From NCBI RefSeq assembly GCF_030944405.1, contig NZ_CP132339.1, forward strand, positions 4,464,001 through 4,528,000: 64,000 nucleotides of DNA. The letters run 5' to 3'. The DNA comes from Janthinobacterium sp. J1-1 (lineage in GTDB: Bacteria; Pseudomonadota; Gammaproteobacteria; Burkholderiales; Burkholderiaceae_D). Made by a program: the position numbers and the translations under genes. Within the stretch, counting starts at the first letter, position 1, and every line of letters begins with the position of its first letter. The notes beneath the pieces are model-generated. The model did not search any database and was not told where the DNA came from. It was given only the letters and a program-made list of their open reading frames with translations. Below, piece after piece: positions 1 to 64,000 of the stretch.

Positions 1-90
1 GGCACTGCTCTGGCCGCCATTGCAGGCCAGCAGCAGGGTGGCGCACAGCGACAGCGAGGCGAGGCTGATCACGGGATGGGTGTGGCGCAT
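1..90 (-). CDS. Lipoprotein, N-terminal part only
   Basis: The first 30 codons of a minus-strand gene that runs off the left edge. The visible protein has a short charged start, a hydrophobic stretch and a lipobox L-L-A-C with the acylated Cys at about residue 23, followed by N-G-G. This predicts export by Sec and lipid anchoring in the envelope. The ATG at 88-90 has a GGAG six bases upstream. Too little is visible to name the function. Confidence 0.6.
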   Translation of the reverse strand, partial: MRHTHPVISLASLSLCATLLLACNGGQSSA

Positions 91-308
91 GAAATTCTCC
101 GATGGCGGCGTTGGCAGGAAGGGCACAGCACAGGGTAGGAAAGTTGGACATCGTGCCTGTTGATGAGGCTCAACACGCAGGCGATTGCGCGCGGCAGCTT
201 CCGGCACGGCATGGACTTTCTTGTTCCTGCTCAAGAATGGTGCTGGACGCAACCGTAGAATTTCCAGACGGCGGCAAACCGGCCGGCAACCAGATGGAGC
301 GAACAACC

Positions 309-1601
309 ATGGACAAGGAAGCAGGCGTGGTGGCGGTGGTAGGACTCGGTTATGTGGGACTGCAGCTGGCGGTGGCGTTTGGCGCGCGCCAGCGCACCAT
401 CGGTTTCGATTTGTCGGCGCGCAAGGTGGCCAGCTATCGGGAAGGCGTCGATCCCACCGGCGAAGTGAGCACGGAGCAATTGCGCGCCGCACGCTGGCTC
501 AGCGTGAGCTGCGATCCGGCCGAACTGATGCTGGCCGACTTCATCATCGTTGCCGTGCCCACGCCCGTCGACAGCGCGCACAATCCCGATTTTTCCGCCC
601 TGGCCGGCGCCAGCGCCACGGCCGGGCGCCACATGAAGCGTGGCGCCACCGTCATCTTCGAATCGACCGTCTATCCGGGCGCCACCGAAGAAATCTGCAT
701 TCCCTTGCTGGAACGCCATTCGGGCCTGCGCTGGAAAGAAGATTTTCATGTCGGCTTTTCGCCCGAACGCATCAATCCGGGCGACAAGTCGCACACCCTG
801 GCCAGCATCCGCAAGGTGGTGTCCGGCGACGACGCGGCCACCCTGGACCAGGTGGCGCGCCTGTATGAAGGCGTGGTCGAGGCCGGCGTGCACCGGGCTT
901 CCAGCATCCGCGTGGCCGAGGCCGCGAAGGTGATCGAAAACACCCAGCGCGACCTGAACATCGCGCTGATGAACGAGCTGGCCATCATTTTCGACCGGAT
1001 CGGCATCGATACCCTGGAAGTGCTGCAGGCGGCCGGCACCAAATGGAATTTTTTGCCATTCCGGCCGGGCCTGGTCGGTGGCCACTGCATCGGCGTCGAT
1101 CCGTATTACCTGACGCACAAGGCGGAAATGCTGGGCTACCACCCCCATGTGATCCTGGCCGGGCGCCGCATCAACGATGGCATGGCCAAATTCGTGGCCG
1201 AAAAAACCATCAAGGAAATGGTGCGCGCCGGCTTCAAGCTGAAAGGCTCGCATGTCAACGTGCTGGGCCTGACCTTCAAGGAAAACTGTCCCGACCTGCG
1301 CAATTCCAAGGTGGTCGACATGATCCATGAACTGCAAAGCTATGGCGTGCAAGTACACGTGCACGACCCGGTGGCCGACGGCCGCGAAGCGCTGGAAGAA
1401 TACGGCCTGGAACTGGTCAGCTGGGAGCAGCTGCCGCGCGCCGAGGCCATTATCAGCGCCGTCTCGCACCAGGCGCTGCTGGCGCGCCCGCTGGCCGATT
1501 TCCGCGCCAAGGTGGTCGACAACGGCTGTTTTATCGACATCAAGTCGCATTTCGATCCGCTCAAGCTGACCGAGGACGGCTTGCATGTGTGGCGGCTGTG
1601 A
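309..1601 (+). CDS. tviB: UDP-N-acetylglucosamine 6-dehydrogenase, TviB/WbpA type
   Basis: A 430-residue member of the UDP-glucose/GDP-mannose dehydrogenase family. It should oxidise C6 of UDP-GlcNAc (or UDP-GalNAc) with two NAD+ to the uronic acid. The N-terminal Rossmann motif GLGYVG is at residues 12-17, and the catalytic Cys260 lies in the signature [11 protein letters not shown]. Length matches TviB and WbpA/WbpO. The ATG at 309 has a GGAG nine bases upstream; the frame is open further upstream to 102, but that extension resembles no family member. The stop overlaps the start of the epimerase gene (TGATG), so the two are probably translationally coupled for surface polysaccharide precursor synthesis. 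Substrate is inferred from family and neighbour. Confidence 0.9.
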
Positions 1602-2677
1602 TGGCCGCTATTGGTGACAGCACCACTGATTACAGCCAGGCCTGCGAGCGGTTGCGGCAGGCGCCCCGGCGCTGGCTGGTGACGGGCGCGGCAGGTTTCA
1701 TCGGCTCGCACCTGCTGGAAACCTTGCTGGAACTGGGCCAGACGGTGCGCGGCCTCGACAATTTCAGCACCGGCCACCGCCACAACCTGGCGCAGGTACG
1801 CGAGCGTGTCGGCGAGCGGGCCTGGCGGCGCTTCGCCTTGATCGAAGGCGATATCCGCGATGCGCAAACGTGCGCGCGCGCCTGCGCCGGCGTCGATATC
1901 GTGCTGCACCAGGCCGCGCTCGGTTCTGTGCCGCGCTCGCTGCGCGAACCGCAGCTCTACCATGACGTCAACCTGGGCGGCTTCCTGTGCCTGCTGGACG
2001 CGGCGCGCGCGGCCGGCATCGGGCGCTTCGTGTATGCCTCGTCCAGCGCCGTTTATGGCGACCATCCGGGCTTGCCGAAAGTGGAACACGCCATCGGCGA
2101 GCCGCTGTCGCCGTATGCCCTGAGCAAGCATGCCGACGAGCTGTACGCGCGGCTGTATGGGCGCTGCTATGGCACCGAAACGGTGGGTTTGCGCTATTTC
2201 AATGTATTCGGGCCGCGCCAGGACCCGCTGGGCGCCTACGCGGCCGTGATCCCGCGCTGGCTGGCCGCCATGCTGGCCGGCGAGCCCGTGCGTATCAATG
2301 GCGACGGCAGCACCAGCCGCGACTTCTGTTATGTCGCCAACGCCGTGCAAGCCAATCTGCTGGCCGCCACCACCGTCCATCCGCAAGCCGTCAACGAGGT
2401 CTTCAACGTGGCCGTCAATGGCCGTACCAGCCTGCTTCAATTGCATGCCGTGATGCAAGCCCTGGTGCTGGAGGCGCGGCCCGGCCTGCGCCAGCCAGCC
2501 CCGCTGCACGGCGATTTCCGCGCCGGCGACGTGCGCCATTCCCAGGCGGACATCGGCCGCGCGACGCACCTGCTTGGCTATGCCCCCACGCACGATCTGC
2601 GCCAGGGCTTGCGGCAGGCGGTAGCCTGGTATGCGGCGCAGGAAGTTGCCGCGCCGGCTGGCGGTGTGCCGCTTTAA
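1601..2677 (+). CDS. tviC: UDP-GlcNAc/UDP-GlcNAcA C4-epimerase, TviC/WbpP type
   Basis: A 358-residue extended short-chain dehydrogenase. The NAD-binding motif T-G-A-A-G-F-I-G is at residues 28-35 and the catalytic Y-x-x-x-K pair is Tyr172/Lys176 in S-P-Y-A-L-S-K. The active-site Ser region reads [10 protein letters not shown]. The stretch P-R-S-L-R-E-P is shared with TviC and WbpP, which act on N-acetylated UDP-sugars. Together with the upstream dehydrogenase it would yield UDP-GalNAcA, the Vi/O-antigen-type precursor. No glycosyltransferase is in view, so the final polymer is unknown. Its last 4 bases overlap the end of the convergent SpoVR gene. Confidence 0.88.
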
Positions 2678-4077
2678 CGTGGCATGGGTGCCGCGCCGCG
2701 GTCGGCATTGCCGTGCAGCACGCGCGGCGTGCCGCGAAAGTCGGCCGTGTGCAGGATCACCGGCCGGCGCCAGACCCTGGCGATATAGTTCAGCACCTGT
2801 TCCGCCTGTTCCAGCGCCAGTCCCCGTCCATCGCGCTGGTGATCGTGCCGCAGCACCAGGCTGCCGTCATCGTTGAGCAGGGTGGCGGCGATGCACGGCG
2901 CGCCATAATGGTATTTGGGCGACAGGATGGCCTCGCGGATGGCGTGCAGGTCGCGGCTGGCCAGCCGGGTTTCGCCATCGTGGCGGCTTTCATGCACGAA
3001 CAGGCCCAGGCTGTCGGCCAGTCCGGCATCGAGGTGGTTGCGAATAAAGCTGAAATCGTCGTCGTCGCGGCAGATGCGGCGCGCCTCGTCCAGCCCCTTG
3101 CGCGAAACAATATGCTCCCAGATGGCAAAGCCCAGGTGGTAGGGGTTGAGCGCCAGCGCCGCCTGCCGCTCGCCCGCATGCGGGCGCACCACGTCCGAAT
3201 GCGACTTGAGCGCCGCCAGGTACAGTTCCGGCGGCAAAAAATCGGCCTCGCGCAGCAGCCGCGCATGCCAGTAGGAGGCCCAGCCTTCGTTCATGATCTG
3301 GCAGGCAAATACGGGATAGAAATACAAGGACTCTTCGCGCACGGCCAGGAAGATATCGCGTTCCCAATCCTCGAGCTCGGGTGCGTAACGGGCGATAAAC
3401 CACAACAAATCGTATTCGGGGTAGGGCGGCGTCAGCGGCCGTTCGGACAGGGGTTCCGAAGGTTCGTGTTCGCCGGGCAACTGCCGGTAGCGCGCGGAAA
3501 ACGGGCCCGCGGCGGCTTTTGTCGGCATGGCGGTGGGTGCATAAGGCTGGCGGTACAGTTCGCCATGGATATCGACATGCTGTTCCAGCGCCAGTGCCGC
3601 GTCGAGCACGGCCTCCACCTTGTCCTGGCCCTGGGCTTGCCATGCCGCATCGATGCGGCGTGCCCGCGCCGCGCTCTGTTCCAGGATGCGCTTGCCGGCC
3701 ATGGCGCTGAAACGGGCAAACAGGGCGTTGCGGCGGGCAAAATCGGCGTGGCCCAGCACATGCGCCGTCACCAGGGTGTTTTCCGCCAGGGTATTGTCTT
3801 GCGCCATATACGCGTGGCAAGGGTCGCCCGGGAACATGACTTCGAAAATATGCGAATGGCCCATCTTGCGCTGCACCAGCTGGTGGATGTAGCGCACGCC
3901 GAAAGACCAGTGGCGCATGCGCACCGGCAAGCCATAGATGGCGATTTCTGCCATAAAACTGTCGGGGACCAGCTCGAAGTCGACCCGGTCGAACTCCAGG
4001 CCCAGCTTGACCGCCAGCGCTTCGAGGCGCGCCGCGTGGCCGGCCAGTAGCGCGGCGTCGCCCGTGTCCGCCGTCAC
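2674..4077 (-). CDS. spoVR: SpoVR/YcgB family stress protein
   Basis: A 467-residue SpoVR-family protein, close to E. coli YcgB in size. In Bacillus the family is needed for spore cortex formation; in non-sporulating proteobacteria the role is unclear but it is co-expressed with PrkA and YeaH in stationary phase and nitrogen stress. Visible family segments include [18 protein letters not shown] and N-E-G-W-A-S-Y-W-H. It is the last gene of the prkA-yeaH-spoVR operon. The start is a GTG whose last bases overlap the yeaH stop (GTGA), which decides the start and suggests translational coupling. Confidence 0.92.
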
Positions 4078-5270
4078 GCCGCCGCTCCCTGGGCCGCATT
4101 TTCATGCTGGAAAAAATTGCGCAGGGCGGGCCACACATCGCCGGGCTCGGCCAAGATACTGGTGTGCAATGGCATGCCGCGCCGCGCCTGCTGCGCGCAC
4201 AGGGCATGCGTTTCCGTTTCCAGCGCGCGCGGCATGCCGGTCGCCGTTTCCACATAGCCCATGTAGTTCAGCTCGCTTGCCAGCTCCGCCAGCGCCACGC
4301 TGGCCGCGTTGCGGTCTTCGCTGAAGTTTTCGCCATCGGAGGCATAGAACAGATAGGCGTTGTCGCGCGCGCCGCCATGGCGCTCGGCCAGCAACTGGCG
4401 GCACAGGCGAAACGCGCTCGAGGCCATGGTGCCGCCCATGCCATGCACCTGGAAAAAGTCGCTTTCCGAAAACGTCCAGGCGCGCGTGGTGTGGGCGATA
4501 AAACGCGTGTCGACGCGCGCATAGCTGCGGCGCAGGCCCTGCAGGGCCAGGAAGAAAAACGTTTTCGCCAGCCGGCGCTGCTCCTGGCCCATGCTGGCCG
4601 ACACATCGAGCACGAAGAACACCACCGCGTCAACGCTGGGCAGGGGCCGCTGCAGCAACTGACTGAAACGCAGGTCTTCATTGGCAAACGGCACCGGATG
4701 CTCCTGCACCGCGCGCCGCTTGATGGCCTCCTTGACGGTACGCCGGCGGTCCAGGCGCGAACGGGCGCCGTGCTTGTCCCAGCCGGCACGCACCAGCTGC
4801 GTCTCGGTGATGGCACCTGGCCGACGCGGCTGCAAGTTGGGCAGCTTGAAGTGTTCCCACAGCCAGTCGAGGATATCGTCGACGGAAAATTCCAGCAGCA
4901 AACGGATCTCGCCGCCGCCGCCGGCGCCTTCCTGCGCGCCATCGCCACCGGGCTCATCGCCGTCCATGGTACGCGCCGGGCGCAGCAGGTCGCCGGGCTG
5001 GCCTTCGCCCTGGCCGGCGCCCATTTCCAGCCGTGGCGTAGACAGCCTGAAGCGCGCGTGTTCCAGCAGGCGCACCGGTACTTGCACGCTGCGCTGCCGG
5101 GTGCCGCTGATGAGATCCGGACCGGCGATCAGCTCGGGCAAATGGGCTTGCACCGCTTCGCGCACTTTCTGGTTATGCCGCAGCCAGTCGCGCGCGCCGC
5201 GCGAAAACAGGCCGTACCAGGGCTGGGCCAGGCTGCGGGCCGGGGTAGCGGGATAGACGGGCGTGTTCAT
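4074..5270 (-). CDS. yeaH: YeaH/YhbH family protein (DUF444)
   Basis: A 398-residue DUF444 protein. The N-terminal third is charged, with a Gly/Glu-rich linker (G-G-G-G-E-I-R). The C-terminal half is a von Willebrand A-like fold with the metal-site motif F-V-L-D-V-S-A-S-M-G near residue 220 and a later G-G-T-M-A-S-S-A. It is the usual partner of the PrkA kinase and SpoVR; its molecular role is unknown. The ATG overlaps the prkA stop by 4 bases (ATGA). Longer upstream starts would lie inside prkA and look unrelated to the family. Confidence 0.92.
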   Translation of the reverse strand: MNTPVYPATPARSLAQPWYGLFSRGARDWLRHNQKVREAVQAHLPELIAGPDLISGTRQRSVQVPVRLLEHARFRLSTPRLEMGAGQGEGQPGDLLRPARTMDGDEPGGDGAQEGAGGGGEIRLLLEFSVDDILDWLWEHFKLPNLQPRRPGAITETQLVRAGWDKHGARSRLDRRRTVKEAIKRRAVQEHPVPFANEDLRFSQLLQRPLPSVDAVVFFVLDVSASMGQEQRRLAKTFFFLALQGLRRSYARVDTRFIAHTTRAWTFSESDFFQVHGMGGTMASSAFRLCRQLLAERHGGARDNAYLFYASDGENFSEDRNAASVALAELASELNYMGYVETATGMPRALETETHALCAQQARRGMPLHTSILAEPGDVWPALRNFFQHENAAQGAAA

Positions 5271-7258
5271 TCCTGCGCCAGCAAGGTGGTGACATAGTTG
5301 AGCGCTTCGCGCGCGCTGTGGGCATCGTAGCCATAGTCGTCGACCAGGCGCTGCTCGACTGCCGATACCTTGGCGCACACCTCATCGTCGGGACGCTTGC
5401 TGGAGCCGACCAGGCGCAGCACGTCGCGCCGCTGTTCGAACAGATAATGCTGGACCGCGTCGCGCAGCGGCGCATGGCTGGCCAGGCCGAACGGCTCGCC
5501 GCGCTTGAAGGCGCCCATGGCCTTGCGCACCACCTCCTGGCGAAACGATTGCTTGCCCGAGTCGCTGACATGGATTTTTTCTTCCACCGCGCGCAGGAAG
5601 CGCTCATCGGGCCGGCGTTCGTCACCGGTGATCGGGTCGCGCACCTGGCGGTTGTCCAGCATGGCTTCGACTTCATCGAGGTATTTGTCCAGCAAGTCCT
5701 GCGCCTCCTGCTCGAACGAGACGAACAGGGCCTTGTGCACGTCAGCCTTGACCCAGCGGTTATAAAAATCCTTGCGCGTGAGCACCAGGTAATCGATCCA
5801 CTTGCGCTTGCGGCGCGGCTCGATGCGGGCGTCGTTCTCGATGCTGTCCTTCAGGGCCAGCAGCACGTCCATGGTGCTCAGGCTGTTGCGTTCGGCCGCG
5901 ATAATCGCGTGCGACAGCGCATTGATCACGAAACGCGGCGACACGCCCGACAGCGCCTCGTCCTGGCCGGATTTGTCCCGTTCGCGCTCGCGCAAACGTC
6001 GCACCTCGGCCTGGTTCAGGTCTTCCACGTCTTCGCCGGCATGGATGCGCAGACGCTGCACCAGTTCGGCCTCTTTTTCGTCACCGTCCTGCAGGCGGCT
6101 CAGGATGGCGAACACGGCCGCCGCATGCAGCGCATGCGGGTCCAGGTGCACGGCGCGAAAGGCGGGCGCCGACAGGATCAGCTTGCGGTAGATGCGCGCT
6201 TCCTCGCGGTAATCGAGGGTGTACGGCACTTGCACGATGACCATGCGGTCAAGCAGGGCCTCGTTCTCGCTTTCCTGCACGAATTTGCGGAATTCGGCCA
6301 GGTTGGTATGGGCGATGATGGTTTCATCGAGGTAGATCAGCGGAAAACGCGAGACCTTGACGTTTTTTTCTTGCGTCAGCGTCAGCAGCAGATACAGGAA
6401 TTCGCGCTTGACCTTGAGGATTTCGATCATTTCCAGCATGCCGCGGCTGGCCGCATACACGGCGCCCGACCAGGACCAGGCGCGCGGATCGCCCTCGTCG
6501 CCATACTGCGCCACCTTGGACAGGTCGACCGAACCGACCAGGTCGGCCAGGTCGGCGGTGGTCGGGTCGTGCGGCGCATAAGTGCCGATGCCGCAGCGGC
6601 CCGCCTCGGACAGCACGATGCGCTCGACCGGCATCTGCAAAAAGTCGCCCTGGTACTGCTCGTCCAGGCGCGCGCGGCAGTGCGGACACAGCTCGCCGTG
6701 CAGCGCGACGCCATAGCTGTCGCGAAAGTCGCTGCGCATGCCATCTGGCACCAGGTGCAGCGGCGATTCATGCACCGGGCAGCCGGCGATGCCATACAGC
6801 GCGCCGTCGTCGCTGTGGCTGTACGCTTCCAGGCCCCGCTTGAGCAGGATCACCAGGGTGGACTTGCCGCCCGAAGGCGGGCCCAGCAACAGCAGCATGC
6901 GCCGGCCCACTTCCGAGCCGGCCGCGGCTGCCTTGAAATAGGCGGCCACCCGGCCGATGGCGACATCGATGCCAAACAGCTCATCGTCGAACAGACTGCA
7001 GTGAAACTGGCCGCCGGCGTCGTCATGGCCGCTGGCGCGCAGCATGTCCCACACATATTCATGGGCACTGCGGCCCAGCAGGGCGGCGCGTCCGGGCAGC
7101 ACCTGGGCCAGGAAATCGTCGAAGCGCCCGCTCCAGCCCACGGCGCGGTGGGCCTCGTTGAAGCCGGCCATGCCGCGCAGGAATTGCGCGCGCAGGACTT
7201 CGTTGCCGCCGTCCTGGTCCGCCACGCCGGTCGCCAGTGTCATCCGTGAGCTTGTCAT
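5267..7258 (-). CDS. prkA: PrkA family serine protein kinase (YeaG)
   Basis: A 663-residue PrkA/YeaG protein with an N-terminal AAA+ domain and a C-terminal kinase-like region. The Walker A motif G-P-P-S-G-G-K-S is at about residues 124-131. A zinc-ribbon-like group C-P-H-C and the conserved stretch G-P-P-S...G-C-P-V-H-E-S-P-L-H are also visible. The family phosphorylates proteins on Ser and belongs to a sustained-starvation response in enterobacteria. First gene of the prkA-yeaH-spoVR operon. The chosen ATG has GGAAGGGG just upstream; an in-frame start 24 bases earlier is possible but less well placed. Confidence 0.92.
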   Translation of the reverse strand: MTSSRMTLATGVADQDGGNEVLRAQFLRGMAGFNEAHRAVGWSGRFDDFLAQVLPGRAALLGRSAHEYVWDMLRASGHDDAGGQFHCSLFDDELFGIDVAIGRVAAYFKAAAAGSEVGRRMLLLLGPPSGGKSTLVILLKRGLEAYSHSDDGALYGIAGCPVHESPLHLVPDGMRSDFRDSYGVALHGELCPHCRARLDEQYQGDFLQMPVERIVLSEAGRCGIGTYAPHDPTTADLADLVGSVDLSKVAQYGDEGDPRAWSWSGAVYAASRGMLEMIEILKVKREFLYLLLTLTQEKNVKVSRFPLIYLDETIIAHTNLAEFRKFVQESENEALLDRMVIVQVPYTLDYREEARIYRKLILSAPAFRAVHLDPHALHAAAVFAILSRLQDGDEKEAELVQRLRIHAGEDVEDLNQAEVRRLRERERDKSGQDEALSGVSPRFVINALSHAIIAAERNSLSTMDVLLALKDSIENDARIEPRRKRKWIDYLVLTRKDFYNRWVKADVHKALFVSFEQEAQDLLDKYLDEVEAMLDNRQVRDPITGDERRPDERFLRAVEEKIHVSDSGKQSFRQEVVRKAMGAFKRGEPFGLASHAPLRDAVQHYLFEQRRDVLRLVGSSKRPDDEVCAKVSAVEQRLVDDYGYDAHSAREALNYVTTLLAQE

Positions 7259-7373
7259 GTTCCCCTTCCATGCGCCCTGCATGCGGTCGATGAAAGCAGT
7301 ATAGGACGCTGGGCCTGCGGGGATGCCTGATGTCGCTCAATTGAAAAAGCGGAACTATCGTGTATATACGATG

Positions 7374-7401
7374 CCCTGCCGCCGGCGTGGCCGGGGCAGG
7401 G
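7374..7401 (-). terminator. Stem-loop after the catalase gene (possible terminator)
   Basis: A GC-rich inverted repeat, CCCTGCC at 7374-7380 paired with GGCAGGG at 7395-7401, lies 16 bases beyond the catalase stop. The loop contains a second pairing (CCGGC/GCCGG). There is no run of T on the minus strand after it, so it could be a 3'-end stabilising hairpin rather than an intrinsic terminator. Confidence 0.35.
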
Positions 7402-7416
7402 AAGTGGCGGCCGGGT

Positions 7417-8853
7417 TTATTTGCTCAGGCGGGCAATCGCTTCGGCCACGCCGGCGCCATATTGCGGGTCGCACAGGGTGCAGTTGCCGATATGCCGCTC
7501 CTTGACTTGCGTTGACGCGCCCGAGATGGCGCGCGCCGTATTGTCGAACAGCGCTTGCTGTTGTTCCGGCGTCATCAAGCGGAACAGTGCCCGTGGCTGC
7601 GAATAATAATCTTCGTCGACGCGGTGGTTCCAGTGATCGGCCGCGCCTTCGATCGACAGCGGCGGCTCGCGGAAGTCCGGCTGTTCGGCCCATTCCTGGG
7701 CGCTGTTCGGCTCGTAGGCCAAAGTACCGCCGTGGTTGCCGTCAACCCGCATCTGGCCGTCGCGGTGGTAGCTGTTGAACGGGCATTTCGGCGCGTTGAC
7801 CGGGATCATGCTGTGGTTCACGCCCAGGCGGTAGCGCTGCGCATCGCCATACGAGAACAGACGGCCTTGCAGCATCTTGTCCGGCGAAAAGCTGATGCCC
7901 GGCACCACGTTGGCCGGGTTGAAGGCGGCCTGTTCGACTTCGGCGAAGTGATTGTCGGCATTGCGGTTCAGTTCCAGCACGCCCACTTCGATCAAGGGAT
8001 AGTCGCCATGCGGCCACACCTTCGACAGGTCGAACGGGTTGATATGGTAGCTGCCCGCTTCGTGCTCGGGCATGATCTGCACGAACAGGGTCCAGCGCGG
8101 GAAGTCCTTGTTTTCGATGCTCTCGTACAGGTCGCGGTGCGAGCTTTCGCGGTCCTTGCCGACCAGCGCCTCGGCTTCGGCGTCGGTCAGGTTGGCGATG
8201 CCTTGCTGGGTCTTGAAGGTGAACTTGACCCAGAAGCGCTCGTTTTGCGCATTCAGGAAGCTGAAGGTATGGCTGCCGAAACCGTGCATGTGGCGGAAGC
8301 TGCGCGGCAGGCCGCGGTCGCTCATCACCACGGTGATCTGGTGCAGCGCTTCGGGCAGCGAGCTCCAGAAATCCCAGTTGCTGTTGGCGTTGCGCAAGCC
8401 GGTACGCGGATCGCGCTTGATGGCGTGGTTCAGGTCGGGAAACTTGAGCGGGTCGCGCATGAAAAACACGGGCGTGTTATTGCCCACCAGGTCCCAGTTG
8501 CCTTCTTCCGTATAGAACTTGAGGGCGAAACCGCGGATATCGCGTTCCGCATCGGCCGCACCCCGTTCGCCGGCCACGGTCGAGAAACGCGCGAACAGCG
8601 GCGTTTGCTTGCCGACCTGGCCGAAGATTTTGGCGCGCGTGTAGCGCGTGATGTCGTGCGTGACGGTAAACGTGCCGTAGGCGCCGGAACCCTTGGCGTG
8701 CATGCGGCGCTCGGGGATCACTTCGCGGTCGAAATGGGCCAGTTTTTCCAGGAACCAGACATCTTGCAGCAGGGCGGGGCCGCGCGGGCCGGCGGTCTGG
8801 ATATTCTGGTTGTCGACGACAGGCGCGCCGAAGGCGGTGGTGAGCTTTTTCAT
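7417..8853 (-). CDS. katA: Monofunctional haem catalase, small-subunit clade 3
   Basis: A 478-residue catalase that disproportionates hydrogen peroxide. Distal His52 lies in [12 protein letters not shown], the distal Asn is in G-N-N-T-P-V-F-F, and the proximal Tyr is near residue 335 in [12 protein letters not shown]. The size is that of the NADPH-binding small-subunit clade. No signal peptide, so cytoplasmic. The ATG has a purine-rich AAAGAAAGAG upstream. It follows the Sel1 gene by about 90 bases, which leave room for its own promoter. Confidence 0.95.
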
Positions 8854-8942
8854 TGGACTCTTTCTTTATTATAAGTACCCAGATCATACCGGCAGAGCGC
8901 CAGAATCCGCCACTCTCTAAAGATCAGGTGAAGATCAGGCGC

Positions 8943-9647
8943 TCAGAACCGGTTCCAGTTGTTATGCCGGTGCTCGGTGGCCTCCTTGAGCAGATGGCCG
9001 GCGCGCAGCGCGTCGTCGGCCTGCACCGTCATGGCCAGCTCCTGGATGGCAGGCGGATAGTCATGGTGCGCGGCCTCCTCCAGCAGCGCCAGGCCCTTGT
9101 CGGCGTCTTGCTCGACGCCACGGCCTTCGCGATACGCGTTGTACAGCAAAAACATGGCGTGAGGATTGCCCAGTTCGCTGGCGACGGCCAGCCAGCGCGC
9201 CGCCTCGACCGGGTTCTTGGCCACCCCTTCGCCATTCGCGGCAAGCAGGCCCAGCATCAGCGCCGCCCTGGCGTGCTGCCGCTTGGCCGCCATGCGGTAC
9301 CAGGACCTGGCCTGGCCAGGCGCGCCCGGGCGCAGCATCTGGCCCATCTCGAAGGCCGCTTCCGTATCGCCGGCGCGCGCCGCCTGTTCGAACAGGCGCA
9401 GGGCGTCGGCGCGTCGCTCCGGGCGCGGCTGGTAGACCAGGGCCAGCTCGCGCTCGGCCACCGGCATGCCCTTGCCGGCCCAGGCCCGCACGCGGCGCTC
9501 GGCCTGCCGGTCGCCGGCCTGGCGCGCATGCATGGCGGCCGCCTCGATTTCCGCCGTGGTCGGCGGTGGCGGCGCCTGGCAGGCCACCAGGGCGGTTGCC
9601 AAGACAGTTGCCAAGGCGACGGCAGGGAAAGCGAGGGCGGTTTTCAT
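8943..9647 (-). CDS. Sel1-repeat lipoprotein
   Basis: A 234-residue exported protein. The start is a signal peptide with lipobox L-V-A-C (Cys23), then Q-A-P-P-P-P. The rest is made of short helical Sel1/TPR-like repeats, for example A-D-A-L-R-L-F-E-Q-A-A-R-A-G-D, N-P-V-E-A-A-R-W-L-A-V-A and A-D-K-G-L-A-L-L-E-E-A-A. Such repeats mediate protein contacts; no enzyme motif is visible. The ribosome site AAGGAG overlaps the stop of the nucleotidase gene, so the two are in one operon. ATGATG gives two possible starts; the second has the better spacing. Confidence 0.8.
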   Translation of the reverse strand: MKTALAFPAVALATVLATALVACQAPPPPTTAEIEAAAMHARQAGDRQAERRVRAWAGKGMPVAERELALVYQPRPERRADALRLFEQAARAGDTEAAFEMGQMLRPGAPGQARSWYRMAAKRQHARAALMLGLLAANGEGVAKNPVEAARWLAVASELGNPHAMFLLYNAYREGRGVEQDADKGLALLEEAAHHDYPPAIQELAMTVQADDALRAGHLLKEATEHRHNNWNRF

Positions 9648-9657
9648 CATCTGCTCC

Positions 9658-11754
9658 TTATTTGCTCAGGTCGATCGCATATTTGGCAAAGCCGCTGGCG
9701 TCCAGCGCGCCTTCGGACACGACATTGGCGATGCCGCTGCTTTTTGCCAGCGCCAGGTGGCCGGGCGCCGAGCGCAGGATCACCGGGCCGGCGGTGGCCG
9801 TCTTGACGAAACTCCAGCTGCGCGCGCTGCCGTTGTCCGCCAGGGTCACCTTGCCGGCGCCCTTGCCGGCCAGGGCCAGCAGGTAGTTGCTGACCACGGC
9901 CTGGTTGGCGTCCGGCGACTTGATGATGGTCTTGCTGCCGTCGATGCCTGGCACGGCGCCGCCGCCGCCAGCGCGGTAGTCATTGGTGGCGACGATAAAG
10001 TCATCGCTGTCGGCCACCACCGCGCCCTTGTGGCGCAGGTTGACGATGCGGCTGCCCGCCGGCTTGGTCACGTCGATCTGGTACGTGAGCGCATTGTTTT
10101 CCGCATAGAACACGTCATAGTTGTAGATCGTGCCATAGGTCGGCACCAGGTCCTGCTCGGTGCTCAAGGCCGGGTTGATCTGGGCAAACTGTTTGGCCGA
10201 GGTTTCCAGCCACGCTTTCAGGTCCGACCCCTTGATCTTCACGGCTTGCAGATTGTTATTGCTATACAAATACAAGTCGCCCGGATTGCGTACTTGCAAG
10301 CCGACCGGCGCGGCCGGCGTCGCGCCGGCAGCCACATCCGTGAAATCCGATGGCCCGTTGCGGCCCGCCTTGAAGGGCGCGCTGCAGGAAATCACCGGGA
10401 TATTCTTGTAGCTGGCCAAAGTCGCATCGGTGCTGGTGGCAATGAAGTTTTTCACGTAATCGAGCTGGGCCTGGTTGACCAGCTGGATCGCGCTGACATC
10501 ACCCACCAGCGCGAAATACGCCGACATCTCGAAATCGGTGCTGACGCCCAGCGGCTTTTTCGCGTAGGCGATGGTGGCGTCATGCTCGGTGGCCACCAGC
10601 GGCGCGATCGCCGGGTCGGCCTTGACGTTCGTGCCGTCGGCCAGCTTGAAGCCGCGCGACTCGACGGTCGTCTTGTCCGGCTGCACCACCCACTTGCCGC
10701 CCTGGTAGACCATGGTCAGCTTGATGATGCCCAGGCGGCGGCCCCAGCTTTGCGCCATGACGGTCGGCACGCCGTTGACCAAGCCCTTGTCGCCATCGAT
10801 CCTGGCGCTGGCCGGGAAGGCGGCAAACGAGGCGTCCAGCGCGGCAGCGCCCGCTTCCTTGCCTTTCGGGAAGATCAGGTGCGAATGGCCGATCATCAGC
10901 GCGTCGATGCCGGTGCTGGTCAAATGATAACTGCCGTTTTCCATCTTCGGGCTGTAGGCGCTGGTGTCCAGGCCACCGTGCGACAGGGCCACCACCAGGT
11001 CGGCACCCTTGCTGCGCAGCTCGGGCACATATTGTTTCGCCGCTTCCTGCACGCCGGTCACGCTGACCTTGCCGGCCAGTACTTTTTGATCCCATTCGAG
11101 GATTTGCGGCGGCACAAAGCTCATCACGCCGATATTGATCTTGACGTTGAGCTTGCTGCCATCGGGCGCCACGGCGGCAAAATCGCGCGGCAGCAACACG
11201 TAAGGGTTGAAGATCGGCTTGCCGCTGGCCACGCCGACCACATTGCTCAGCACGGAAGGGAAGGTGGGCGCGCCGCAATTGCCGCTGGGCTTGCTGACGC
11301 CGGGAATGCCGAAATCGGTATTCGTGATCTGGCTCAGATAGCCCAGGCCGTAGTTGAATTCATGGTTGCCCATGCCGCCCGCGTCATACTTGAGCGCGTT
11401 CATGGCCTTGTGCACGGCCAGGGTCGCCGTGCAGGGCACGGGCGCGGCGACCGCCTGCAGGTCGGCCAGCAGGGTACCCTGGATTACGTCGCCATCGTCG
11501 AGCAGCACGTTGTTGGGATTTTCCGCACGCGCCGCCTGGATCAGGGTCGAGGTGCGTTCCAGGCCCAGGCTGGTGTCTTCGGCCAGCGCATAGTAGTTGT
11601 AGCTGAGCACGTTCGAATGGATATCGGTGGTCTCCAGCAGCGCCACGGTGACCGTCGTGCCTTCAGGAATATTGGCCGGCTTGTTCAAGCTGCCATTGCA
11701 GCCCACCAGGCCCACACCCGCCAGCGCCGCCATCATGATCCAGTTTGTTTTCAT
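9658..11754 (-). CDS. 5'-nucleotidase / 2',3'-cyclic-nucleotide phosphodiesterase family lipoprotein
   Basis: A 698-residue two-domain metallophosphatase of the CpdB/UshA family. The signal peptide ends in lipobox L-V-G-C (Cys19). Metal-binding motifs are T-T-D-I-H-S-N, L-L-D-D-G-D-V-I-Q-G, G-M-G-N-H-E-F-N-Y-G and G-H-S-H-L-I-F-P. The C-terminal substrate domain carries D-D-F-I-V-A-T-N-D-Y-R-A-G-G-G-G, typical of 3'-nucleotidases (CpdB). It would release phosphate and nucleosides from extracellular nucleotides. A Pho box upstream supports phosphate-starvation control. ATG at 11760 in the same frame is an alternative start; GAGA sits better for the one given. Confidence 0.88.
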   Translation of the reverse strand: MKTNWIMMAALAGVGLVGCNGSLNKPANIPEGTTVTVALLETTDIHSNVLSYNYYALAEDTSLGLERTSTLIQAARAENPNNVLLDDGDVIQGTLLADLQAVAAPVPCTATLAVHKAMNALKYDAGGMGNHEFNYGLGYLSQITNTDFGIPGVSKPSGNCGAPTFPSVLSNVVGVASGKPIFNPYVLLPRDFAAVAPDGSKLNVKINIGVMSFVPPQILEWDQKVLAGKVSVTGVQEAAKQYVPELRSKGADLVVALSHGGLDTSAYSPKMENGSYHLTSTGIDALMIGHSHLIFPKGKEAGAAALDASFAAFPASARIDGDKGLVNGVPTVMAQSWGRRLGIIKLTMVYQGGKWVVQPDKTTVESRGFKLADGTNVKADPAIAPLVATEHDATIAYAKKPLGVSTDFEMSAYFALVGDVSAIQLVNQAQLDYVKNFIATSTDATLASYKNIPVISCSAPFKAGRNGPSDFTDVAAGATPAAPVGLQVRNPGDLYLYSNNNLQAVKIKGSDLKAWLETSAKQFAQINPALSTEQDLVPTYGTIYNYDVFYAENNALTYQIDVTKPAGSRIVNLRHKGAVVADSDDFIVATNDYRAGGGGAVPGIDGSKTIIKSPDANQAVVSNYLLALAGKGAGKVTLADNGSARSWSFVKTATAGPVILRSAPGHLALAKSSGIANVVSEGALDASGFAKYAIDLSK

Positions 11755-11784
11755 TGCCATTCTCGGAAAGATTCAAAGGACGCG

Positions 11785-11818
11785 ACTGTAGCGCTGTCAT
11801 ATGACGGCCGAATGACAG
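11785..11818 (-). promoter_or_regulatory. Pho box and -10 element of the nucleotidase gene
   Basis: On the minus strand the 18-mer CTGTCAT-TCGG-CCGTCAT (11818-11801) matches the PhoB direct repeat CTGTCAT-N4-CTGTCAT at 13 of 14 defined positions. Ten bases later TACAGT (11790-11785) can serve as a -10. This is the standard architecture of PhoB-activated promoters, in which the box replaces the -35. Confidence 0.7.
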
Positions 11819-11854
11819 CACGAGTGGAGACAAGAAAAAGCTGTTAATGCAAGG

Positions 11855-11884
11855 AAGTTGCACTATAATTTGCAAACGCAACTT
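11855..11884. promoter_or_regulatory. Inverted repeat over the -10 of the first cobW gene (candidate Zur operator)
   Basis: AAGTTGC (11855-11861) and GCAACTT (11878-11884) form a perfect inverted repeat around TATAAT (11864-11869). A nested TTGCA...TGCAA pair is also present. The element starts 50 bases upstream of the GTPase start, where a repressor would block transcription. Because a Zur-like gene lies at the end of the locus, Zur is the likely ligand, but the exact Zur motif of this lineage is not known to me. Confidence 0.5.
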
Positions 11885-11904
11885 AACTGCATCAAGGAAT
11901 CATC

Positions 11905-13131
11905 ATGAGAAAACTCCCCGTTACCGTACTGTCCGGCTTCCTCGGCGCCGGCAAGACCACCTTGCTCAACCACATACTGCGCAACCGCGAGGGCAAGCGC
12001 GTGGCCGTAATCGTCAACGACATGAGCGACGTCAATATCGACGCCTCCTTGATCCGCGAGGGCACGCAGGCGGCCGGCGCGGCCCTGTCGCGCACCGAGG
12101 AAAAGCTGGTCGAGATGTCGAATGGCTGCATCTGCTGCACCCTACGCGACGATCTGCTGCTGGAAGTGCGGCGCCTGGCCGAGGAAGACCGCTTCGATTA
12201 CCTGCTGATCGAATCGACCGGCGTGGGCGAACCGATGCCGGTGGCCGCCACCTTTGACTTCGAGGACGAAGACGGCGTCAGCCTGAACCAGGTGGCGCAG
12301 ATCGACTGCATGGTCACGGTGGTCGACTGCGCCAATATCCTGGCGGACTTCGGCAGTGAAGACACCCTGGAGCAGCGCGGCGAGACGGCGGGCGAGGGCG
12401 ACGACCGCCAGCTGGCGAACCTGCTGACGGAGCAGATCGAGTTTGCCAATGTGATCGTGCTCAACAAGGTCGATATGGTGGACGCCGCCGAGCGCGTGCG
12501 GGTGCTGGCCCTGATCAGGGCGCTCAACCCCGGTGCGCGCGTGATCGAGACCAACCAGTCGGTGGTGCCGCTGGCCGCCATCATGGGGACAGGCCTGTTC
12601 GACCTGCAGCAGGCGGCCAATATGCCGGGCTGGGCGCAGGAGCTGGCCGGCGTGCACGTGCCGGAGACGGAAGAATATGGCATCAGCAGTTTTGTCTACC
12701 GCGCCAGGGAACCGTTTCATGCGCAGCGCCTGTACGACTATATTTCGCAGCCGATCGCCGGGGTGGTGCGCAGCAAGGGCTATTTCTGGCTGGCCAGCCG
12801 CCCGGAATGGGTGGCCAGCCTGTCCGGCGCGGGCAAGCTGATGAATATCGAACCGGTGGGCCTGTGGTGGGCCGCCGTGCCGCAGGAACGGTGGCCGACG
12901 GATGCCGAATCGCTGGCGGAACTGAGGGAAGGCTGGAGCGAGCCCCATGGCGACCGCTACCAGGAAATCGTGTTTATCGGCCAGGACATGGATAAATCCG
13001 CGATTGAAGCCGGCCTGAAGCGCTGCCAGCTCAACTATACGGAGACGCGCAAGGGCATGGCCGCCTGGCGCAAGCTGCCCGATCCGTTTCCGCAGTGGCA
13101 GCGCATGGAAGACATCGAGGAGCCCGCATGA
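11905..13131 (+). CDS. COG0523 (CobW-family) GTPase, zinc-homeostasis type
   Basis: A 408-residue G3E GTPase. Walker A is G-F-L-G-A-G-K-T-T at residues 11-19, the metal-binding C-I-C-C is at residues 75-78 in S-N-G-C-I-C-C, and the base-recognition motif N-K-V-D follows near residue 188. A CobW C-terminal domain covers the last third. An acidic insertion is present (F-E-D-E-D-G, G-E-G-D-D). Such proteins deliver zinc or other metals to client enzymes when the metal is scarce (ZagA/ZigA). First gene of a pair whose start follows a strong inverted repeat; its stop overlaps the next start (ATGA). Confidence 0.88.
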
Positions 13132-14171
13132 TGGACGAGGAGTTCATGCCTGAGCTGATCCCGGTCACCATCATCACGGGTTTTCTCGGCAGCGGCAAGA
13201 CCACCTTGCTCAAGCGTATTCTGCAGGGCAAGCATGGTCTGCGCATCGCGGTGATCGAAAACGAGTTCGCGCTTGATGGCATCGACAATGCGCTGCTGGT
13301 GCAGGACAGCGAGGAGCAGATCGTCGAGATGAACAATGGCTGCATCTGCTGCAGCGTGCGCGGCGACCTGATCCGCATCCTGGGCGAGCTGCGGCAGAAA
13401 CGCTCGGCCGGCACGCTGGCTTTCGACCATGTGATTATCGAAACGACGGGCCTGGCCGCGCCGGGGCCGGTGGCGCAGACCTTTTTTGCCGAGCCGTCCG
13501 TCAGCGCCTTTTACATGCTCGATGCGATCCTGACGGTAATCGACGCGCGCCACGCGCAGCAGCAATTGACGGAACACCGCGAAGCGCAGGAGCAGGTCGG
13601 TTTTGCCGACCGCATCCTGCTGTCGAAAACCGACCTGGTCAGCAAGGACGAGCTGGCCAAGCTGCGCCAGCGCCTGCTGGCCATCAATTGCCGCGCCAGC
13701 ATGCAGAAAGTGAGTTTTGGCAATGTGCCGCTGCGCGATATCCTGAATATCCGCGGCTTCAACCTGAACGCCATCGTCGAGCTGGAACCGGATTTCCTGG
13801 GCGAACTGGGACACCGCCATGGCGACGGCGTGCAGTCGTTTGTCTACCACCAGGCCCGGCCGCTGGACTTGATAAAGGTGGAGAATTTTCTGGACGCCAT
13901 CGTGCAGCTGTTCGGCACCCAGCTGATGCGCTACAAGGGGATTTTATACATTGCCGAGTCGCCGTGCCGCGCCGTGTTCCAGGGCGTGCACATGCTGATG
14001 GGCTCGGAACTGGGCGCGCCGTGGCGCGACGGCGAAACGCGGGCCAGCAAGATGGTGTTTATCGGCCGGGGCTTGCCGCAGGACACCCTGATACGGGGCC
14101 TGGACCGCTGCGTGGCGGGCGAGCAGGCGCCGGAGATGCAGCCTACTTACAGCGCGGACACAGCCCCTTGA
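13128..14171 (+). CDS. Second COG0523 (CobW-family) GTPase
   Basis: A 347-residue G3E GTPase with Walker [10 protein letters not shown], metal site [12 protein letters not shown], switch region [10 protein letters not shown] and S-K-T-D for guanine binding. It resembles YjiA-type members. It differs clearly from the upstream paralogue, so the pair is not a recent duplication. Start ATG overlaps the upstream stop by 4 bases; ATGATG allows a start 3 bases later. The 3' end overlaps the convergent Zur-like gene by 29 bases. Confidence 0.88.
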
Positions 14172-14565
14172 TCAGGTAATCGACGTCGCCGCCGCTGAAT
14201 CCTTCGGGCAGGGACACGGGTGGCGGCAGCTTGACTTCATTGAAGCAGGTGACGGTGGCGCATTTGTTGCACTGGAAATGGGCGTGCTCGTGCGCCTGAT
14301 GGCCGCCGCCGGCGCTGAAGCGCCACACCTGGTCGCCGCCGGCGATGCGGTGCACCAGCTCGTTTTCGGTCAGCCATTCCAGCACCCGGTACAAGGTGAC
14401 GGAATCGATATCGCTGTCCTGCGCCAGCGCCTGCTGGATTTCATGGTGGGTCATCGACTGGCTTTGCGCCATCAAAAAGTCCAGCACCTTCACGCGCGTC
14501 TTGGTGACGCGGGCATTGGTGTTGCGGATCAGCGATTCAGCTTGTTCGGTAGAAGAAGTCAACAT
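14143..14565 (-). CDS. zur: Fur-family regulator, Zur-like
   Basis: About 140 residues. The N-terminal winged helix contains R-V-T-K-T-R-V-K-V-L-D and S-V-T-L-Y-R-V-L-E-W-L. The C-terminal metal domain has a His-rich loop (H-Q-A-H-E-H-A-H) and two C-x-x-C pairs, F-Q-C-N-K-C and L-C-P-R-C, that would hold structural zinc. Fur, Zur and PerR cannot be separated safely by sequence alone; Zur is favoured because the convergent genes are zinc-type COG0523 GTPases. Several in-frame starts exist; the ATG given precedes the conserved part, with a weak AGG upstream. Confidence 0.75.
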   Translation of the reverse strand: MLTSSTEQAESLIRNTNARVTKTRVKVLDFLMAQSQSMTHHEIQQALAQDSDIDSVTLYRVLEWLTENELVHRIAGGDQVWRFSAGGGHQAHEHAHFQCNKCATVTCFNEVKLPPPVSLPEGFSGGDVDYLIKGLCPRCK

Positions 14566-14663
14566 AATGTTTGCCTGCATGCGCATGGTCATCATCGCGG
14601 CGCGGTCGCCGTGTCTTTGCCATGCCGTTTTACCGCATCTTAACATGCCTGCCCACCTGCCTG

Positions 14664-15977
14664 TCAGGGCTTGAACGTCCAGTAGCGCCCCTTGGGCGTG
14701 TCGACCGGATCGAGAAAGCGCTGGTCGGCGCGCGCATTGTTATGGATCAGATAAAACATGTCGGACAGGGCCGAGCGCCGCTCGGCAAAATAGCTGTGTT
14801 TGAGGAAACCCGTGTCCACGCCGGTGGCGTCGATGGTTTCCACGCCGGCCAGCAGCATGCCGTCGCCGCTGTCGCCGGCGCGCCGATGGCCGTGCACCAG
14901 CCTGGACGCGGCCAGCGCCAGGTCTTCCGACGAGGCGTACAGGGTCACCGGATGGTGTGCGGCCGTCAGCCGGGGCGCGATCTCTTGCTGGAATACATCG
15001 GCGTCGATATCGGGCGCCGTCAGGATGATTTCGGCGATGCGCCTGGCCAGTGCCGGCTGGCTTTCGATCAGGCCGGCCACGGCGCGCGCCAGGCCACGGT
15101 TGCCCATGCTGTGGCCGATCAGGTAGACCTTGGCGGCATCGGTCTTTTGCAGGAAGTCGGCGAGAAATGCCTGCAGGTGGGGCGTGCTCCATTCGATATT
15201 GTTTTCATCGACCGTATAGCGCGCCACGTCGCCCTGCGACGGCCAGCTGTAGAACACGGGCGCGCCATCGAAGCCGAGGTCGTATGCCATCTGCCCCGTG
15301 CGCCGCGCCGCATCCTCGAAGCTGACGTTATAGCCATGGATAAAGATAAAGGCGCTGCCGGCGGCGGACGCCTTGACCTGCGCGGCGATGCCGGCAAAGA
15401 AACGGGCCTGGTCCTCCACCTCGGCGTCGAGCAGCATCACGTGTTTGGCCGGGTCCAGGCGAAATTCCAGCCGCCACAGGGAAGGGGACTCCAGCTCGCC
15501 CATGCGGTGGTCGCGCGGGATGCTGATCTCGCAGTGGCCGTAGCTGAGACCGGCGTTGTGACTGCGCTCGTTGCCGAAACGCTGCGCGGCCGGCTTGCCC
15601 AGGTCGCGCTGGCGGTCGGTGGCAAAGCCCACCTTGACCACCGCATGGTTTGACACCAGCGCGCTTTTTTCCACGCCAGCCACTGCTGGCACGGCCTCCG
15701 GCCGGGGCAATTGCTCCAGCAGCGCCTGCGCCGCAAACAGGACGGCCATGTCGTCGGGCGCCTTGGCCCTGGCCACGGCTTTCGACAGCGCCAGGCGCAG
15801 TTCGGGCGTATCGGGCGCCGCTTCCAGGCTGGCGATGGCGGCCAGCACATCGGCCGCGCCGGCCAGCTGGCCGATGGCCGCTTTCAGGCGCCGGTAGGGC
15901 TCGGTGATGGAGTCAGGCGACGCATGGTGCGCGCCGTGGGCGATGGCGGCCGCCACCGCGGAAGTGATCAAGTCCAT
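14664..15977 (-). CDS. Alpha/beta hydrolase of the DUF900 family
   Basis: A 437-residue cytoplasmic protein. The first 120 residues are helical and Ala-rich with no known motif. The hydrolase core carries F-I-H-G-Y-N (oxyanion side), nucleophile elbow G-H-S-M-G and, near the end, D-T-G-F-L-K-H-S-Y-F with the probable catalytic His. The phrase V-F-Y-S-W-P-S-Q-G is typical of DUF900 esterase-like proteins. Substrate unknown. The start has AGGTGG upstream. It is followed by a gap and is not obviously in an operon with the Anbu gene, which lies upstream. Confidence 0.82.
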   Translation of the reverse strand: MDLITSAVAAAIAHGAHHASPDSITEPYRRLKAAIGQLAGAADVLAAIASLEAAPDTPELRLALSKAVARAKAPDDMAVLFAAQALLEQLPRPEAVPAVAGVEKSALVSNHAVVKVGFATDRQRDLGKPAAQRFGNERSHNAGLSYGHCEISIPRDHRMGELESPSLWRLEFRLDPAKHVMLLDAEVEDQARFFAGIAAQVKASAAGSAFIFIHGYNVSFEDAARRTGQMAYDLGFDGAPVFYSWPSQGDVARYTVDENNIEWSTPHLQAFLADFLQKTDAAKVYLIGHSMGNRGLARAVAGLIESQPALARRIAEIILTAPDIDADVFQQEIAPRLTAAHHPVTLYASSEDLALAASRLVHGHRRAGDSGDGMLLAGVETIDATGVDTGFLKHSYFAERRSALSDMFYLIHNNARADQRFLDPVDTPKGRYWTFKP

Positions 15978-16064
15978 GCGCCACCTGCCTCTCTGTGCAA
16001 TATGAACGGAACATCAATTCATCTTGCCATAAAAGCACGCTGCGCGCCAGTGGCGCGCACGGAC

Positions 16065-16943
16065 TCAATGCTGCTCGCCGCTGCCGAACTGCTGGGCCAG
16101 CGATTGCAGCGGGGTGACGCCGAGGCCGCCGCGGCCCGCATGCTCGGGAATCGCCACGCGCACCGGCTTGCTGCGCATATTGGTCGACGACAACACATTG
16201 CTGGTGGTGTCCGGCGCCGCGTTCCACACCGGATCGGCGATACCTTCGAACACATGCTTCAATTGCTCGCCCCAGGTGTCGCGGATCATGCGGAAATACT
16301 GGTTTTTTTCATCGATGGTGACAAAGCGCGTGACGGCCAGGCGTTCGGTTTCATACACCAGCAGGTCCAGCGGCAGGCCGACCGAAATATTCGAGCGCAG
16401 CGTCGAATCCATGGAAATCAGCGCGCACTTGGCCGCTTCGTCCAGGCCGGTGGCCGGGTTGATCACGCGGTCGATGATGGGCTTGCCATACTTGGCTTCG
16501 CCGATCTGGAAATAGGTGTTTTCATCGTGCGATTCGATGAAGTTGCCGGCCGAATAGACCTGGAACAGGCGGCAGCGCTCGGCGCCTATCTGGCCGCCGA
16601 GGATGATGCTGACATTGAAGTCGATGCCGCAGGCGGCCAGCGCCTTCGCTTCGCGCTGGTGCACGGTGCGCACGGCGTCGCCGACGATGCGCGCCGCGTC
16701 ATACATGCTGGTCACGTTCCAGATGCTGCGCCCGTCGCTGTCGACATGTTCGGCAACGATCTGGCGGATCGCCTGCGAGATCGACAGGTTACCGGCGGTC
16801 ATCATCACCAGCATGCGGTCGCCCGGATGTTCAAACACGCTCATCTTGCGGAAGGTGCCGACCTGGTCCACGCCGGCGTTGGTGCGGGAGTCGGACAGGA
16901 AGACCAGGCCCTGATTGAGGCGCATGCCTATGCAATAAGTCAT
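16065..16943 (-). CDS. Anbu-type proteasome-like peptidase
   Basis: A 292-residue Ntn-hydrolase of the Anbu (ancestral beta-subunit) family. The protein begins M-T-Y-C-I-G-M-R-L, so removal of Met exposes the catalytic Thr; S-D-S-R-T-N-A-G carries the conserved Asp/Arg region. A TTG six bases earlier is in frame but would add M-T before the catalytic Thr and is rejected. Anbu forms open helical rings; its substrates are not firmly known. It lies about 100 bases after the transglutaminase gene, completing a four-gene set conserved in many proteobacteria. Confidence 0.92.
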   Translation of the reverse strand: MTYCIGMRLNQGLVFLSDSRTNAGVDQVGTFRKMSVFEHPGDRMLVMMTAGNLSISQAIRQIVAEHVDSDGRSIWNVTSMYDAARIVGDAVRTVHQREAKALAACGIDFNVSIILGGQIGAERCRLFQVYSAGNFIESHDENTYFQIGEAKYGKPIIDRVINPATGLDEAAKCALISMDSTLRSNISVGLPLDLLVYETERLAVTRFVTIDEKNQYFRMIRDTWGEQLKHVFEGIADPVWNAAPDTTSNVLSSTNMRSKPVRVAIPEHAGRGGLGVTPLQSLAQQFGSGEQH

Positions 16944-16984
16944 CGTCAACGTTAACAGTCAAAAAAGGTGGTCATTCTACATCA

Positions 16985-17022
16985 GGCTGGCCCCGGACCA
17001 GCAAGCCGGGCCAGGCCCAGCC
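16985..17022. other. GC-rich stem-loop between transglutaminase and Anbu genes
   Basis: GGCTGGCCCCGG (16985-16996) can pair with CCGGGCCAGGCCCAGCC (17006-17022) in a long imperfect hairpin in the 104-base gap. On the minus strand the nearest T-run comes about 18 bases later, so it is not a canonical terminator. It could attenuate or process the transcript before the Anbu gene. Confidence 0.35.
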
Positions 17023-17047
17023 TCGTTCTGCCGGTTTTTTCAGGCGA

Positions 17048-17857
17048 TCAGGCCGGCACGATCTGCACGTCGACGCTCATGGTTTCCTTGCCGCCGCCCC
17101 GGCGCACGCCGCGCACGGGCGCGGCCGAATCGTAATCGCGGCCGATCGCCAGCCGGCAATACGCATCCGTCATCAATCGCGCATGCGTGACGTCGATGCT
17201 GACCCAGCCCGCGAAATCGCTGTCGACCACCCAGGCGTCGACCCAGGCATGGCTGGCCGCGTGGCCGGTGGTGCCCGGATCGATATAGCCGGACACATAG
17301 CGCGCCGGGATGTCCCAGGCATGGCAGCAGGCCAGGTACAAATGGGCATGGTCCTGGCACACGCCGCGCCCCAGCGCCAGGGCGGCGATGGCGGTGGTGG
17401 TCACCTCGGTGGCGCCGCTTTCATAGGCGACCTTGGCGGCGATGTTTTCGGCCAGCCGCAGCAAATGGCGGGTGGCGGCCGGCGTGCCGCGGTCCGGCAG
17501 GCTGGCGGCGGCCAGCGCGACGATCGTGGGGTCCGATTCGGTCAGCCGCGTCGGCATGGTAAACAATAGCGGCGAGAGCGTGTCGACCAGGTTCAGCCGG
17601 CCCTGGTAGGGGTAAATGGTTTCCACCGCGCCCTGCACCACCAGCGACAGCGCCTGGTGCTTGCCGTTAATGGTCAGCATCTGCGACAGGTTGCCGTAGG
17701 CATCCGTATAGGCGTGGCACTGGCCTGGCGTGTTGATCTGCCAGGACAGCGCGCGCTGCTGCGGTTCGATGCGCGGCGTCAGGTGCAGCTGCTGGATGGT
17801 GTACGCCAGCGGTGTGCTGTAGTGATACTTGGTTTCGTGGCGTATGGTGAGTATCAT
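17048..17857 (-). CDS. Transglutaminase-like cysteine protease
   Basis: A 269-residue protein with the bacterial transglutaminase N-terminal beta domain (I-R-H-E-T-K-Y-H-Y near residues 5-13) and a papain-like core. The triad is visible: Cys in L-G-R-G-V-C-Q-D-H-A-H, His in A-S-H-A-W-V-D-A-W and Asp in V-S-I-D-V-T-H. These proteins are predicted to hydrolyse or form amide bonds. No signal peptide. The start overlaps the stop of the alpha-E gene by one base (TGATG), showing translational coupling. Confidence 0.9.
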   Translation of the reverse strand: MILTIRHETKYHYSTPLAYTIQQLHLTPRIEPQQRALSWQINTPGQCHAYTDAYGNLSQMLTINGKHQALSLVVQGAVETIYPYQGRLNLVDTLSPLLFTMPTRLTESDPTIVALAAASLPDRGTPAATRHLLRLAENIAAKVAYESGATEVTTTAIAALALGRGVCQDHAHLYLACCHAWDIPARYVSGYIDPGTTGHAASHAWVDAWVVDSDFAGWVSIDVTHARLMTDAYCRLAIGRDYDSAAPVRGVRRGGGKETMSVDVQIVPA

Positions 17858-18801
17858 CAGGCCGCCAGGGGAACGAGGAAGTCACGGCTGACGCGGTTGC
17901 CCAGTTCATAAATATTTTCCAGGAACTCGGTCAGGGTATGGTGCAGGCCCGCTTTCAGGATGTCGTCGATATGGCCGAATTTCAGTTCGGCATGCAGCCG
18001 TCCCGCGAAACGCTCGGTATCGGCCGACACATCGTTGCGGATATGGTGCAGATTGTCGACCACGTCATCCATGCAGGCCAGCAGCGAACGGGGCATGTCG
18101 CCACGCAGGATCAGCAGCTCGGCCACGCGTTCGGGCGTGATCACGTCGCGGTAGACCTTGCGGTAGATCTCGAAGCCCGATACCGAGCGCAGCAGCGCCG
18201 CCCAATAGTAAAAGTCGCGCTGGGCGATGTCTTTCGAGGCATCCTTGGCGCCATGGAACTTCACGTCCAGGATGCGCGCCGTATTGTCGGCCCGTTCCAG
18301 GAAAGTGCCCAGGCGAATGAAATGAATCGCTTCATCTTTCAGCATGGTGCCCAGGGTCACGCCGCGCGACAGATGCGAGCGGTATTTGACCCATTCGAAA
18401 AAGGCGCTCGGGTCGGTTTCCAGCAGATTGCTTTTCAGGCGTTTCTGCAGGTCGAGCCAGGTGGCGTTCTGGGTTTCCCACACTTCGGTGGTCAACGTAC
18501 CGCGCACGGCGCGCGCGTTTTCGCGGGCGCCCGTCAGGCAGGCGAGGATGGACGAGGGGTTGTTCGGGTCGCGCACCATGAAGTCGAGCACGTCGCGCGT
18601 ATGGAAGCGGCCGTACTTGGCATCGTAGGCGCTTTGCAGCTCGGAAATGCCCAGGGTGGCGCGCCAGCCTTGCTCGGCGTCTTCCTGCGATTGCGGCAGC
18701 ATCGAGGTCTGCATGTTGACGTCGAGCATGCGGGCCGTGTTTTCGGCGCGTTCGGTGTAGCGGGCCATCCAGAACAGGTGATCGGCGGTGCGGCTCAGCA
18801 T
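17857..18801 (-). CDS. Alpha-E domain protein (DUF403)
   Basis: A 314-residue all-helical alpha-E protein. It opens with the family signature M-L-S-R-T-A-D-H-L-F-W-M-A-R-Y-T-E-R-A-E-N-T-A-R and later carries a second helix R-L-G-T-F-L-E-R-A-D-N-T-A-R-I-L-D. The function is unknown; it always accompanies the permuted ATP-grasp and transglutaminase genes and is proposed to take part in a peptide-tagging or amide-forming system. GGAG lies seven bases before the ATG, which overlaps the ATP-grasp stop (TAATG). The frame is open upstream but those residues belong to the neighbour. Confidence 0.92.
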   Translation of the reverse strand: MLSRTADHLFWMARYTERAENTARMLDVNMQTSMLPQSQEDAEQGWRATLGISELQSAYDAKYGRFHTRDVLDFMVRDPNNPSSILACLTGARENARAVRGTLTTEVWETQNATWLDLQKRLKSNLLETDPSAFFEWVKYRSHLSRGVTLGTMLKDEAIHFIRLGTFLERADNTARILDVKFHGAKDASKDIAQRDFYYWAALLRSVSGFEIYRKVYRDVITPERVAELLILRGDMPRSLLACMDDVVDNLHHIRNDVSADTERFAGRLHAELKFGHIDDILKAGLHHTLTEFLENIYELGNRVSRDFLVPLAA

Positions 18802-20243
18802 TATTTGTCTCCAGCGAAAGATTTTTCCAATACCCAGGTATCCTTGGTGCCGCCCCCTTGCGAGGAATTGACCACCAGCGAGCCTTCGCCCAGCGCCACG
18901 CGGGTCAGCCCGCCCGGCACCATCGAGATGGTCTTGCCCGACAACACGAAGGGGCGCAAATCGATATGGCGCGGCGCGATGCCCGATTCCACATAGGTGG
19001 GGCAGGCCGACAGGGCCAGCGTGGGCTGGGCGATATAGCCGCTGGGGTTGGCCAGCAAGCGCTGGCGGAAATCCTCGATCTGCGCGGTGGTGGAAGCCGG
19101 CCCCACCAGCATGCCGTAGCCGCCGGCGCCATGCACTTCCTTGACCACCAGCTTGGGCAGGTTGGCCAGCACGTAGCTGAGGTCGGCCGATTTGCGGCAC
19201 TGGTAGGTCGGCACATTGTTCAGGATCGGTTCTTCCGACAGGTAGAACTTGATCATGTCGGGCACGAACGGGTAGATCGACTTGTCGTCGGCCACGCCGG
19301 TACCGATCGCATTGGCCAGGGTAACCCTGCCGGCGCGGTATACCGACAGCAGGCCGGGCACGCCCAGCGAGGAGTCCGAGCGGAATGCCAGCGGATCGAG
19401 GAAATCGTCGTCGACGCGGCGGTAGATCACGTCCACCCGTTTCGGCCCGCGCGTGGTGCGCATGTAGACGGAATTGTCGTTGACGAACAGATCCTTGCCT
19501 TCGACCAGTTCCACGCCCATCTGCTGGGCCAGGAAGGCATGTTCGAAATAGGCCGAGTTGTACATGCCCGGCGTCATCACCACCACGGTCGGGTCGTCGA
19601 CGCCCATCGGCGCCACCGAACGCAGGTTGTCGAGCAGCATGTCGGGATAATGGTCGACCGGGGCGATGCGGTTGCGCGCGAACAGTTCCGGGAACAGCCG
19701 CATCATCATCTTGCGGTCTTCCAGCATGTAGGACACGCCGGACGGCACGCGCAGATTGTCTTCCAGCACATAGAATTCGCCCTGGCCGGCGCGCACGATA
19801 TCGACGCCGGCGATATGCGCATAGATATCGGATGCGACCGAGATGCCCTGCATTTCCGGGCGATATTGCGCGTTCTTGTAGATCTGCTCGGCGGGGACGA
19901 TGCCGGCCTTGATGATGTTCTGTTCATGATAGATATCATGGATGAACATGTTCAGGGCCTTGACCCGCTGCACCAGGCCGGTTTGCATCTGCGCCCATTC
20001 GTCGGCGGGAATAATCCGGGGAATCGTGTCGAACGGAATCAGGCGTTCCGTGCCGGCATCGTCGCCATACACGGCGAACGTGATGCCCACGCGGCGAAAC
20101 GTCAGGTCGGCCTCGGCCCGCTTGCGGGCGATGGTCTCCGGCGATTGCTGCTCCAGCCATTGATGGAATTCACGATAATGTTCACGCACCTTGCTTTCGG
20201 TGCCCAAGCCATCCGCCGTCATTTCATTGAAAAAATTCGCCAT
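18801..20243 (-). CDS. Circularly permuted ATP-grasp protein (DUF404/DUF407)
   Basis: A 480-residue protein of the permuted ATP-grasp type 2 family. Recognisable segments are F-Y-V-L-E-D-N-L-R-V-P-S-G-V-S-Y (metal/ATP site), V-V-M-T-P-G, V-D-V-I-Y-R-R-V-D-D-D-F-L-D-P and V-V-K-E-V-H-G-A-G-G-Y-G-M. The family is predicted to ligate amino acids or peptides with ATP. First gene of the four-gene operon; the ATG has GGGGA nine bases upstream. A sigma-54-type promoter and an NtrC-type site lie upstream. In-frame codons further upstream overlap those sites and are rejected as the start. Confidence 0.93.
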   Translation of the reverse strand: MANFFNEMTADGLGTESKVREHYREFHQWLEQQSPETIARKRAEADLTFRRVGITFAVYGDDAGTERLIPFDTIPRIIPADEWAQMQTGLVQRVKALNMFIHDIYHEQNIIKAGIVPAEQIYKNAQYRPEMQGISVASDIYAHIAGVDIVRAGQGEFYVLEDNLRVPSGVSYMLEDRKMMMRLFPELFARNRIAPVDHYPDMLLDNLRSVAPMGVDDPTVVVMTPGMYNSAYFEHAFLAQQMGVELVEGKDLFVNDNSVYMRTTRGPKRVDVIYRRVDDDFLDPLAFRSDSSLGVPGLLSVYRAGRVTLANAIGTGVADDKSIYPFVPDMIKFYLSEEPILNNVPTYQCRKSADLSYVLANLPKLVVKEVHGAGGYGMLVGPASTTAQIEDFRQRLLANPSGYIAQPTLALSACPTYVESGIAPRHIDLRPFVLSGKTISMVPGGLTRVALGEGSLVVNSSQGGGTKDTWVLEKSFAGDK

Positions 20244-20282
20244 ATTATGATTTCCCCTAGAGCCTGGTTGTAACATTACCTC

Positions 20283-20299
20283 AGCACGAAGCGTGCCAG
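20283..20299 (-). promoter_or_regulatory. Sigma-54 (-24/-12) promoter of the ATP-grasp/alpha-E/transglutaminase/Anbu operon
   Basis: On the minus strand CTGGCACG-CTTC-GTGCT reads as YTGGCACG-N4-TTGCW with one clear mismatch in the -12 block. The invariant GG (20297-20296) and GC (20285-20284) are separated by exactly 10 bases. Transcription would begin near 20273, giving a leader of about 30 bases to the ATG at 20243. The arms GCACG/CGTGC also make it a small inverted repeat, an alternative reading. Confidence 0.6.
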
Positions 20300-20329
20300 A
20301 GAGAATATGACAGAAAAGACCATAATTAA

Positions 20330-20363
20330 TGCACCATTGTGTGCGCTGCACCGCATTGGTGCG
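20330..20363. promoter_or_regulatory. NtrC-type binding site(s) upstream of the ATP-grasp operon
   Basis: TGCACC-GCAT-TGGTGCG (20347-20363) matches the NtrC enhancer consensus TGCACC-N4-TGGTGCA at 12 of 13 defined positions. Directly next to it TGCACC-ATTG-TGTGCGC (20330-20346) has one good half-site. The strong site is centred about 80 bases upstream of the start expected from the sigma-54 element, a usable activator position. Confidence 0.6.
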
Positions 20364-20410
20364 CCGGGAATGGCAAGACGGGCGGTATTGGGGCTGCCGC
20401 AGGCCGGAAA

Positions 20411-21556
20411 TCAGGCGGCTGGGTGGACGTAGGGACGGCAGTCGACGGGCAGGTCGAGGATGAAGGAAGTGCCGCTGGCGGGAGCGCTGTCGACGGCGAT
20501 GCTGCCGCCATGGCTTTCTGCCACATTCTGGACATAGGGCAGGCCGATGCCCCAGCCCGGTGCGGGCGCATGGTTGTCGCGCCGCAGATAATCGAAGATG
20601 CGCGTCATCTGCTCTTCGGCGATGGCCGGTCCGCTGTTGTGCACGGTCACGATCACGCGCCCGTGCGCCTGTTCCAGCCGCAACTCGATGACGCCGTCAT
20701 CGCCGTACTTGACGGCATTGCCGAGCAGGTTTTCCAGCGCGCGGCGCAGCGAATTTTCACACCACCAGCCCGTGATGCCGGCGCCGGCCACCTGGCATTT
20801 GCCCGGCTGCTGCAGATTGACCTGGGCGCAGACCGACTGCGCCAGCGGCAGCAGGTCGAATTGCGACAGCGCTAGCGGCAACTGCTGGCCCCGGTGATAG
20901 CTGAGCGTGTCGAGCAATTCCTCGATCATGGTGTCGAGCCGCTTGCCATGGTCGACGATGCGCTGCGTCAGCTCCGCCACCTTGTCCGGCTCCAGCCCGG
21001 CCTGGCGTTGCAGCAATTGCGCGCTGATCAGTATCACCGACAGCGGATTGCGCATGTCATGCGACAGGCCGGCGGCGATGCGGCGCTGGAAACTTTCGTG
21101 CATGGCCGTGAATTCGCGTATCGCGTCGCGGATGGCGATGTCGATCGAGGCGTGCAGGATGGCCCAGTCGCCGCGCCGCAAGGGCAGGCCGGCCGCCAGC
21201 GCCGCCTCGGCAAAGCAGTCGCGGAAGATCTGGTATTCCTGGATCACCTGTTCCGGGCCGTAGCTGGTCATGCGCGCCCGTTCATTGCCATGCACGGCGG
21301 GCACATTGCTGTTGCTGGCGGCGGTCTGGCGCGGGTTGCCCGCTGACAGCGCCTCGGCCAGGTGGTCGAAAAAAGCCGGCAAGGTATCGATCAGTATCGG
21401 CGGCAGCAATTGCGCCGCGCCGCGCACGCTGGCGCGCACGCGATGTTCCCATTCCTGCAGCACGGTGTCGCGCAGGTCGGCAATGCGCTGCGTGCGCAGG
21501 CGCGAACGTGGATGTGGACGCGCGGCAGGGGAAACAGGATCGTGGGCAAGTGACAA
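20411..21556 (-). CDS. Soluble sensor histidine kinase
   Basis: A 381-residue histidine kinase without membrane segments. The N-terminal 150 residues are an RsbRD-like helical sensor region. The phospho-acceptor H-box reads G-L-S-H-D-M-R-N-P-L-S-V-I-L; the ATP domain shows N-L-L-G-N-A-V-K-Y-G (N box) and G-W-G-I-G-L-P-Y-V (G2 box). No partner response regulator is adjacent, so it is an orphan kinase. The start is a TTG with GGAG five bases upstream; the first in-frame ATG is some 95 codons later and would cut the sensor domain. Confidence 0.85.
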   Translation of the reverse strand: MSLAHDPVSPAARPHPRSRLRTQRIADLRDTVLQEWEHRVRASVRGAAQLLPPILIDTLPAFFDHLAEALSAGNPRQTAASNSNVPAVHGNERARMTSYGPEQVIQEYQIFRDCFAEAALAAGLPLRRGDWAILHASIDIAIRDAIREFTAMHESFQRRIAAGLSHDMRNPLSVILISAQLLQRQAGLEPDKVAELTQRIVDHGKRLDTMIEELLDTLSYHRGQQLPLALSQFDLLPLAQSVCAQVNLQQPGKCQVAGAGITGWWCENSLRRALENLLGNAVKYGDDGVIELRLEQAHGRVIVTVHNSGPAIAEEQMTRIFDYLRRDNHAPAPGWGIGLPYVQNVAESHGGSIAVDSAPASGTSFILDLPVDCRPYVHPAA

Positions 21557-21629
21557 GCTGGCTCCGCAAGGCTGCGCGCAGTGGTGCGGTCCGATGCGCG
21601 GCCCTCCAGTATCCTACAAAAGCGCCGCC

Positions 21630-22538
21630 TTATTCGGCCAGTGAAGGACTGCCAGGCTGCTGCATGATATCGATCAATTGTGTGATCGATTCCGACCAGG
21701 CGGCTACCGAGAAATTTTGCGGATCGTCGTGGCCGTTCGCATAACCCGTGTCGAGCACGGCATGGAAGGCGGGAATCAGCCAGTGTCCCTTGCGCACGCT
21801 GGCAGCGATATACAGCAGGGCCAGCCGTTCGTACTGGGCCGGCGTAAAGCCGGGCTCGGGGGCCAGACCGTCATTGCCGCGCCCGCCGGCAGGATCGGAC
21901 TTGCGCGGCTGCACCAGCTCCACGTGCAGGAACAGGCCGGTCAGCGAAGGCTTGTCCTTTTCCAGCTTGCTGGCGAAATTGGCGATGTCGAAGCCGTGCA
22001 CGGTCACCGACTCGCCGAGCCGGTTCACATATACATGGCCTTTCGGCCCCGCGCCCCTGGCCGGGTTGCGCAGCGCAAAATCATTGAAATCCCAGTCGCG
22101 CGTATCGATGGCGGCGGGAATCGGGTTTAGCAGGAAGTTCGGATAGCTGGTGTCGTGGAGTACGAAATAGCGTGCCACGGGGGAAACCAGGCGGCCTGAA
22201 GCGCGCGACAGCGGTGCATCCAGCGCGCCGCCGAGCTCGCTTTCATTGATTTGCCGTTGCGCCAGGTAGGCGCGCAACTGGTTACGGTCGACGGTCACTT
22301 TTTCGCCGACATGGCGATCGAGGAAAGCGGGCAGGGCGACCGTCTGGCCGATACGCGCATACCTGTAGACGGGCCGCAGCAGGCACGCCGCCTGCGCGCG
22401 GGGCTGTCCCTGGAAACCGCTTTTCCAGGCCGCCCAAGGGCACGCCGCCGTTTTTTGCGAGGCGGCGGGCAGGCATAAGAACAATGAGAACAGCAATGGG
22501 AACAGCAAGGAGGGCAGCAATAATGGGTGCGGTGTCAT
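21630..22538 (-). CDS. Exported protein of unknown function
   Basis: A 302-residue protein with a clear signal peptide: a run of Leu/Phe/Pro to about residue 24, then an Ala-Ala-Ser junction. I do not recognise the family. Notable segments are Y-F-V-L-H-D-T-S-Y-P-N-F, H-V-Y-V-N-R-L-G-E-S-V-T-V-H-G-F-D and, near the end, N-G-H-D-D-P-Q-N-F-S; the His/Asp clusters could bind a metal, as in peptidoglycan-active enzymes, but this is a guess. It starts 17 bases after the TonB receptor stop and is likely co-transcribed with it. The ribosome site is weak. Confidence 0.6.
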   Translation of the reverse strand: MTPHPLLLPSLLFPLLFSLFLCLPAASQKTAACPWAAWKSGFQGQPRAQAACLLRPVYRYARIGQTVALPAFLDRHVGEKVTVDRNQLRAYLAQRQINESELGGALDAPLSRASGRLVSPVARYFVLHDTSYPNFLLNPIPAAIDTRDWDFNDFALRNPARGAGPKGHVYVNRLGESVTVHGFDIANFASKLEKDKPSLTGLFLHVELVQPRKSDPAGGRGNDGLAPEPGFTPAQYERLALLYIAASVRKGHWLIPAFHAVLDTGYANGHDDPQNFSVAAWSESITQLIDIMQQPGSPSLAE

Positions 22539-22555
22539 GCGTCCATTATTGCCGA

Positions 22556-24757
22556 TCAGAACGCGACCGTGGCGGAAACGACGACCGTGCGCGGCGAAGC
22601 GAGCACCAGGCTGCCGGCGCCGAACGAGGACACCGCCGACGCCCAGTAGTTGCGGTCCGTAACGTTGTCCACGCGGGCGCGCAGGGTCACGTCGCGGCCG
22701 GCCACTTGCGTCAGGTAGCGTGCGCCCAGGTCGACCCGGGTCCACGACGGCAGTTGCTTGGTGTTGGCCAGGTCCGCATATTGGGTCGAGGTGTAGACGG
22801 TGCGGGCGTTCAGGCTCAGGCCCGGCGCGCCCGGCACGTCCCACTCGCCGCCCAGGCTGACCTGGGTTTCGGGCGCGCCGATGGCTTGCTTGCCCTGGTT
22901 GGCGGCCACGTCGGTCTTGCGCTGGTCGGTATCGAGCCAGGTCAGGCCGCCCAGCAGGCGCACGCCCGTCATCGGCGTGCCGAAGACCGACAGTTCCACG
23001 CCCTGGTTGCGCTGCTCGCCATCGAGCGTGGCGCGGGTGCCGACGATGGCGCCCTGCGGCTTGTTGGTGGAAAACAGGGCCGCGCTCATGCCCAGCTTGC
23101 CGCCGTCATACTTGACGCCGATTTCCTTTTGCTTGGACTTGTACGGGGAAAACACCTCGCCCAGGTTGGTCACCGGCGCCAGATTGGCGCCATAGGTGCC
23201 GCTGGCCACCGGGCCCTTGACCAGGGCTTCGATATAGTTGGCGTACAGCGACACATTCTGGTTGGCCTTGTAGACGATGCCGGCGACCGGCGTGGTGGCG
23301 CTCTTGTCATAGGCCGGACCGGACTGCACGGCGGTGCCGTAGTCATAGCCGATATCCTTGATCTGCTGGCGGCGCACGCCCACCGTCAACAGCAGGCGTT
23401 CATTCAGGAACGCCATGGTGTCGGCCAGCGCGTAGCTGCCGAGAATGGTCTTTTGCGTGATGCGCGCATCGTTCATGTCGCCGCCGAAAAACGTCGTTGG
23501 CGGAATGGCGGCGTTGACCGGGTTATAGATATTGGTCGGAAAACCCGCAAAGTCGCTGATGGCGTAGGCATTCTTCGCTTCATTCCAGTGACCGGACCAG
23601 CTGGCCACCAGGGTGTGCCTGACGGCGCCCGTGTTCACCTTGCCGCGGATGCCCAGTTCGCCCGTGCGGATCTGCTGCTTGCGCGCATTGTCGAAGCGGT
23701 AGGCGCTGGCGTTGCCATTGGTGGCGCTCAACGCGGGGTTTGCCAGGCTGTTCGATTCGCGCGTCGAGCGGCCACCGAAGGCGGCCCAGGCCACCACGTC
23801 CTGGGCGATATCATATTCCGCGCGCGCGGTGCCGAACACGTCGCGTTCCTTGGAGAAACTCCAGGGCTGGGCAAAGTTGCGCGAGGCGTCGGGCGCCGAT
23901 GGCAGCACCGCCACACCCGAGGTCGCGACCGACGGGCGGGGCGCGTCCAGGTCGAAATTCTGGTAGCCGGCGTCGGCCGACAGGCGGAAGCCGCGGCCGC
24001 GATAGTCCAGGCCGACGGCGAACATGCCGACATCGTGGTCTTCATGCTTGATGCCGGTCTCGCCCTGGCGCTTGGCGGCATTCACGCGCACACCCAGTTC
24101 CTGCTGCTCGCCGAAGCGGCGCGCCACGTCGATGGCGGCATACGCATGACCGCCCGTTTCCACGCCGACCGTCACTTCCGTCAGCGGCGCATTGCCGGCG
24201 CGCTTGGGCATCAGATTGATGGCGCCGCCGACACCGCTGCCGCCAGGCGCCGCGCCGTTCAGGAAAGCACTGGCGCCGCGGAATACTTCCACCCGTTCCA
24301 GCAATTCCGGCGAGACATACTGGCGTGGCAGCACGCCGTACAGGCCGTTATACGCCACGTCGTCCGAGTCGAGCGCGAAACCGCGGATCATATACACTTC
24401 CTGGAAGTTGCCGAAACCACGCGACATGCGCACGGCCGGGTCGCTTTGCAGCAAGTCGCCCACGCTGCGTGCCTGCTGGTCGGCAATGAATTGCTGGGTG
24501 TAGCTGGTGGCGCCGAACGGCGAGTCCATCATGTCGACCGAACCGAGGATGCCCATGCGCCCGCCGCGCGCCACCTGGCCGCCCGCATACGCGCGCGACA
24601 GGCCTTCGGCCGAGGCGTCGGCCGACGCGCTGACGACCACGCTGGGCATGGTTTGCGCATCGCCGGCGGTATTCGACGTTTGTGCCTGGACAACGGTACT
24701 GGCCAGCAGGAATACGGCCAGGGCGATAGGGGTTGGGGCGAGGCGGAAGGTAGGCAT
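22556..24757 (-). CDS. TonB-dependent siderophore receptor
   Basis: A 733-residue outer-membrane receptor. A signal peptide ends near V-V-Q-A-Q. The plug domain runs to about residue 190 with D-L-L-Q-S-D-P-A-V-R-M and I-R-G-F-A-L-D-S-D-D; the 22-strand barrel follows and ends in the outer-membrane targeting Phe (V-V-S-A-T-V-A-F). It resembles ferrichrome/hydroxamate-type receptors (FhuA/FhuE class). A Fur box 25 bases upstream predicts iron repression. No siderophore synthesis or ABC genes are nearby, so it probably takes up a foreign siderophore. Confidence 0.92.
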   Translation of the reverse strand: MPTFRLAPTPIALAVFLLASTVVQAQTSNTAGDAQTMPSVVVSASADASAEGLSRAYAGGQVARGGRMGILGSVDMMDSPFGATSYTQQFIADQQARSVGDLLQSDPAVRMSRGFGNFQEVYMIRGFALDSDDVAYNGLYGVLPRQYVSPELLERVEVFRGASAFLNGAAPGGSGVGGAINLMPKRAGNAPLTEVTVGVETGGHAYAAIDVARRFGEQQELGVRVNAAKRQGETGIKHEDHDVGMFAVGLDYRGRGFRLSADAGYQNFDLDAPRPSVATSGVAVLPSAPDASRNFAQPWSFSKERDVFGTARAEYDIAQDVVAWAAFGGRSTRESNSLANPALSATNGNASAYRFDNARKQQIRTGELGIRGKVNTGAVRHTLVASWSGHWNEAKNAYAISDFAGFPTNIYNPVNAAIPPTTFFGGDMNDARITQKTILGSYALADTMAFLNERLLLTVGVRRQQIKDIGYDYGTAVQSGPAYDKSATTPVAGIVYKANQNVSLYANYIEALVKGPVASGTYGANLAPVTNLGEVFSPYKSKQKEIGVKYDGGKLGMSAALFSTNKPQGAIVGTRATLDGEQRNQGVELSVFGTPMTGVRLLGGLTWLDTDQRKTDVAANQGKQAIGAPETQVSLGGEWDVPGAPGLSLNARTVYTSTQYADLANTKQLPSWTRVDLGARYLTQVAGRDVTLRARVDNVTDRNYWASAVSSFGAGSLVLASPRTVVVSATVAF

Positions 24758-24781
24758 GGCGACGGTTGTCTGAATGTTAAT

Positions 24782-24800
24782 GAGAATGATTATCATTATA
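24782..24800. promoter_or_regulatory. Fur box of the TonB receptor gene
   Basis: GAGAATGATTATCATTATA matches the 19-bp Fur consensus GATAATGATAATCATTATC at 16 positions and sits 25 bases before the receptor start. It is close enough to block the promoter when Fur is loaded with iron. Confidence 0.85.
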
Positions 24801-24961
24801 TGACAGTCCGTGACATTGTGTGACAGATGATCAAAATTGTTCAGCCTTTGATCAAAAAGTACAGATGGATAAGCAACATCGGCGCCACAAGAGGGCAGGA
24901 TTTGCCGGGAAAAGTAGCGCCAGGCGGTACCTTGTTGAATTCTTAATGCACCAGGGAAAGT

Positions 24962-25669
24962 ATGCCTAGAATGGCGGACCGCGCCCTGGCGCTTCGAGGA
25001 CCCCGCATGCCGCCGCCATCCACCGTTGTCAACCGTCAGATCAGCCTGAAAGGCGCCGCCGTGGCGCTGATCCTGGCCATGCACGGCCTGGGCCTGTACT
25101 TGTTGCTGTTGCCGGCCAGGCAGCTCCAGCACTATACGGAAGTGGCTTTCATGACCCTGATTCCGCCCAGGCCGATGCCGCGCGCGCTGCCGATGATCGT
25201 GCCCATGCCGGTCACGGCGCCGCCACGCAGGGCCAGATCATTACCGCCAGCCACCATCACCGTTCCCGCAGCGCCGAGCGAGGCGATCACTGCCTTGCCG
25301 GAGGCCATCGCTAGGGAGGCCATCGTTCCCGATAGCGCGCCAGCCGCCCCGGCCGTCGATCTGCGCACCCGCGCCGTGCTCGCCGCCGGCGGCATCGACA
25401 AGACCCTGCGCGTCGAACTGAAGAAAGACAAGCCGTGGCTGGCGGCGCCGGAACTGTCCGGCGAAAGCAAGTTCCAGAAAATGGTGGCCAGCGCCTGGCG
25501 CGGCGGACCGCCGATCAGGATAGAGGACTATCTGACTGCCGACGGCCGGCCCGCCACGCGCGTGGTGACGGCCACCGGTAGCGCCTGCTACGCCATGCAG
25601 GCCAATCCGCTGGGCGGTGCCGACCCCTTCAATACCGCCGGCAAGGTGAAAAAAGTCTCCTGTCCATAG
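24962..25669 (+). CDS. Membrane-anchored proline-rich protein of unknown function
   Basis: A 235-residue protein. One membrane helix spans about residues 28-52 (G-A-A-V-A-L-I-L-A-M-H-G-L-G-L-Y-L), followed by a Pro/Ala-rich linker with repeated P-M-P and A-P-P, and a periplasmic C-terminal domain with two Cys (C-Y-A-M and V-S-C-P). The layout recalls TonB-like energy-transducing or inner-membrane linker proteins, but the TonB C-terminal motif is not recognisable. The ATG at 24962 has AGGGA upstream. Divergent from the TonB receptor gene. Confidence 0.65.
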   Translation: MPRMADRALALRGPRMPPPSTVVNRQISLKGAAVALILAMHGLGLYLLLLPARQLQHYTEVAFMTLIPPRPMPRALPMIVPMPVTAPPRRARSLPPATITVPAAPSEAITALPEAIAREAIVPDSAPAAPAVDLRTRAVLAAGGIDKTLRVELKKDKPWLAAPELSGESKFQKMVASAWRGGPPIRIEDYLTADGRPATRVVTATGSACYAMQANPLGGADPFNTAGKVKKVSCP

Positions 25670-25779
25670 GGCTGGCCCGACCTTGATGACGGCAGGGTTT
25701 TAGGGGCGGCCAGCCCCGGGTGGGCGTCAAATATGCTAAGTTGCGTCTGGCTATGACACCGACCCAACCCAGGACACCC

Positions 25780-26733
25780 ATGCTCCCCGACATACTGATA
25801 CTCGCCACCAGCCCCTCCGCCGCCGTCAATGAACAACTGGAACGCCAGTACACCTGCCACCATGCCTGGCAGGTGGCGCCCGAACAGCGCGCCGCCTGGC
25901 TGCGGGAACGCGCCAGCCGCATCCGCGCCGTCGTCACCACCGGCGCGTTGGGCCTGAAGGCGGCCGACATGGCGGCCTTGCCTGCGCTGGAAATCATCGC
26001 CGTCAATGGCGTGGGCCTCGATGGCGTCGACCTGGACGCGGCCCGCGCGCGCGGCATTGCCGTCACCACCACGCCGAACGTGCTGACCGACGACGTGGCC
26101 GACGTGGCGCTGGGCCTGCTGCTGGCCAGCGTCCGCCATATCGTGCTGCTCGACCGCTTCGTGCGCGACGGCGCCTGGGAACGGCGCGAAACGGTCAAGC
26201 CGGCCTTCAGCCTGCGCGGCAAGACGGCCGGCATTTTCGGCTTCGGCCAGATCGGCCAGGCCATCGCGCTGCGCCTGGCCGCGTTTGGCGTGCAGGTGCG
26301 CTACTACCAGCCGCGCGCCAAACCTGGCGTGAGCGCGCCGCTGGCCGGCTCGCTGCTGGCCCTGGCCCGTGAAAGCGATTATCTGATCGTTTGCGCGCCC
26401 GGCACGCCGGCCACCCGCCACGCCGTCAACGCCGAAGTGCTGGCCGCGCTGGGGCCGCAAGGCACGCTGGTCAATATCGCGCGCGGCGCGCTGATCGATG
26501 AGGAAGCGATGATGGACGCGCTGGCCGACGGCCGCCTGGGCGCGGCCGGCCTGGACGTGTTTGCCGACGAGCCGCGCGTGCCGGCCGCCTTGCGCGCCTT
26601 GCCGAATGTGGTGCTGACGCCCCATGTGGGCAGCCTGACGGTGGAAACCCGCCACGCGATGGGCCAGCTGGTGGTCGACAACCTGCAGGCGCATTTCGCG
26701 GGCCAGCCTTTGCCGACACCTGTGAAATTTTAA
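25780..26733 (+). CDS. D-2-hydroxyacid dehydrogenase (glyoxylate/hydroxypyruvate reductase type)
   Basis: A 317-residue NAD(P)-dependent D-2-hydroxyacid dehydrogenase. The Rossmann motif is G-F-G-Q-I-G-Q-A. The catalytic Arg lies in N-I-A-R-G-A-L-I-D-E, Glu in D-E-P and His in T-P-H-V-G-S. Such enzymes reduce glyoxylate or hydroxypyruvate. The ATG given has AGGA six bases upstream; frame-open extension to 25720 lacks a ribosome site. It ends 16 bases before the ltrA gene, so the two may form an operon. Confidence 0.88.
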   Translation: MLPDILILATSPSAAVNEQLERQYTCHHAWQVAPEQRAAWLRERASRIRAVVTTGALGLKAADMAALPALEIIAVNGVGLDGVDLDAARARGIAVTTTPNVLTDDVADVALGLLLASVRHIVLLDRFVRDGAWERRETVKPAFSLRGKTAGIFGFGQIGQAIALRLAAFGVQVRYYQPRAKPGVSAPLAGSLLALARESDYLIVCAPGTPATRHAVNAEVLAALGPQGTLVNIARGALIDEEAMMDALADGRLGAAGLDVFADEPRVPAALRALPNVVLTPHVGSLTVETRHAMGQLVVDNLQAHFAGQPLPTPVKF

Positions 26734-26749
26734 TAATAGAAAGAAACTG

Positions 26750-27940
26750 ATGGAATTGAAAACATCGCTGCTGCGCACGCGGGGCAGGGCGGATAGCGGC
26801 AAGGTCGGCATGATTGAATTGTTTTTCGACCTGGTCTTCGTGTTTGCCGTGACCCAGCTGTCGCATGCGCTGCTGGAACACCTGAGCGCCATGGGCTGGC
26901 TGCAAACGGCCTTGCTGCTGATGGCGGTCTGGTGGGTCTGGATCTATACCTCGTGGATCACCAACTGGCTCGACCCCGAGCGCATGCCGGTACGCATCAG
27001 CCTGTTCGTGCTGATGCTGGGCGGCCTGCTCATGTCGGCCTCGATCCCCGAAGCGTTCGGCACGCGCGGCCTCGGTTTTGCCGGCGCCTATGTGGCGATG
27101 CAGGTGGGCCGGCCGCTGTTCGCGCTGTGGGCCGTGCGCCATGAAGACCTGGCGCGGCGCCGCAATTTCCAGCGCATCGCGCTGTGGGCCGCGTTTGCCG
27201 GCGTGTTCTGGCTGATCGGCGGCGCCGCCGACCCCTCCGTGCGCATTTACTGGTGGGCCGCGGCGCTGCTGATCGACCTGGCCGGACCGTGGCTGCTGTT
27301 CAATGTGCCGGGCCTGGGCGGCTCCTCGACCGGCGACTGGGATATCGACGGCAACCATATGTCCGAACGCTGCGGCCTGTTCGTCATCATCGCCCTGGGC
27401 GAGTCCTTGCTGGTGACGGGCGCCAATTTTGCGGGCCTGGCATGGACCGCCGCCAACTGGGCCGGTTTTATGTCGGCCTTGCTGGGCAGCATCGCCATGT
27501 GGTGGTTGTATTTCGACAAGGGCGCCGAGCTGGGCCATACCCATATCGCCGCCTCGAAAGACCCGGGCCGCATCGCGCGCCGCGCCTACACGTATATTCA
27601 CATGCTGATTATCGGCGGCATCATCGTCAGCGCCGTGGCCGACGAACTGTCGCTGCTGCATGCCGACGAAACCAGCTTTGCCGGCATTTGCGCCATGCTG
27701 GGCGGACCGATCCTGTATCTGCTGGGAAATGCTTTGTTCAAATGGGTCAGCAGCGAGCGCAGCAGTCCGCCAATGTCGCATGTGCTGGGCATCCTGATCA
27801 TCATGGCCCTGATCCCGATGGCGTTCGGCCGTTTGTATACACCGTTGATCCTGGCTTGCATCACCACCGGCGTGCTGGTCCTGGTGGCGATATGGGAACA
27901 TATGGCGCTGCGCCGACCGCCGCCCGAACTGGATCCATAA
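26750..27940 (+). CDS. ltrA: Low temperature requirement protein A (LtrA) family
   Basis: A 396-residue multi-pass membrane protein with about ten hydrophobic segments. It has the family start V-G-M-I-E-L-F-F-D-L-V-F-V-F-A-V-T-Q-L-S and the conserved E-R-C-G-L-F-V-I-I-A-L-G-E-S. LtrA was linked to growth of Listeria at low temperature; its biochemical role is unknown. It lies directly after the hydroxyacid dehydrogenase gene and is convergent with a LysR gene. Confidence 0.9.
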   Translation: MELKTSLLRTRGRADSGKVGMIELFFDLVFVFAVTQLSHALLEHLSAMGWLQTALLLMAVWWVWIYTSWITNWLDPERMPVRISLFVLMLGGLLMSASIPEAFGTRGLGFAGAYVAMQVGRPLFALWAVRHEDLARRRNFQRIALWAAFAGVFWLIGGAADPSVRIYWWAAALLIDLAGPWLLFNVPGLGGSSTGDWDIDGNHMSERCGLFVIIALGESLLVTGANFAGLAWTAANWAGFMSALLGSIAMWWLYFDKGAELGHTHIAASKDPGRIARRAYTYIHMLIIGGIIVSAVADELSLLHADETSFAGICAMLGGPILYLLGNALFKWVSSERSSPPMSHVLGILIIMALIPMAFGRLYTPLILACITTGVLVLVAIWEHMALRRPPPELDP

Positions 27941-27955
27941 TGGCCCCCTGAGTGT

Positions 27956-28855
27956 TCACGGCACTGCCGCCGCGCGCAACTGGGCGATCCAGGCGCGCGC
28001 GGCGCTATTTTGCTCGTGGCGACGAAACGCCACCGCGATTTCCGATGCGATCGGCGCTCCCGCCAGTTCCCGGTAGCACACGCCAGGCAGGGTGATGCCG
28101 GTCAGCACCGCCTGCGGCACGATGGCGCAGCCGGCCCCCAGCGACACTTGCGCCAGGACCGACAGCAGGCTGCCCGGGCGCGACGCCACCAGCGGCGCAA
28201 AGCCGCCGCGCCGCGCCGTTTCCAGCGTGCCCCATTCCTGTTCCGGCACGATCAAGGGCAGTTGCGCCAGCGCCTGCGGCGCCACCACACCGGTGCCACC
28301 GGCCAGCTCGCTGTGTTCGGGCACGGCCAGCACGAAACGGTCGCGCAGCAGCACCACGCTGTCCAGGCCCTCCGGGTAGCGTATCGGCGGGCGCACGAAT
28401 GCAAAATCCAGTTCGCCTTGTTCCAGCATGGCGGGCAGCAGCTCCATCGCCACTTCGCGCGACTGCAGGGTCACGCCCGGGTGCGAGGCGCGAAAGCGGG
28501 CAAACGCCCTCTGCAGCACGCCCGAATAGACGGCCGAGCCCACATAACCGATCTCCAGCCGCCCCAGCTCGCCCCGTCCCGCGCGCCGCGCCACCTCCTG
28601 CGCCTGCGCCAGCTGCTCCAGGGCGCGCTGCGCCTCGGCCACGAACAGCGCCCCGGCGCTGGTGATCGCCACCGCACGCTTGCTGCGCTGAAACAGCCGC
28701 GTGCCCAGCAGGCTTTCCGCTTCCTGTATCTGCTTGCTCAGGGCCGGCGGCGAAATGCCGAGCTCCGCCGCCGCGCGGGCAAAGTGCAGGCTGCGCGCGA
28801 CCGCCACCACGCAGCGGTAGTGACGCAGCTCCAGTTGTTTTTCAGTATTCACCAT
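27956..28855 (-). CDS. LysR-family transcriptional regulator
   Basis: A 299-residue LysR protein. Its HTH is at about residues 20-42 (F-A-R-A-A-A-E-L-G-I-S-P-P-A-L-S-K-Q-I) and a periplasmic-binding-protein-like effector domain begins near residue 95 (L-G-R-L-E-I-G-Y-V-G). It is divergent from an MFS efflux gene across a 63-base gap with a 7-bp inverted repeat, so it probably controls that pump and itself. Confidence 0.9.
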   Translation of the reverse strand: MVNTEKQLELRHYRCVVAVARSLHFARAAAELGISPPALSKQIQEAESLLGTRLFQRSKRAVAITSAGALFVAEAQRALEQLAQAQEVARRAGRGELGRLEIGYVGSAVYSGVLQRAFARFRASHPGVTLQSREVAMELLPAMLEQGELDFAFVRPPIRYPEGLDSVVLLRDRFVLAVPEHSELAGGTGVVAPQALAQLPLIVPEQEWGTLETARRGGFAPLVASRPGSLLSVLAQVSLGAGCAIVPQAVLTGITLPGVCYRELAGAPIASEIAVAFRRHEQNSAARAWIAQLRAAAVP

Positions 28856-28862
28856 CAGGAAA

Positions 28863-28884
28863 TTATAAGCCTTGCGTCTTATAA
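28863..28884. promoter_or_regulatory. Inverted repeat in the LysR/MFS intergenic region
   Basis: TTATAAG (28863-28869) and CTTATAA (28878-28884) are perfect inverted arms with an 8-base spacer, sitting 8 bases upstream of the LysR start. This is the expected position and shape for a LysR recognition site shared by both divergent promoters. Confidence 0.6.
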
Positions 28885-28918
28885 CAATAAATAAGCATGG
28901 CCCGTCTACACTGGCGCC

Positions 28919-30424
28919 ATGAAACCTGCCGACCACACCCTGTACACCTGTTCCGCCGTCTGTGCGCTGATCATGCTCGACACCAATGTGGTGGCCGTCT
29001 CGCTGCCCGCCATCGCCCGTAGCCTGGGTGCCAGCTTTGCCGACGTCGAATGGGTCGTCAGTGCCTACATGCTGGCGTTTGCCTCCTGTTTGCTGCCGGC
29101 CGGCAGCATCGCCGACCGCCTGGGCCGGCGCCGCGTGATGCTGTGGGGTCTGGCCTTGTTCGCGCTGGCCTCCTTGCTGTGCGGCGCCGCCTGGACGCCG
29201 TTCGTGCTGAACCTGGCGCGCGCCGCCAAGGGCATCGGCGCCGCCTTGCTGTTGACCTCGGCGCTGGCCGTGATCAGCCACACTTTCCAGGGCGAAGCCG
29301 AACGGGCGCGCGCCTGGTCCATCTGGGGCGCGGCCATGGGCGTGGCGATGACGGTGGCGCCGCTGCTGGGCGGCCTGCTGACCAGCGCCCTGGGGTGGCG
29401 CTGGATTTTCTACCTGAACCTGCCGGTGGTGGCCATCCTGATGCTGCTGGTGTCAAGACACGTGACGGAGTCGCGCAATCGCGCCAGCGCCAGGTTTGAC
29501 CCGCTCGGTGCCTTGCTGTTTTCGGCAGGCCTGTTCTGCCTGATCTGGGGCCTGATCGATGCCGGCGTGGCGGGCTGGTCCAGCACCGCCACGATAGCCC
29601 GCTTTGCGCTGGGCGCGCTGCTGCTGGCCGCTTTCGTGGTGGCCGAGCAGAAGGTGCGCGCGCCGATGGTCGACCTGTCGCTGTTTGGCCGGCGCGTGTT
29701 TGTCGGCGCCGTGCTGGGCATGCTCGGTTACGCCGTGTCGGCCCAGGTGATGATGACGTTTTTGCCGCTGTACCTGCAGAACGCCTTCGGCTATTCGGCC
29801 GTGCTGGCCGGCTGCGCCATGCTGCCGTTCGCCGTCGCCATGGTGGTGGCCTCGCGCCTGGCGCCGCTGCTTGGCCGCTGGCTGCATGACCGCGGCATGC
29901 TGGTGACGGGGCTGCTGATCGTCGCCGGCGGCAATGCGGCCAGCGCGGTGGCGGCCGCCAGCCTGTCTTATGGCTGGGTAGCGCTGGCCATGGTGGTGAC
30001 GGGCATGGGTGCCGGCCTGCTCAATGGCACGACGCAGAAAGCCATCCTGGCCGGCATTCCGCGCGAGCGCAGCGGCATGGGTTCGGGCATCAGCACCACC
30101 ACGCGCTTTACGGGCATCGTGCTGGCCGTCGGCGGCCTGGGCGCCGTGCTGGCCCAGCGCACGGGCGCCGCCTTCGAGCGCCTGGCCTGGCTGCATGGCC
30201 TGCGCGCCTCGCCTGACATGGTGGGGCGCATCGTGGCCGGCAATGCGGCTGAGGCTTTCGGCCAGTTGCCACCAGCCGTGCGCGAGGTGGCAGTGGAAGC
30301 GGCGCGGCAGGCCTTTATGGAAGGTTTTGCCGGCGTGCTGAGGCTGGCGGCGATATTGGCGGTACTGGCTGCGGCGCTGGTGTTTGCATTGGCCCGGCCG
30401 GCGGCAAAAAATGTAACTGTTTGA
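28919..30424 (+). CDS. MFS drug efflux transporter, DHA2 (14-helix) type
   Basis: A 501-residue major facilitator with about 14 membrane helices. It carries the DHA2 signature D-T-N-V-V-A-V-S-L-P-A-I in helix 1 and the loop 2-3 motif A-D-R-L-G-R-R-R-V-M, as in EmrB/QacA pumps. It would export drugs or small metabolites by proton antiport. No membrane-fusion partner is adjacent. Divergent from the LysR gene. Confidence 0.9.
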   Translation: MKPADHTLYTCSAVCALIMLDTNVVAVSLPAIARSLGASFADVEWVVSAYMLAFASCLLPAGSIADRLGRRRVMLWGLALFALASLLCGAAWTPFVLNLARAAKGIGAALLLTSALAVISHTFQGEAERARAWSIWGAAMGVAMTVAPLLGGLLTSALGWRWIFYLNLPVVAILMLLVSRHVTESRNRASARFDPLGALLFSAGLFCLIWGLIDAGVAGWSSTATIARFALGALLLAAFVVAEQKVRAPMVDLSLFGRRVFVGAVLGMLGYAVSAQVMMTFLPLYLQNAFGYSAVLAGCAMLPFAVAMVVASRLAPLLGRWLHDRGMLVTGLLIVAGGNAASAVAAASLSYGWVALAMVVTGMGAGLLNGTTQKAILAGIPRERSGMGSGISTTTRFTGIVLAVGGLGAVLAQRTGAAFERLAWLHGLRASPDMVGRIVAGNAAEAFGQLPPAVREVAVEAARQAFMEGFAGVLRLAAILAVLAAALVFALARPAAKNVTV

Positions 30425-30518
30425 CGAGTAGGGCGTGCGCCGGGCAGGACTGTAATATGATGCCACCAAGAAATACATGGCATTCATCCAACTTTCAAAC
30501 TGATTCTGCAGGAGGCGC

Positions 30519-32072
30519 ATGCGCAGGAAACGCATCTTGATCACCAGCGTGCTGGCGGCCCTGGTCGGCGTGGCCGTGCCGCTGGCCGTCGCTTATCAGC
30601 TGTCGCTGGCGCGCGCCGTGCAGGGTGAGGAAGCGCGTTTGCGCGTGCTGGCCAACTACTCGCTCGAACGGGCCCAGCGCACCCTGGACTCGGCCGGCGC
30701 CGCCTTGCGACGCTTCGAACCGCTGGCCGTGACTCCCTGTTCGGCCGCGCATATCGAAGCGCTGCGCCAGACCACGATTACCACCCGCAGCGTCGACGAT
30801 ATCGGCTATGTGGAGCAGGGCATGCTCAAGTGCAGCGCCAGCGGCATGCAGGCCACGCCGGTCAAAATCACGCCGGCCGACTTCGTGCTGGACAATGGCA
30901 TCGGCGTCGATTTCGACCTGCGGCCGGCCGTGTCGGGCGGCGAGCGCATGGTGGGCCTGGCGCTGGGCCGGCACAAGGCGCTGGTCGCGCCGGTGCGCTT
31001 TGCCGACGTGATCGTCGAGCGGAACGTCCAGATGGCCGTGGCGCTGGCGCACGGCGGTGTGCTGGGCGTCTTGCACCAGCCGGACATGGCCGTGGTCGCT
31101 ACCTTGCTGGCCGGCAGCCAGGCCAGGGACGGCAACCTGCACGCGGTGGTGGCGCGCGGCGGCCTGATTGCCGTCATGACGGCGCCGCGCAGCACGCTGG
31201 AAGCGCGGCTGAGCAGCGAGCTGGCGGTGCTGCTGCCGGTGGGCCTGTTGATGGCGGCGTTTATCGTCGGCCTGGTCGCCTGGCTGTCGCGCCGCCGGCT
31301 GTCCTTGCTGGGCGAACTGACGATCGCCCTGGAGCGGCGCGAATTTTTCGTCCATTACCAGCCGATTATTGCGCTGGACACGGGCGTTTGCGTGGGCGCC
31401 GAAGCGCTGATACGCTGGCAGCGGCCGGACGGCAGCATGATACGGCCCGACCTGTTCATTCCGGTGGCCGAGGAAAGCGGCCTGATACTGCCGATTACCG
31501 ATGAAGTCATCGCTTGCGTGATCGCCGACCTGCGCGACGCGCTGGTGGCCGACCGTGCGCTGCATGTCGCCATCAATCTGTGCGCCAGCGATATCGAAAC
31601 GGGCCGGGTGCTGGACGTGCTCGAGCGCGCCCTGGCCGGTACCGGCATCGAAGCGCAGCAGATCTGGCTGGAAGCGACCGAACGGGGCTTCATCAATGCC
31701 AACGCGGCGCGCGCCACCCTGGAAAAAGCCCGCGCGCGCGGCCACGCGGTGGCCATCGACGACTTCGGCACCGGCTACTCGAGCCTGGCCAGCCTGCAAA
31801 GCCTGCCGCTGGACGCCCTGAAAATCGACAAGGCCTTTGTCGATACCATCGCCACGGACGCCGCCACCAGCAGCGTCACGCCGCATATCATCGCCATGGC
31901 GCGCGGCCTCAAGCTGCTGATCGTCGCCGAAGGCATCGAAACCCAGGAGCAAGCCGACTACCTGGCGGCGCGCCAAGTGGAATTCGGCCAGGGCTGGCTG
32001 TATGCCAGGGCGCTGCCGGCCCCGGACTTCCTGGCGTTTTACAAAGCGCGCCGCCCAAGACAATTACCATGA
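30519..32072 (+). CDS. Cyclic-di-GMP phosphodiesterase with CSS-motif sensor and EAL domain
   Basis: A 517-residue inner-membrane protein. Helix 1 spans about residues 6-27; a periplasmic CSS-type domain follows with Cys residues in T-P-C-S-A and L-K-C-S-A; helix 2 is near residues 235-257. The C-terminal EAL domain keeps the catalytic set: A-E-A-L-I-R-W, I-N-L-C, E-A-T-E, D-D-F-G-T-G-Y-S-S-L, K-I-D-K, E-G-I-E-T. It should hydrolyse c-di-GMP, with the periplasmic Cys pair sensing redox state as in E. coli CSS phosphodiesterases. Its stop overlaps the next start (ATGA). Confidence 0.92.
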   Translation: MRRKRILITSVLAALVGVAVPLAVAYQLSLARAVQGEEARLRVLANYSLERAQRTLDSAGAALRRFEPLAVTPCSAAHIEALRQTTITTRSVDDIGYVEQGMLKCSASGMQATPVKITPADFVLDNGIGVDFDLRPAVSGGERMVGLALGRHKALVAPVRFADVIVERNVQMAVALAHGGVLGVLHQPDMAVVATLLAGSQARDGNLHAVVARGGLIAVMTAPRSTLEARLSSELAVLLPVGLLMAAFIVGLVAWLSRRRLSLLGELTIALERREFFVHYQPIIALDTGVCVGAEALIRWQRPDGSMIRPDLFIPVAEESGLILPITDEVIACVIADLRDALVADRALHVAINLCASDIETGRVLDVLERALAGTGIEAQQIWLEATERGFINANAARATLEKARARGHAVAIDDFGTGYSSLASLQSLPLDALKIDKAFVDTIATDAATSSVTPHIIAMARGLKLLIVAEGIETQEQADYLAARQVEFGQGWLYARALPAPDFLAFYKARRPRQLP

Positions 32073-32419
32073 GCGATTTCCCCTACTCCCTGCAGCCGCT
32101 GCGCGTACCGGGCGGCTGGACGATCACGGTCAACACCCTGTTCGAGGTCGAGCCGGGTCCGCACACCATGCAGTGGTTCAGCAGCGCGCTGCTGCTGTGG
32201 GGCCATCACCGCGACAGCGGCGACTGCTTCAATTCGCATTTCGAGCCGGAAGACGACCCTGAAGGCGAGTTCGTGCTGGAGTGCTACAAGGTGGAATACG
32301 ACCGGCAGGGCAAGGCGGTCAAGGGCAGCGAGGTCTTTCTCGGCGAATTTCGCACGCGCAGCAAGGCCGAATTTGTGCAACGGGTGGAGCAGTTCATGGC
32401 CAGGCCCGCGCGCGGGTAG
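32069..32419 (+). CDS. Small cytoplasmic protein of unknown function
   Basis: A 116-residue soluble, acidic protein beginning M-S-D-F-P-Y-S-L-Q-P-L. No family is recognised; it has no membrane segment or Cys cluster. The ATG overlaps the stop of the EAL gene by 4 bases, so it is translationally coupled to the phosphodiesterase and may work with it. Segments E-P-E-D-D-P-E-G-E-F-V and T-R-S-K-A-E-F-V suggest a compact alpha/beta fold. Confidence 0.75.
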   Translation: MSDFPYSLQPLRVPGGWTITVNTLFEVEPGPHTMQWFSSALLLWGHHRDSGDCFNSHFEPEDDPEGEFVLECYKVEYDRQGKAVKGSEVFLGEFRTRSKAEFVQRVEQFMARPARG

Positions 32420-32424
32420 TATCG

Positions 32425-33153
32425 ATGAGCAAAGTCACACTCCACTATCTGTTTGTCTCCCTGTTTATTTTGCTGTTCGGCACCGCCGGTGGCAGCGCCA
32501 TGACGCGAAAAATGGCCCATGGCAATGACGAACTGGGGTGGAACTTTTTCTGGTGCTGGCTGCCGGTCGGCCTGCTGCTCTTCGTTTGCCAGTGCCTGGT
32601 GTTTCCCAAGGCCCGCACCAGGCTGCTGTTTCAGCTGGTGTTCAACGGTTTGATGGGCTTTACCCTGGCGTTCTTCCTGCTGTCCCTGATACTGCCCGTC
32701 TTCTGGCTCAGCCCGATGGATGTGTGGTCAAAAATAGTCCTGGCGGCCATCTTCGCCGCCATCCTTCTGTATAACCTGGTGTTCGGCTGGCTCACCGTAC
32801 ACCGGCGCTGGGCGGACATGGCCGCTCCCGCGTTCGAGCAGCAATTCCAACCCAGGGACGGCAGCGTCAACTGGGACAAGGTCGTGCGGAAAATGAAGAT
32901 CCAGCCAGAAATCATGCTTCCCGGGGTGCCGGCCAGCTGGACCGCCGCCGTCTGGATCGCCTTGATTGCCTGCATGGTCGCCGGCCTGCTCATGAAGTCG
33001 GCCTGGCCGGCATTCAGCGCCTTTTCCTGGGGCATACCGGTCATGCTGGTGGGCGCCTGTTTCAACCAGTTCAGCGGCGCGCACTTTGCGCAGGCGTTGA
33101 AAGTACGCGCCATCGAAAAAGACAGGCATATCGTCCTGCCGTCCTGCGGCTGA
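32425..33153 (+). CDS. Membrane protein of unknown function
   Basis: A 242-residue protein with about five to six hydrophobic segments: one at residues 8-24, then pairs in the middle and near residues 165-215. No family is recognised. It starts 5 bases after the small upstream gene, so it is the third gene of the EAL operon. Confidence 0.72.
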   Translation: MSKVTLHYLFVSLFILLFGTAGGSAMTRKMAHGNDELGWNFFWCWLPVGLLLFVCQCLVFPKARTRLLFQLVFNGLMGFTLAFFLLSLILPVFWLSPMDVWSKIVLAAIFAAILLYNLVFGWLTVHRRWADMAAPAFEQQFQPRDGSVNWDKVVRKMKIQPEIMLPGVPASWTAAVWIALIACMVAGLLMKSAWPAFSAFSWGIPVMLVGACFNQFSGAHFAQALKVRAIEKDRHIVLPSCG

Positions 33154-33171
33154 TTGCCGAGGGCTTGCCGC

Positions 33172-34539
33172 TTACTCCTTGCGCTGGCCCGGTATCGCCT
33201 GGCCGTTCTGGTGCAGCACCAGGCCGGTAATGGCGCCCTTGGTATCGCGCTGGAACACCAGTTGCGCGTCAACCACTTTATAGAAGAAGGCATCCTTGCC
33301 GCTGGCAAACACGGGCGCTTCCTGCTGGCCGGTGGCGCCCACCAGCAAGCCCTGCGGTCCCTGGCGCACCGTCAGCACGAAATTCGGCGCCAGCGCGTAG
33401 CTGCCCACATACTCCGCCAGCGCTGCCGGCACGATGGCCACTTCCTGGCGCTGCGTTGGCGCGGCGGCCAGCGGCGGCAGGGTGCCCGGCACCAGGCTGG
33501 CCACGCCCAGCGCATCGACGGTGGTCGAGGTATTGCTCAACACCACCACGCCGCGCCGGCCATCCTGCGTAAAACCGGCAAAGCTGGCATAGCCGCCGGT
33601 CTGGCCGTTATGCCATACAAATGGCTGGCCCTTGGCCTGGTCGCGTATCCAGGCCAGGCCGATCTGCTTGCCGCCGCTGATATCGCGCTGCGGCTGCACG
33701 GCCAGCACGTGGGCCGCGTCCGGCTTGAGCATGAACGATTGCACATAGGCCACCATGTCGCGCGGCGTCGACAGCACCGCGCCGGCGCCGGCGATCGCCT
33801 GGAACTGCCAGTGCTGCGCCGGCTTGCCGTCGGCCAGGTGGCCGGGCGCCAGCCGCGCGCGCAGGGCCGGTGACATCACGCTCGAGGTCGAACGCATTCC
33901 CAGCGGGCCGGCAATCTGTGTTTGCAGCAGGGTTTCATAAGACTGGCCGGCCTTGGCCGCCAGCGCCGTGCCCAGCAGGCCATAGCCCAGGTTGGAATAT
34001 TCAAACGCGGCGCCCGATGCGCGCGCCATCACGTGGCCGGCCAGGAAGGCGCGCAATTGCGGGTCGCCATAGTCGGCATACGGATCATTGACGTCGGCCG
34101 GCGCCAGGTTGCCGGGCAAGCGCGGCAGGCCCGAGTAATGGGTGGCCAGGTCGCGCAAGGTGATGGCGCGGTCCTTTGTTCCAGGCATGGCATAGCCGGG
34201 CAACAGCTCGGCCACCGGCTGGGCCAGCGTGACCTTGCCCGCCACCACCGCCTGCGCCAGCAGCAAGCCGGTCATGGTCTTGGTGACGGAACCGATCTCG
34301 TACACGGTATCGACATCGGGCAAGGCATCCTGCTTGCCACGGCCAAAACCGTACACCGCGCTATCCTTGCCCTCGATCACGGCGATCACGATGCCGGCGT
34401 GCTGGCCGCCGCGCGTCAGGGCCTCGGCGCGCTCGCGTACGGCGGCATCGAGCGTGGGCGCGGCGCCGGCCAGCGCGCAGGTCAAGGGCAGCATGGCGGC
34501 GGCCAGCGCACGCAGGGGCAGGGACAAGGGCAAGGTCAT
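33172..34539 (-). CDS. Class C beta-lactamase-like serine hydrolase
   Basis: A 455-residue exported enzyme. After a signal peptide (to about residue 24) comes a beta-lactamase/penicillin-binding fold with S-V-T-K (nucleophile Ser and Lys), Y-S-N and H-N-G in place of K-T-G. A C-terminal lipocalin-like extension (D-A-Q-L-V-F-Q-R-D) is common in esterase or peptidase members of this family. True AmpC activity is uncertain because the third box is H-N-G and no ampR lies next to it. GGAG lies six bases before the chosen ATG. Confidence 0.85.
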   Translation of the reverse strand: MTLPLSLPLRALAAAMLPLTCALAGAAPTLDAAVRERAEALTRGGQHAGIVIAVIEGKDSAVYGFGRGKQDALPDVDTVYEIGSVTKTMTGLLLAQAVVAGKVTLAQPVAELLPGYAMPGTKDRAITLRDLATHYSGLPRLPGNLAPADVNDPYADYGDPQLRAFLAGHVMARASGAAFEYSNLGYGLLGTALAAKAGQSYETLLQTQIAGPLGMRSTSSVMSPALRARLAPGHLADGKPAQHWQFQAIAGAGAVLSTPRDMVAYVQSFMLKPDAAHVLAVQPQRDISGGKQIGLAWIRDQAKGQPFVWHNGQTGGYASFAGFTQDGRRGVVVLSNTSTTVDALGVASLVPGTLPPLAAAPTQRQEVAIVPAALAEYVGSYALAPNFVLTVRQGPQGLLVGATGQQEAPVFASGKDAFFYKVVDAQLVFQRDTKGAITGLVLHQNGQAIPGQRKE

Positions 34540-34742
34540 GAACGGCTCCGTAAAAATGGCTATAAAAAGTGACAACAAAGATCATAAAGCAAGAATGATC
34601 TTCCTGGTAACTTCAGGCTTCTGTCAATTCTCTCTACTATGCCGGCGTCTGGTGAATTTCGCGTGAAGAAGGCGGGAGTTGATGGCAGAATGGGCATGCC
34701 CCCGGCTGCCAGCTTGTTCACTTCGTGTCAGGACCCCGTTCC

Positions 34743-35399
34743 ATGTCGAACCGTGTTTATCTGTGCTGTACGCATTTCTCCACACCGCCGCAGGAAACGG
34801 ATTGGCCGGCCTTTGGCGACGAGTCCGGCACGGAATACGAGGCGGCCTACTGCATCCCGCTGTTCTGGCTATGCCTGTTTGCGCCGCAGGATGTGCACCT
34901 GGCACCGGGCCAGGAGGGCATGCTCGATATTGCGCGCGACTACGCCTTCCTGGCTTGCGCGCGCGACGAGGGCCTGGCCCGGCTGAAAGCGCGCTCGGCC
35001 GTACTGCGGCGCGCCCTGGGCGAAGAGCGGCACGGCTTGTACCTGGAATGGCAGGCGCGCATCGCCCGCGAAAGCTACAGCCATGTGCTGGTGCGCACTG
35101 AAGAGCTCGACATGATGGACGAGGAAGGGCAGCTGCGGCAGGATATGCTGGCGGCCCTGCTGGAGCTCGATACGGCCTGCGCCAGCGGCACCTTGATGAT
35201 CGGCCCGGTGCTGGCCAGCCTGGCCGGTCTTCCTTATCCCGCCGCGCCGCAGCGCTACAACGCCCACGTGCTGGTCGGCACGGCGATCAGCGCCGAAGGC
35301 TGGCCGCCAGCCTTGCCGGAACCGGGACCGGGACCGCGTGTCGAACCACATGGCACCGAGGTGGTGCTGGCAGCGCGGCCGTGGTGGAAGTTCTGGTAG
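34743..35399 (+). CDS. Unknown protein, possibly cytoplasmic
   Basis: A 218-residue protein beginning M-S-N-R-V-Y-L-C-C-T-H-F-S and ending W-W-K-F-W. It has an acidic middle and a Pro/Gly-rich stretch (P-E-P-G-P-G-P) before the end. No signal peptide, membrane helix or known motif. The ATG has AGGA nine bases upstream. It is flanked by a divergent hydrolase gene and by the convergent KfrA-like gene, so it has no obvious partner. Confidence 0.7.
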   Translation: MSNRVYLCCTHFSTPPQETDWPAFGDESGTEYEAAYCIPLFWLCLFAPQDVHLAPGQEGMLDIARDYAFLACARDEGLARLKARSAVLRRALGEERHGLYLEWQARIARESYSHVLVRTEELDMMDEEGQLRQDMLAALLELDTACASGTLMIGPVLASLAGLPYPAAPQRYNAHVLVGTAISAEGWPPALPEPGPGPRVEPHGTEVVLAARPWWKFW

Positions 35400-35410
35400 T
35401 GCTTTGTTGA

Positions 35411-36463
35411 CTATTTCTTCGGTGTCTGCCGTTCTTCCTGCAGCGCCAGCCGCGCCGCCATGCCGGCGTGCTCGCGCAGCAGGGTGTCGCGTTCCTGTTC
35501 CAACTGCCGCGTGCGCTGCAAGCCCGCTTCGGTCTTGTCGGCCAGCATGGCCAGTTGCCGGTCCTGCGTGGCCAGCGCCACTTTTGATTCATTGAGCGCC
35601 AGCATGACCGCTTCCAGCTTGGCCAGCAGGGCGTCGGCCGAAGCCGCCGCCTGCCCGTACTGATATTCGAACTGGTCGCGCTCGGGGCGCACGGTGGCCA
35701 GGGCCTCGCGGTCCGCCGCCGCGCTTTGCTCCAGGCGCTGTTGCTCCGCCTGCAGCTGGGCCAGGCGCATGTCCTGCTGCACCAGGGTCGCCTGCTGGCC
35801 TTGCAAGCGCTGCTGCAGCTGGGCGTTCTCCTGCTCCAGCCGGCTCAGCTGCTGTTGCTGCGTTTGCCGTTCCTCGCTGCGCTGGGCTGCCGATGCTTCC
35901 TGGTAATGGTCGAACTGCGAACGTACCTGCGCCAGCTGCCGGTTCAGTGCGGCGATTTCCTCGCCCCGGTCGGCCAGGCGCTGCGTCAATCCCGCATTGT
36001 CGCTGTGCAGGCTGGCCAGGGTGACGGCGCGAAAATGGTGTTCCTCCTTCAACTGGGCCAGGGCCTGCTGGGTGGCGCGCAGCTCCTGCGTCAGGGCGGT
36101 GCGCACTTCCGTCAATTTGAGGCGTTCCGCCTCGGTTTTCTTCAGTTTTTCCAGCGCCGCATCGAGCTCGATGCGGCTTTCCTGCATGGCAAGCTCCAGT
36201 TGCTGCGCCACGTCGCGCTGCTGCTTGTGATACACGCCGCGCATCGCCTCCATCAGCTCGGCCGGCAGTCCTGCCTCCGTTTTCACGGCGCCGGGCCCCT
36301 GGAACTCCTCCTTCCACCGCTTGAGCAGGGGCGCGATGGTGCTCTTGCTGCCCGTGCTGCCCAGCGCCTCGCGCACATTGTCGACCGTGGGATTGCGCCC
36401 ATCGGCGGCCACGATTTGGGCTGCTTTCATAACATCGGAGTACAAAATGCCGGCGCGAGCCAT
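35411..36463 (-). CDS. KfrA-type DNA-binding coiled-coil protein (TnpT-like)
   Basis: A 350-residue protein. The N-terminal 70 residues match the KfrA_N DNA-binding domain (V-D-N-V-R-E-A-L-G-S-T-G-S-K-S-T-I). From about residue 75 to 345 it is a Gln/Glu/Leu-rich coiled coil, for example R-L-E-Q-E-N-A-Q-L-Q-Q-R-L-Q-G-Q. Plasmid KfrA binds palindromes in its own promoter; TnpT of Tn4651-type transposons has the same layout and helps the TnpS tyrosine recombinase. This gene is divergent from a tyrosine recombinase over a palindrome-rich gap, which favours the TnpT-like reading. Confidence 0.85.
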   Translation of the reverse strand: MARAGILYSDVMKAAQIVAADGRNPTVDNVREALGSTGSKSTIAPLLKRWKEEFQGPGAVKTEAGLPAELMEAMRGVYHKQQRDVAQQLELAMQESRIELDAALEKLKKTEAERLKLTEVRTALTQELRATQQALAQLKEEHHFRAVTLASLHSDNAGLTQRLADRGEEIAALNRQLAQVRSQFDHYQEASAAQRSEERQTQQQQLSRLEQENAQLQQRLQGQQATLVQQDMRLAQLQAEQQRLEQSAAADREALATVRPERDQFEYQYGQAAASADALLAKLEAVMLALNESKVALATQDRQLAMLADKTEAGLQRTRQLEQERDTLLREHAGMAARLALQEERQTPKK

Positions 36464-36492
36464 AAAACCACCTATGAGCGAAATTTAGTAAC

Positions 36493-36513
36493 GTATTACA
36501 TGATACGTAATAC
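36493..36513. promoter_or_regulatory. Palindrome GTATTAC-N7-GTAATAC upstream of the KfrA-like gene
   Basis: Perfect 7-bp inverted arms at 36493-36499 and 36507-36513, 30 bases upstream of the KfrA-like start, in clearly AT-rich DNA. Further related half-sites (TATTACG, GTAACG) lie close by. Likely the binding site of the KfrA-like protein. Confidence 0.6.
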
Positions 36514-36562
36514 ACCATAATATTACGATATAAATTTTCAGAAAAATGCAGAAAAATAAGTC

Positions 36563-36581
36563 GCGATAAGATCGCTTATCG
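36563..36581. repeat. Overlapping inverted repeats in the recombinase promoter region (candidate crossover site)
   Basis: CGATAAG (36564-36570) and CTTATCG (36575-36581) are perfect arms with a 4-bp spacer; GCGAT/ATCGC around AAG (36563-36575) is nested in it. Together with ATAAG at 36556-36560 it has the size expected of a tyrosine-recombinase core site with two binding arms. It could equally be a regulator site. Confidence 0.4.
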
Positions 36582-36651
36582 TGGGTTAGAAGCGCGGTTT
36601 GCGTGGTATCCTGCGTTTTGCCCAGTACAAATCCCTGTTTTCCCGCATTCC

Positions 36652-37671
36652 ATGGCCCAGCACCCCCTGAAAAAATCGCCCGCCGCCACCAGGCTGGCCG
36701 TGGCGCCAGTACATGGCGCCCTGGTCGATGCCGAACTGGCCGCGCGCCACCAGGCTTTCCTGGCGGCCGCCACCGCCGACAACACGCGCCGCGCCTACCG
36801 CTCGGCCATCCGCCACTTTCAAGCCTGGGGCGGGGCGCTGCCGGCCGATGAATCGGCCGTGATCCGTTATCTGCTGGCCCACGCGGATACCTTGAACGCG
36901 CGCACCCTGGCCTTGCGCTTGACGGCGCTGTCGCAATGGCATGCCTACCAGGGCTTTTTTGACGCCGCGTCGACGCCCACCGTGCGCAAGACCCTGGCCG
37001 GCATCGCGCGCCTGCACGGCAAGCCGAAAAAAAAGGCCAAGGCGCTGCCGTTGGAAGACTTGGAACTCATCGTCGCGCGCCTGCATGAACAGGGCACGGT
37101 AAAAGCGCTGCGCGACAGCGCCTTGCTGCAGCTGGGATTTTTCGGCGGTTTCCGCCGCAGCGAGCTGGTGGCCTTGCGCGTGGAGGATGTCAGCTGGGAG
37201 CCGCAAGGCATGGTGATCACCCTGCCGCGCTCGAAAACGGATCAGTCGGGCGAGGGCATCGTCAAGGCGGTGCCGTATGGGGAAGGCATCTGCTGCCCGG
37301 CCACGGCATTGAAAAACTGGCTGGCGGCGGCCGCCATTGCCTCCGGGCCGCTGCTGCGCACCGTCAATCAGTGGGGCCATATCGCCGACAAACCACTGCA
37401 TGCGGGCAGCATCAACACGATACTGGAGGGCTGCGCCCGGCTGGCGGGACTCGATTATGTGCCGGAACTGTCCAGCCACAGCCTGCGGCGCGGCATGGCC
37501 ACCAGCGCGCACCGCGCCGGCGCCGACTTCCAGGCCATCAAGCGCCAGGGCGGCTGGCGCCATGACGGCACGGTCCATGGCTACATAGAAGAGGCGGGCC
37601 GCTTCGACAGCAATGCGGCCGGCAGCCTGCTGCGCAAAAAAACGGCCGCCAGGCAGAAATCTGGGGATTGA
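36652..37671 (+). CDS. Tyrosine recombinase/integrase (TnpS-like)
   Basis: A 339-residue site-specific recombinase with an N-terminal SAM-like core-binding domain (N-T-R-R-A-Y-R-S-A-I-R-H-F) and a C-terminal catalytic domain. The active-site set is complete: Arg168 (G-G-F-R-R-S-E-L), His276 and Arg279 (S-H-S-L-R-R), His304 (G-W-R-H) and nucleophile Tyr311 (H-G-Y-I-E). No phage genes, attachment repeats or tRNA are next to it. Divergent from the KfrA-like gene, as tnpS is from tnpT. The ATG has only a weak ribosome site. Confidence 0.9.
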   Translation: MAQHPLKKSPAATRLAVAPVHGALVDAELAARHQAFLAAATADNTRRAYRSAIRHFQAWGGALPADESAVIRYLLAHADTLNARTLALRLTALSQWHAYQGFFDAASTPTVRKTLAGIARLHGKPKKKAKALPLEDLELIVARLHEQGTVKALRDSALLQLGFFGGFRRSELVALRVEDVSWEPQGMVITLPRSKTDQSGEGIVKAVPYGEGICCPATALKNWLAAAAIASGPLLRTVNQWGHIADKPLHAGSINTILEGCARLAGLDYVPELSSHSLRRGMATSAHRAGADFQAIKRQGGWRHDGTVHGYIEEAGRFDSNAAGSLLRKKTAARQKSGD

Positions 37672-37676
37672 CAGCC

Positions 37677-37694
37677 ATGTGACATATGTCACAT
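37677..37694. promoter_or_regulatory. 18-bp perfect palindrome, CRP-type (TGTGA-N6-TCACA)
   Basis: ATGTGACATATGTCACAT is a perfect 18-bp palindrome containing TGTGA-CATATG-TCACA, the consensus of CRP/Vfr-type regulators. It lies just after the recombinase stop and is centred 47 bases upstream of the acyltransferase start. It may activate or repress that gene; no clear -10 can be placed. Confidence 0.6.
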
Positions 37695-37732
37695 ACTCCG
37701 TGCACATTTCACCATCGCAAGGTGCACAGCGC

Positions 37733-38893
37733 ATGAATGATCACAATCCGGGTACGCGCAACGCGCGCATCGATTTCCTGCGCGGCGTGGCCATTGCCTG
37801 CGTGCTGGTCCTGCATTTCACCCTGGCCTTTGGCCTGGCGAACAGTCCATTGGGCGACCTCTTGGGCAGCGACGCCATCAAGGCAATCGCCTTTAACGGC
37901 AACTATGGCGTGACGATCTTCTTTGTCATTTCCGGCTACCTGATTACCAGTGGCATCCTCCAGCGCTGGGGCAGCCTGCGCGACATCGACGTGCGCAGCT
38001 TTTATGTGATGCGCGCCGCCCGCATCCTGCCCGGCCTGCTGCTTGCGCTCACCATGATCGTGGTGCTGGGCGTGCTCGACATTCCCTACTTTAACAATGG
38101 CGACGCCGATCCGCCTTTGCCGGCCAGCTATTTCGGCATCGCCATTTTGTCCATCCTGACCTTCTGGCATAACCTGCTGATGCAGTCCGAGGGCTACTTC
38201 AACTATTGCCTCAACGTCTACTGGTCGCTATCGGTCGAGGAAATGTTTTACCTGTGCCTGCCGCCGCTCTGTTTGCTGCTGCGCCGCACCTGGCTGGTGG
38301 CGGCTGTCTGCCTGGTTGCGGTCGTGCTTGGCCCCATCTATCGCGGCGCATACGCCGGCAATGAACTGTATTTCATGTATGGCTATTTTGCCTGCTTCGA
38401 CGCGATCGCCATCGGCTGCTTGAGCGCCTTGCTGGCGCCGCAACTTGCCTTGCGGCCACAGGCGCGGCGGATATTGCGCGTGGCCTGCGGCATCGCGCTG
38501 CCCTTGATTTATTTGCGCGGCATCGCCGGCCACGAAATGTTCGGCTTTACGGCGATCGCGCTGGCCGCCTCCGGCATTGTGCTGGGCGCCCACGGCGAAG
38601 AGCAGCCGGGCTGGACCACGGGTAGGCTGGGCGCGCCGCTGCGCTGGGCCGGACGCCATAGCTATGAGCTGTATCTGTTTCACGTGATCGTGCTGGCGGC
38701 GATGCGCAACATTCTCACCAAGGCGGAACTGAGCCATGCCATGCGCTTGCCATGGCTGGCCCTGTTTGTGGCGGTGTCGGCCGTGGTGGCCATGCTGGTC
38801 AGCCGCCATGTGTCCGAACCGGCCAACCGGGCACTGCGCGCCTGGCATCGCCGGCGCGCGGGCGCTGCCGCGGTGCTCAGGACGGGCGGATAA
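37733..38893 (+). CDS. Acyltransferase 3 family membrane protein
   Basis: A 386-residue integral membrane acyltransferase (OafA/NodX type) with about ten helices. The family signature R-I-D-F-L-R-G-V-A-I at residues 12-21 and the H-F pair in V-L-H-F hold the probable catalytic His. The motif N-V-Y-W-S-L-S-V-E-E-M-F-Y is also present. It would O-acylate a surface or exported sugar. AAGGTG lies eight to nine bases before the ATG. The 3' end overlaps the convergent thioesterase gene by 17 bases. Confidence 0.88.
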   Translation: MNDHNPGTRNARIDFLRGVAIACVLVLHFTLAFGLANSPLGDLLGSDAIKAIAFNGNYGVTIFFVISGYLITSGILQRWGSLRDIDVRSFYVMRAARILPGLLLALTMIVVLGVLDIPYFNNGDADPPLPASYFGIAILSILTFWHNLLMQSEGYFNYCLNVYWSLSVEEMFYLCLPPLCLLLRRTWLVAAVCLVAVVLGPIYRGAYAGNELYFMYGYFACFDAIAIGCLSALLAPQLALRPQARRILRVACGIALPLIYLRGIAGHEMFGFTAIALAASGIVLGAHGEEQPGWTTGRLGAPLRWAGRHSYELYLFHVIVLAAMRNILTKAELSHAMRLPWLALFVAVSAVVAMLVSRHVSEPANRALRAWHRRRAGAAAVLRTGG

Positions 38894-39314
38894 TCATGCA
38901 GGTGGCCGTGGCATGCGCATAGATCTTGCCGGCCTCGTCGCGGATGGTGCCTTCCGAAATGACCAGGTTGCGCCCCGCATTGATGACCTTGCCTTCCGCA
39001 TACAAAGCCTGGTCGAACGGCAGCGGGCGGCACATCTTGATATTCAGGTCGGTCGTGCCATAACTTTCACCGGCCGGCAGCACCGTATGCGTGGCGCAAC
39101 CAGTGACGGTATCGAGCACGGTGGCGGCAAACCCGCCATGCACGCCGCCCATCGGGTTGGTGTGGGTCTGGTTCGCCGTGGCCGTAAACACCACGCGGCC
39201 GTGCTCGATGGTGTCGACTTCCATCGGCATCACATTCGAGATCCCCGGGCGTGGAAACAGTCCCTTGGCGAAAGCCTGCATCAGTTCCAGGCCGGTCATT
39301 TCATTTGCTTGCAT
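38877..39314 (-). CDS. PaaI-type hotdog thioesterase
   Basis: A 145-residue single-domain hotdog protein. The active-site segment N-P-M-G-G-V-H-G-G-F-A-A-T-V-L-D-T is typical of the PaaI/YbgC-like acyl-CoA thioesterases, with H-G-G and the later Asp. GGAG lies eight bases before the ATG. Its start overlaps the end of the MarR gene by 14 bases, so the regulator and enzyme are co-transcribed. Confidence 0.88.
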   Translation of the reverse strand: MQANEMTGLELMQAFAKGLFPRPGISNVMPMEVDTIEHGRVVFTATANQTHTNPMGGVHGGFAATVLDTVTGCATHTVLPAGESYGTTDLNIKMCRPLPFDQALYAEGKVINAGRNLVISEGTIRDEAGKIYAHATATCMIIRPS

Positions 39315-39828
39315 GGTCTTGCTCCTGTGGGGTGGTCGAAAGTGGATGGTCTTGCTGGAAGCGCAGCCCCGCCGCATGGATCAGGAAACGCGCGACAACG
39401 GCCAGTTCCTGTTCGCTGAAACCCTGTTTCAGCTGCGCATTGAGGCTGTCGAGCACGGGCAGGGCGGCCGCCAGCACTTCATGGCCCTTGGGCGACAAGT
39501 GCAAGACCCCCGCGCGCGCATCGAGCGCCGACTGGCCACGCACGATCAGCCCGTTCTCTTCCATGCGCGACACCAGGCCCGTGACGGCCGAATTCTTCAG
39601 TTGCAACAACCGCCCCAGGTCCTTCAGCTGGCAGCCTTCCTCGCTTTTCAGTACAAATAGCGCGACCACCTGCGTGCCTGAATAGCCGAGTTCGCTGGTA
39701 AACACGGCATCGGCCGATCGGAACAGATTCTGGCGCGCCTGGCTTAGCAGGTTGAACAGGCGAGGCGAGCGCTTGCCGGCGGGGCAGGCGGGAGGGGTAT
39801 CGGGAGGCAGGTCAGAGTTATTACGCAT
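39301..39828 (-). CDS. MarR-family transcriptional regulator
   Basis: A 175-residue MarR protein with a winged helix at about residues 60-110 (C-Q-L-K-D-L-G-R-L-L-Q-L-K-N-S-A-V-T) and the wing D-A-R-A-G-V-L-H-L-S-P-K-G. It is co-transcribed with the thioesterase gene. A long inverted repeat overlaps its own start codon, so it is probably autoregulated. No ribosome site precedes the ATG and a TATACT element ends only 6 bases before it, so a leaderless transcript or a later start is possible. Confidence 0.88.
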   Translation of the reverse strand: MRNNSDLPPDTPPACPAGKRSPRLFNLLSQARQNLFRSADAVFTSELGYSGTQVVALFVLKSEEGCQLKDLGRLLQLKNSAVTGLVSRMEENGLIVRGQSALDARAGVLHLSPKGHEVLAAALPVLDSLNAQLKQGFSEQELAVVARFLIHAAGLRFQQDHPLSTTPQEQDHASK

Positions 39829-39858
39829 GCGGAGTATACTACTACGTATGCGTAATAA
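39818..39858. promoter_or_regulatory. MarR operator: 11-bp perfect inverted repeat
   Basis: TTATTACGCAT (39818-39828) and ATGCGTAATAA (39848-39858) are perfect arms with a 19-base spacer. The left arm covers the MarR start codon and the spacer holds the promoter -10 candidate TATACT. Binding would block transcription and translation start. Confidence 0.7.
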
Positions 39859-40027
39859 ATCAAGTCGCGTCAGGGCTAAATTTCACCGCAGCAGGTAGGA
39901 AATCGCTACAAGAAATCGAAGTCCATGAGTATGTGTATCATTGGTGCTATCAGTTGCTGGCCGGACAAGAGAAAATCGAGAAAAAATCTGCGGTAAAGCG
40001 AACTGGTGAAGTTCCAATATTATTTTT
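39859..40027. other. Intergenic, AT-richer stretch with no firm gene
   Basis: On the plus strand an open frame without a start codon can be followed from about 39855 to a TGA near 40075 (fragments such as S-L-Q-E-I-E-V-H-E-Y-V and A-G-Q-E-K-I-E-K-K-S-A-V). It may be the rest of an older gene, but it partly overlaps the ferredoxin-like gene on the other strand and has no recognisable family. Confidence 0.3.
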
Positions 40028-40393
40028 TCAGTCCCATCGATCTCGCTTCACCTCATTAATCAGTACCTTCAGATCTTGATCAAGTCTATCGCATTGATCA
40101 CCTTCACCGGAAGCAACAAGCTTAATCTGAATAAGCCGATTTTTCCCTTTGTAGCGAATGCAGCCTATATCCTGCACCTCAAAGGCCTTGATCATCTGCC
40201 GAACTTCAACGGCACTTGACGGCTGCTTACTCACATAACAATGTCCGTCAGGCGCGTAAGAAAATAATTCGGGCGCTACAGTTGAAGGCATGTCACACGA
40301 CGTACAGCACCCATCCTCCACATAAAAATCTCCGTGCACGTTATGCGCGAAAGGGACATGTACAGCACCTTCATTCTCGGCAAGCCGAAGCAT
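40028..40393 (-). CDS. Ferredoxin-like iron-sulfur protein
   Basis: A 121-residue protein. The central part has V-E-D-G-C-C-T-S-C-D-M-P, then A-P-E-L-F-S-Y-A-P-D-G-H-C-Y-V and I-G-C-I-R-Y-K-G. The C-C-x-x-C plus distant Cys pattern with A-P-E-L-F is that of single-cluster ferredoxin-like proteins found scattered in bacterial genomes. It probably carries one Fe-S cluster in the cytoplasm. Base composition is lower in GC than the neighbours, suggesting transfer. No partner enzyme is next to it. Confidence 0.7.
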   Translation of the reverse strand: MLRLAENEGAVHVPFAHNVHGDFYVEDGCCTSCDMPSTVAPELFSYAPDGHCYVSKQPSSAVEVRQMIKAFEVQDIGCIRYKGKNRLIQIKLVASGEGDQCDRLDQDLKVLINEVKRDRWD

Positions 40394-40884
40394 CCTGCCT
40401 ATCGTTTCATTTCACCCCCAAGGTGGACTGAGATCTATGTTTGCCACAACTCCGTCGAACCTGACTATCCTGACACGGATCGGTGTTCCGCGTCTCGGTC
40501 CGACCACTCGTCGAACGCGACAGCAGTATCTCAGAGAACTGCTCTGGTACTTGGCTTACCTTCTGATTACTAAGAGCCTATCCCAGTAGTGAGCGTCTTC
40601 TGCTTGCAGCTCATCAGGAGCGCGGACAAGGCGCGAGGAGGCCGCATGGCGAGCCATGCAACGACGAGCAACGCAGTCCCCGCTTCTGAGGGGCGCCAGC
40701 AGGGGGCGTATTCATCTACCGGGATAGGCTCTAAGCACGGTTCCTTCGAAAAGATATCGCTCGGGTCCGGTTCTAACCGCATATCGTAAAGTTTTATTGG
40801 CCTGGATCGATATATTTGCAGGCATGTGCGCTTGGTTACGTTACCCAGTTGTAGTCATGCTACTTCAGGAGCCAGTTCCATCGC
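40394..40884. other. Gene-poor region holding a 160-bp inverted-repeat element
   Basis: Nearly 500 bases without a supported gene. The left part (40394-40572) is AT-richer and shows no motif. The centre (40573-40732) is a MITE-like element. The right part (40733-40884) shows nothing recognisable. Small open frames here cross the element and are not credible genes. Confidence 0.5.
40573..40732. mobile_element. MITE-like or structured repeat element, about 160 bp
   Basis: Bounded by a perfect 12-bp terminal inverted repeat, AGAGCCTATCCC (40573-40584) and GGGATAGGCTCT (40721-40732). Inside, GCATGGC-GA-GCCATGC (40643-40658) forms a strong hairpin, and a second short CCCC...GGGG hairpin lies near 40680. 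It has no credible reading frame. Size and terminal repeats fit a non-autonomous element moved by a transposase in trans; a structured RNA is an alternative. Confidence 0.6.
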
Positions 40885-41424
40885 TCAATCCAGCGTCCTT
40901 TCAGCATCGCGCTCGCGGCAACTCAAGGTCGCGTAGCGCCCCGGCGCCAGCTTGCGGCGGATGCCCAGGCTGGCCAGCTCGCCTTGCACGTCTGCGTTGT
41001 CGTTCAGGCTGCAGCGATGGGCACGGGCAAATTGCTCCAGAGGCTTGAGGCTGCCGCTGACCTTCACGCTCAGGCCGGCGCCGGGACTGACACAGCAGCC
41101 GATATAGCGCGCCATATATTCTTCTTCGATCATCACCAGTTCATGGCCCATGAAGCGGGCCGGTTTGTTGAGCAGGTAGTAATCGGTATAGTCGGCGCGC
41201 TGGTTCGGTTTGCTGTCGATCAGGCCGGCGTGCATATAGGCCTGGATCGCCTGGCCGGAAGTGCCCACGCGTTCACTGGTTCCTTTTTTCAGATGCATGG
41301 CCTGGGCCAGGCCGGTTTCCAGCTCGGCACCGAGGCCCGGACCGGGACCGGCGGCGGCAGCCAGGGAAGATACAAAAACGAGTAAAGCGGCCGAACACTG
41401 TCTGGCGCGATAAGAATAATGCAT
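40885..41424 (-). CDS. Exported protein of unknown function
   Basis: A 179-residue protein with a signal peptide (hydrophobic S-A-A-L-L-V-F-V-S-S-L-A-A-A-A) and a mature part with an even number of Cys (I-G-C-C-V and H-R-C-S, L-S-C-R) that may form disulfides. The segment Y-Y-L-L-N-K-P-A-R-F-M-G-H is distinctive but the family is not recognised. AAGGGA lies seven bases before the ATG. It starts 28 bases after the end of the LysR gene on the same strand. Confidence 0.68.
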   Translation of the reverse strand: MHYSYRARQCSAALLVFVSSLAAAAGPGPGLGAELETGLAQAMHLKKGTSERVGTSGQAIQAYMHAGLIDSKPNQRADYTDYYLLNKPARFMGHELVMIEEEYMARYIGCCVSPGAGLSVKVSGSLKPLEQFARAHRCSLNDNADVQGELASLGIRRKLAPGRYATLSCRERDAERTLD

Positions 41425-41452
41425 GTTTTTTCCCTTGTCATCATCGGTAGAT

Positions 41453-42343
41453 TCAGCCACGCGGCCCGTCGCGCAGCAGTTCGGCCAGCCTGGTGGTCAG
41501 CCACTGGCAGGTGGCGCTCAGTTTCTTGCCGTGCAAGGCCAGTCGCCGCACGGGCAGGCGCGACAGTGCCAGGGTGGGGCAGGGTACTTCTTGCAGAAAA
41601 CCTTTGTAGTTGTCGTAGTGGGCGATATTGAGCGGCAAGATTGCCCAGCCCAGTTCGTCGGCCACCATTTCCGCGATGCTGTAGAAACTGTCGGAATACC
41701 AGACGGTGGGACTAAAGGCCTGTTCGCGGTTCAGCTCGGAATCCATGATCAGCTGGCGGTGGCGCGTCAGTTCGTTGCGGCTGACTTCTTGCCCATGCGC
41801 CATGGCGTGGCCTTTGGCGACAAACACGCCTTGCGCCACGCTGCCGATATGCTGCTGCTCCAGGATCGATGACACGGCTCCACGGTCAAAGTGGAAGGCC
41901 ACGTCGGCCTGCTGCTGCTCCACGTAGTGGGCCACCTCGGAGGCGGTGGCGTTGAGCATCACCAGTTCCAGCGCCGGGTAGCGCGCCGCCAGTTCCTTGA
42001 CCAGCGTGCCGATCGCCAGATAGGGCAGGGCTTCGTCGAGCGCCAGGGTCAGCCGTGCTTCCGGCGCCACGCTCAGCAATTGCGCGCGCAGCTGCAGCCG
42101 TTCGGCCTGGCGCAGCAGTTCGCACGCTTCCAGGTGCATCACCTTGCCCGCTTCCGTCAGCACGGCATTGCGCCGCGAGCGGTCGAACAGTTCCACGCCC
42201 AGCTCCGCTTCCAGCAGGCCGATGGCCGTGCTGACCACCGACTGCGCGCGGCCCAGCTTGCGCGCGGCGCCCGAAAACGAGCCGGCGGCCACCGCCGCTT
42301 CCAGGTAGCGCATTTGTTCCAACGTCCATTGCATGATCATCAT
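41453..42343 (-). CDS. LysR-family transcriptional regulator
   Basis: A 296-residue LysR protein with HTH at about residues 20-40 (S-F-S-G-A-A-R-K-L-G-R-A-Q-S-V-V-S) and an effector domain from residue 95. It is divergent from a GNAT acetyltransferase gene. Several ATGs are close together (42343, 42340, 42334); the last places the start just outside the palindrome that overlaps the first. Confidence 0.88.
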   Translation of the reverse strand: MMIMQWTLEQMRYLEAAVAAGSFSGAARKLGRAQSVVSTAIGLLEAELGVELFDRSRRNAVLTEAGKVMHLEACELLRQAERLQLRAQLLSVAPEARLTLALDEALPYLAIGTLVKELAARYPALELVMLNATASEVAHYVEQQQADVAFHFDRGAVSSILEQQHIGSVAQGVFVAKGHAMAHGQEVSRNELTRHRQLIMDSELNREQAFSPTVWYSDSFYSIAEMVADELGWAILPLNIAHYDNYKGFLQEVPCPTLALSRLPVRRLALHGKKLSATCQWLTTRLAELLRDGPRG

Positions 42344-42364
42344 CCATCTGATTTACAGATGGAT
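42342..42364. promoter_or_regulatory. Palindrome ATCCATCTG-N5-CAGATGGAT between LysR and GNAT genes
   Basis: Perfect 9-bp arms at 42342-42350 and 42356-42364. It overlaps or directly precedes the LysR start and lies 65 bases before the acetyltransferase start, so the regulator probably represses itself from here and controls the divergent gene. Confidence 0.65.
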
Positions 42365-42428
42365 TTTAACTTGAATGCCGTTCCAGGGCGACATAAACTC
42401 GGTGCAAGTTTATTAACCGGAGTATCCC

Positions 42429-42968
42429 ATGCAAGATGCAACCACCTTCAACTGGTGCCATGACGCCACCCTGGAAGACACGCTGTGCCAGCTTTACCTG
42501 GACAATGTCAGCCCCGACTATATTTCCCATTCCGAACTGCAAGGCGAGCGTGCCGAGTCGCCCGGCAACTGGCGCGCCGACTTGCCGGACGTCATACGCG
42601 GCGAAATCCGCGCCGCCCTGTCCCACGACTGGGCCCATGGCGACTCCAGCCTGCTGGCGGTCGCCACCGCGAATGACGCCATCGTCGGCATGGCGCTGGT
42701 CTCCATCGATACGCGCCAGCGCGCCGCCAGATCGTTTGCCGCGCTGGACGACCTGGTGCTGCACCCGGATGCGCGCGGCCATGGCATCGGCACGCAGCTG
42801 GTCGAGTGGGTGGCGCAAGAGCTGCGCAGCCACGGCATCGGCCGCTTGTTCCTCGAATGCGGTGCGCACAACCTGAACGCCCAGCAATTTTTCAAGGGCC
42901 GCGGCTTCCAGCAAGTATCGGTCGTGATGCTGCGTGAACTGGACGGCGAGGGCGCGCATCGTGGCTGA
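42429..42968 (+). CDS. GNAT-family N-acetyltransferase
   Basis: A 179-residue acetyltransferase. Motif A for acetyl-CoA binding reads L-V-L-H-P-D-A-R-G-H-G-I-G-T-Q-L, followed by a motif B segment F-L-E-C-G-A-H-N-L-N-A-Q-Q-F-F-K-G-R-G-F. The acceptor substrate is unknown. GGAG lies seven bases before the ATG. Divergent from the LysR gene and followed, 67 bases later, by an MFS pump. Confidence 0.88.
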   Translation: MQDATTFNWCHDATLEDTLCQLYLDNVSPDYISHSELQGERAESPGNWRADLPDVIRGEIRAALSHDWAHGDSSLLAVATANDAIVGMALVSIDTRQRAARSFAALDDLVLHPDARGHGIGTQLVEWVAQELRSHGIGRLFLECGAHNLNAQQFFKGRGFQQVSVVMLRELDGEGAHRG

Positions 42969-43006
42969 CGACCGACGCCGACGCGCTTACATCAAACTTT
43001 TTATCC

Positions 43007-43028
43007 ACTCGAATAGCTATTCCTGAGT
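43007..43028. promoter_or_regulatory. Palindrome upstream of the MFS transporter
   Basis: GAATAGCTATTC (43011-43022) is a perfect 12-bp palindrome flanked by ACTC and GAGT with one extra base on the right. It lies 14 bases before the transporter start, at or near the ribosome site, and could be a repressor site. No regulator gene is directly adjacent. Confidence 0.45.
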
Positions 43029-43035
43029 TACAAAC

Positions 43036-44532
43036 ATGCACCCAATAAAAAAATGGCTGACGTTGGCCATCGTTTCCAGCGCCCTGTTCCTGATCGTGGT
43101 CGACATGACCGTGCTCTATACCGCCTTGCCCGCGCTGACGCGCGAACTGCAGGCCTCCTCCTCGCAAAAGCTGTGGATCATCAACGTCTATTCCCTGGTC
43201 GTCTGCGCCTTGCTGCCCGGCCTCGGCACCCTGGGCGACCGCCTGGGCCATAAACCCGTCTTCCTGGCTGGCCTGGCGGTGTTCGGCATCGCCTCGCTGT
43301 GCGCCGCGTTTTCGCCCGCGCCGGCCTGGCTGATTGGCGCGCGCATCCTGCTGGCCCTGGGCGCCGCCATGATGATGCCGGCCACCTTGTCGCTGATACG
43401 CCTGACGTTTGCCGACGCGCGCGAGCGCTCGTTTGCCATCGGCGTGTGGGCCGCCATCGCCTCGGGCGGGGCCGCTTTCGGCCCCGTGCTGGGCGGCTTT
43501 CTGCTGGAACACTACTGGTGGGGTTCCGTGTTCCTGATCAATGTGCCGGTGGTGCTGTTGACCCTGCTCATGGCCGCCACCATCCTGCCCAGGCGCGAGG
43601 GCAACCGCGACAAACCGTGGGACTTGCTCGGCTCGCTGCAAATCATGCTGGGCCTGCTGGGTGGCGTGTATGCCATCAAGGAACTGGGCAAGACCGCGCC
43701 GTCGTATGGCATCGCGCTGGCCGCCATGCTGGTCGCCGCCGTCCTCATGACCGCCTTTGTGCGCCGCCAACACCGGCAAGCGCAGCCGCTGATCGATTTC
43801 AAGCTGTTCCGCGCCTTGCCGTTTTCCAGCGCCGTGGCCGCCGCGATGGTGGCCTCGGCCGCCCTGATCGGCATGGAACTGGCGCTGAGCCAGCACCTGC
43901 AGCTGGTGCGCGCGCTGTCGCCGCTGGACGCCGGCCTGTTGCTGCTGCCTTTGCCGCTGGCCTCCGTGATTGCCGGGCCGCTGACGGGCTATCTGTTGCC
44001 GCGCGCCGACAAGGCGCAGGTATTGTGGGGTTCGTTACTGGTGTCGGGCATCGGCATGGCCAGCTACCTGCTGCTGCATGACGCTTCGGTCCCCTTGCAA
44101 GTGGCCAGCCTGGTGCTGCTGGGACTCGGTCTGGGGGCCGTGATGACGGCCGCGTCCAGCGCCGTGATGCTCAATGTGTCGCCGCAGCAGGCCGGCATGG
44201 CCGCGTCGATCGAGGAAGTGTCGTTTGAACTGGGCGGCGTGCTGGGCGTGACGATACTTGGCACCATCATGACGGCCGTCTACAGCGCCACCCTGGTGCT
44301 GCCAGGCAGCGCCGACCTGTTGCCGAACGCCCACGACACCCTGGACGCGGCGCTGCAGGCGGCCGAGCAACTGCCGGGCGCGCTGGGCCTGCAAGTGGCG
44401 CAACTGGCGCGTGACGCTTTCGACCAGGCATTTGTCGCCGTGCTGGCCACCGCGGCCGCCATCCTGCTGGCGGCGGGCGTGACGATACGCCAGTTGCACC
44501 TGCGCCAAAGCAGGGTTGCCATGTTTACTTAA
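43036..44532 (+). CDS. MFS drug efflux transporter, SmvA/EmrB (DHA2) type
   Basis: A 498-residue 14-helix major facilitator. Helix 1 carries D-M-T-V-L-Y-T-A-L-P-A-L and the cytoplasmic loop G-D-R-L-G-H-K-P-V-F. It resembles SmvA-type pumps for quaternary ammonium compounds and dyes. Distinct from the other MFS gene in this window. Its stop overlaps the convergent hydrolase gene by 8 bases. Confidence 0.9.
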   Translation: MHPIKKWLTLAIVSSALFLIVVDMTVLYTALPALTRELQASSSQKLWIINVYSLVVCALLPGLGTLGDRLGHKPVFLAGLAVFGIASLCAAFSPAPAWLIGARILLALGAAMMMPATLSLIRLTFADARERSFAIGVWAAIASGGAAFGPVLGGFLLEHYWWGSVFLINVPVVLLTLLMAATILPRREGNRDKPWDLLGSLQIMLGLLGGVYAIKELGKTAPSYGIALAAMLVAAVLMTAFVRRQHRQAQPLIDFKLFRALPFSSAVAAAMVASAALIGMELALSQHLQLVRALSPLDAGLLLLPLPLASVIAGPLTGYLLPRADKAQVLWGSLLVSGIGMASYLLLHDASVPLQVASLVLLGLGLGAVMTAASSAVMLNVSPQQAGMAASIEEVSFELGGVLGVTILGTIMTAVYSATLVLPGSADLLPNAHDTLDAALQAAEQLPGALGLQVAQLARDAFDQAFVAVLATAAAILLAAGVTIRQLHLRQSRVAMFT

Positions 44533-45577
44533 GTAGCGGCACCACTTTATCTCGCAGCAAGGTCAGTTGCGCATCGAGCACGGCCTGGTTCGGGTCGTGT
44601 CCGGCGCGCGGGACCAGCACAAAGTCCTTGTGCGGCGCGCTGATGCTGTCATAGTACTGGCGCGCGATCACTGGCGAGGTCAGCAGGTCTTGCGTGCCCA
44701 TCACGAAATAGACGGGCAGCTTGAACTGCGTACCCATCGCCGGCAAGTTGACCTTGGAAAACATGCCATCGCCATGCATGCCCATGAACTGGATATACGA
44801 ATAGTCGTCGGCGGCTTCGGCGTCCGCCAGCGCCTCCGGCGTGGCGTACAGCGGCGCCGGCAGCCACCAGTTTTTCGGCGGCGCATCGGTACTCAACGCT
44901 TCATACTTGCGGTCGAAGCGGCGCAGGATGCCGAAATTGCGCGGATCGGTCCACGGCGGGCTGCCCAGCGCCGTCAGTTTGTCCACCGTGGCAGAGTCCC
45001 TGGCCGCTTGCGCCAGCGCCATCACCTCGCGGTACATGCCGGCCACATTCGCGCGCGCGTCGACCACCTGCGCCGTGCCGACATACGCGTGGAACAGCTC
45101 GGGCCTGGCCTTGGCCATATAGACGCCCAGAATCGATCCCCAGGAACTGCCCATCAAGATCATTTTTTCCTGGCCCAGGCGCTGGCGCACATGATTGGCC
45201 ACGGCGATGCCGTCGTCGCGCATCAGCTCCAGGGTCAAGGTGTCGTTTTCAAGCGGGCGATTCTTGCTGTAGGTCCGGCCGGCCCCGCGCTGGTCCCACT
45301 GCACCAGCGTGTATTGCTGTTCCCAGCCCTGGAACATGGCGTCGGCAAACGGCGACAAAGGATTGCCGGGGCCGCCATGGATCACCAGGATCACCGGATT
45401 GCCGCAGCGCGCACCGGTGATGGTGATCCATTGCTCGATGCCATTGATGGGGACATAGCCCTGTTCGCGGATACTCTGGGCCGGCGAAGCGCAGACGGGC
45501 GCCGGTATGGCAGCGTCAGCCGCCACGGCGCCGCCCATACAAGACAGCAACATTGCAACGGCAGCGATTTTTCGCAT
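44525..45577 (-). CDS. Secreted alpha/beta hydrolase, prolyl aminopeptidase-like (S33)
   Basis: A 350-residue exported hydrolase. Signal peptide to about residue 22 (G-G-A-V-A-A-D-A). The fold shows V-I-H-G-G-P-G-N (oxyanion hole), nucleophile elbow G-S-S-W-G-S, an Asp in M-G-T-Q-D-L and His in R-A-G-H-D-P. The H-G-G-P motif and S-W-G-S-I elbow are those of proline iminopeptidase relatives. Follows a second S33 hydrolase by 14 bases, so the two form an operon. Confidence 0.86.
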   Translation of the reverse strand: MRKIAAVAMLLSCMGGAVAADAAIPAPVCASPAQSIREQGYVPINGIEQWITITGARCGNPVILVIHGGPGNPLSPFADAMFQGWEQQYTLVQWDQRGAGRTYSKNRPLENDTLTLELMRDDGIAVANHVRQRLGQEKMILMGSSWGSILGVYMAKARPELFHAYVGTAQVVDARANVAGMYREVMALAQAARDSATVDKLTALGSPPWTDPRNFGILRRFDRKYEALSTDAPPKNWWLPAPLYATPEALADAEAADDYSYIQFMGMHGDGMFSKVNLPAMGTQFKLPVYFVMGTQDLLTSPVIARQYYDSISAPHKDFVLVPRAGHDPNQAVLDAQLTLLRDKVVPLLK

Positions 45578-45591
45578 ATGTTTACCACTCC

Positions 45592-46998
45592 TTATAAAGG
45601 TAACGCGCAGTCCTGGACAGGCTTGTCGGCAATAAAGCGTTGCACCGACTGTTCGAAGCAGGCCGGTGCGGTCCACAAAATGAAATGGGGCGCCCGCACT
45701 ATGGCCGCCAGCGTGATATTGCCGGCGCCGGCTTGCCGCAAGGCCGCCACCTGCGCCTGCGCGCCCGCATATGGCGTTTTCGGGTCGAGGCTACCCTGCA
45801 GTACCAGCACCGGCGGCACGCTGGCCGGCAACTGGCCGAAATAACGATCCTGGAAATAGGTGGGCAGGCCGCCGCCGAGCAGGATGCGCGGCAGGGGACT
45901 GGTCATCAGCAGCGTCGCTTCCTCGCGGTCGACATCGGCCGTTGTCAGGCCGGGGCGCAGATTGTTTTCCGAATTGCTGATCATGCCGACCAGCGGTATC
46001 GAAATGGACGACTGGGGGTAGCTGCCCAAGCTGCTTGCGGCCTGGTTCAGCAGGCTACGCACGGCGGCCAGTTCGGTGCCGCCGCCATGGTCGAGGTCTT
46101 GCAACAAATAAGGGATGCGCTCCCGCGCGGCCGGCACGTCGAGCATGCCGCCGATAAACTGCTTGAGGTTCTTGCCGGGGATGGTGGCCAGCAGGGCAGG
46201 CTCCTGGCGCAGCTTGTCCAGCACGCGCCGGTACAGCGTTTGCGCCGGCTCGCCCAGCAATGCCTGGCAGGCAGCGTCCGCATCGCACTGCGCCAGCACC
46301 TGCAGGCCGACGTCGTTGACCACCTGCGAGCGCTGGCTCAGGTCCCAGCGCAGGTCGTTCTGTGGAGGCACCAGTGAATCGAGGATCACGCCCCGTACCG
46401 GCAAGGCGCCCAGTTGCAGGCTGCGCAACACCAGCTGGGTACCGTAGGAAACGCCATAGACATACACGGGGCTCTTGCCCTGCGTCGTGCCGACCAGGGA
46501 TCGCAAGTCCCGGGCGGCATTGCTGATGGAATACTGGCGCGCGCGTGCCGGCGCCGTATTCAGTTCCTTGAAACAGCTGGCCCATTCGGCGCCGGCCAGC
46601 GCCAGGCCGCCGGGGCTGCCCGCCGCTTCCTCGGCCGGACACAGCCGCGAGGAGTAACCGGTGCCGCGATGGTCGGGTATCAGCAAGTCAAAACCGGGGA
46701 AGGTGCGCCGCAAGGTGGGCAGCAGGGCGTAGAACGAGGCGCCCGATTCGCCGGGACCGCCCGCCACCAGCCAGACGCTGCCTTTGGAGGGGCCTTTGGC
46801 GGGAATCTTGCGCACGAACAATTGCAGCGTTTCCGCGCCCTGGCCTTGCGCCTCGTGGCTGGCGGGCACGGCATGCATGGCGCACAAGCTGCCTGGCAGA
46901 ATGTTGTCCGTGCACGCGGCGTAGTCCAGCGGCGCGGCATGCAGTCCGGTGCTGGCCAGCAGCGTACACAACAGGGTCCAGCGGTATGGTAGGGTCAT
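45592..46998 (-). CDS. Secreted alpha/beta hydrolase with TAP-like C-terminus (S33)
   Basis: A 468-residue exported hydrolase. Signal peptide to about residue 22, oxyanion segment V-A-G-G-P-G-E-S-G, nucleophile elbow Y-G-V-S-Y-G-T-Q, Asp in Q-G-S-L-D-P-K-T-P and His in R-A-P-H-F-I-L-W. The layout is that of tripeptidyl aminopeptidase-like (SlpD/TAP) enzymes. An in-frame TTG five codons upstream is less likely than the ATG. First of a two-gene hydrolase operon. Confidence 0.85.
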   Translation of the reverse strand: MTLPYRWTLLCTLLASTGLHAAPLDYAACTDNILPGSLCAMHAVPASHEAQGQGAETLQLFVRKIPAKGPSKGSVWLVAGGPGESGASFYALLPTLRRTFPGFDLLIPDHRGTGYSSRLCPAEEAAGSPGGLALAGAEWASCFKELNTAPARARQYSISNAARDLRSLVGTTQGKSPVYVYGVSYGTQLVLRSLQLGALPVRGVILDSLVPPQNDLRWDLSQRSQVVNDVGLQVLAQCDADAACQALLGEPAQTLYRRVLDKLRQEPALLATIPGKNLKQFIGGMLDVPAARERIPYLLQDLDHGGGTELAAVRSLLNQAASSLGSYPQSSISIPLVGMISNSENNLRPGLTTADVDREEATLLMTSPLPRILLGGGLPTYFQDRYFGQLPASVPPVLVLQGSLDPKTPYAGAQAQVAALRQAGAGNITLAAIVRAPHFILWTAPACFEQSVQRFIADKPVQDCALPL

Positions 46999-47082
46999 CA
47001 GCGACTCTTGCAATTAAAAGTAGCCGCTAATGTAACGTTTTTGTATGGCAACTGTCCAGAATGTTTGACAAGATGGGCAGCC

Positions 47083-48000
47083 TCAGGCCGGCAGGCGAGG
47101 CGCATTGCCGCCATCGACACGCAGAAAATCGATCAGCGCGCGCAGGGCGGCCGACATCTGGCGCTGGCTGGGGTAATACAGGTGAAAGCCGGCAAAGGGT
47201 GGACACCATTCGTCCAGCACGCGCATCAGCTGGCCGCTCTCCAGGTGGGCGCTGACCGTGCTTTCCAGCGCCGAGGCCAGGCCGACGCCAGCCAGTGCCG
47301 CGTCGACCATCAGGCCTGGCGTGCCCAGCACCATGACCACGTTCGGCTGCACGTCCAGTTCCTGTCCATCGCGTGCAAATTGCCAGCGGCACAGTGCGCC
47401 GCCCGTTAGCTGGCGGTAGCCTATGCAGCGGTGCGCCTGCAGTTCATGCGGCGTGCGGGGCACGGCGTGCGCGGCAAAATAGTCGGGAGAACCGACGATG
47501 GCCAGGCGCTGGTTGCCATCGACGCGCACGGCGCGCATGTCCAGCTCCACGCTTTCGCCAAGGCGGATGCCCGCGTCATGCCGCTCGCGCACGATATCGA
47601 CCAGACCATCATTGACGGCCACTTCCAGCACGATGTCGGGATAGGCGGCGTGAAATTGCCCCAGGCGTGGCGCCAGCACCAGCTGCGCCGCCAGCAGCGA
47701 GACGTTCAGGCGCACCGTGCCGCGTGGCTGCTGGCGAAACAGATTGACTCCTTCGACGGCGGTGGCGATGGCGACAAAAGCGGGCGCGACCTCCGCCAGC
47801 AAGGCCGCGCCCGCATCGGTAAGCGAGACGGCGCGCGTCGTGCGCTGCAGCAGGCGCACGTCCAGCCGCTGCTCGAGCGCGCGCAAGGAGTGGCTGAGAG
47901 TCGATGGCGTGAGGTTCAGCCTGGCAGCGGCCCGCCGGAAACTGCGCTCTTCGGCAATCGCGATAAAGGCCGACAATTCGGCAAATTCATGGGGGCGCAT
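47083..48000 (-). CDS. LysR-family transcriptional regulator
   Basis: A 305-residue LysR protein with the HTH at about residues 18-40 (S-F-R-R-A-A-A-R-L-N-L-T-P-S-T-L-S) and an effector domain from residue 93 (V-R-L-N-V-S). It is divergent from a short-chain dehydrogenase gene and probably controls it through the inverted repeats between them. Confidence 0.9.
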   Translation of the reverse strand: MRPHEFAELSAFIAIAEERSFRRAAARLNLTPSTLSHSLRALEQRLDVRLLQRTTRAVSLTDAGAALLAEVAPAFVAIATAVEGVNLFRQQPRGTVRLNVSLLAAQLVLAPRLGQFHAAYPDIVLEVAVNDGLVDIVRERHDAGIRLGESVELDMRAVRVDGNQRLAIVGSPDYFAAHAVPRTPHELQAHRCIGYRQLTGGALCRWQFARDGQELDVQPNVVMVLGTPGLMVDAALAGVGLASALESTVSAHLESGQLMRVLDEWCPPFAGFHLYYPSQRQMSAALRALIDFLRVDGGNAPRLPA

Positions 48001-48027
48001 GAGGGCATTCTAACGCAGGCGCGCGCA

Positions 48028-48078
48028 TGATTGACGAATCAGGGCCAATGAACCCATGGCTGTTTGATGGCTTATCAA
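48028..48078. promoter_or_regulatory. Two inverted repeats between LysR and SDR genes
   Basis: TGATT-GACG-AATCA (48028-48041) and TTGAT-GGCTT-ATCAA (48064-48078) are both short perfect-arm inverted repeats containing a LysR-type T-N11-A. The gap between their centres is about 36 bases, as for recognition and activation sites of LysR regulators. Confidence 0.5.
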
Positions 48079-48130
48079 TAGCAATGGCTGGACCTACACT
48101 GGATTCTTTCCATCTTTCGAAGGATGATAC

Positions 48131-48925
48131 ATGACGATCCAGCAATCAATTTCCCCGGCCATCCCGCGTTTGACGGGCAAGGCCGCTCTCGTTACCGGCG
48201 GTGGCAGCGGCATCGGCCGTGCCGCCGCGCTCGCGTACGCGCGTCACGGCGCCATGGTGGTGGTGGCAGGTCGCCAGCTTGCGCCATTGCAGGAAACCGT
48301 CACCATGATCGGCGCACTCGGTGGCGCGGCCGGCGCCATCGCCACCGACGTGGCGCGCGCCGACCAGGTGCAGGCGATGGTGGCGCATGCGGTCAGCCAA
48401 TTTGGCAAGCTCGACATGGTGTTCAATAATGCGGGCACCGAAGGCGTGTTTGCGCCCATCGGCGAATTGAGCGAAGCCGACTACGACGCGGTACTGGGGA
48501 TTAACCTGAAAGGCGCCTGGCTGTGCGCCAAGTACGCGGCGCAAGCCATGCTGGTCCAAGGCCACAGTGGCGCCATCGTCAATACGGCATCATGGCTGAC
48601 GCAATTGGGCGTGAGTGGCAGTTCGGCGTATGCGGCCAGCAAGGGCGGCCTGCTGGCGATGAGCCAGGCGCTGGCGGTGGAACTGGGGCCGCAGGGCATC
48701 CGGGTCAACACCGTGTCGCCTGGCATTATCGCCACGCCCATGTTCGATCGGCTCGGTGGCAGCGATGCCCTGGCCGCCACCTTTGCCGCGGCCACGCCGC
48801 TGCGCCGCGTGGGGCAGGCCGGCGATGTGGGCGACGTGGCCGTCTGGCTGTGCAGCGACGAGGCACGCTTTGTGACGGGGCAAAATATTGTCGTCGACGG
48901 CGGCTACACGATTGCCGGCCTGTAA
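48131..48925 (+). CDS. Short-chain dehydrogenase/reductase
   Basis: A 264-residue classical SDR. Cofactor motif T-G-G-G-S-G-I-G, structural N-N-A-G, active-site Ser in N-T-A-S and catalytic Y-A-A-S-K are all present. The last part has the usual V-D-G-G-Y. Substrate unknown. The gene ends 11 bases before a convergent unknown gene. Confidence 0.9.
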   Translation: MTIQQSISPAIPRLTGKAALVTGGGSGIGRAAALAYARHGAMVVVAGRQLAPLQETVTMIGALGGAAGAIATDVARADQVQAMVAHAVSQFGKLDMVFNNAGTEGVFAPIGELSEADYDAVLGINLKGAWLCAKYAAQAMLVQGHSGAIVNTASWLTQLGVSGSSAYAASKGGLLAMSQALAVELGPQGIRVNTVSPGIIATPMFDRLGGSDALAATFAAATPLRRVGQAGDVGDVAVWLCSDEARFVTGQNIVVDGGYTIAGL

Positions 48926-48936
48926 ACTGGCAGCTG

Positions 48937-49518
48937 TCAAGCTTGCATCAGGCCGTCGATGGCGTAGGGAATCTTATCGACATCGGTATCGGCCATGGCG
49001 GGCAAGCTCGCCACTTGTTGCAGCAGGAATTCGTAGCCACAAGCACGGTTTTCAAGGTCGCTGCTTTGCCGGGCCATGAATTTGACCACCCGCACCGCAT
49101 GGTTGCCCGCTTCCAGCCGGACGTCGGCATCCAGGCCCAGGCGTTCTTCGGGCGGTGGGAAATGCAGATAGTAATCGAGGTCGAACTCCATGATGCCGAA
49201 CAGATCCGTCACGATCAGGGTGCCGCTGCTGATTTTCAGGGGTAGAACCACGTCCAGCACGGCATCGATCAGGTGCGCTGGCGTGCTGATGGTGTCCGTA
49301 TCGTTGAACACCAGCTGGTAATCCCACGCCGGAATGCTATAGATGGGCAGCAAGCAGCCCTGCCGTATGGCGGCGTCGCCCACTTCCGGATAATCGTTGA
49401 AGTACTGCAGCAGATCCGTGGCCTTGATCTGTTGCTCATCGATAAAGGCGGCCAGGGTGGCCGGGTCGAACAGCACCATGCCCGGCGTTTCCAGGGTGAT
49501 CTTTTGATGTTGCAGCAT
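48937..49518 (-). CDS. Unknown protein downstream of the metal-efflux ATPase
   Basis: A 193-residue soluble protein with acidic stretches (F-N-D-T-D-T-I-S, E-F-D-L-D-Y-Y). No family is recognised. The ATG lies only 2 bases after the cadA stop, so it is co-transcribed with the ATPase and likely under CadR control. It has only two Cys and no C-x-x-C motif, so it does not look like a classical metal chaperone. Confidence 0.72.
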   Translation of the reverse strand: MLQHQKITLETPGMVLFDPATLAAFIDEQQIKATDLLQYFNDYPEVGDAAIRQGCLLPIYSIPAWDYQLVFNDTDTISTPAHLIDAVLDVVLPLKISSGTLIVTDLFGIMEFDLDYYLHFPPPEERLGLDADVRLEAGNHAVRVVKFMARQSSDLENRACGYEFLLQQVASLPAMADTDVDKIPYAIDGLMQA

Positions 49519-49520
49519 GC

Positions 49521-51809
49521 TTAAGCCTTGCTGGCGCGCAGCAGGCGCAAGCCATTGGCCACCACCAGCAGGCTGGCGCCCACGTCGGCGAACACGGCCA
49601 TCCATAAAGTCGCCAGGCCACCCAGCGCCAGGCCGAAGAAAATGACCTTGATGCCGATCGCAAAGCTGATATTTTGTACCAGGATGCGGCGCGTACGGCG
49701 GGAGAGGCTGATAAATTCCGGCAGCTTGCCCAGTTCATCGTCCATCAGCGCCACGTCGGCCGTTTCGATCGCCGTATCGCTGCCGGCCGCGCCCATGGCA
49801 AAGCCGATATCGGCCTGCGCCAGGGCCGGCGCATCGTTGACGCCGTCGCCCAGCATGGCCACCACGCCGAACTGCCGCTGCAGGGCCACGATTTCATCGA
49901 GCTTGTTTTCCGGCAGCAGTTCCGCCTTGACCAGGGTTACGCCGACTTCATCGGCAATACGCTGCGCCGTCAGGGCATTGTCGCCGGTCAGCATGACGGT
50001 GGTCACGCCCATGGACGTCAGGCGGGCAATGGCGGCCGCGGCCGTCGGGCGCAGCACATCGGCCACGGCGATCACGCCCAGCGCCTGGCGATCGTCAGCC
50101 AGGACCATCGCCGTATAGGCTTGCTGTTCCAGGCGGGCAAGAACCGCCTGCAATGCCGGCGTCAGCACCTTCAATTCCTGCATCAGCCGCGCATTGCCCA
50201 GGTAGTAGGTCCGGCCGGCCAGCATGCCTTGCACGCCACGGCCATGCAGCGCGGAAAATTGCGCCACCGCTTGCAACTGGGCAGCCGGCGGCCCCGCCTT
50301 GACGATGGCGGCGGCCAGCGGGTGGGCGGACCCGGCCTCCAGGCTGGCGGCCAGCAGCAGGATGTCTTCGCGGCTGTGGCCATCGAAAGCCACCACCTCC
50401 GTCACGGCCGGTTTGCCCATGGTCAGCGTGCCGGTCTTGTCGACGGCGATCGCCTTGATCTGATGGCCGGTTTCCAGGAATTGCCCGCCTTTTACCAGAA
50501 TGCCGCGCCGCGCCGCCGCCGTCAGGCCGCTGACCACGGTAACCGGCGTGGAAATGACCAGGGCGCAAGGGCAGGCGATCACCAGCATCACCAGCGCTTT
50601 ATAGACCCAGTCCATCAGCGGCTGGCCCAGCAGCAAGGGCGGCAATACCGCCACCAGAATGGCGCAGACCACCACCACCGGCGTGTAATAGCGGGCGAAC
50701 TGGTCGACAAAGCGCTGGGTGGGCGCCTGCTTGCCCTGGGTCTCCTCGATCACCCTGACGATTTTCGCCAGGGTGCTGTTGCCGCTGTTGGCGGTCACGC
50801 TAATATCGAGCAAGCCCAGTTCGTTGATGGTGCCCGCATACACCACGTCGCCGGCAGCCTTGTCCACCGGCATGCTTTCGCCCGTGATCGGCGCTTGGTT
50901 GACGGCGGACTGGCCGCTTTGGACGATGCCGTCCAGAGCGATGCGTTCGCCCGGTTTCACCCGCACCAGGCTGCCCACAAGCACCTGCGCCACCGGCACG
51001 CTGCGCCAGTCATCGCCAAACTGCACGGTGGCCACGTCCGGCGCCAGCTGCATCAGGCTGTGCACGGCATTGCGCGCGCGGTTCAGCGACAGGCCTTCGA
51101 TCAGCTCGGCAATCGCAAACAGGAAGATCACCATCGCCGCTTCCGGCCACTGGCCGATGGCGACGGCGCCGATAACCGCCAGGCTCATCAGGAAATTGAT
51201 ATTCAGCGTAAAACTTTTCAGGGCGATCCAGCCCTTTTTCAAGGTCGGCCAGCCGCCGCTGGCGATCGACAGCAGGGCCAGCGCGATCACCAGCGGCGAG
51301 TTGTCCTGGTGCGTCGTCCATGCCAGCGCTTCGGCTGCCACGGCGGATATGCCGGAGACAAACAGCAGGCTTTTCTGCACGCCGGACAGCTTGCCTTCAT
51401 CGGGATCTTTCACGCTGGTCACGCCGGCTTGCACCGGCACGGCCTGCATGCCGATACCGTGCAGCGCCGCTTCCACGCTCGCCAACGAAGGCAAAACGTG
51501 ATGCACGTCCAGCACCCGGTTCATCAGGTTGAAATCGAGGCCCACCACGCCGTCCATGCCGGACAGCTTGTTGCGGATCAAGCGCTCTTCCACCGGGCAA
51601 TCCATATTGGCGATGCGGTATTTGGCCGTTTGCGCACCGGCAAGCGGGGCGCTCGGCAGCTCGAACGCCGGCGCCGACGCAGCGACCTCGGCATGGCTGT
51701 GGGAACAGCAGCCGCCATGGGAGTGGCCGTGCGATTGTTGTTGGCCATGATCATGCGCGTGTTCGTTCGACGGCGCGGGCGTAGGGGCGTGGTGGTGATC
51801 GTGCGGCAT
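49521..51809 (-). CDS. cadA: Zinc/cadmium/lead P-type ATPase (CadA/ZntA)
   Basis: A 762-residue P1B-2 ATPase exporting Zn(II), Cd(II) or Pb(II) to the periplasm. A His-rich N-terminus (M-P-H-D-H-H-H, H-S-H-G-G-C-C-S-H-S-H) and one heavy-metal domain (M-D-C-P-V-E-E) precede the pump. The metal-selective Cys413-Pro-Cys415 lies in helix 6, D-K-T-G-T holds the phosphorylated Asp, S-A-H-P is the ATP-site His-Pro and G-D-G-V-N-D-A-P is the hinge. Divergent from cadR, whose operator fills the promoter. Confidence 0.95.
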   Translation of the reverse strand: MPHDHHHAPTPAPSNEHAHDHGQQQSHGHSHGGCCSHSHAEVAASAPAFELPSAPLAGAQTAKYRIANMDCPVEERLIRNKLSGMDGVVGLDFNLMNRVLDVHHVLPSLASVEAALHGIGMQAVPVQAGVTSVKDPDEGKLSGVQKSLLFVSGISAVAAEALAWTTHQDNSPLVIALALLSIASGGWPTLKKGWIALKSFTLNINFLMSLAVIGAVAIGQWPEAAMVIFLFAIAELIEGLSLNRARNAVHSLMQLAPDVATVQFGDDWRSVPVAQVLVGSLVRVKPGERIALDGIVQSGQSAVNQAPITGESMPVDKAAGDVVYAGTINELGLLDISVTANSGNSTLAKIVRVIEETQGKQAPTQRFVDQFARYYTPVVVVCAILVAVLPPLLLGQPLMDWVYKALVMLVIACPCALVISTPVTVVSGLTAAARRGILVKGGQFLETGHQIKAIAVDKTGTLTMGKPAVTEVVAFDGHSREDILLLAASLEAGSAHPLAAAIVKAGPPAAQLQAVAQFSALHGRGVQGMLAGRTYYLGNARLMQELKVLTPALQAVLARLEQQAYTAMVLADDRQALGVIAVADVLRPTAAAAIARLTSMGVTTVMLTGDNALTAQRIADEVGVTLVKAELLPENKLDEIVALQRQFGVVAMLGDGVNDAPALAQADIGFAMGAAGSDTAIETADVALMDDELGKLPEFISLSRRTRRILVQNISFAIGIKVIFFGLALGGLATLWMAVFADVGASLLVVANGLRLLRASKA

Positions 51810-51842
51810 CGCATCATCCTTCAGGGATTCGTGTATGCTTGC

Positions 51843-51873
51843 ATTAGAAACCCTGTAGCCGCTACAGGGTCAA
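51843..51873 (-). promoter_or_regulatory. CadR-controlled cadA promoter with 21-bp operator
   Basis: A perfect palindrome, ACCCTGTAGC (51850-51859), one base, GCTACAGGGT (51861-51870), fills the spacer of a minus-strand promoter: TTGACC (51873-51868) and TCTAAT (51848-51843) are 19 bases apart. The overlong 19-bp spacer and central palindrome are diagnostic of MerR-type activation. Confidence 0.9.
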
Positions 51874-51906
51874 GCGAAATTTACACGATACAAGAAAAGG
51901 ACTGCC

Positions 51907-52338
51907 ATGCGTATCGGAGAACTGGCCAGGCGCACCCATTGCGATGTCGAAACGGTGCGCTACTATGAAAAAGCGGGCTTGCTGCAGGAACCGGGCCGCA
52001 GCAGCGCCGGCTACCGCGAATACAAGGCGGAACACCAGGAGCGGCTGCAGTTCATCCGCCATTGCCGTTCATTGCAGATCGGGCTGAGCGATATCCGCGC
52101 CTTGCTGGAATTTAAGAACAACCCGGCCGAAGGTTGCCAGAGCGTCAATCAGTTGCTGGACCACCATATCGAGCGGATCGCCGAGCAGATGGCCAACCTG
52201 CAAACCTTGCAGCAGCAACTGGTCAGCCTGCGCCACCAGTGCGACCAGCCGACGCCGTCGCAAGACTGCGCCATCCTGCAAAACCTGTCCGAAGCGGCCA
52301 GCGGCAACGATTGCGCCTGCCATACGGAGTTGCATTAA
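51907..52338 (+). CDS. cadR: CadR/PbrR-type MerR regulator
   Basis: A 143-residue MerR protein. The HTH (M-R-I-G-E-L-A-R-R-T-H-C-D-V-E-T-V-R-Y-Y) is followed by a dimer helix and the metal-loop Cys in E-G-C-Q, H-Q-C-D and Q-D-C-A-I. The tail C-A-C-H-T-E-L-H may add ligands, as in Cd/Pb-sensing members. It would activate cadA when Cd, Pb or Zn is high. Confidence 0.93.
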   Translation: MRIGELARRTHCDVETVRYYEKAGLLQEPGRSSAGYREYKAEHQERLQFIRHCRSLQIGLSDIRALLEFKNNPAEGCQSVNQLLDHHIERIAEQMANLQTLQQQLVSLRHQCDQPTPSQDCAILQNLSEAASGNDCACHTELH

Positions 52339-52347
52339 GCGTCAGGA

Positions 52348-52731
52348 TCAGGCGCATTGCGGCAGGGTCCAGCCCTCGTAGCCCATGTCGGTCGGGTAAA
52401 TCGCCCGCTCATTGCCCCAGCGGGCATAGTCCTGCAAGCCATCTTCATGCAGGTCCAGCACCCATTCGGTGCTTTCAAGCATGTCACCCTGTTTGTCATA
52501 GACGCGGAAGAATGATTGCGTGCTCAGCGAGCGCACGATATTCGATACCGTGCCGCTGCCATAGGCGGGCGCATAGGTATTGATCACGCATTTGCCGCTG
52601 GGGCTCCAGGCTTGGGCGTACAGTTTGGCGTGTTCGGCGGCATTGATCTTGACGGACAGCCAGACGGCAATCAGCATGGCCATCAGCAGGCCGGCCACGA
52701 TCAGCAGGCTTTTCTTGAGGAGTGGAGACAT
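52348..52731 (-). CDS. Membrane-anchored protein of unknown function
   Basis: A 127-residue protein with one N-terminal membrane helix (S-L-L-I-V-A-G-L-L-M-A-M-L-I-A-V-W-L) and a periplasmic domain with two Cys (G-K-C-V and L-P-Q-C-A). No family recognised. The frame is open upstream to a TTG at 52830 that overlaps the stop of the DUF4142 gene (TTGA); that coupled start would add 33 residues before the helix and cannot be excluded. Confidence 0.65.
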   Translation of the reverse strand: MSPLLKKSLLIVAGLLMAMLIAVWLSVKINAAEHAKLYAQAWSPSGKCVINTYAPAYGSGTVSNIVRSLSTQSFFRVYDKQGDMLESTEWVLDLHEDGLQDYARWGNERAIYPTDMGYEGWTLPQCA

Positions 52732-52826
52732 GAAAGGCATTGAAAACGAGATGGCCGCATTGTAAGCCATGCCGGCACCGGCCGCTCGGATGTTGGCCGG
52801 TGCCTTTGACGCATTTACTGTCTTTT

Positions 52827-53378
52827 TCAATTGCCCAGGCTGGCATGCAGGGCATTCGCCATGTCCAGGTGATGCTGCAAGGCGGGCAAGGTCTTGGCGG
52901 CAAAGGCCTTGATTTCCGGATCGGTGGCTTTCTGGCTCGCTTCCGTAAACAGCTTGACGGCATCCTTGTGCGCCGCCACGCCTATCCTGGCCGCGTATTC
53001 CTGGTCGAATTTCTTGCCTTCCAGGCCGCTCAGCTTGGCGATATCGGCCTTGTGGCGGGTGCCCGGCTGGTCGCTGACCGTGATCTGCCTGGCTGCCGCC
53101 AGCTGTTTCAGTTCATCGGCCACTTTGGCGTGGTCGGCCACCATGGAATCGGCGAATTGCTTGACTTCCGCGTTGCTGCTCTTGCTTTGGGCAACTTTGC
53201 TGGCGGCAATTTCCGTGCTGCCGGCATCGGCCGCCTTGGTGAGGAATTGCTTGTCGTAAGCGCCAGGCGCATTGGCGGCGATGCTGTTGATCGCCATGCC
53301 GCTCAACAGGGCGACGGCGGCGCCGATGGCGATGCTTTTCATGGAAGGCGTACGGGAACTGGTGGTGGTCAGGCGCAT
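52827..53378 (-). CDS. DUF4142 exported protein
   Basis: A 183-residue DUF4142 protein. Signal peptide to about residue 35, then a four-helix ferritin-like bundle with A-A-D-A-G-S-T-E-I-A-A-S, V-K-Q-F-A-D-S-M-V-A-D-H and the His-rich Q-H-H-L-D-M-A. The family is periplasmic and often linked to stress; the function is unknown. AAGGAATTCCC precedes the ATG. Confidence 0.85.
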   Translation of the reverse strand: MRLTTTSSRTPSMKSIAIGAAVALLSGMAINSIAANAPGAYDKQFLTKAADAGSTEIAASKVAQSKSSNAEVKQFADSMVADHAKVADELKQLAAARQITVSDQPGTRHKADIAKLSGLEGKKFDQEYAARIGVAAHKDAVKLFTEASQKATDPEIKAFAAKTLPALQHHLDMANALHASLGN

Positions 53379-53474
53379 GGGAATTCCTTTCGATATGGTT
53401 TTTACAAATTGGCTAAAATATTAAGCCAGAGGCACAGCCACACACATAGGACGCACGCGATCGTTCTGGTAGGA

Positions 53475-54128
53475 CTAGTCCTGTACGTTAGCGCACAATT
53501 CCATCTCCAGGCGGCGGAACAGCGGACCGATGTCCGGGTCGTCGCGCCAGCCGGGCAAGCCGATATCGAGGTATTCCGCGGTGGCCGCCAGATGCGAGGG
53601 CAGGCTCGCGTATTGCTCGAGGTCCCTGATCACTTCGTTCTTGTCCAGATACAGGCTCGCGATATAGGCGTCGAACGACGGCGCCAGCACCATCAGCCCG
53701 GCCGGCGCCCTTGGGCCGGTCCACGCCGGCAGTTCGCGGATATACGCCAGCACCCGGCCCTGGCCCTCGTCGCTGAGGTCCAGGAACAGCATGGAATCGC
53801 CGCCATCGCGGGCGAACGGCAGGATTTTTTCCGGCATGTCCATGTGCTTGCGCGCCGCGCGCAGCTCGCCCACCAGGGTTTCATCGCAAAAATCGCCTTC
53901 GTCGGCATTGAACAGGCCGGGAAACGACATCTGCTCAAAGCCGCCGCGGCCGTCGGGCACGTCGCAGTAATAATCGATCTCGCCGCCATTGGCCACCTGC
54001 AGGAAATCCAGGAAGCTGGCCGGCAGTGAAGCTTGCAGCTCGGTTTCGATGGCGGCGATCTGGGCCGGCGTGGGTGCCGGCCTGGCTTCGTCGATGGCGA
54101 TATGGCGGTAGCGGGTGTAGTAAGTCAT
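53475..54128 (-). CDS. SMI1/KNR4 family protein
   Basis: A 217-residue SMI1/KNR4 (SUKH) domain protein, with L-P-A-S-F-L-D-F-L-Q-V-A-N-G-G typical of the first helices. In bacteria these proteins often act as immunity proteins of polymorphic toxins, but no toxin gene lies nearby, so this may be an orphan immunity or housekeeping member. AGGAACCGC precedes the ATG. Confidence 0.8.
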   Translation of the reverse strand: MTYYTRYRHIAIDEARPAPTPAQIAAIETELQASLPASFLDFLQVANGGEIDYYCDVPDGRGGFEQMSFPGLFNADEGDFCDETLVGELRAARKHMDMPEKILPFARDGGDSMLFLDLSDEGQGRVLAYIRELPAWTGPRAPAGLMVLAPSFDAYIASLYLDKNEVIRDLEQYASLPSHLAATAEYLDIGLPGWRDDPDIGPLFRRLEMELCANVQD

Positions 54129-54190
54129 GCGGTTCCTGGCGGGAAGTAAAACCGCCAGTGTAAGCAAACCCGCCGATGGGGCGCGTTCCG

Positions 54191-55321
54191 TTAAGCGATT
54201 GGCAAGTCTTCGACGCCGCGCGGTTCGCGCGCTTCCACGCCCGTGCGCTCGAAGCGGAAGCGCGAGGACATGGCATAGGCCGCCTTGCGCACGCGCATGA
54301 TGGAGCCCAGCGGACGGTGTTCCAGCACCCCGTGCCATGGCGTAAACGACATGCCGTCATCGATGGCGCGCGACAAGGCCTCGCTCCAGCCCGCCTGTGG
54401 CGGTGCCGTGATGCGGGCCACCGGCAGGAAGGGGCTGTCTTCCTGCTTCCATTCGACCGAGGCGTCTTCCAGCGGCATCGTGTCGATATCGCGGCACAGC
54501 TGCACGCGCACTTCCCAGATGGCCGTATGGCTGGCAAAAAACGCGGTGACCGCCTCGCGCAGGCCGTTCGGCTTGCCGTCGAGATCCACCGGCGCGTCTT
54601 TCAGCGACGCCAGTTCCGGCGAGACGGGCACAAGTTGCACCTTGGCCATATAAGCGCCGTACAGGATGGGCACCTGGCTGAAATACGTTTCGCCCAGCAC
54701 ATTGGTTTCCGGGTGGCCACCCATGCCTTTCAGCAGCGTGCTCTCGCCACCGACCGCTTCCAGCGCTTTTTCAGCGCCTTGCAGCACGGTCGACAACGCT
54801 TTTTTCAGGCCAGGCGCCTTGTCGGTGGTGCTGGCCAGCAATTTCAGGCTACCGAGGAATTTCTTCGCCGTCGGCGCCTGGAACACGGGGCCGTTGACCA
54901 TCACGAAATCCTGTGTGGCGGCCGGCGCGCTGGCCGTACTGTCTTCGCCGTCCAGGGTCGACAACTGCGTGCCTGGCACGCCCACCACCTTGACGGCTAT
55001 GCCGCGCGGCACGGAGACATTGTCGTCCAGCATATCGCCGGGAATGGTGGAGATACGCATCACGACCGGATAGCTGCCCGGCCGGGCAAACAGGCCCTGC
55101 GCCAGTTCGGGCGCCAGGCCGTCGAGCACCTGCAACTGGCCGCGCAGCAAGCCGTGGCTTTTCGCATGCACGCTGCGCGTGGCGTGGCCCGAGTCTTTAT
55201 AGGTGGTGGCCGAGATGCCATGCAAGGTTTGCAGCAGCTGCGCCTTGGTGTCCTGCTCGCCTTCCTCCTCATATTCATGGCGGGGATCGTAGGGCAGGGG
55301 CGGGCGTGGAATGGCGGACAT
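54191..55321 (-). CDS. Catalase-related haem protein (SrpA-like)
   Basis: A 376-residue protein of the short catalase-like family. It retains A-R-P-G-S-Y-P-V-V-M-R-I-S and the segment G-I-A-V-K-V-V-G-V-P-G found in SrpA/YhfN-type proteins, and lacks the C-terminal domain of true catalases. S-V-H-A-K-S-H-G probably holds the distal His. Peroxidase activity is likely, full catalase activity uncertain. No signal peptide. A 7-bp inverted repeat lies upstream, between it and a LysR gene. Confidence 0.82.
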   Translation of the reverse strand: MSAIPRPPLPYDPRHEYEEEGEQDTKAQLLQTLHGISATTYKDSGHATRSVHAKSHGLLRGQLQVLDGLAPELAQGLFARPGSYPVVMRISTIPGDMLDDNVSVPRGIAVKVVGVPGTQLSTLDGEDSTASAPAATQDFVMVNGPVFQAPTAKKFLGSLKLLASTTDKAPGLKKALSTVLQGAEKALEAVGGESTLLKGMGGHPETNVLGETYFSQVPILYGAYMAKVQLVPVSPELASLKDAPVDLDGKPNGLREAVTAFFASHTAIWEVRVQLCRDIDTMPLEDASVEWKQEDSPFLPVARITAPPQAGWSEALSRAIDDGMSFTPWHGVLEHRPLGSIMRVRKAAYAMSSRFRFERTGVEAREPRGVEDLPIA

Positions 55322-55379
55322 GGCTTTTCCTTGTAATGGGTTGTAGGCAAGCCATCATTACCGCAAGTGGCTATCGCTT

Positions 55380-55397
55380 CTGTATGCTGTCATACAG
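55380..55397. promoter_or_regulatory. Inverted repeat CTGTATG-N4-CATACAG upstream of the catalase-like gene
   Basis: Perfect 7-bp arms at 55380-55386 and 55391-55397, in the 91-base gap between the LysR stop and the catalase-like start (55321). A T-N11-A is contained. Candidate operator for this gene. Confidence 0.5.
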
Positions 55398-55412
55398 AGC
55401 GGGAAAATAAGC

Positions 55413-56309
55413 CTACAGGGCAGCCATGACCTGGCCGCGCAGCCAGCGGTGGCCGGGATCGAGATGCAGGCGCTCATGCCAGACCATCGCCATCTCGTAG
55501 TCGGGCAGCGCCAACGGCGCTTCCCAGGTGCGCAGCTGGGTCAGGGCGTTCTTCAGCAGCCGCGACGGCAGCAGCGCCACCATGTCGGACTGCGCCAGCA
55601 AGGGCGGCACGAACAGGAAATGCGGCACCGACAGCACCACCTTGCGGGTGAGGCTCTGCAGTGCCAGCGCCGTATCGACGGCCGTGCGGTAGCCGCCGCC
55701 ATTTGGCGACACCACCACGAATTCCAGCTCACAGAAGCGGTCGAGATCGGGCTTGGCTTGCAGCAGCGGATGATCGCGCCGGCAAGCCAGCACATAGTGT
55801 TCGGTAAACAAGATGCGATGGCGCAAACCGGGCGGCGCCTCTTCCTGCGCCAAAAAGCCCAGGTCGACCTGGCCACTTTCCAGCTGGCCGGCCATGCGCG
55901 CCGGCACTGCCTCCAGCACGGCCATGCGCGAACGGGGCGCGGCGGCGCGCAAGCTTGGTAGCAGCGGCAGCAGGATGGCGTATTCGGTGGCGTCGGCCGC
56001 CGCCAGCTTCCATTCCACCTCGGCCGTCAAGGGATCAAACGCGTTTTCCGGCTGCAGCACCTGTTCCAGCTGGGCCAGTGCCGCTTGCAAAGGAGCAAGC
56101 AAGGCCAGCGCGCGCGCCGTCGGCAACATCCCACGCGGGCCGGGCAACAGCAGCGGATCGTCAAATGCGGTGCGAAGCTTGCCCAGTTGCACACTGACGG
56201 ACGGCTGGCTCAGATGCAAACGCTGGGCCGCGCGCGTCACATTGCGTTCAACCAGCAGGGCGTCCAGAGTCAGCAGCAGATTCAAATCGAGCTTGCGCAA
56301 ATTGTGCAT
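55413..56309 (-). CDS. LysR-family transcriptional regulator
   Basis: A 298-residue LysR protein resembling the NodD/SyrM branch, with the HTH N-V-T-R-A-A-Q-R-L-H-L-S-Q-P-S-V-S at about residues 23-39 and an effector domain from residue 90. It is divergent from an amidase gene and upstream of the catalase-like gene on the same strand; it may regulate either. Confidence 0.9.
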   Translation of the reverse strand: MHNLRKLDLNLLLTLDALLVERNVTRAAQRLHLSQPSVSVQLGKLRTAFDDPLLLPGPRGMLPTARALALLAPLQAALAQLEQVLQPENAFDPLTAEVEWKLAAADATEYAILLPLLPSLRAAAPRSRMAVLEAVPARMAGQLESGQVDLGFLAQEEAPPGLRHRILFTEHYVLACRRDHPLLQAKPDLDRFCELEFVVVSPNGGGYRTAVDTALALQSLTRKVVLSVPHFLFVPPLLAQSDMVALLPSRLLKNALTQLRTWEAPLALPDYEMAMVWHERLHLDPGHRWLRGQVMAAL

Positions 56310-56411
56310 GACTATACCTGCTATCTTTGTTATTCATTTCTGCAATCATACCGCAAGCCCTAGAGTAGCTGTTGTGCCCTCGCACATCTCATCCACTACA
56401 GGAGCAATCTG

Positions 56412-57851
56412 ATGCAACTCCATGAATATACACAATATGATGGCCTGGGCCTGGCAGAACTGGTGCGCCAGGGCGAGGTCAGCGCCGCGCAATTGCAGGC
56501 CTGCGCGCTGGAGGCGATCCATGTCGTCAATCCGCGCATCAATGCCGTGATTGAACATTGGCCTGCCGATGCAGTAACGTTGGACGCGGCGGCGCCGTTT
56601 GCCGGCGTGCCCTTCCTGGTCAAGGATATCGCCGTGGCGATGGCCGGCAAGAAAATGGAAATGGGCAGCCGTCTGGCGGCCGGGCATATGGCGCCAGCTG
56701 ATTCCTATCTGATGACGCAGTTCCGTCGCGCCGGCCTGCTCACCATCGGCCGCACGACGACGCCAGAAATGGCGTTTGCCACCACCACTGAGGCGGTACT
56801 GTACGGCGTCACCCGCAATCCCTGGGATTTGTCGCTGAGCGCGGGCGGCTCCAGCGGTGGCGCGGCGGCGGCCGTGGCGGCCGGCATCGTGCCGCTGGCC
56901 CATGCGACAGACGCGGCCGGCTCCATCCGCGTGCCGGCCGCCTCCACCGGCCTGTTCGGCCTGAAGCCCAGCCGTGGTCGCGTCTCGAACGGCCCGGCCA
57001 TGGATGAAATCTTCAGCGGCCTGGGCGTACAGCTGGGCGTCAGCCGCAGCGTGCGCGACAGTGCCGCCTTGCTCGATGCCGTGCAGGGCCCGATGCCGGG
57101 CGAGCCGTATGTCACGGCCGCGCCTGGCCACACCTGGCTGTCGCAGGTCGACGCGCCACCCGGCCGGCTGCGCATCGGCGTCATGCGCGACGCCAACGAC
57201 GGCCAGCGGCCCGATGCCGACACGGCCAAGGCCCTTGATGGTTGCGTCAAGCTGCTGGCAAGCCTGGGCCACCATCCGGAAGACGCCGCGCCCAGCCTGG
57301 GTGTCTCGTGGGAAGCGTTCGTGCTGGCCAACGCGCGCATCTGGTGCGCCAACCTGGTGGGCTGGATCAAAGGCATGGCGCAGGCGTCGGGCCGCGCCAT
57401 CTCGCCAGAGACGCTGGAACCGGCCACCCTGGCTTGCTACCGCTACGGGCAGACAGTCTCTGCGGTCGAATTCGTCGCCGCGCTCGATGTGCGCAATACC
57501 GTCACCCGCCAGGCCGGCGCCTTCTTTGATCAATATGATGTGTTGCTGTCGCCGACCTTGCCATCGCTGCCGTGGCCGCTGGGGTGCTATGGAGAAGACG
57601 AGGAATCGATGGACGGCTTTGCCTGGACGGCGCGCCTGTTCCAGCATTCGCCGTACACGCCGCTGGCCAATGTGGCGGGATTGCCGGCCATGTCGGTGCC
57701 GCTGGCCATGTCCGGCGATGGCTTGCCGATCGGCATCCAGTTCATGGCCGGGCTGGGCCGGGAAGGGAGTTTGTTAAGGCTGGCTGGGCAGCTGGAACGG
57801 GCCGCACCGTGGGCGCAGCGCCGTCCAGCCGTCTGGGCGGGAACAGCATAG
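56412..57851 (+). CDS. Amidase (amidase-signature family, 6-aminohexanoate-cyclic-dimer hydrolase-like)
   Basis: A 479-residue amidase-signature enzyme. The catalytic Lys is in L-V-K-D-I-A, the cis-Ser in G-G-S-S-G-G-A-A-A and the nucleophile Ser in D-A-A-G-S-I-R-V-P-A-A. Closest in feel to NylA-type amidases, but the substrate cannot be told from sequence. AGGAG lies seven bases before the ATG. Divergent from the LysR gene; convergent with the DUF2061 gene 4 bases later. Confidence 0.87.
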   Translation: MQLHEYTQYDGLGLAELVRQGEVSAAQLQACALEAIHVVNPRINAVIEHWPADAVTLDAAAPFAGVPFLVKDIAVAMAGKKMEMGSRLAAGHMAPADSYLMTQFRRAGLLTIGRTTTPEMAFATTTEAVLYGVTRNPWDLSLSAGGSSGGAAAAVAAGIVPLAHATDAAGSIRVPAASTGLFGLKPSRGRVSNGPAMDEIFSGLGVQLGVSRSVRDSAALLDAVQGPMPGEPYVTAAPGHTWLSQVDAPPGRLRIGVMRDANDGQRPDADTAKALDGCVKLLASLGHHPEDAAPSLGVSWEAFVLANARIWCANLVGWIKGMAQASGRAISPETLEPATLACYRYGQTVSAVEFVAALDVRNTVTRQAGAFFDQYDVLLSPTLPSLPWPLGCYGEDEESMDGFAWTARLFQHSPYTPLANVAGLPAMSVPLAMSGDGLPIGIQFMAGLGREGSLLRLAGQLERAAPWAQRRPAVWAGTA

Positions 57852-57855
57852 AAAC

Positions 57856-58278
57856 TTACAACGCGGCCAGGCGCAGCGCGTCGCGCCGTTCCAGTCTGGT
57901 GCGCAAGCGCGCCCACAGGCGGTCGTGGAAGGGCAACACGATCACATTGCAGATCGGCTCGACCACGGCCAGCAAGCCGCCAAACGCCGCCGAGCCGGTA
58001 GCCCAGTACATCACGGCAAAGGCCACGCCCATGTGCATCAGCGTCTGGCTCAGCTTTTCGCCGGCCAGCGCGGCCACGCCCAGGTGCTTGTGCGCCTGGC
58101 GCCGGCGGATCGCGTGCCACAGCTTTTCGTGCAAGGGCAGCAAGGCGACATTGATGACCGGTTCGATAATGGCGGCCAGGCCACCGAGAGCGAGCGAGCC
58201 CGTCAGCAAGTAGGCGAGGCCAAAGGCGATCGACATATGGGTGATGACCTGGCTGAATGTTTTCATGGCGGTGAGCAA
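57856..58278 (-). CDS. DUF2061 membrane protein, two tandem copies
   Basis: A 140-residue membrane protein made of two DUF2061 units of about 65 residues each. Each has the pattern T-x-x-H-M-x-x-A-F then a helix and E-P-[IV]-x-N-V (P-V-I-N-V-A-L-L-P and P-I-C-N-V-I-V-L-P). Function unknown. A TTG at 58278 has AAGGAG six bases upstream, whereas the first ATG (58266) lies too far from it, so the TTG is preferred. Confidence 0.78.
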   Translation of the reverse strand: MLTAMKTFSQVITHMSIAFGLAYLLTGSLALGGLAAIIEPVINVALLPLHEKLWHAIRRRQAHKHLGVAALAGEKLSQTLMHMGVAFAVMYWATGSAAFGGLLAVVEPICNVIVLPFHDRLWARLRTRLERRDALRLAAL

Positions 58279-58449
58279 GGGAGGCTCCTTTCTGAGCTGG
58301 CTGATCCTTGACTAACATAGTAATGATTCGCATTTACAAATGGAAGTAAATTCTTTCAACCGTGCCAGTAGCGTGCGCCTATGACTGTTTTTCATCAACG
58401 GGGAGGGGCAGGGCAGCACGCTTGCGACTGCCCTGCCGTGAGGGGATCC

Positions 58450-59343
58450 CTAAGGATAGCGGTCCGCTTGCCTGGCCATCTCGATAAACGACTGCACATA
58501 ATCGATGCCGCGATCGCTTTCCCTGACGCCCACATAGATATGCTTCTGTATGCCTTGCGGCCCCAGGCGCAGGGTGCGCAGGCTCAGCTGCGGCGCGTAA
58601 TCGGTCACCAGCCACTTCGGCAAGGCGGTCACGCCGCGTCCGCTGGCCACCATCTGCAACATGATGTCGGTGGTCTCGATCGTCTTGTGTTGCTTCGGTG
58701 TGATGCGTGCCGGGAGCAGGAACTGATTGTAGATATCGAGGCGGTCGATCGGCACCGGGTACGTGATCAGGGTTTCCTGCGCCAATTGTTCCGGTGTAAT
58801 CGTTTCCAGCCCCGCCAGCCGGTGCTCGCCATGCACCACCAGCACCTGCTCATAGGCAAATACAGGTTCGAAGTGCAAGGCCGGCCGCGGCAGCGGGTCC
58901 GGCGTGACCAGCATGTCGATCTCGTAATTGATCAGCGCGCCGATGCCACCGAACTGGAATTTCTGTTTGACATCCACATCGACATCGGGCCAGGCCGCCA
59001 GATAGGGCGAGACGATGCGCAGCAGCCACTGGTAGCACGGGTGGCATTCCATGCCGATGCGCAGCACGCCGCGCTGGCCGTCACGGTATTGCTCCAGGAC
59101 GCCTTCGGCGTTTTCCAGCTGCGGCAGCACGCGGTTGGCCACGCCCAGCAAGAATTGCCCGGCCTGCGTCAGACGCAGGCTGCGGCCTTCGCGCAGCCAC
59201 ACGGCCGTGCCCATTTGCTGTTCCAGCTTCTTGACGGTATGGCTGAGGGCGGGTTGCGTCAGGAACAGCGCCTGGGCGGCCGCCGTCAGTGAACCGAGGC
59301 GGTCGACTTCGCGCACGACGGCCAAATGTATACGTTCAAGCAT
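58450..59343 (-). CDS. metR: MetR-type LysR regulator of methionine synthesis
   Basis: A 297-residue LysR protein. The HTH L-T-A-A-A-Q-A-L-F-L-T-Q-P-A-L-S-H lies near residues 20-37 and the body aligns with MetR in style (M-E-C-H-P-C-Y-Q-W-L, P-D-P-L-P). It is divergent from metE, the classical MetR target, which supports the name. In-frame ATG codons exist further upstream; the one given precedes the conserved domain. Confidence 0.88.
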   Translation of the reverse strand: MLERIHLAVVREVDRLGSLTAAAQALFLTQPALSHTVKKLEQQMGTAVWLREGRSLRLTQAGQFLLGVANRVLPQLENAEGVLEQYRDGQRGVLRIGMECHPCYQWLLRIVSPYLAAWPDVDVDVKQKFQFGGIGALINYEIDMLVTPDPLPRPALHFEPVFAYEQVLVVHGEHRLAGLETITPEQLAQETLITYPVPIDRLDIYNQFLLPARITPKQHKTIETTDIMLQMVASGRGVTALPKWLVTDYAPQLSLRTLRLGPQGIQKHIYVGVRESDRGIDYVQSFIEMARQADRYP

Positions 59344-59358
59344 ATGATCGATGAATAT

Positions 59359-59391
59359 AAATAATGGACACATCAAATTTTACCATTATTT
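59359..59391. promoter_or_regulatory. Inverted repeat between metR and metE (candidate MetR site)
   Basis: AAATAATGG (59359-59367) and CCATTATTT (59383-59391) are perfect 9-bp arms with a 15-base spacer in the 99-base divergent gap. The position suits a shared MetR site, though the classical TGAA-N5-TTCA motif is not obvious. Confidence 0.5.
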
Positions 59392-59442
59392 TTTATTGAT
59401 CAGACTAGCTATGATGTTCTTAACTTAACAAGGAGCATCAAC

Positions 59443-61728
59443 ATGGCCATCACACACAATCTGGGATACCCGCGCATCGGCGCTAAACGCAAACTGAAAT
59501 TTGCGCTGGAAGATTACTGGAAGCGCAACAGCACCCTGGCCCGATTGGAAGCACAGGGTGCCGAGCTGCGCCAGCGCCACTGGCGGGAGCAGCACGCGCT
59601 GGACCTGGTGCCGGTCGGCGACTTTTCCTTCTACGACCAGGTGCTGGACCTGAGCTTTACTTTGGGCAACCTGCCGCAGCGCGTGCGCAATCTGCAGGGT
59701 GAGGCGCTGGACAACTACTTCCGTGTCGCCCGTGGCCGCTCGGCCAGCGACAGCGATTGCAGCTGCGTCCACGCCGGCGAAATGACCAAGTGGTTCGATA
59801 CCAACTACCATTACATCGTGCCTGAATTCGCGGCCGACACCACCTTCAAGCTGGACAGTTCGCGCCTGTTGACGCAGCTGGCACAAGCCCGTCAATTGAA
59901 AGTCAACGCCAAGCCGGTGCTGATCGGCCCCGTGACTTACCTGTGGCTGGGCAAGGCCAGGGACGATTCCGACAAGCTGGCACTGCTGAACAGCTTGCTG
60001 CCAGTCTACGCCCAGTTGCTGCAGGAGCTGGCCGCGCAAGGCGTGGAATGGGTGCAGATCGACGAACCGATCCTGGTCACCGAACTGGACGGCGCGTGGC
60101 AGCAGGCGCTGGCCACCGCCTACGACGCCCTGAGCCAGGCCGCCGATGTAAAGATTCTGCTGGCCACGTATTTCGGCAAGCTGCAGGGCAACCTGGCGCT
60201 GGCCTGCAGCCTGCCGGTGGCCGGCCTGCACCTCGACGCCATCAATGCGCGCGACGAAGTAGGGCGAGTGATCGCACAATTGTCGGACACCAGCATCCTG
60301 TCCCTGGGTGTGGTGAATGGCCGCAATATCTGGAAAACCGACCTGAGCGCCACCCTGGACTGGCTGGAACCGGTACAGCAAAGCCTGCGGTCGCGACTGT
60401 GGATCGCGCCATCGTGCTCCTTGCTGCATGTGCCGGTCGACCTGGACAGCGAGCAGAAACTGGACCGGGAAACCCTGTCCTGGCTGGCCTTTGCCCGTCA
60501 AAAACTCGATGAAATCCAGGTGCTGGCCGGTGCCCTGAACCAGGGCCGTGCCTCGGTGCAAGCCGCGTTGGACGCCAACCACGCCGCCGTCACAGCGCGC
60601 CGCCAGTCGCCGCGGGTGCATAATCCCGCAGTCAAAGCAGCCGTGGCCCGCATCGAAGCGCGCCAGGGCCAGCGTGCCAGCGGCTATGAAGTGCGCGCCG
60701 CCAAGCAGGCCGCGCTGCTGAAACTGCCGGCGTATCCGACCACGACCATCGGTTCCTTCCCGCAAACGGCCGAAATCCGCCAGGCGCGCAGCCAGTTCCG
60801 CAGCGGCGCCCTGGACGAAGCGGCCTACAGGCAGCTGATGCAGGCGGAAATTGCCCGTTGCGTGACGGAACAGGAAACCCTGGAGCTGGACGTGCTGGTG
60901 CATGGCGAAGCCGAACGCAACGACATGGTCGAGTATTTCGGCGAACAACTGGACGGCTACGCCTTCAGCCAGTTCGGCTGGGTGCAATCGTACGGTTCGC
61001 GCTGCGTGAAACCGCCGATCTTGTTCGGCGACATCAGCCGCCCGCGCGCCATGACGGTGGAATGGAGCACCTACGCCCAGTCACTGACGCAAAAACCGAT
61101 GAAAGGCATGCTGACCGGCCCGGTCACCATCCTGAACTGGTCCTTCGTGCGCGACGACCAGCCGCGCTCGGTTTCCTGCTACCAACTGGCGCTGGCCATC
61201 CGCGCCGAAGTGCTGGACCTGGAACGCGCCGGCATCCGCGTGATCCAGATCGACGAAGCCGCGCTGCGCGAAGGCTTGCCACTGCGCAAATCGCAATGGG
61301 CCGAATACCTGCGCTGGGCCGTGGAATCGTTCCGCATCACCGCCAACGGCGTGGCCGACGAAACCCAGATCCACACCCACATGTGCTATTCGGAGTTCAA
61401 CGACATCATCGCGGACATCGCCGGCATGGACGCCGACGTGATCACCATCGAAACCTCGCGTTCCAGCATGGAGCTGCTCGACGCCTTCGACGACTTCAAC
61501 TACCCGAACGAGATCGGCCCCGGCGTGTACGACATCCACTCGCCAAACATTCCCAGCCAGGAACAGATGGTCAAGCTGATGCGCAAAGCGGCAGAGCGCA
61601 TACCGGCCCAGCGCCTGTGGGTCAACCCCGACTGCGGCCTGAAAACCCGCGGCTGGAAAGAAGTGCTGCCGGCGCTGGCCAATATGGTGGCAGCGGCCAG
61701 GACCTTGCGGGGGGATGCGGGGGCTTAA
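59443..61728 (+). CDS. metE: Cobalamin-independent methionine synthase
   Basis: A 761-residue MetE, transferring a methyl group from methyltetrahydropteroyltri-glutamate to homocysteine. The family start [12 protein letters not shown] is present. Zinc ligands of the C-terminal domain are visible: H and C in [10 protein letters not shown], Glu in I-T-I-E-T-S-R-S and Cys in [15 protein letters not shown] precedes the ATG. Divergent from metR. Confidence 0.96.
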
Positions 61729-61803
61729 GGGTTGAGTAGCTGAAAGCAAGGCTGGCCGTGCGGCAATTGACTTAGCACGGCCAGCCATGGGCTAAGCCAA
61801 GAT

Positions 61804-62040
61804 TCAGTCGGAAACCCACGATTCGTGGCTTTCAAGCTGTGCAAACAACTGGTTGATGAGTTCACAAACGATATCAAAGCTCCAGCCGACGTTCGGACGA
61901 AGGTTATCTGTCCCATGGGCGGGCATATTTCTCAAATGCGGAAGTACTGTGATAAAACGCCCAATCCAGTCGAATTGAAGCTCTTCCTCAGTTGGCTGCA
62001 CATGTGTGTAGTCAACAACGCAGTTGTTCAAGCCTTCCTC
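61804..62040 (-). pseudogene. C-terminal remnant of a HEPN-like gene, cut by the IS3 element
   Basis: The 79-codon 3' part of a minus-strand gene, ending H-E-S-W-V-S-D. It contains R-N-M-P-A-H-G, an R-x4-H motif like that of HEPN nucleases, and V-C-E-L-I-N-Q-L-F. The IS begins directly upstream of codon GAG (62038-62040). If the IS and one target copy are removed, the frame continues without a break into 63306-63422. TTG at 62031 is therefore not a real start. Confidence 0.7.
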
Positions 62041-62070
62041 TGAGGTGTACTGTCAATAGCGGACACTCTT
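62041..62070. repeat. IS3 element terminal repeat at the orfB end
   Basis: Begins TGAGGT and reaches CGGACACTCT 19 bases in; pairs in opposite orientation with the other end at 63273-63302. Confidence 0.8.
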
Positions 62071-62073
62071 GTT

Positions 62074-62934
62074 TCAAGCCACCCGCGGCTGTTTGCTGAA
62101 TTTTTCAGCGAACAACGCGGGCGGAACATTGCCAAGGCGCGAATGGCGTCGCTGGCGGTTGTAAAAGCTTTCGATATATTCCTGTATTGCGGCTTTCGCG
62201 TCGGCCCGGGTCGCGTAACGTTGATGGTGCACCAGCTCGTTTTTCAGGCTGCCCCAGAAGCTTTCCATGGGCGCGTTGTCATAGCAGTTTCCTCGGCGCG
62301 ACATGGACGGCTTCATGCCGAACTGCGTCACCAGTTTCTGATAGTCGTGGGCGCAATACTGACTGCCACGGTCGGAGTGGTGAATCAAGCCCGGCGCGGG
62401 GCGTTTGTTGCGCACGGCCTTCCACAGTGCTGTTGCCGTCAGCGTTTGCGTCATGCGCTCGTCCATCGCGTAGCCCACCAGCTCGCAGGTGAACACGTCC
62501 TTGATACCGGCCAGGTAAAGCCAGCCCTCGCCGGTCGCCACATAGGTGATGTCGGTCACCCAGGCTTCGTTCGGCCGGGTCGGCGCGAAAGTCTGATTGA
62601 GCAGGTTGTCGGCCACCGGCAGGTCATGATTCGAGTTCGTGGTGGCCTTGAACTTGCGCTTTTGCTTGCAGCGCAGGGCGAGCTCGCGACGCAGACGGAC
62701 GATACGATCACGGCCGGCCGGAAAGCCTTGCGCCGTCAGTTCCGGCTGCATGCGCAACGGGCCATAAGTCTGCCGGCTCTGCGCGTGCACGGCCTCGATG
62801 GCGACCTTCAGGCGTGCGTCGTCCTGCGCCCGCTGCGACGGTTTGCCGTTCGACCAAGCGTAGAAACCGCTGCGCGAGACGCCAAAGACGCGGCACATGA
62901 TGGTGACAGGAAATTCGAGTCGCAAGGTCTTCAT
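62074..62934 (-). CDS. IS3-family transposase OrfB (DDE catalytic part)
   Basis: A 286-residue rve integrase domain. The D,D(35)E residues are in W-V-T-D-I-T-Y, H-S-D-R-G-S-Q-Y and A-P-M-E-S-F-W-G. The N-terminal helix-turn-helix V-S-R-S-G-F-Y-A-W is typical. In most IS3 elements the product is made as an OrfAB fusion by -1 frameshifting; the frame upstream of this ATG (K-Y-A-V-M-K-T) joins orfA at the A7G run. Confidence 0.93.
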   Translation of the reverse strand: MKTLRLEFPVTIMCRVFGVSRSGFYAWSNGKPSQRAQDDARLKVAIEAVHAQSRQTYGPLRMQPELTAQGFPAGRDRIVRLRRELALRCKQKRKFKATTNSNHDLPVADNLLNQTFAPTRPNEAWVTDITYVATGEGWLYLAGIKDVFTCELVGYAMDERMTQTLTATALWKAVRNKRPAPGLIHHSDRGSQYCAHDYQKLVTQFGMKPSMSRRGNCYDNAPMESFWGSLKNELVHHQRYATRADAKAAIQEYIESFYNRQRRHSRLGNVPPALFAEKFSKQPRVA

Positions 62935-63242
62935 GACCGCGTACTTGGCAGCGACTCCCGCGCAAAGTACGCTGCCGCTTTTTTTACGATATCGCGCTCC
63001 ATGCGTGCCTCGGCAAGCTCTTTGCGCAGCTTGGTTACCTCAGCCTCAAGCTCCGGCACGGAGCGGCTACCAGGGGCTACTTTGGGCGACGTGCCGCGCC
63101 TTGCCGCACTGACCCAGTTCGCTAGCGTGCCCTTGGGAATGGTGAGACGCAACGCGGCGTCTTCCAGCGTCAGGCCTTGTGTCAGGACCAGTTTTACCGC
63201 TTCTTCCCGAAGCTCCGGTGTGTATGTTGTTGAGCGTGTCAT
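62931..63242 (-). CDS. IS3-family transposase OrfA (HTH part)
   Basis: A 103-residue HTH_Tnp_1 protein, T-Y-T-P-E-L-R-E-E-A-V-K-L-V at the start and a leucine-zipper region E-A-E-V-T-K-L-R-K-E-L. Its stop overlaps the orfB ATG by 4 bases. The frameshift signal is the run of seven A followed by G at 62978-62985 (minus strand), inside V-K-K-A-A. Confidence 0.93.
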   Translation of the reverse strand: MTRSTTYTPELREEAVKLVLTQGLTLEDAALRLTIPKGTLANWVSAARRGTSPKVAPGSRSVPELEAEVTKLRKELAEARMERDIVKKAAAYFARESLPSTRS

Positions 63243-63272
63243 AAGTTCTCCAGTTGGTGAAGTTTACCAAAC

Positions 63273-63302
63273 TAGAGTGTCCGAAAAAGTCAGGGTACCT
63301 CA
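63273..63302. repeat. IS3 element terminal repeat at the orfA end
   Basis: Ends in ACCTCA, the inverted form of the TGAGGT at the other end; AGAGTGTCCG corresponds to CGGACACTCT. Confidence 0.8.
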
Positions 63303-63422
63303 CTCGTTCATTCTGCGCATCTCGACACGACGATGGCGATCATGTGCAATTTCCAGCGCACGTTCATCTCGATTGCTCAAACGCTCGTTGGTGCTCAGTC
63401 CATTGATGCTAACGGTAGTTTG
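63303..63422 (-). pseudogene. Upstream remnant of the same IS-disrupted gene
   Basis: Translated on the minus strand these bases give an open frame such as L-S-T-N-E-R-L-S-N-R-D-E-R-A and H-D-R-H-R-R-V-E-M-R-R-M-N that runs straight into the fragment at 61804-62040 once the IS and one CTC copy are removed. A TAA at 63423-63425 marks where the older gene was already cut off, so its N-terminus is lost. Confidence 0.6.
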
Positions 63423-63425
63423 TTA

Positions 63426-64000
63426 AATGCGGAGATACAGATTAATGCCCCGGCCGCTCTCCAGCGTCTCCAGCAGTCCGGCAAGTTGGTTCGGCAGGGA
63501 CATGTCGGAGAATGCGTTCCAGGAGCGCATCAGCCAATATGCCGGCACCAACGTACCGCTCACGATGGTGGGTGACAACGACATCATGCTGCCGGTGGCG
63601 GTCAATGGCGGACTGATCAAGCGCGTGTGGTTGCACCACACTGGCAACGTCACCAAGGCCGAACTTCGCACCAATGGCACGCCACGCATCCGTGCTGAGC
63701 TTACAGGCCGGCATCCCGTACACGCATAACGTGGCCGGCAAACTGATATTGCTGGACTGGACCGGACCGGCGCCGCCGATGGTGTCGATATCGCCACTAT
63801 CCGCAACGGCACGCCACAGGCCACCACGCCGGGGCGCAAGGCGGCCGCGTTTCGCCTGGTTGAATCCTACGATGGCGTGACGCTGACGGCAACGGTTGAT
63901 GCCGTGATTGGCATTTTCCTGTCGTTCGATGATGCCCAGCTGGACGTTGCGGATGGTTCCGCCGTCAAGGTACAGGACGGCCTGGTCATTAATAACGTGC
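63426..64000 (+). pseudogene. Frame-shifted gene remnant at the window edge
   Basis: Plus-strand coding-like segments in changing frames. One frame gives S-E-N-A-F-Q-E-R-I-S-Q-Y-A-G-T-N-V-P-L and K-R-V-W-L-H-H-T-G-N-V-T-K, ends at a TAA (63727-63729), and resumes after it with A-A-D-G-V-D-I-A-T-I-R-N-G-T-P and V-E-S-Y-D-G-V-T-L-T-A-T up to the edge. Another frame fills the middle with G-I-P-Y-T-H-N-V-A-G-K-L. The style recalls phage or virion structural proteins, but no family is certain. Sequence errors could mimic the shifts. Confidence 0.4.

Follow-up and report, generated by a model that had tools for sequence, protein, structure and literature searches.

The window, a stretch of 64,000 bp (G000:C1:4464001-4528000), lies on the 6.7 Mb chromosome of Janthinobacterium sp. 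J1-1, whose second contig measures 236 kb. A tnpS-like gene on the plus strand (36652..37671) encodes a tyrosine recombinase of 339 aa, and a tnpT-like gene on the minus strand (35411..36463) encodes a helper of 350 aa with a KfrA_N DNA-binding domain and a long coiled coil. The two ORFs diverge over a gap of 188 bp; frames, lengths and divergence are all as described in the first-pass annotation, made from the sequence alone. Pfam assigned the recombinase to Phage_integrase (E 8e-17) and the helper to KfrA_N (E 6.5e-19). Computation established the homology of the pair, the anatomy of its site, inheritance throughout the genus, purifying selection, a copy number close to one and the short distance to dif.

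Both proteins were compared with those of Tn4651, taken from the plasmid pWW0 record, in which the tnpS and tnpT CDS were assigned by position and family. The recombinase shares 42% identity with TnpS over 306 aa (E 3e-68); between the helper and TnpT, identity is 33% over 206 aa (E 4e-13). TnpT of Tn4651 itself scores as KfrA_N (E 2.6e-26). Judged by these comparisons, the pair are true homologues of TnpS and TnpT, with a likeness beyond the family folds. The resemblance to the TnpS-TnpT module that had been proposed is thus borne out by homology, and also by the rst-like site between the genes (see below). Candidate catalytic residues of the recombinase, picked from the motif (R168, K195, H276, R279, W302/H304 and Y311), were unchanged across 32 genus loci. 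Excerpts of a 2020 paper state that TnpT has no evident homologue among other proteins (PMC7157771). In the open literature searched, a single paper mentions both KfrA and TnpT, and the two excerpts of it on KfrA make no connection between them.

An rst-like site between the two genes

In Tn4651, TnpT binds a 20-bp repeat close to its gene, and the crossover takes place inside a 33-bp repeat. Each repeat described here was assigned to the TnpT- or the TnpS-like protein by analogy with this Tn4651 work, which we assume to apply to the window. An rst-like site lies in the 188-bp gap, made up of an inverted repeat of the helper type and a core of 13-6-13 layout. The predicted TnpT-binding inverted repeat (TAACGTATTACATGATACGTAATAC, 36489..36513), identified from conservation and copy number, forms the tnpT-proximal part. 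A second box recognised by conservation (ATAATATTACGATAT, 36517..36531) contains an inverted copy of the CGTAATA motif, the inverted repeat being CGTAATA-8-TATTACG. The predicted TnpS crossover core (TAAGTCGCGATAA-GATCGC-TTATCGTGGGTTA, 36557..36588) was identified from its arm palindrome and conservation. This arrangement follows the rst plan, with helper repeat and core between the genes, that is given in excerpts of two publications (PMC4619425, PMC7157771).

Across the 32 genus loci, the mean top-base frequency was 0.969 in the helper-type repeat region (36489-36514), 0.945 in the second box region (36515-36536) and 0.921 in the core (36557-36588), compared to 0.777 in the variable stretch before the core and 0.842 in the leader. 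The core arms agree at 10 of 13 positions, a score reached by 6 of 20,000 shuffled 32-mers. All 15 loci checked from other lineages and plasmids had an ATAA-6-TTAT core in the corresponding position; it was the best-scoring palindrome in 10 of them and was found only by pattern search in the other 5. In those five (pYS1, G022, G001, G219 and G283) a different palindrome outscored the core, and ATAA-6-TTAT stands approximately 95-100 bases into the stretch. The core arms of G171 are perfect (13/13).

The site is close to single copy. Scanning 17 genomes with the Janthinobacterium core pattern (up to 3 mismatches) gave 16 matches in 13 genomes. Thirteen matches adjoin the pair, one in each complete genus chromosome other than G015 (13/13), and three weaker ones lie away from it in G004, G032 and G014. 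The pattern was unmatched in G015, G022, G027 and the non-genus genome G040. The 21-mer at 36491-36511 of the helper repeat (up to 3 mismatches) occurred a single time in 16 of the 17 genomes. The core-like sequences away from the pair (G004:C1:3065947, G032:C1:3214177 and G014:C1:626782) have 2-3 mismatches, resemble one another and lie approximately 400-460 kb from dif.

The spacer of the core has 7 variants among the 32 genus loci, and the site on the genome's own plasmid has TCGAGC where the window core has GATCGC. Such drift between species is expected if each site recombines only with its own copy. The spacer of the G283 pair core (L093), TGTATA, equals six bases of the E. coli dif pattern used, presumably by chance.

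Inheritance and selection in Janthinobacterium

A recombinase match (E 1e-50) was found in 36 of 40 genus genomes, the window's own genome included; the four genomes with no match were G013, G021, G026 and G034 (82, 98, 88 and 83% complete, respectively). The helper adjoins the recombinase in 35 of these 36 genomes. The exception is G027 (L076, L049), in which tnpT and an rst core stand 54 kb from the recombinase gene and broken tnpA pieces adjoin tnpT. Reading this split as an integration at rst was not adopted, as no core was seen by eye in the stretch inspected upstream of the recombinase.

All 31 close copies (recombinase 80-92% and helper 78-95% identical) have at least one flanking gene in common with the window, G008 via an edge match only. 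The more distant G015 copy (71%) has two, and no convincing flanking gene in common was found for G001, G022 and G027. The neighbours checked are metabolic or regulatory genes retained across the genus, and there is no tRNA in the 64-kb window. An empty-site search over a set of 14 genomes that lacked a positive control matched the LysR neighbour in none of them at E 1e-100. The gap between the two genes measures 187-190 bp in 23 of the 31 close copies and 200-220 bp in the other 8, the latter lengths being estimates, six of which begin inside the recombinase alignment. The intervals flanking the pair vary across the genus, from 0.3 to 4.5 kb on the helper side and from 0.2 to 8.9 kb on the recombinase side. 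The nearby marR-lysR interval also varies (62 to 4812 bp); the flanking variation was therefore read as regional plasticity, and variable cargo was rejected as a sign of recombination.

Both genes are under purifying selection, with dN/dS about 0.14: the median over 32 loci was 0.133 for the helper and 0.142 for the recombinase, and 0.047-0.162 for four neighbouring genes. Stop codons were confined to the last codons of three recombinase stretches, and the helper had none in the 32 loci.

In the wider family scan, the recombinase of the pair was matched in 64 of 245 genomes and unmatched in 181. The trees of the recombinase and of the XerD-like protein show identical branching in genus g14 (G186, G153, G131 and G171), and both pair G219 with G269. 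Both also set G015 beside genus g1, with support of just 85/73 in the recombinase tree. Between-genus stems are longer in the recombinase tree than in the XerD-like tree, with long branches flagged, which makes separate captures per genus possible.

Mobile relatives in a Tn3-family transposon

The Tn3 transposase profile PF01526 had no match on the window's own chromosome; its three matches in this genome are all on the second contig. In the 64-kb window there was also no match to the tnpA and the 38-bp terminal repeats of a related transposon, in agreement with the absence of transposase and terminal repeats reported in the first-pass annotation.

This related transposon is a 14.27-kb (14,267-bp) segment that two genomes of different genera, G133 and G239, have in common at 99.7% identity (L091:3975-18241; in G239, L081 and L096). 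It consists of 38-bp terminal repeats, tnpT, the site, tnpS, a tnpA whose open frame of 1048 codons has the domain of Tn3 transposases (E 9.5e-152), and some 8 kb of cargo, among it genes for a molybdopterin oxidoreductase and a LysR regulator. In G133 the segment is flanked by direct repeats of 5 bp (AGGTA); no flanking 5-bp direct repeat was found in G239. Its identity across two genera indicates that it moved recently. Cassette exchange at the core, with the G239/G133 block taken as recombinase plus cargo, was dropped as a reading, because the alignment covers the whole transposon including tnpT.

Broken tnpA pieces and repeat remnants adjoin the G022 recombinase and the G027 helper. The 236-kb contig of the window's own genome (G000:C2, L054) carries a second TnpS (72%) with a repeat of the transposon type alongside, as well as three Tn3 transposase genes. 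The window copy, which has no tnpA, repeats or remnants, is read as the resolution module of a transposon without the transposon. The suggestion that the pair could be the core of an unrecognised mobile element is unsupported in the genus, and the relatives that move sit in a recognisable Tn3-family transposon. The plasmid tnpT/tnpS pairs L001 (pYS1) and L002 (pND6-1) have no Tn3 transposase annotated in 13-17 kb and are possibly orphan modules.

Closeness to dif

All 14 complete genus chromosomes have a single dif. In the window's own chromosome, dif begins 3.7 kb past the window edge, at a distance of 31,084 bp from where the recombinase starts, and GC skew showed no sharp change across the window. 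Of the 53 genomes that have recombinase and dif on one contig (one copy counted per genome), 52 have the two no more than 151 kb apart, including 20 of 20 complete chromosomes; in draft genomes, the shared contig caps the distance that can be seen. The sole unlinked genome was G222 (2.1 Mb from dif). In the genus, the median distance was 36 kb (range 17-126 kb, 27 genomes). The count excludes the plasmid copy of the window's own genome and a further copy in each of G179 (46 kb from dif) and G239 (132 kb). The 53 genomes omit 5 from the genus in which recombinase and dif are on different contigs. From other genera they omit 6 with different contigs, 2 with only weak dif-like sites elsewhere, 7 in which dif was not found and 6 outside the dif scans. 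Two more omitted genomes have paralogues of 42-43% identity, at 83 and 55 kb from dif. Grouped by us into 14 lineages that are assumed to be independent, 13 were linked to dif (binomial at 0.0755 per lineage, 3e-14). The recombinase is oriented toward dif in 49 of the 53 genomes; of these 49, 27 go back to a single inherited event and one is G222, which is not linked to dif.

Two controls were analysed. Other Phage_integrase genes, XerC/D included, were within 150 kb of dif in 2 of 109 cases among the matches listed for the 20 complete chromosomes. By contrast, among the Tn3 transposase genes on dif-bearing contigs, 8 of the 13 long copies were within 151 kb of dif, as were 5 of the 9 fragments. 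Once the pair-linked genes were excluded (two long ones, in G133 and G239, and three fragments in that transposon or beside the G022 pair), 6 of 11 long copies and 2 of 6 fragments were near dif. Since Tn3 transposases show this clustering too, the location of the pair may be due to insertion bias. To some extent at least, location in the terminus characterises Tn3-family insertions in this bacterial family, and a dif-based function as the sole reading of the location was weakened by this control. Tn917 also prefers the terminus.

Distant TnpS paralogues (39-41%) were observed approximately 6-16 kb from dif (G030:C1:2831727 and 2847926, G007:C52:206855 and G020:C30:6341), with one on each side of dif in G030. 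Another distant paralogue, G036:C1:1466730, is 49 kb from dif.

Discussion

We put at about even chances the reading that the locus is a domesticated Tn4651-type resolution module, the likeliest use of which is accessory, terminus-proximal dimer resolution beside XerCD/dif. Domestication, one of the two options in the first-pass annotation, fits genus-wide inheritance and purifying selection at a locus without transposase or terminal repeats. A Tn4651-type transposon of the Tn3 family would have inserted near dif in a Janthinobacterium ancestor and lost its transposase and terminal repeats, with tnpT - rst - tnpS kept as an ordinary chromosomal pair. The KfrA-like TnpT homologue would bind the inverted repeat beside its own gene and organise the site, and the TnpS homologue would bind the two 13-bp core arms and exchange strands across the 6-bp spacer. 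Recombination between chromosome copies would then resolve dimers or unlink sisters, with the locus acting as a second site near the terminus alongside XerCD/dif.

We infer that such a system could act between sisters, inside a dimer or on a replicon whose core is compatible. With essentially one site per chromosome, recombination would mainly join two chromosome copies, which makes dimer resolution the most likely use. Having retained a recombinase that looks to be working, a helper and a single target, the cell may have put them to use.

Several observations argue against a dimer resolver. Genes like those of XerC/D, recognised by score and length, are present in the genus together with a single dif, which leaves no obvious need for a second dimer resolver. 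Most family genomes scanned (181/245) do not have the pair, and three genomes have a second core-like sequence. In E. coli, dif works in a zone narrower than 151 kb, and the distances found here, up to 151 kb, exceed it. Retention of the pair could serve another role. It is doubtful that, as a broader version would have it, the Oxalobacteraceae repeatedly recruited Tn3-family modules beside dif as a second dimer resolver, FtsK-independent or differently controlled, with directionality given by the KfrA-type helper and the system being part of the core genome in Janthinobacterium.

The alternative that survives best, which we hold tentatively to be possible, is that terminus insertion bias placed a Tn3-family copy here and that the decayed copy was kept for a regulatory or DNA-organising role, or by self-preserving autoregulation, with no dimer role. 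Terminus preference has been published for Tn7 TnsE and for IS200/IS608 (excerpts of PMC5371812). In line with such a bias, 8 of the 13 long copies of the Tn3 transposase gene on chromosomes lie near dif, one of them (G179:C6:357857-359029) just 355 bp away. The young 14.27-kb transposon also agrees with it, with its recombinase 14 and 120 kb from dif in the two genera and its 5-bp duplication in one. However, insertion bias alone leaves unexplained the genus-wide constraint on both genes and on both elements of the site.

It is improbable that the chromosomal rst serves as a landing site capturing plasmids or circular elements with a compatible core. IMEX elements use dif in a parallel manner, and the intervals flanking the pair vary. 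In a Nitrosococcus plasmid 3.2 kb separate the tnpS- and tnpT-like genes, and passengers between tnpS and tnpT have been published for TnXocp1 (excerpts of PMC4619425). Nevertheless, none of the 31 close genus copies has an insertion at the core, the marR-lysR interval also varies widely, and the split parts of G027 do not both have a core by eye. The spacer of the own plasmid also differs from that of the window, and spacers have drifted within the genus. Related pairs do move inside a Tn3-family transposon, but the reading of the pair as the core of an element that is still mobile is very improbable and largely refuted by the flanks that all 31 close copies have in common, inheritance throughout the genus, the presence of just one close copy on each chromosome and the lack of a transposase and of terminal repeats of the related-transposon type.

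If the pair works as in the domesticated-resolver reading, a transposon cointegrate resolver can turn into a chromosomal system, and XerCD/dif could be directly compared, within one terminus, with a resolver that depends on a helper. The short distance to dif (52/53), which many Tn3 transposases have in common, makes terminus targeting by the Tn3 family directly testable in this bacterial family. Among the matches listed, consisting of titles and the start of abstracts from the open literature with subscription journals mostly absent, there was no description of a chromosomal TnpS/TnpT pair beside dif.

The TnpS-TnpT-rst system of the Tn4651 (pWW0) subgroup has the same homologous recombinase and helper, with divergent genes and the helper repeat and core between them. 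Unlike Tn4651, the window pair has no transposase or matching terminal repeats and is a fixed chromosomal copy in the genus. The 14,267-bp transposon of G133 and G239, with a recombinase 71% identical, has the same tnpT - rst - tnpS order and is also near dif; it differs from the window pair in having tnpA, the 38-bp repeats and its cargo. XerS/difSL and XerH/difH are single recombinases encoded beside their own site (excerpts of PMC5357621). Similarly, the tyrosine recombinase gene of the window adjoins a single close site in the terminus. XerS and XerH replace XerCD, whereas the Janthinobacterium pair coexists with XerC/D-like genes and dif and has a KfrA-type helper in addition. By sequence, the solved recombinase structure nearest to that of the window is Cre of the Cre/loxP system of phage P1 (E 7.6e-10), which is phage- or plasmid-borne and has no known adjoining helper gene. 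A PDB search with the helper returned just four engineered-looking coiled-coil chains, with weak E-values.
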